Source of the DNA: a bacterium
GTDB taxonomy: Bacteria > CAIWAD01
DNA: 12,482 nt
NCBI GenBank assembly: GCA_030685015.1
Contig: JAUXWS010000005.1
Span: 1 to 12,482 of the forward strand
Direction: 5' to 3'
Part shown: one piece after another, positions 1 to 12,482 of the stretch
How the letters are laid out: each line of letters begins with the position of its first letter
Position numbering within the stretch: position 1 is the stretch's first letter
The notes under the pieces: model-generated
The model's input: the letters and a program-made list of their open reading frames with translations, nothing else
Database searches by the model: none
What the model was told of the DNA's origin: nothing
Position numbers and translations under genes: made by a program

Positions 1-398
1 CGCACGGCGGCGCGCGAGGGCGGCCGCGCGCCCGGCCGGAACGCCCAGACCCGCCGCAGCACGCCGCTGGTCAAATCGAAGCGTCCGCCGCTCAGCTGGT
101 GCCCTGTCTCGGCGAAGTCCAGCAGGCGCTCGATCTCCTCGTCCGTCTCCACCCAATCACCGGCGGTTGTCCGCAAGAAGCTGGTCCAGCTGTCCTCCCG
201 GTAGCGGCTGTAGCGGTCCTGGATGCGCCAGGCTTCCGCCGCGCCCAGGCGCGCCAGCTCGAGGGCGGCGCGGCGCGGGCAGGAACGCAGATGGATCTCG
301 CCGGGTCCGGCGAAGCAGGGGAAGCGGGCCACCCACCCGGATGCGCCCGCCTCCAGCCGCACCTCGCGCAGCGGCTCAGAGGGTGGTGCGGTAGCCAA
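1..398 (-). CDS. apbE: ApbE-family FAD:protein FMN transferase (partial, 3' end off the window)
   Basis: Members of this family move FMN from FAD onto a Ser/Thr of a target protein. About 132 N-terminal codons are present; the catalytic C-terminal half lies beyond position 1. The family is recognised from a GPGEIHL segment (residues 31-37, the place of the usual MGS-PCEIHL), a DRYSRYREDS helix, the E-T-D-E-E-I-E-R-LL helix, and SGGRFDLTSGVLRRVW, which matches the S-G-x-FD-[IL]-T-x-G-x-L motif of ApbE. An in-frame stop at 402-404 limits the start to TTG 398 (GGTGA just upstream, with short spacing) or GTG 362. The TTG start overlaps the DUF3570 gene by 23 bp, suggesting translational coupling. 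No signal peptide is possible in this frame, which is odd because many ApbE proteins are periplasmic lipoproteins. The upstream DUF3570 protein is the likely substrate. Family call firm, start uncertain. Confidence 0.85.
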   Translation of the reverse strand, partial: MATAPPSEPLREVRLEAGASGWVARFPCFAGPGEIHLRSCPRRAALELARLGAAEAWRIQDRYSRYREDSWTSFLRTTAGDWVETDEEIERLLDFAETGHQLSGGRFDLTSGVLRRVWAFRPGARPPSRAAV

Positions 399-1632
399 GA
401 GTCACCATCCAGGCCTGCAGATCGGGCGTCAAGTCCAGGCCGTGCTGGGCCCCCAGTGGCGCGGGCGAGAGGTCGAATCGCTGGCGCATCCAGGCCGGCT
501 TGATCCAGAGCTGGCCCCAGTCGGCCGCGGGCAGGTCCAGACGCAGGGCGAGGGTCCACGAGGTCATGCCCGCCAGGCGCGCATCCGCCGTCAGGTGCTC
601 CGGCAGCGCCTGTGTCGCGGGCCAGCTGTGGGCATAGCCGTCGGCGCGCGACTGGAGGCTCCAGCGCACCTCGGGCCGCACGCGCAGGCCCGGCGCGGCC
701 TCGGGCTTCCACCAGTACTGCAGGTCGGCGGTGGTGGCGCGCACGCCCCAGCTGTCCTGGTAGCGGCGCAGGTCGGCGTGGAGCACGTCGCGGCCCAGGT
801 GGACGGCGTTGGCCCAGAAAAGGGTCCAGCGCGTGCGGGACGCAGGGCGGGACTCATTCAGCCAGGAGACGGGCGCACCGTCGTCGTCCACCAGGCTGAT
901 CCCCTTGTAAGGGTCGGTCAGCCAGCCCCGATCCCGTCCCGCTCCCAGGTTCAGCTGCGTCAGCCAGCGGCGGTTCATGACCTGGGTGATCCCCACCAGC
1001 CCGTCGCGGATCTGCTTGCTCGCCGCGTCACCTGTCGAGACGCGGTCCTGGTAGTCGCCCAAAGGCTCCGGCACGCCTCCCTTGGGCCGAAGGCGGTCCT
1101 GGCTCAGGGAAAGTCCCATGGTCAGCGTGGTGAGGCGCTGGTTGAGGTCCTGGCTGAGCGTGGCGCTGGCGCCCAGGCTGCGGTAGTCCATCTCGAAGGA
1201 GCCGCTCAGGCCCGCGTCCAGTCGCAGGGTCCGCGTCAGCGGCTGCTCCCAGTCCAGGCCGACGGCGTGGCGCTGGTCGCGGAACTCCCGCACGGGCAGC
1301 TCGCCGGGAGCGGCCGAGTAGCCGCGCCCGGACGCGGAGGTGAAGGTCTGGAGGGTGGCGGCGGGCGCCGCCCCGTTGGGACTGGCGCCGCTCATGGAGT
1401 CGAAGCCATAGCGCATTCCCAGCGCCCGCTCCCCGGGCAGGGGCAGGCGCAGGTGGAGGACGGGTTCGACGATGTTGACGCGGCCCTGCTCCTGGTAGAC
1501 AAGAGTCGCCTGTTCGACGCTCAGGCCGGTCAGGTCCAGGGCCTGGGCCTCCGGAGCGCCCAGCAACCGGGATGTGGCCAGGGCCAGCAGGGCGGCGGCG
1601 TTCCGGCCGGCGACAGGGGATGTCAGTTGCAT
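376..1632 (-). CDS. DUF3570 family exported protein, probable outer-membrane beta-barrel and FMN acceptor
   Basis: This 418-residue protein begins with a signal-peptide-like segment (residues 1 to about 31, ending in EAQA). The rest alternates polar and hydrophobic residues in many short strands with aromatic belts (YWWKP, WALRLDL-like strands), as in outer-membrane beta-barrels, and the overall pattern fits DUF3570. Residues 78-84 read DSMSGAS followed by PNGA. This fits the D-x-x-[ST]-G-A-[ST] site at which ApbE enzymes attach FMN; Ser84 would be the acceptor. The ATG at 1632 has a GGGAGG ribosome site six bases upstream that lies inside the glycine codons of the preceding gene, and the two genes overlap by 10 bp. 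Its 3' end overlaps the ApbE gene. The exact function is unknown. A flavinylated outer-membrane electron carrier is my inference from the motif and the neighbour. Confidence 0.87.
   Translation of the reverse strand: MQLTSPVAGRNAAALLALATSRLLGAPEAQALDLTGLSVEQATLVYQEQGRVNIVEPVLHLRLPLPGERALGMRYGFDSMSGASPNGAAPAATLQTFTSASGRGYSAAPGELPVREFRDQRHAVGLDWEQPLTRTLRLDAGLSGSFEMDYRSLGASATLSQDLNQRLTTLTMGLSLSQDRLRPKGGVPEPLGDYQDRVSTGDAASKQIRDGLVGITQVMNRRWLTQLNLGAGRDRGWLTDPYKGISLVDDDGAPVSWLNESRPASRTRWTLFWANAVHLGRDVLHADLRRYQDSWGVRATTADLQYWWKPEAAPGLRVRPEVRWSLQSRADGYAHSWPATQALPEHLTADARLAGMTSWTLALRLDLPAADWGQLWIKPAWMRQRFDLSPAPLGAQHGLDLTPDLQAWMVTLGYRTTL
1381..1401 (-). other. Putative ApbE flavinylation site within the DUF3570 protein
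   Basis: These seven codons encode D-S-M-S-G-A-S (residues 78-84). ApbE targets such as NqrC and RnfG carry D-x-x-[ST]-G-A-[ST], with FMN joined by a phosphoester to the last Ser/Thr. The site sits near the N-terminus of the mature protein and is followed by P-N-G-A. Modification is predicted from the motif only. Confidence 0.6.
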
Positions 1633-1850
1633 CCGCAGCCTCCCCCGCCCACCCCGGCGCCGCCGTGGGCCGTCTCCTTGCTGAAGTAGACGTGTTCGTC
1701 GAGGCCGGCCTCGAGGGCATCGGGCACGAGTCGCATCTCAGGTTCGGCCAGCAGGTCGCGCTCCCAGGGCTGGACGCGCGTCATCACGCAGCCCAGGCTG
1801 CCCAGCCCCGCGGCCAGCAGCAGGCCGCCCAGCACCAGGGCGCGCCTCAT
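1623..1850 (-). CDS. DUF4266 small lipoprotein with Gly-rich, Cys-containing C-terminus
   Basis: This is a 75-residue protein. It opens with a lipoprotein signal peptide (MRRALVLGGLLLAAGLGSLGC) whose lipobox S-L-G-C puts the lipidated cysteine at residue 21. The mature part has the DUF4266 pattern VQPWERDLLAEPEM, then LEAGLDEHVYFSKE, and ends in a glycine run and G-C-G-C-N. The start is the ATG at 1850, which overlaps the TGA of the thioredoxin gene as ATGA; a GAAGGGG ribosome site precedes it. A longer in-frame start at 1901 is rejected because it would bury the signal peptide. DUF4266 genes commonly sit beside DUF3570 and ApbE genes. Function is unknown; the two C-terminal cysteines could bind a metal or exchange disulfides with the neighbouring thioredoxin (inference). 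Confidence 0.88.
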   Translation of the reverse strand: MRRALVLGGLLLAAGLGSLGCVMTRVQPWERDLLAEPEMRLVPDALEAGLDEHVYFSKETAHGGAGVGGGGCGCN

Positions 1851-2398
1851 GGCATGTCCCCTTCCGATGTGGCCGGAGGCGCCGGCTCCGCCAGCAGGCA
1901 CTGGATGAAGGCCTCAAGCTCCGCGATCTCCCCGGGGCGGAAGCCCGTGTGGATGCGGCGCAGCACACCGCGGCGGTCGATCAGATAGGATGTGGGCATG
2001 CCGGGGAGGGTGTAGGCGGCCGCCGCCCCGCCCTGGGGATCGAACGCGACGGGGAAGCTCACCGGTCGACCCGACAGGAAGGCGTCGGCCTTCTTGCGCT
2101 GCTTGTCCACGTTGACGCCCAGGACAGTGAAGCCCCGGTCCCGGAGCCGCAGGTGCAAGGACTCGAGCCAGGGGAAGGACTGGGCGCAGGGGCCGCACCA
2201 GGAAGCCCAGAAGTCCAGCAGCACCACCTGCCCGCGGAACTGCGCCAGGCTGATGGGATCAGCCAAGCCAGGCAGGGCGAGATCGGGGGCCGTCCGGCCC
2301 ACGGCCGCTTCACCGGCGCGGGCCGGCAGCGCGGCCAGCAGCAGGATGGCCAGAAGCGCTCCCCACCAGCGGGAAGCAGGTCGTGCGGAAGGTCGCAT
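1847..2398 (-). CDS. TlpA-like exported thioredoxin-fold protein
   Basis: This 183-residue protein has an N-terminal signal peptide (hydrophobic residues 13-24, likely cleavage after ARA at 28) and a redoxin/AhpC-TSA fold. The active site WCGPC is at residues 67-71 in the frame LLDFWASWCGPC, and the cis-proline sits in GMPTSYLID (Pro135), both hallmarks of TlpA/ResA-type thiol oxidoreductases working outside the cytoplasm. Such proteins reduce or exchange disulfides, for example during cytochrome maturation. Here no cytochrome genes are near, so the substrate may be the DUF4266 or DUF3570 partner (inference). The ATG at 2398 has an AGGAG site seven bases upstream. Its stop overlaps the DUF4266 start. 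It lies 99 bp downstream of the DUF2231 gene. Confidence 0.95.
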   Translation of the reverse strand: MRPSARPASRWWGALLAILLLAALPARAGEAAVGRTAPDLALPGLADPISLAQFRGQVVLLDFWASWCGPCAQSFPWLESLHLRLRDRGFTVLGVNVDKQRKKADAFLSGRPVSFPVAFDPQGGAAAAYTLPGMPTSYLIDRRGVLRRIHTGFRPGEIAELEAFIQCLLAEPAPPATSEGDMP

Positions 2399-2476
2399 CA
2401 GCGTCTCCTTGCTTGTTGCCGGAAGTCACGAACCGCGAGCAAGGAGCAATTCCTCTCCTCCCTGGTTGGAAACCCA

Positions 2477-2492
2477 GCCTGCGCCGGCAGGC
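2477..2492. repeat. Short GC hairpin in the gap between DUF2231 and TlpA genes
   Basis: A perfect 6-bp stem (GCCTGC / GCAGGC) closes a GCCG loop, and a two-base bulge would allow further pairing outward (CAG / CTG). It sits just past the DUF2231 stop codon on the minus strand. There is no T-tract, so it may be a weak terminator, an RNA-stability element or chance in GC-rich DNA. Confidence 0.3.
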
Positions 2493-2497
2493 GCTGG

Positions 2498-3034
2498 TCA
2501 ATCGCTGTCGCCGCCTCGCTCTTTTCGCTGGGCTCCTTCATCCAGGACAGGGCCGGGTGAGGGTCCGGCCGGCAGCTCGTACCCGGCGCGCGCCGCCGGA
2601 GCCTGATGGATGTAGACCAGGTCGCCGCCCGCCTTGCCCGTGCGCAGGGCCAACGCCAGGACGACGATGGACAAGCCAAAGAGGATGAATGGCAACACCC
2701 GTCGAAAGCGTGAACCCAAAGGCAGCAGGGGCAACAGGGTCAAGGCCAGCAGCCCTGCCGCCGCCCAGGCGAAGACCTGGGCCGCTTCCTCATGGGATTC
2801 CAGTGCGGCATGCGGTACCAGGCGCTCCACCCGGTCCTCCTCCCCTTCGCCTGTTCTGATGGCGGCGTAGGAACCCAGCACGATGAGGAACTGCACGAGG
2901 AGGGCGATGAGCCAGGCCGGACGCCCCAGCTTGCCTCTGCCGTCCAGGATGGCCATGAGCAGCAGGAGCAGGGGCATGAGGAGGGCCAGTCCGAGGGGCA
3001 GATGGACGACGGCGGGGTGCAACAGGTCGGGCAT
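2498..3034 (-). CDS. DUF2231 family four-helix integral membrane protein
   Basis: This 178-residue protein has four predicted membrane helices, at about residues 8-30, 40-60, 86-107 and 112-132. The N-terminus LLHPAVVHLPLGLA is the DUF2231 signature, with His6 and His11 at the membrane edge. A conserved HEE occurs before helix 3, and RTGKAGGDLVYIH follows helix 4. The C-terminal tail of about 30 residues is charged and low in complexity. The family has no established biochemical role that I can name; the conserved histidines would be compatible with haem or metal binding and hence transmembrane electron transfer (inference). The ATG at 3034 has a GGAGG ribosome site. It is the first gene of the leftward series and is probably co-transcribed with the thioredoxin gene. 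Confidence 0.85.
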   Translation of the reverse strand: MPDLLHPAVVHLPLGLALLMPLLLLLMAILDGRGKLGRPAWLIALLVQFLIVLGSYAAIRTGEGEEDRVERLVPHAALESHEEAAQVFAWAAAGLLALTLLPLLPLGSRFRRVLPFILFGLSIVVLALALRTGKAGGDLVYIHQAPAARAGYELPAGPSPGPVLDEGAQRKERGGDSD

Positions 3035-3133
3035 GGGGCCTCCACGTTGGGCTGCCCGCCCCTGCGACCGGCAGCGACGCCCAAGTAGGTGATTGACGGC
3101 CCGGCGGGCAATCCGTCATGCGCTACGAGTGGC

Positions 3134-3162
3134 ATCCCATTGCCATTCTACGACTTCGTCAA
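3134..3162 (-). promoter_or_regulatory. Candidate sigma70-type promoter for the DUF2231-ApbE operon
   Basis: On the minus strand TTGACG (3162-3157) is followed after 17 bases by TGGGAT (3139-3134). The -35 box matches five of six consensus bases, but the -10 box matches only three. It lies about 100 bases before the DUF2231 start codon. Promoter consensus for this lineage is unknown, so the call is tentative. Confidence 0.3.
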
Positions 3163-3179
3163 CAACACAGGTCATCCGG

Positions 3180-3202
3180 CGCATGGGCGCGCAACCCATG
3201 CG
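3180..3202. repeat. Perfect palindrome upstream of the candidate promoter
   Basis: Arms CGCATGGG (3180-3187) and CCCATGCG (3195-3202) flank a seven-base spacer. The element lies about 18 bp upstream of the candidate -35 box of the leftward operon and 24 bp from the 11-bp array. It could be an operator for a dimeric regulator or an RNA hairpin; nothing in the window identifies the binder. Confidence 0.5.
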
Positions 3203-3225
3203 ACCCGGGTCCTCGGACTGGCGGG

Positions 3226-3379
3226 GCTGCCCTGGGGTTGCCCGGGGATTGCCCGGGGGTTGCCCGGGGGAGGCCCGGGGGTTGCCCGGGGGAGGCCCGG
3301 GGGTTGCCCTGGTGTTGCCCTGGTGTTGCCCTGGTGTTCCCCTGGTGTTGCCCTGGTGTTGCCCTGGTGTTACCCGGGG
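3226..3379. repeat. Tandem array of fourteen 11-bp repeats
   Basis: Fourteen contiguous 11-bp units fill exactly 154 bp. Units 2, 4 and 6 are GTTGCCCGGGG, unit 3 is ATTGCCCGGGG, and units 5 and 7 are GAGGCCCGGGG. Units 8-10, 12 and 13 are GTTGCCCTGGT and unit 11 is GTTCCCCTGGT. Unit 14 returns to the CCCGGGG form (GTTACCCGGGG), and unit 1 is the intermediate GCTGCCCTGGG. The arrangement (one block of each subtype, plus the alternating GTT/GAG pairs in units 4-7) shows expansion by slippage or unequal exchange. The period is not a multiple of three, so it is not a coding repeat. Confidence 0.96.
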
Positions 3380-3426
3380 CAGCCGTCCAAATCACCTGAC
3401 ACCAGGTGCCTGCCGCCAGGAGGGAG

Positions 3427-3452
3427 CGCGCCCCGACCAGGGCCGGGGCGCG
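3427..3452 (-). terminator. Probable groEL transcription terminator hairpin
   Basis: A perfect 9-bp stem (CGCGCCCCG / CGGGGCGCG) with an eight-base loop lies 26 bases past the groEL stop codon on the minus strand. It lacks a following T-tract, so it may act as a GC-rich stem-only terminator or as a 3'-end stabiliser. Confidence 0.6.
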
Positions 3453-3478
3453 TCAGCGATGTCGATGTCCAGCGGGGC

Positions 3479-5420
<1,942 letters not shown>

Positions 5421-5484
5421 GGAACCCTCCTTGTGAAGTGATTTGAATGAATGATCAGGATTTTTAGCGCGCCGCCCCCGGCCA

Positions 5485-5511
5485 TTAGCACTCTCTTGGG
5501 GCGAGTGCCAA
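5485..5511 (-). promoter_or_regulatory. CIRCE operator (HrcA binding site)
   Basis: The plus strand reads TTAGCACTC, nine bases, then GAGTGCCAA. This is the CIRCE inverted repeat (TTAGCACTC-N9-GAGTGCTAA) with one departure in one arm. It lies 64 bp upstream of the groES start codon, the expected place for HrcA repression of groESL. The hrcA gene is not in the window. Confidence 0.96.
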
Positions 5512-5541
5512 TAATATCAACCAGACGGATGGACTTGTCAA
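5511..5541 (-). promoter_or_regulatory. groESL sigma70-type promoter overlapping CIRCE
   Basis: On the minus strand a perfect TTGACA (5541-5536) is followed after 17 bases by GATATT (5518-5513) or after 19 bases by TATTAT (5516-5511). Either -10 box abuts or overlaps the CIRCE arm, so bound HrcA would block the polymerase. Confidence 0.7.
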
Positions 5542-5698
5542 GAGCGAGGGCTGTTCAACTTCGGTCCTTTGGTGACAAAATCCGCCAGACACTACGTGTT
5601 AACCCATAGACGTGCCTTATGTGTCATTCACATCGTCACACGGGTGAAGCTGGCACACGGTTTGCCCAAACGACCCCTAAGCTAAAAGGGGGAACAAC

Positions 5699-6655
5699 AT
5701 GATCAAACGAATCGGATTGGGCTACCTGATGGTGCTGTCGGCGTGCGCACCTGCCCTGGCCGTTCCCATGTCCGGACTGCTCGCCTGGTATCCCTATGAG
5801 GGTGACGCCCAGGATGCCAGCGGCAACGGCCTGCATGGCTCCCCATGGCAGCTCTCCTATTTGCCCGGTCATGCAGGCCAGGCGGCTTGGTTCAATGGCG
5901 ACGACAGCCGCATGGGCATGAATGTGGGGTTCGCACCCGGTGACTGGACGATCTGCGGCTGGGCCTATGTCGAGGTGATCAATTCGGCCTGGACGGACTG
6001 GCAGGACTTCGTCAGTTCCAGCACGCAAAACTTCGCCGTCGGCATTGACAACTGGGACGGCGGCAAGCTGACCCTGTGGGTGGGCGGCGACACGGCCCAG
6101 GATCCGAACCCCGCTCCACTGCAAACGCCCTTCTTCTGGCTCTTCGAACACGACGCCGGCACCTGCCGCATCTGGCGGGACGGCCAGCTGGTGGCCAGCG
6201 TGGCCAGCGGCTATACTCCTGCCTTCCTGCGCACGGTGGGGCAATGGATCGCCGGGGCCGCCTCGCCCATGGACCGCGAACCCATGCACGGCTGGCTGGA
6301 CGAGATCTGCATCTACAATCGTGTCCTGGACGACGCGGAGAAAGCGGAACTCCTTGGTGGCGGCGGCACGGTGGAGGCTGTGGACCTGCCACGGACCATC
6401 GGCTTGCTGGAGGCTTGGCCCAATCCCTTCAATCCCTCGACGACCTTGAGCTTCGACCTGGCGGACCCGGCACGGGTGCAGGTGCGGTTGCTGGACATGC
6501 AGGGACGCGAGGCGCTCCTCGTGTACGACGGGTGGCTGAGTCGCGGTGCCCAGCGGTTCAACGTGGAAGCGGGCGGCATGGCCAGTGGCATCTACATCGC
6601 CCAGGTGTCCGCCAACGGACAGCATCAGGCCATGAAGCTGATCCTCTTGCGCTGA
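5699..6655 (+). CDS. Secreted LamG/concanavalin A-like domain protein with T9SS-type sorting domain
   Basis: This 318-residue protein has a signal peptide (residues 1-21, cleavage after ALA). A jelly-roll LamG-like domain follows from about 26 to 225, opening with LLAWYPYEGDAQDASGNGLHG, a common start for LamG domains, and closing with HGWLDEICIYNRVLDDAE. The C-terminus (about 236-318) begins with WPNPFNPST and ends with ASGIYIAQV...MKLILLR, the Por/type IX sorting domain that directs export across the outer membrane and attachment or release. The ligand or enzymatic activity is not apparent; LamG domains bind carbohydrate or protein. The ATG at 5699 has an AAGGGGG site. It runs divergently from groESL, and no clear promoter was found in the shared upstream region. 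Confidence 0.87.
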   Translation: MIKRIGLGYLMVLSACAPALAVPMSGLLAWYPYEGDAQDASGNGLHGSPWQLSYLPGHAGQAAWFNGDDSRMGMNVGFAPGDWTICGWAYVEVINSAWTDWQDFVSSSTQNFAVGIDNWDGGKLTLWVGGDTAQDPNPAPLQTPFFWLFEHDAGTCRIWRDGQLVASVASGYTPAFLRTVGQWIAGAASPMDREPMHGWLDEICIYNRVLDDAEKAELLGGGGTVEAVDLPRTIGLLEAWPNPFNPSTTLSFDLADPARVQVRLLDMQGREALLVYDGWLSRGAQRFNVEAGGMASGIYIAQVSANGQHQAMKLILLR

Positions 6656-6737
6656 CCCCGCGCCATGTGTCAGGCTGATTGGACAAGCAGACTGGCGGGG
6701 GGCTTGGCTGACCGGTCCGTGGTTGATCCGCCACACA

Positions 6738-6762
6738 GGTGTCCGACCATGGGTCGGACACC
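6738..6762. repeat. Palindrome family A, copy 1
   Basis: Perfect 11-bp arms GGTGTCCGACC and GGTCGGACACC enclose the three-base loop ATG. The flanks continue as ACA before the stem. The same stem core and flank recur about 190 bp downstream, showing a dispersed element and not a one-off hairpin. Confidence 0.8.
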
Positions 6763-6926
6763 CTGGCAGTTGTTGCCGCGCGCATGTACGGCCCTTCGGC
6801 AAGACAGCCGCCGATGTGTGCGTCTGTCACGAGCTGGAGGAATCCCCGGCGGGCGGGCGTCAAGCCGGGCAGGCGACGAGATTCTCCACGGAAAGCAGTG
6901 GCCGGATGGTGTCTGTGCCGGCGAAC

Positions 6927-6953
6927 AGGTGTCCGACACTTCATCGGACACCT
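6927..6953. repeat. Palindrome family A, copy 2
   Basis: Perfect 10-bp arms AGGTGTCCGA and TCGGACACCT enclose a seven-base loop (CACTTCA). Like copy 1 it is preceded by ACAGGTGTCCGAC and followed by a GGCA...TGCCGC segment. The loop differs while the stem is kept, as expected for a structure under selection or a mobile palindromic repeat. Confidence 0.8.
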
Positions 6954-7006
6954 CGGCAAGGCGTGCCGCCCCCTGTGGACAACCCGCCAGGTGGTGTCAA
7001 AGCAGG

Positions 7007-7048
7007 GGACAGTCCACAGACTGTCCACGGACTGTCCATGGACAGTCC
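7007..7048. repeat. Double palindrome cluster, family B
   Basis: Two adjacent palindromes share the heptamer ACTGTCC/GGACAGT. The first (7007-7026) has arms GGACAGTC and GACTGTCC around CACA. The second (7029-7048) is a continuous 20-bp perfect palindrome centred on CCATGG. The four half-sites could pair in alternative ways. They resemble REP-type elements, but no RAYT transposase is in the window. Confidence 0.8.
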
Positions 7049-7139
7049 GCCCTGCCCCGTCACCGACCTCGTCTGCGCATGCCGCCCGCTGCCTCACGGC
7101 GGCGAGGTCATGACTCCGCGCCAGGATGCTCAGGCGGCT

Positions 7140-7181
7140 CGGCTCCCAAGCGTGAGCCGGGGGATCCCGGCTTCGCCGGGA
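7140..7181. terminator. Paired hairpins, possible bidirectional terminator
   Basis: The first hairpin has arms CGGCTC (7140-7145) and GAGCCG (7154-7159). The second has perfect 7-bp arms TCCCGGC (7165-7171) and GCCGGGA (7175-7181) around TTC. They lie about 50 bp from the SRAP stop codon between convergent genes, a natural terminator position. No T-tract follows on either strand, so the assignment rests on stem strength and location. Confidence 0.4.
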
Positions 7182-7232
7182 CGACCGCTTGCCCATGGGG
7201 GGCCATTCATGGTTTTCTCGTGGAACCGCGCC

Positions 7233-7907
7233 TCAGAAGAGCGAGCCCTGCGCCGCCGCCACAGGCCGCGTCAGGCCCTCGTGGTCCGTCGCCCTGCCGT
7301 TGACCTCGGGCGAGACCGGCCAGCATTCCAGCTCGGGATCGGGCCAGGGGGCGAGCCGGGGCGCCCAGTCCGCCGCATCGCCCTCGCCGGCCAGCCAGCT
7401 CGGCCACAGCTCCGCGGGCAGGACGACGGGCATGCGGCCGTGCAAGTGGGCAATGGCCGGCGCGGCGGGACAGGTGAGGATGGCGAAAGCCGCGCCGCCG
7501 CCGGGCAGGGGCGCCCAGAGCCCGGCCAGCAGCGCCGTCTCCCCCGCCGCCGGGCGGATGAACCAAGGCTCGCGCGTCTTCGGGTTGGGGCGGCGCCACT
7601 CGTACCAGCCCTCGCAGGGCAGGCCGCAGCGACGGGCGCGGAAGGCCTCGCGGAAGGCGGGCAGGGTGGCGGCCGTCTCGGCGCGGGCGTTGATGAGCAG
7701 GGCGCCGGCCCTGGCGCCCGGCCGCGGCAGGCCCCAGCGCAGCAGGTCCAAGCGGCGGCCGCGCCCGTGCTGTCGAAGGGCGGCGGCCGCCTGGCCGGGC
7801 GCGATGTTCCAATGCGGCGCGAGGCCCTCCGGCAGCTCGTCCGCATCCAGCGCCAGCCGTTCCAGCAGTTGCTTGTCCACCCGGCTGAAGGCATAGCGGC
7901 CACACAT
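7233..7907 (-). CDS. yedK: SRAP family (YedK/HMCES) abasic-site DNA-protein crosslink protein
   Basis: This 224-residue protein starts MCGRYAFSR. In the family, Met1 is removed and Cys2 forms a thiazolidine with abasic sites in single-stranded DNA, protecting them during replication. The other active-site positions are visible: Asn34 in NIAPGQ, Asn73 in INARAET, Glu103 in CEGWYEW and His156 in HGRMPV, close in number to N75, E105 and H160 of E. coli YedK. The length is normal. The ATG at 7907 is chosen over a possible one at 8063 because Cys must be the second residue and a GGGAGGG ribosome site lies just upstream. It is divergent from the large modular gene across 167 bp and convergent with the LamG-like gene. 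No LexA-type box was recognised upstream. Confidence 0.95.
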   Translation of the reverse strand: MCGRYAFSRVDKQLLERLALDADELPEGLAPHWNIAPGQAAAALRQHGRGRRLDLLRWGLPRPGARAGALLINARAETAATLPAFREAFRARRCGLPCEGWYEWRRPNPKTREPWFIRPAAGETALLAGLWAPLPGGGAAFAILTCPAAPAIAHLHGRMPVVLPAELWPSWLAGEGDAADWAPRLAPWPDPELECWPVSPEVNGRATDHEGLTRPVAAAQGSLF

Positions 7908-8074
7908 GGGTCCCTCCCCGATGTCAGGCATTTCTCGCAGGCCGCAAGGGCCACGCACCTGTTTGAACCCGAACACCTTGGCGCGCGCGAATCTCTCGCC
8001 ATTGCCGCCTTCACTTGGTAAATAGGGCCGCACATCGTCCCTACCCGCTGGACAGAATAGCATTGGAGCCGACC

Positions 8075-11000
8075 ATGAATGCCCCCCACCCCTTGAGGCA
8101 GGCGACTGTCCTGCTGACCCTTATATCACTGGCCGCGGGCGCGTTGTCCCTGCGCGCCAAGGCCGCTCCGGAGAGACCCACCGGCCAGGACGAGCTGGAG
8201 GCCGCCACCCTCCTCTACCTGCAGCTGAAGCAGGACGGGGGCGAGATCCCCGCCTGGCTCTTCGACCAGATCAATCCCCCGCAGCCCGCGGGCGGCGCGC
8301 GCCAGGGCGGCGACACCCAGGCCGAGGCGGTGGCCATCCCCTTCAGTCCGGGCGGCACCTACACGGACCCGGGCACGACGGCCGGCTACGCCAACGACTA
8401 CGACTCCAACGTGGCGGCCTCCTTCTGCCAGATGGGCACCTTCTTCACCAGCTCCTTCGGCTCGGCGGACGTTTTCTACACTTTCACCCTGCCCGGCATG
8501 TACACGGTGACAGCCGACATCTGCGAGGGCGGCACCTGGGACTCGGCCCTGGGCATCATTGACAGCGACGGCACGCTGGTGGCCTACAACGACGACGGCG
8601 GCGGCTGCACCGCCTCCCTCCGCTCCCGCATCGCCAACTGCTGCCTGCCGGCCGGCACCTACTACATCGTGGTGGACGCCTACAGCACGGCCACCGGCAC
8701 CTACACGCTCAACGTGCAGTTCGGCAGCGCGCCCTGCGTCATGCCCTGCGACCTCTACACGCAGAACATCCTCACCCTCAACGCGCCCGGCACGATCACG
8801 GGCAGCACGGTGGGCGCCCCAGGAGTCTACGCCGGCGCCGGCGGCGACGCGGGCATCGACATCGCCATCCCCCATGCGGCGGAGTGGAACTTCGACGCCT
8901 GCGTGGCGGGGACCGACTACGCGGCGGACATCTACCTCTTCACGGCCAACCCCTGCGCGGGCGGCACCCTCATCGCCTCCAACACCACCGCCACCTGCGC
9001 GGCGGCGCCGGCCACCACGGCCCGCCTGCTCAACATCGGCCTCCAGGCCGGGACCTACCACCTGCTCGTGGGCCATACCGCCGCGGTGGAGGGGGCCTTC
9101 GCCATCAACGTGTTCGAGACGACCCCCGCCCGTCCCTTCGCTGGCGATCCCGACGCCTTCGGCTACGTCTGGCGCAACAGCCTTGACCCCAACGGCCCCG
9201 ACTTCGACTGGGTGGAGATCTCCCAGGTGGGGACGCCCGTGCCCCTGGCCAGCGGCAGCAGCGTCTACGGCCCCGTCGACCTGGGCATGAACTTCCCCTT
9301 CTACGAAAGCACGCACTCCACCTGCTACGTGTCGTCGGAGGGTTTCCTCTCCTTCGACGCCCTGGCCAGCTCCTACCTGACCAACGCCACCATTCCCTCC
9401 GCCGCCCTGCCGCAGAACATCGTGGCCGGCTTCTGGGACGATCTTTCCTTCACGGCGGGGGTGGGGCAGGCCTACACGTGGTGGGACGCGGCCAACCAGC
9501 GCTTCATCCTCGAGTACAAGGACTTCACCAAGACGGCCGTGCTCACCACCTTCCAGATCATCCTGCACCAGAACGGCAACATCCTGGTGCAGTACCTCAA
9601 CACGCCGGAGATCTACCTCAACTCCGCCACGGTGGGCATCGAGGACGGCGCCGGGGCCCGTGGCCTGCTGGTCAACTACAACAACACGGGCGGCGCCCTG
9701 TGGGACGGCATCGCCCTGCAGATCACACGGCCCGTGGGCGACGTGGTGGGCCCCTCCATCATCCACACACCCCTGGTCAGCTCCGAAGACCTGGGTCCCT
9801 ATTCCATTTTCGCCAACATCAGCGACCTGGAGCACGAGGTGGCCGCAGCCAACCTCGTCTACCGGGTCAACGGCGGCACCTGGAACACCGTGCCCATGGT
9901 CCCCGACACGCCGCCCTCCTTCACGGCGCAGATCCCGGCGCAGACGCCCCCCGCCACCGTCAACTACTACCTGCAGGCCACGGACACGGCCGATCCGTCC
10001 AACACCACCACCACCGCCACCTGGACCTTCAGCGTGCAGGACTACACCCTGCCGCCCAGCGGCCTGAGCGCCACCGACGGCGTGGTGGGCGGCACCACCG
10101 TCACCTGGTCGCCGCCGGCCTGGCTGCTGCTGAACGGAGATCCCGGCCCGGAGCCGCTCTTCGAGGACTACCTGCCCGACCACGCGACCAAGGACGGGGC
10201 CTGGGCGGCTTGGCAGGCCGACCATGAGGCCTGGGTGGCGGCGGGCCAGGTGGCCAACCGCGCCTTCCTGGGCTACAATGTCTACCGGGGCGGCCAGCTG
10301 GCGGGCACAGTGACGGGTCTGAGCTTCACAGACAACCTGTCCAACGGCTCCCAGCCCGGGGTCACCTACAGCTACACGGTGCGGGCCAGCTTCACGGCGG
10401 GGGAGTCCGCCCCCTCCAACAGCGACACGGGCTGGTGGTCGGCGGGCCAGACCAGCGGCGGACCCGACACCTACGGCTACATGTGGTTCAATTCCAACCA
10501 CGACCAGGGTCCGGCCTTCAACTGGATCGATATCTCAGGTGTCGGCGCCCAGATCGCAGCACCCACGGACGACGGCTTCACCGGGCCTTACGACCTGGGC
10601 TTCGCGTTCCCTTTCTATGAGAACAGCTACTCGACCTGCTACATCGCCTCCAACGGCTTCATCACCTTCGGCACTGGCAACGGCACCCTGACCAATCAAA
10701 ATCTGCCCAGCCCCACCATCCCCAACAACCTGATCGCTGGCTTTTGGGACGACATGGCGCCGCACTACGCCGGCGCTTCGATCCACTACTATGCGGACAC
10801 GGCCAACAACCGCTTCGTCGTCCAGTACCACGTGCCGGGGCTGGGCGGCGTGGCACCCTACATCTACTTTGATTTCCAGATCGTGTTGACACCCAACGGG
10901 GCCATCCTTGTGCAGTTGCTCAACGTCAACGAAGTCGACATTTCCCAGGCGACCATCGGCATCGAGAACGCGATGGGCACCATCGGCCTCACTTACAATT

Positions 11001-12482
11001 TCGATGGCACCGGCGCCCCCATCACCGACCAGATGGCCATTCGCTTCCTGCCCCCCCAGGGTCCGGAGATCACGCACACGCCGCTGACTTCCGTCGAAAC
11101 GGAGCTGCCCGGCCCCCATGTGGTGGAGGCTGAGATCGTCAGCGAGGAGGGGGTGGTGGCCTCCGCCCAGGTGGTCTACAGCGTCAATGGCGGGGCCAAC
11201 CAGACGGTGGCCATGGTCCACGGCGCCGGGAACACCTGGACTGGAGACATCCCCCACCAGGACGCGGGCGCCAACGTCTCCTACCGCATCGAGGCGACGG
11301 ACGACCAAGGCCACACGCGCATGACCCAGACCTGGACCTTCCAGGTGGTCAGCTACCAATGGCCGCCCCTCAACCTGTCGGCCACGGACGGCCTGCTCCT
11401 TTCCACGCTGGTGACGTGGCTGCCGCCCGTCAATCCGGGCCTGCTCGCCGCCCGCTTCGGCGACGAGCTGCCCGCCAACCAGGACGAGGGCGTCGAGCGC
11501 CTCATGGCTCAGGGCCTGTCCAAGGAGGAAGCCCTGGCCGAGTGGGTGGCCCTCTTCCAGGAGGCGGAGCGGGTCTTCATCTCCTACCGCGTCTACCGGG
11601 ACGGCGTCCTGGCAGGTACGACCACGGGAACCAGCTTCATCGACAACCTCAACAACGGTGCCGAGGCCGAGGTGGTCTACACCTACACGGTGCGGGCCCT
11701 CTTCACGGCGGGGGAATCCACCCCCTCCAACTCCGACCAGGGCTCCTGGTCGGCGGGCCAGACCTCGGGCGGCCCCGACTCCTTCGGCTACACCTGGATG
11801 AACTCCGGCGCCGCGGGCGGGCCGGTCTTCGCCTGGACGGACATCTCAGGCCTGGGGACGCAGATCGCCTCACCCACCGATGACGGCTTCACCGGCCCCT
11901 ATGCGCTGGGCTTCCCCTTCCCCTTCTATGAGAACAGCTACAGCGAGTGCTTCATCGCCTCCAACGGCTTCCTCACCTTCGGCACGGGCAACGGCACCCT
12001 GACCAACCAGAACCTGCCCAGCCCCACCGTCCCCAACAACCTCATCGCCGGGTTCTGGGACGACATGGCGCCGCATTACGCCGGGGCTTCGATCCACTAC
12101 TACTCCGACACGGCCAACAACCGTTTCATTGTGCAGTACCACGTGCCGGCCTATGGCTCCGTGGCACCCTATGTCTTCTTCGACTTCCAGATCGTGCTCA
12201 CGCCCAACGGAGCCATCCTGGTGCAACTGGCCAACGTGAACGAAGCCGACATCTCCCAGGCCACCATCGGGATCGAGGACGCGGCGGGTCTGAGTGGCCT
12301 GACCTACAACTACAACGGCACCGGCGCCCCCATCGGAGACGAGCTGGCCATCCGCTTCACCTACCCGGTGGGGCCGCTCATCGCCCACACGCCGCTGCCC
12401 AGCATCGAGGCGGAGCTGCCCGGCGGCTACGCGGTCAACGCCCAGATCACCAGCGAGCTGGGCGTGGCCTCGGCCGCGGTGA
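8075..12482 (+). CDS. Giant modular exported protein (PPC-like, FWDD beta-sandwich, Ig and FN3 modules), 3' partial
   Basis: The frame is open from ATG 8075 (GGAG about seven bases upstream) to the window edge: 1469 codons without a stop. A signal peptide spans about residues 1-31. Residues 95-220 form a pre-peptidase C-terminal (PPC)-like domain (ADVFYTFTLPG, YNDDGGGC, AGTYYIVVDAY), and a related domain follows at about 221-350. A module of about 438 residues then repeats: a beta-sandwich with FGYxW, SNGFxTFG, AGFWDD and ATIGIE; an Ig-like domain starting I-x-HTPL; and an FN3-like domain with LSATDG...VTW.PP...Y.VYR.G. The first module starts near residue 357, the second near 796 and the third near 1233, where the protein is cut. 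Similar architectures occur in secreted proteases and surface proteins of FCB bacteria; a sorting domain is expected beyond the window. No catalytic domain is seen in the part present. Confidence 0.9.
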   Translation, partial: MNAPHPLRQATVLLTLISLAAGALSLRAKAAPERPTGQDELEAATLLYLQLKQDGGEIPAWLFDQINPPQPAGGARQGGDTQAEAVAIPFSPGGTYTDPGTTAGYANDYDSNVAASFCQMGTFFTSSFGSADVFYTFTLPGMYTVTADICEGGTWDSALGIIDSDGTLVAYNDDGGGCTASLRSRIANCCLPAGTYYIVVDAYSTATGTYTLNVQFGSAPCVMPCDLYTQNILTLNAPGTITGSTVGAPGVYAGAGGDAGIDIAIPHAAEWNFDACVAGTDYAADIYLFTANPCAGGTLIASNTTATCAAAPATTARLLNIGLQAGTYHLLVGHTAAVEGAFAINVFETTPARPFAGDPDAFGYVWRNSLDPNGPDFDWVEISQVGTPVPLASGSSVYGPVDLGMNFPFYESTHSTCYVSSEGFLSFDALASSYLTNATIPSAALPQNIVAGFWDDLSFTAGVGQAYTWWDAANQRFILEYKDFTKTAVLTTFQIILHQNGNILVQYLNTPEIYLNSATVGIEDGAGARGLLVNYNNTGGALWDGIALQITRPVGDVVGPSIIHTPLVSSEDLGPYSIFANISDLEHEVAAANLVYRVNGGTWNTVPMVPDTPPSFTAQIPAQTPPATVNYYLQATDTADPSNTTTTATWTFSVQDYTLPPSGLSATDGVVGGTTVTWSPPAWLLLNGDPGPEPLFEDYLPDHATKDGAWAAWQADHEAWVAAGQVANRAFLGYNVYRGGQLAGTVTGLSFTDNLSNGSQPGVTYSYTVRASFTAGESAPSNSDTGWWSAGQTSGGPDTYGYMWFNSNHDQGPAFNWIDISGVGAQIAAPTDDGFTGPYDLGFAFPFYENSYSTCYIASNGFITFGTGNGTLTNQNLPSPTIPNNLIAGFWDDMAPHYAGASIHYYADTANNRFVVQYHVPGLGGVAPYIYFDFQIVLTPNGAILVQLLNVNEVDISQATIGIENAMGTIGLTYNFDGTGAPITDQMAIRFLPPQGPEITHTPLTSVETELPGPHVVEAEIVSEEGVVASAQVVYSVNGGANQTVAMVHGAGNTWTGDIPHQDAGANVSYRIEATDDQGHTRMTQTWTFQVVSYQWPPLNLSATDGLLLSTLVTWLPPVNPGLLAARFGDELPANQDEGVERLMAQGLSKEEALAEWVALFQEAERVFISYRVYRDGVLAGTTTGTSFIDNLNNGAEAEVVYTYTVRALFTAGESTPSNSDQGSWSAGQTSGGPDSFGYTWMNSGAAGGPVFAWTDISGLGTQIASPTDDGFTGPYALGFPFPFYENSYSECFIASNGFLTFGTGNGTLTNQNLPSPTVPNNLIAGFWDDMAPHYAGASIHYYSDTANNRFIVQYHVPAYGSVAPYVFFDFQIVLTPNGAILVQLANVNEADISQATIGIEDAAGLSGLTYNYNGTGAPIGDELAIRFTYPVGPLIAHTPLPSIEAELPGGYAVNAQITSELGVASAAV
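9143..12482 (+). repeat. Internal gene duplication: modules of about 1314 bp
   Basis: Module 1 covers about 9143-10456, module 2 about 10457-11767 and module 3 from about 11768 to the edge. Modules 2 and 3 are much closer to each other than to module 1. For example, the 42 residues beginning FGTGNGTLTN (codons from 10667 and from 11978) differ only by Ile/Val at one position, with many synonymous changes in the DNA. Confidence 0.9.

Follow-up and report, generated by a model that had tools for sequence, protein, structure and literature searches.

The window analyzed here, a stretch of 12,482 nucleotides that constitutes a complete contig (G000:C5), carries five minus-strand genes at positions 1-3034 encoding DUF2231, TlpA, DUF4266, DUF3570, and ApbE proteins, which raises the question of whether these genes specify a single route of electron transfer in the cell envelope and which of them belong to it. 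We confirmed in the sequence both the gene arrangement and the overlaps given in the original prediction (Table 1), and the products of all five genes score above the curated Pfam cut-offs of their families. As read from the sequence, the DUF2231 and TlpA genes do not overlap and are separated by 99 bp, an ATGA at positions 1847-1850 is common to TlpA and DUF4266, and the DUF4266 and DUF3570 genes overlap by 10 bp (1623-1632). The DUF4266 start is the ATG at position 1850, not the mechanically called GTG at 1901, and the overlap of DUF3570 with ApbE is 23 bp (376-398), provided that ApbE starts at the TTG at position 398. Neither promoters nor terminators above chance were found within positions 1-3700, and a search of the window for Rfam elements found none.

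Table 1. Features of the DUF3570 locus, with the evidence for each
Feature	Position	Strand	Evidence
DUF2231 membrane protein, 178 aa	2498..3034	-	PF09990 31.1 bits; AlphaFold2; conservation, 30 sequences
Exported thioredoxin of TlpA/ResA type with cleavable signal peptide, WCGPC, 183 aa	1847..2398	-	PF00578, PF08534; NCBIfam; sequence
DUF4266 lipoprotein, 75 aa, lipobox LGSLGC, C-terminal GGGGCGCN (CXC)	1623..1850	-	PF14086; sequence
DUF3570, 418 aa, predicted 16-strand outer-membrane barrel	376..1632	-	PF12094; AlphaFold2; Foldseek; motif columns
ApbE flavin transferase lacking a signal peptide, first 132 aa (cut by contig end)	1..398	-	PF02424; leader scan
11-bp tandem repeat, 14.3 copies, groEL-DUF2231 intergenic, upstream border of the operon	3223..3379	.	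Tandem Repeats Finder

A set composed of DUF3570, DUF4266, a thioredoxin, and ApbE was described in 2021 (Méheust et al. 2021, eLife, PMC8238504). That article counts 285 clusters that contain DsbD and 316 that lack DsbD and combine ApbE, DUF3570, thioredoxin, and DUF4266; it also tallies the DUF4266 and thioredoxin neighbors, notes the CXC of DUF4266, reports two [S/T]GA[S/T] flavinylation motifs in DUF3570, and demonstrates experimentally that the DUF3570 protein of Chlorobium (C. luteolum) is flavinylated by its own ApbE. The window resembles these clusters in having the four families in one operon, [S/T]GA[S/T] in DUF3570, CXC in DUF4266, and an exported thioredoxin-like protein, but it differs from the DsbD systems described there in that DsbD is unlinked, with none in the visible part of the cluster, and in the addition of DUF2231 upstream. 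The four-gene core has been known since 2021, and the window contains this core plus a lineage-specific DUF2231. Relatives (80 loci) were retrieved from genome contigs with an alignment of five sequences as the query, while the window protein alone retrieved none from the same contigs. The order of the core recurs in most of 83 loci and is not due to chance, and DUF4266 lies beside DUF3570 in all 29 loci of a second phylum. The tendency of DUF4266 and DUF3570 to neighbor ApbE matches both this recurrence and the published tallies of PMC8238504. The recurring partners of the set are a two-component pair and DsbD, whereas the sampled neighbors 3' of ApbE have no Pfam family in common that would indicate a recurrent extra gene.

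The DUF3570 domain of the putative flavin carrier matches PF12094 with 268 bits (cut-off 25). Its AlphaFold2 model is confident (pLDDT 93.1, pTM 0.86) and comprises 16 strands, preceded by a leader-like N terminus; the turns, short on the periplasmic side, and the loops, long on the outer side, follow the pattern of an outer-membrane beta-barrel. Foldseek matched the model to Occ porins in the PDB (E 1e-9, TM-score about 0.4), and sequence searches up to an E of 1 recovered no solved homologues of DUF3570. The conserved strand residues fall almost exclusively in the lumen-facing register, and the conservation in the loops is on the extracellular side. DUF3570 is confidently predicted to form an outer-membrane barrel, with its conserved residues along the lumen and the extracellular half. 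The flavinylation motif spans D78-S-M-S-G-A-S84, in which S81-G-A-S84 is canonical, and a second candidate site, T98-S-A-S101, is an inexact match to [S/T]GA[S/T]. Among 83 sequences, the motif columns retain G82 in 81, S/T84 in all 83, and S101 in 79, and the model predicts that the flavinylation serine S84 faces the lumen near the outer rim. The proposal that this operon builds a flavinylated outer-membrane protein was supported with respect to both the flavinylation cluster, for which C. luteolum is the precedent, and the barrel, although the association of the core genes had already been published in 2021. The text of PMC8238504 mentions neither DUF2231 nor the word "barrel".

The ApbE gene ends with the contig, and the remaining 132 aa match PF02424 with 41.1 bits over profile positions 19-97 of 266. 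Two other ApbE genes are present in the same genome, and no ApbE match elsewhere in it corresponds to the missing part; the ApbE proteins 3' of DUF3570 in genomes G002 and G003 are 314 and 304 aa, respectively. A leader scan found a leader-like stretch in 68 of 83 DUF3570, 64 of 69 TlpA, and 61 of 64 DUF4266 proteins, but in only 12 of 68 ApbE proteins, where it mostly coincides with the core beta strand. As the majority of DUF3570 leaders fell below a hydropathy threshold of 2.0, the scan also applied a second criterion. Judged from sequence, the operon ApbE has no signal peptide here or in nearly all relatives, even though its substrate is exported, whereas another ApbE of the same genome has a hydrophobic N-terminal segment. 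A cytoplasmic ApbE is known from Klebsiella, where it works with a soluble fumarate reductase (reviewed in PMC12052999). That enzyme is likewise a flavin transferase lacking a signal peptide, but its substrate stays in the cytoplasm, while the substrate of the operon ApbE is a predicted exported outer-membrane barrel. This raises the question of whether an FMN-bearing protein can pass the export machinery and enter the outer membrane. The passages of PMC8238504 that were consulted do not discuss a leaderless ApbE for the DUF3570 set, and the original prediction had overlooked the absence of an export signal from ApbE, the truncation of apbE by the contig end, and the unlinked DsbD as an electron source.

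From these features, we consider it somewhat better than an even bet that the products of the operon form a path of electron transfer through the envelope, with a covalently flavinylated outer-membrane barrel as its end point. ApbE would attach FMN to Ser84 of DUF3570, and perhaps to Ser101, by the chemistry that others demonstrated in a homologue; because the operon ApbE lacks a leader, attachment would probably occur in the cytoplasm prior to export. In the predicted arrangement, the 16 strands of DUF3570 form a barrel inserted in the outer membrane, and the flavin sits inside the lumen, close to the cell surface. Gene order, motifs, and the published model suggest that DsbD would bring electrons across the inner membrane to the CxxC of TlpA and then to DUF4266, the flexible Gly-rich tail of which, ending in CGC, could extend from the periplasm into the barrel, where it would reduce the flavin. 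The conservation of the extracellular half suggests that the flavin would in turn reduce an acceptor on or beyond the cell surface, for example a metal ion. If this is true, many bacteria, mostly uncultured, own a haem-free route for electrons to the cell surface, in which one flavin-bearing barrel stands in for a porin plus multihaem cytochromes. MtrCAB-type porin-cytochrome conduits likewise use a barrel to carry electrons through the outer membrane, as the DUF3570 path would do, but this path has no multihaem cytochrome, its cofactor would be barrel-bound FMN, and it is not a member of that family. The role of DUF3570 becomes testable in that the model names the flavinylated serine, its predicted lumen position, the likely reductant, and the facing direction. 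Several observations weigh against the path: the lone flavin near the outer rim lies far from the periplasm, so that its reduction needs a reach of DUF4266 that is unproven; ApbE is a fragment in the window; and a divergent LuxR-type gene sets DUF2231 apart from the operon in G003, which belongs to a second genus.

Of the components of the putative thiol relay, TlpA matches AhpC-TSA (PF00578, 81.8 bits) and Redoxin (PF08534, 77.1 bits), while its match to the NCBIfam ResA-like model is below the cut-off and PF13899, the model named in PMC8238504, gives an E of only 0.21; DUF4266 matches PF14086 with 79.1 bits. DsbD is unlinked in all four DUF3570-carrying genomes of the window's family, with DsbD_TM on another contig (G000:C59) in the window's own genome. 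On the upstream side of the set, the window contains no DsbD, and whatever follows ApbE downstream lies past the contig end. DsbD lies inside the operon in some relatives, and it is the likeliest electron source for the set here, present but unlinked. The G002 assembly retains DUF3570 and ApbE but lacks DUF4266 and the CxxC part of TlpA, which may mean either that the thiol relay is not essential or that this assembly is faulty. The former would favor a different arrangement, in which TlpA and DUF4266 serve thiol maintenance of the barrel or metal handling and the flavin is fed by another periplasmic carrier, or electrons flow inward from a surface donor. MsrPQ repair genes beside the set in 6 loci, a two-component pair adjoining it in about 30, and its presence in Candidatus Manganitrophus genomes are all in keeping with such a role, which we nonetheless regard as unlikely, as TlpA and DUF4266, with their CxxC and CXC, are hardly ever missing and several genomes have DsbD within the operon.

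DUF2231 has the weakest of the five Pfam assignments (PF09990, 31.1 bits, cut-off 26.4). The survey of family co-occurrence that had been called for found the core to be conserved, whereas DUF2231 stands beside it within one family only, a small uncultured lineage: in all four DUF3570-carrying genomes of the window's family, including all three of its genus, but in none of 79 other loci and in none of the 29 loci of the second phylum. DUF2231 as a general component of the set was rejected on these counts, and the predicted link is real within the window's family, where DUF2231 is a lineage-specific addition. Whether it even belongs to the operon could be questioned, since its absence elsewhere, the 99-bp gap in the window, and the divergent gene in G003 all fit an unrelated neighbor with its own transcript next to an ordinary four-gene flavinylation set. 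We give this explanation a modest chance, because the adjacency is kept across two genera, with about 36% identity between them, and in G001 the DUF2231 stop overlaps the TlpA start.

A further possibility is that DUF2231 takes the place of DsbD as a dedicated membrane electron donor, in the form of a haem-b/quinol module facing the periplasm. Its model is a confident four-helix bundle (pLDDT 90.4, pTM 0.81), and across 30 sequences H6 (30/30), H81 (29/30), and H11 (27/30) are conserved, together with G62 and G136. The three histidines cluster at one end of the bundle near one membrane face, which the positive-inside rule predicts to be periplasmic, and their conservation makes them possibly a candidate haem or quinol site. 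Elsewhere, DUF2231 occurs in fusion with a cytochrome c domain (PSCyt1) or in proteins with a weak YHS match, which would also suit a donor. In a profile comparison, CydA matches weakly (E 0.014), and the alignment suggestively pairs H6 with the N-terminal histidine of CydA, a known haem b595 ligand; the hhalign probability is only 10%, compared with 0.7% for a reversed control and 0.1% for DsbD, and kinship with CydA is not claimed. The fold search returned generic four-helix bundles only, among which no haem protein stands out. Given these uninformative matches, the unlinked DsbD in all four genomes, and the confinement of the link to one family, a dedicated donor has a small chance of being correct. 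Still less probable is the full combination in which a cytoplasmic ApbE would flavinylate the barrel before export, a glycine-armed lipoprotein would push its CXC tip into the barrel to reduce the flavin at the surface, and DUF2231, as a new haem/quinol module on the periplasmic face, would replace DsbD by drawing on the quinone pool. Within the DsbD-fed path that we prefer, DUF2231 might act as a lineage-specific inner-membrane accessory, possibly a periplasm-facing haem-b/quinol module supplementing the DsbD route. For a dedicated donor, the precedent is DUF4405 of other flavinylation clusters, for which haem b binding has been shown (PMC11334425). Like DUF2231, it is small, spans the membrane with several helices, has conserved histidines, and is encoded next to apbE. 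The six helices and four central histidines of DUF4405 nevertheless differ from the four helices of DUF2231, whose histidines lie at one face.

The window, which is a complete contig (12,482 bases, from an uncultured genome of 3.61 Mb), carries DUF2231, TlpA, DUF4266, DUF3570, and ApbE as a five-gene minus-strand set, and the originally described arrangement was borne out, including all three overlapping junctions. A gap of 99 bp separates DUF2231 from TlpA, and the missing part of ApbE was not among the two other ApbE genes of the same genome. The last four genes form a core that is a known system; in this lineage the operon is a variant that also includes DUF2231. In Méheust et al. (eLife 2021, PMC8238504), DUF3570 was identified as an ApbE substrate, and Chlorobium luteolum DUF3570 was found experimentally to be flavinylated by its own ApbE, which was abolished only by replacing the serines of both motifs. 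The same paper describes 285 clusters with DsbD, most having DUF3570, DUF4266, and thioredoxin, and 316 more without DsbD that combine ApbE, DUF3570, thioredoxin, and DUF4266; its authors proposed a mixed thiol/flavin route whose function is uncertain. Within the literature searched, DUF3570 and DUF4266 are mentioned in that paper only, and no flavinylation paper mentions DUF2231. Three computed results, the barrel, the flavin placement, and the absence of a leader on ApbE, open the unsolved role of this system to testing.

Features of the window and of related loci (L011, genome G002, same genus; L012, genome G003, second genus of the family)
Feature	Position	Strand	Details
DUF2231	first gene of set running 3034 to 1	minus	178 aa
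TlpA/ResA-like thioredoxin		minus	signal peptide, WCGPC
DUF4266		minus	75 aa; lipobox; C-terminal end GGGGCGCN
DUF3570		minus	418 aa
ApbE		minus	N-terminal 132 residues; frame ends at contig end
ATGA overlap	1847-1850
10-bp overlap	1623-1632
23-bp overlap	376-398
11-bp tandem repeat GGGGTTGCCCG	3223-3379		14.3 copies; between groEL and DUF2231
Laminin-G-like secreted protein	5699-6655		match to a type IX secretion C-terminal sorting domain scores just under cut-off
Short 11-bp tandem repeat GGACAGTCCAC	7007-7048		3.8 copies; region without clear genes
Open frame	8015-12481		1,489 aa, ended by contig end; long, near-identical internal repeats
Different 12-bp tandem repeat GGTGCCAGGGAC	L012:1-120		contig start, likewise upstream of DUF2231
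LuxR-type regulator	L012:697-1239	divergent	hydrophobic N-terminus
Region after DUF2231	L011:3900-4470		TlpA N-terminus with CxxC and entire DUF4266 gene absent

DUF3570 was found in all three relatives from the window's family (two of the same genus, one of a further genus); 7 of the 145 genomes searched as relatives have it. An alignment search yielded 80 loci from named genomes, the majority from Gammaproteobacteria and others from Krumholzibacteriota, Zixibacteria, Eisenbacteria, Acidobacteria, and Manganitrophus; adding six others and the window and dropping duplicates gave a set of 83 loci. Profiles made from the five proteins of the window matched 81 DUF4266, 68 ApbE, and 85 DUF3570 ORFs; most loci also had TlpA, and the usual order was TlpA, DUF4266, DUF3570, ApbE. 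In a second phylum, 29 loci (~1.5 kb read on each side) all had DUF4266, with TlpA in 26, ApbE in 19, and DUF2231 in none; the last three of these counts are lowered by contig-end cuts. In two loci (L014 and L015) DUF3570 is of a divergent type, possibly a Chlorobium-like branch, whose motifs are DxISAAS and GVTSAT.

The suggested link of DUF2231 to the core held in all four family genomes, but DUF2231 was absent beside the core in every other locus read, with a broad DUF2231 profile as well. GroES-GroEL lies upstream of DUF2231 in both the window and G002. The DUF2231 stop and TlpA start codons overlap in G001, the other genome of the same genus, which argues for a single transcript there. 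In G003 DUF2231 is kept, but the divergent LuxR-type gene sits between it and TlpA. In G002, a TlpA remnant is in frame with DUF3570 and DUF4266 was not found elsewhere in the genome; as this is a low-coverage (5x) assembly, the gap may be a real loss or a misassembly. Thus, the presence of DUF2231 in these three relatives and its absence beside the core in the other loci read indicate a link that is conserved yet confined to this lineage.

The DUF3570 model (59 sequences; pLDDT 93.1, pTM 0.86) has 16 strands, with long loops on one side and short turns on the opposite side. Its predicted fold class, an outer-membrane barrel, is secure because Foldseek, among solved structures, matches it best to porins and receptors of the outer membrane (Occ family, PfeA, AlgE; E ~1e-9, TM-score ~0.4); no solved close homologue was found. 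Orientation and register were derived from parity and hydropathy, and a periplasmic N terminus places the long loops outward. Strand positions with at least 90% conservation take the lumen-facing register with four exceptions, and conservation in the loops is found on the extracellular side, bar two calls at 309-316, a loop that aligns poorly. S84, the serine of the flavinylation motif (D78-S-M-S-G-A-S84), is modeled as lumen-facing where strand 3 reaches the outer side, so that the flavin is predicted to sit in the outer vestibule. S101, within T-S-A-S-G (Ser in 79 of 83), is by position a candidate second site.

A leader-like stretch, scanned on the longest possible reading frames, was present in 61/64 DUF4266, 64/69 TlpA, and 68/83 DUF3570 proteins, versus only 12/68 ApbE, and the majority of these 12 matches are the core strand, at whose end the conserved F-x-A-M-A-S-P-C motif lies. 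The ApbE proteins of L014 and L015 have plain leaders. Since the motifs DLGGxGKEYAVD, NFGGD, ATSGD, and HIL..TG are conserved across relatives, their operon enzymes look active. The simplest reading is that DUF3570 is flavinylated before export; alternatively, another, exported ApbE could supply the flavin. The C43 ApbE of the window's genome has a hydrophobic N-terminal segment. Cytoplasmic ApbE proteins have a precedent in Klebsiella (PMC12052999), but there the substrate is cytoplasmic too.

Each of the four family genomes encodes a full-length DsbD that is not linked to the operon; in several Proteobacteria DsbD directly follows or flanks the operon. Therefore, the best-supported model, held with moderate confidence, is that electrons would pass from DsbD to TlpA, DUF4266, and then DUF3570. 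A two-component pair occurs in ~30 loci. The methionine-sulfoxide repair pair MsrP and MsrQ divergently adjoins the DUF3570 operon in six gammaproteobacterial loci (L046, L056, L062, L063, L068, L093).

DUF2231 is confidently modeled (AlphaFold2, pLDDT 90.4) as a four-helix bundle, and its fold matches are generic. Among 30 sequences, H6, G62, and G136 are invariant, with H81 in 29 and H11 in 27, and these residues cluster at one end of the bundle. From the basic (32-40, 107-113) and acidic (63-83) loops and the positive-inside rule, we infer that this end is periplasmic. The best solved-structure profile matches are N-terminal helices of three cytochrome bd subunits (E only 0.014; hhalign probability 10%), with H6 aligned on the histidine that corresponds to H19 of E. 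coli CydA, a haem b595 ligand. Some other DUF2231 proteins are fused to PSCyt1, a cytochrome c domain, and others have a weak YHS match. A haem or quinol role for DUF2231 is a lead, not a result. Elsewhere in the window, the 1,489-aa open frame seems to encode a big surface protein that is secreted.
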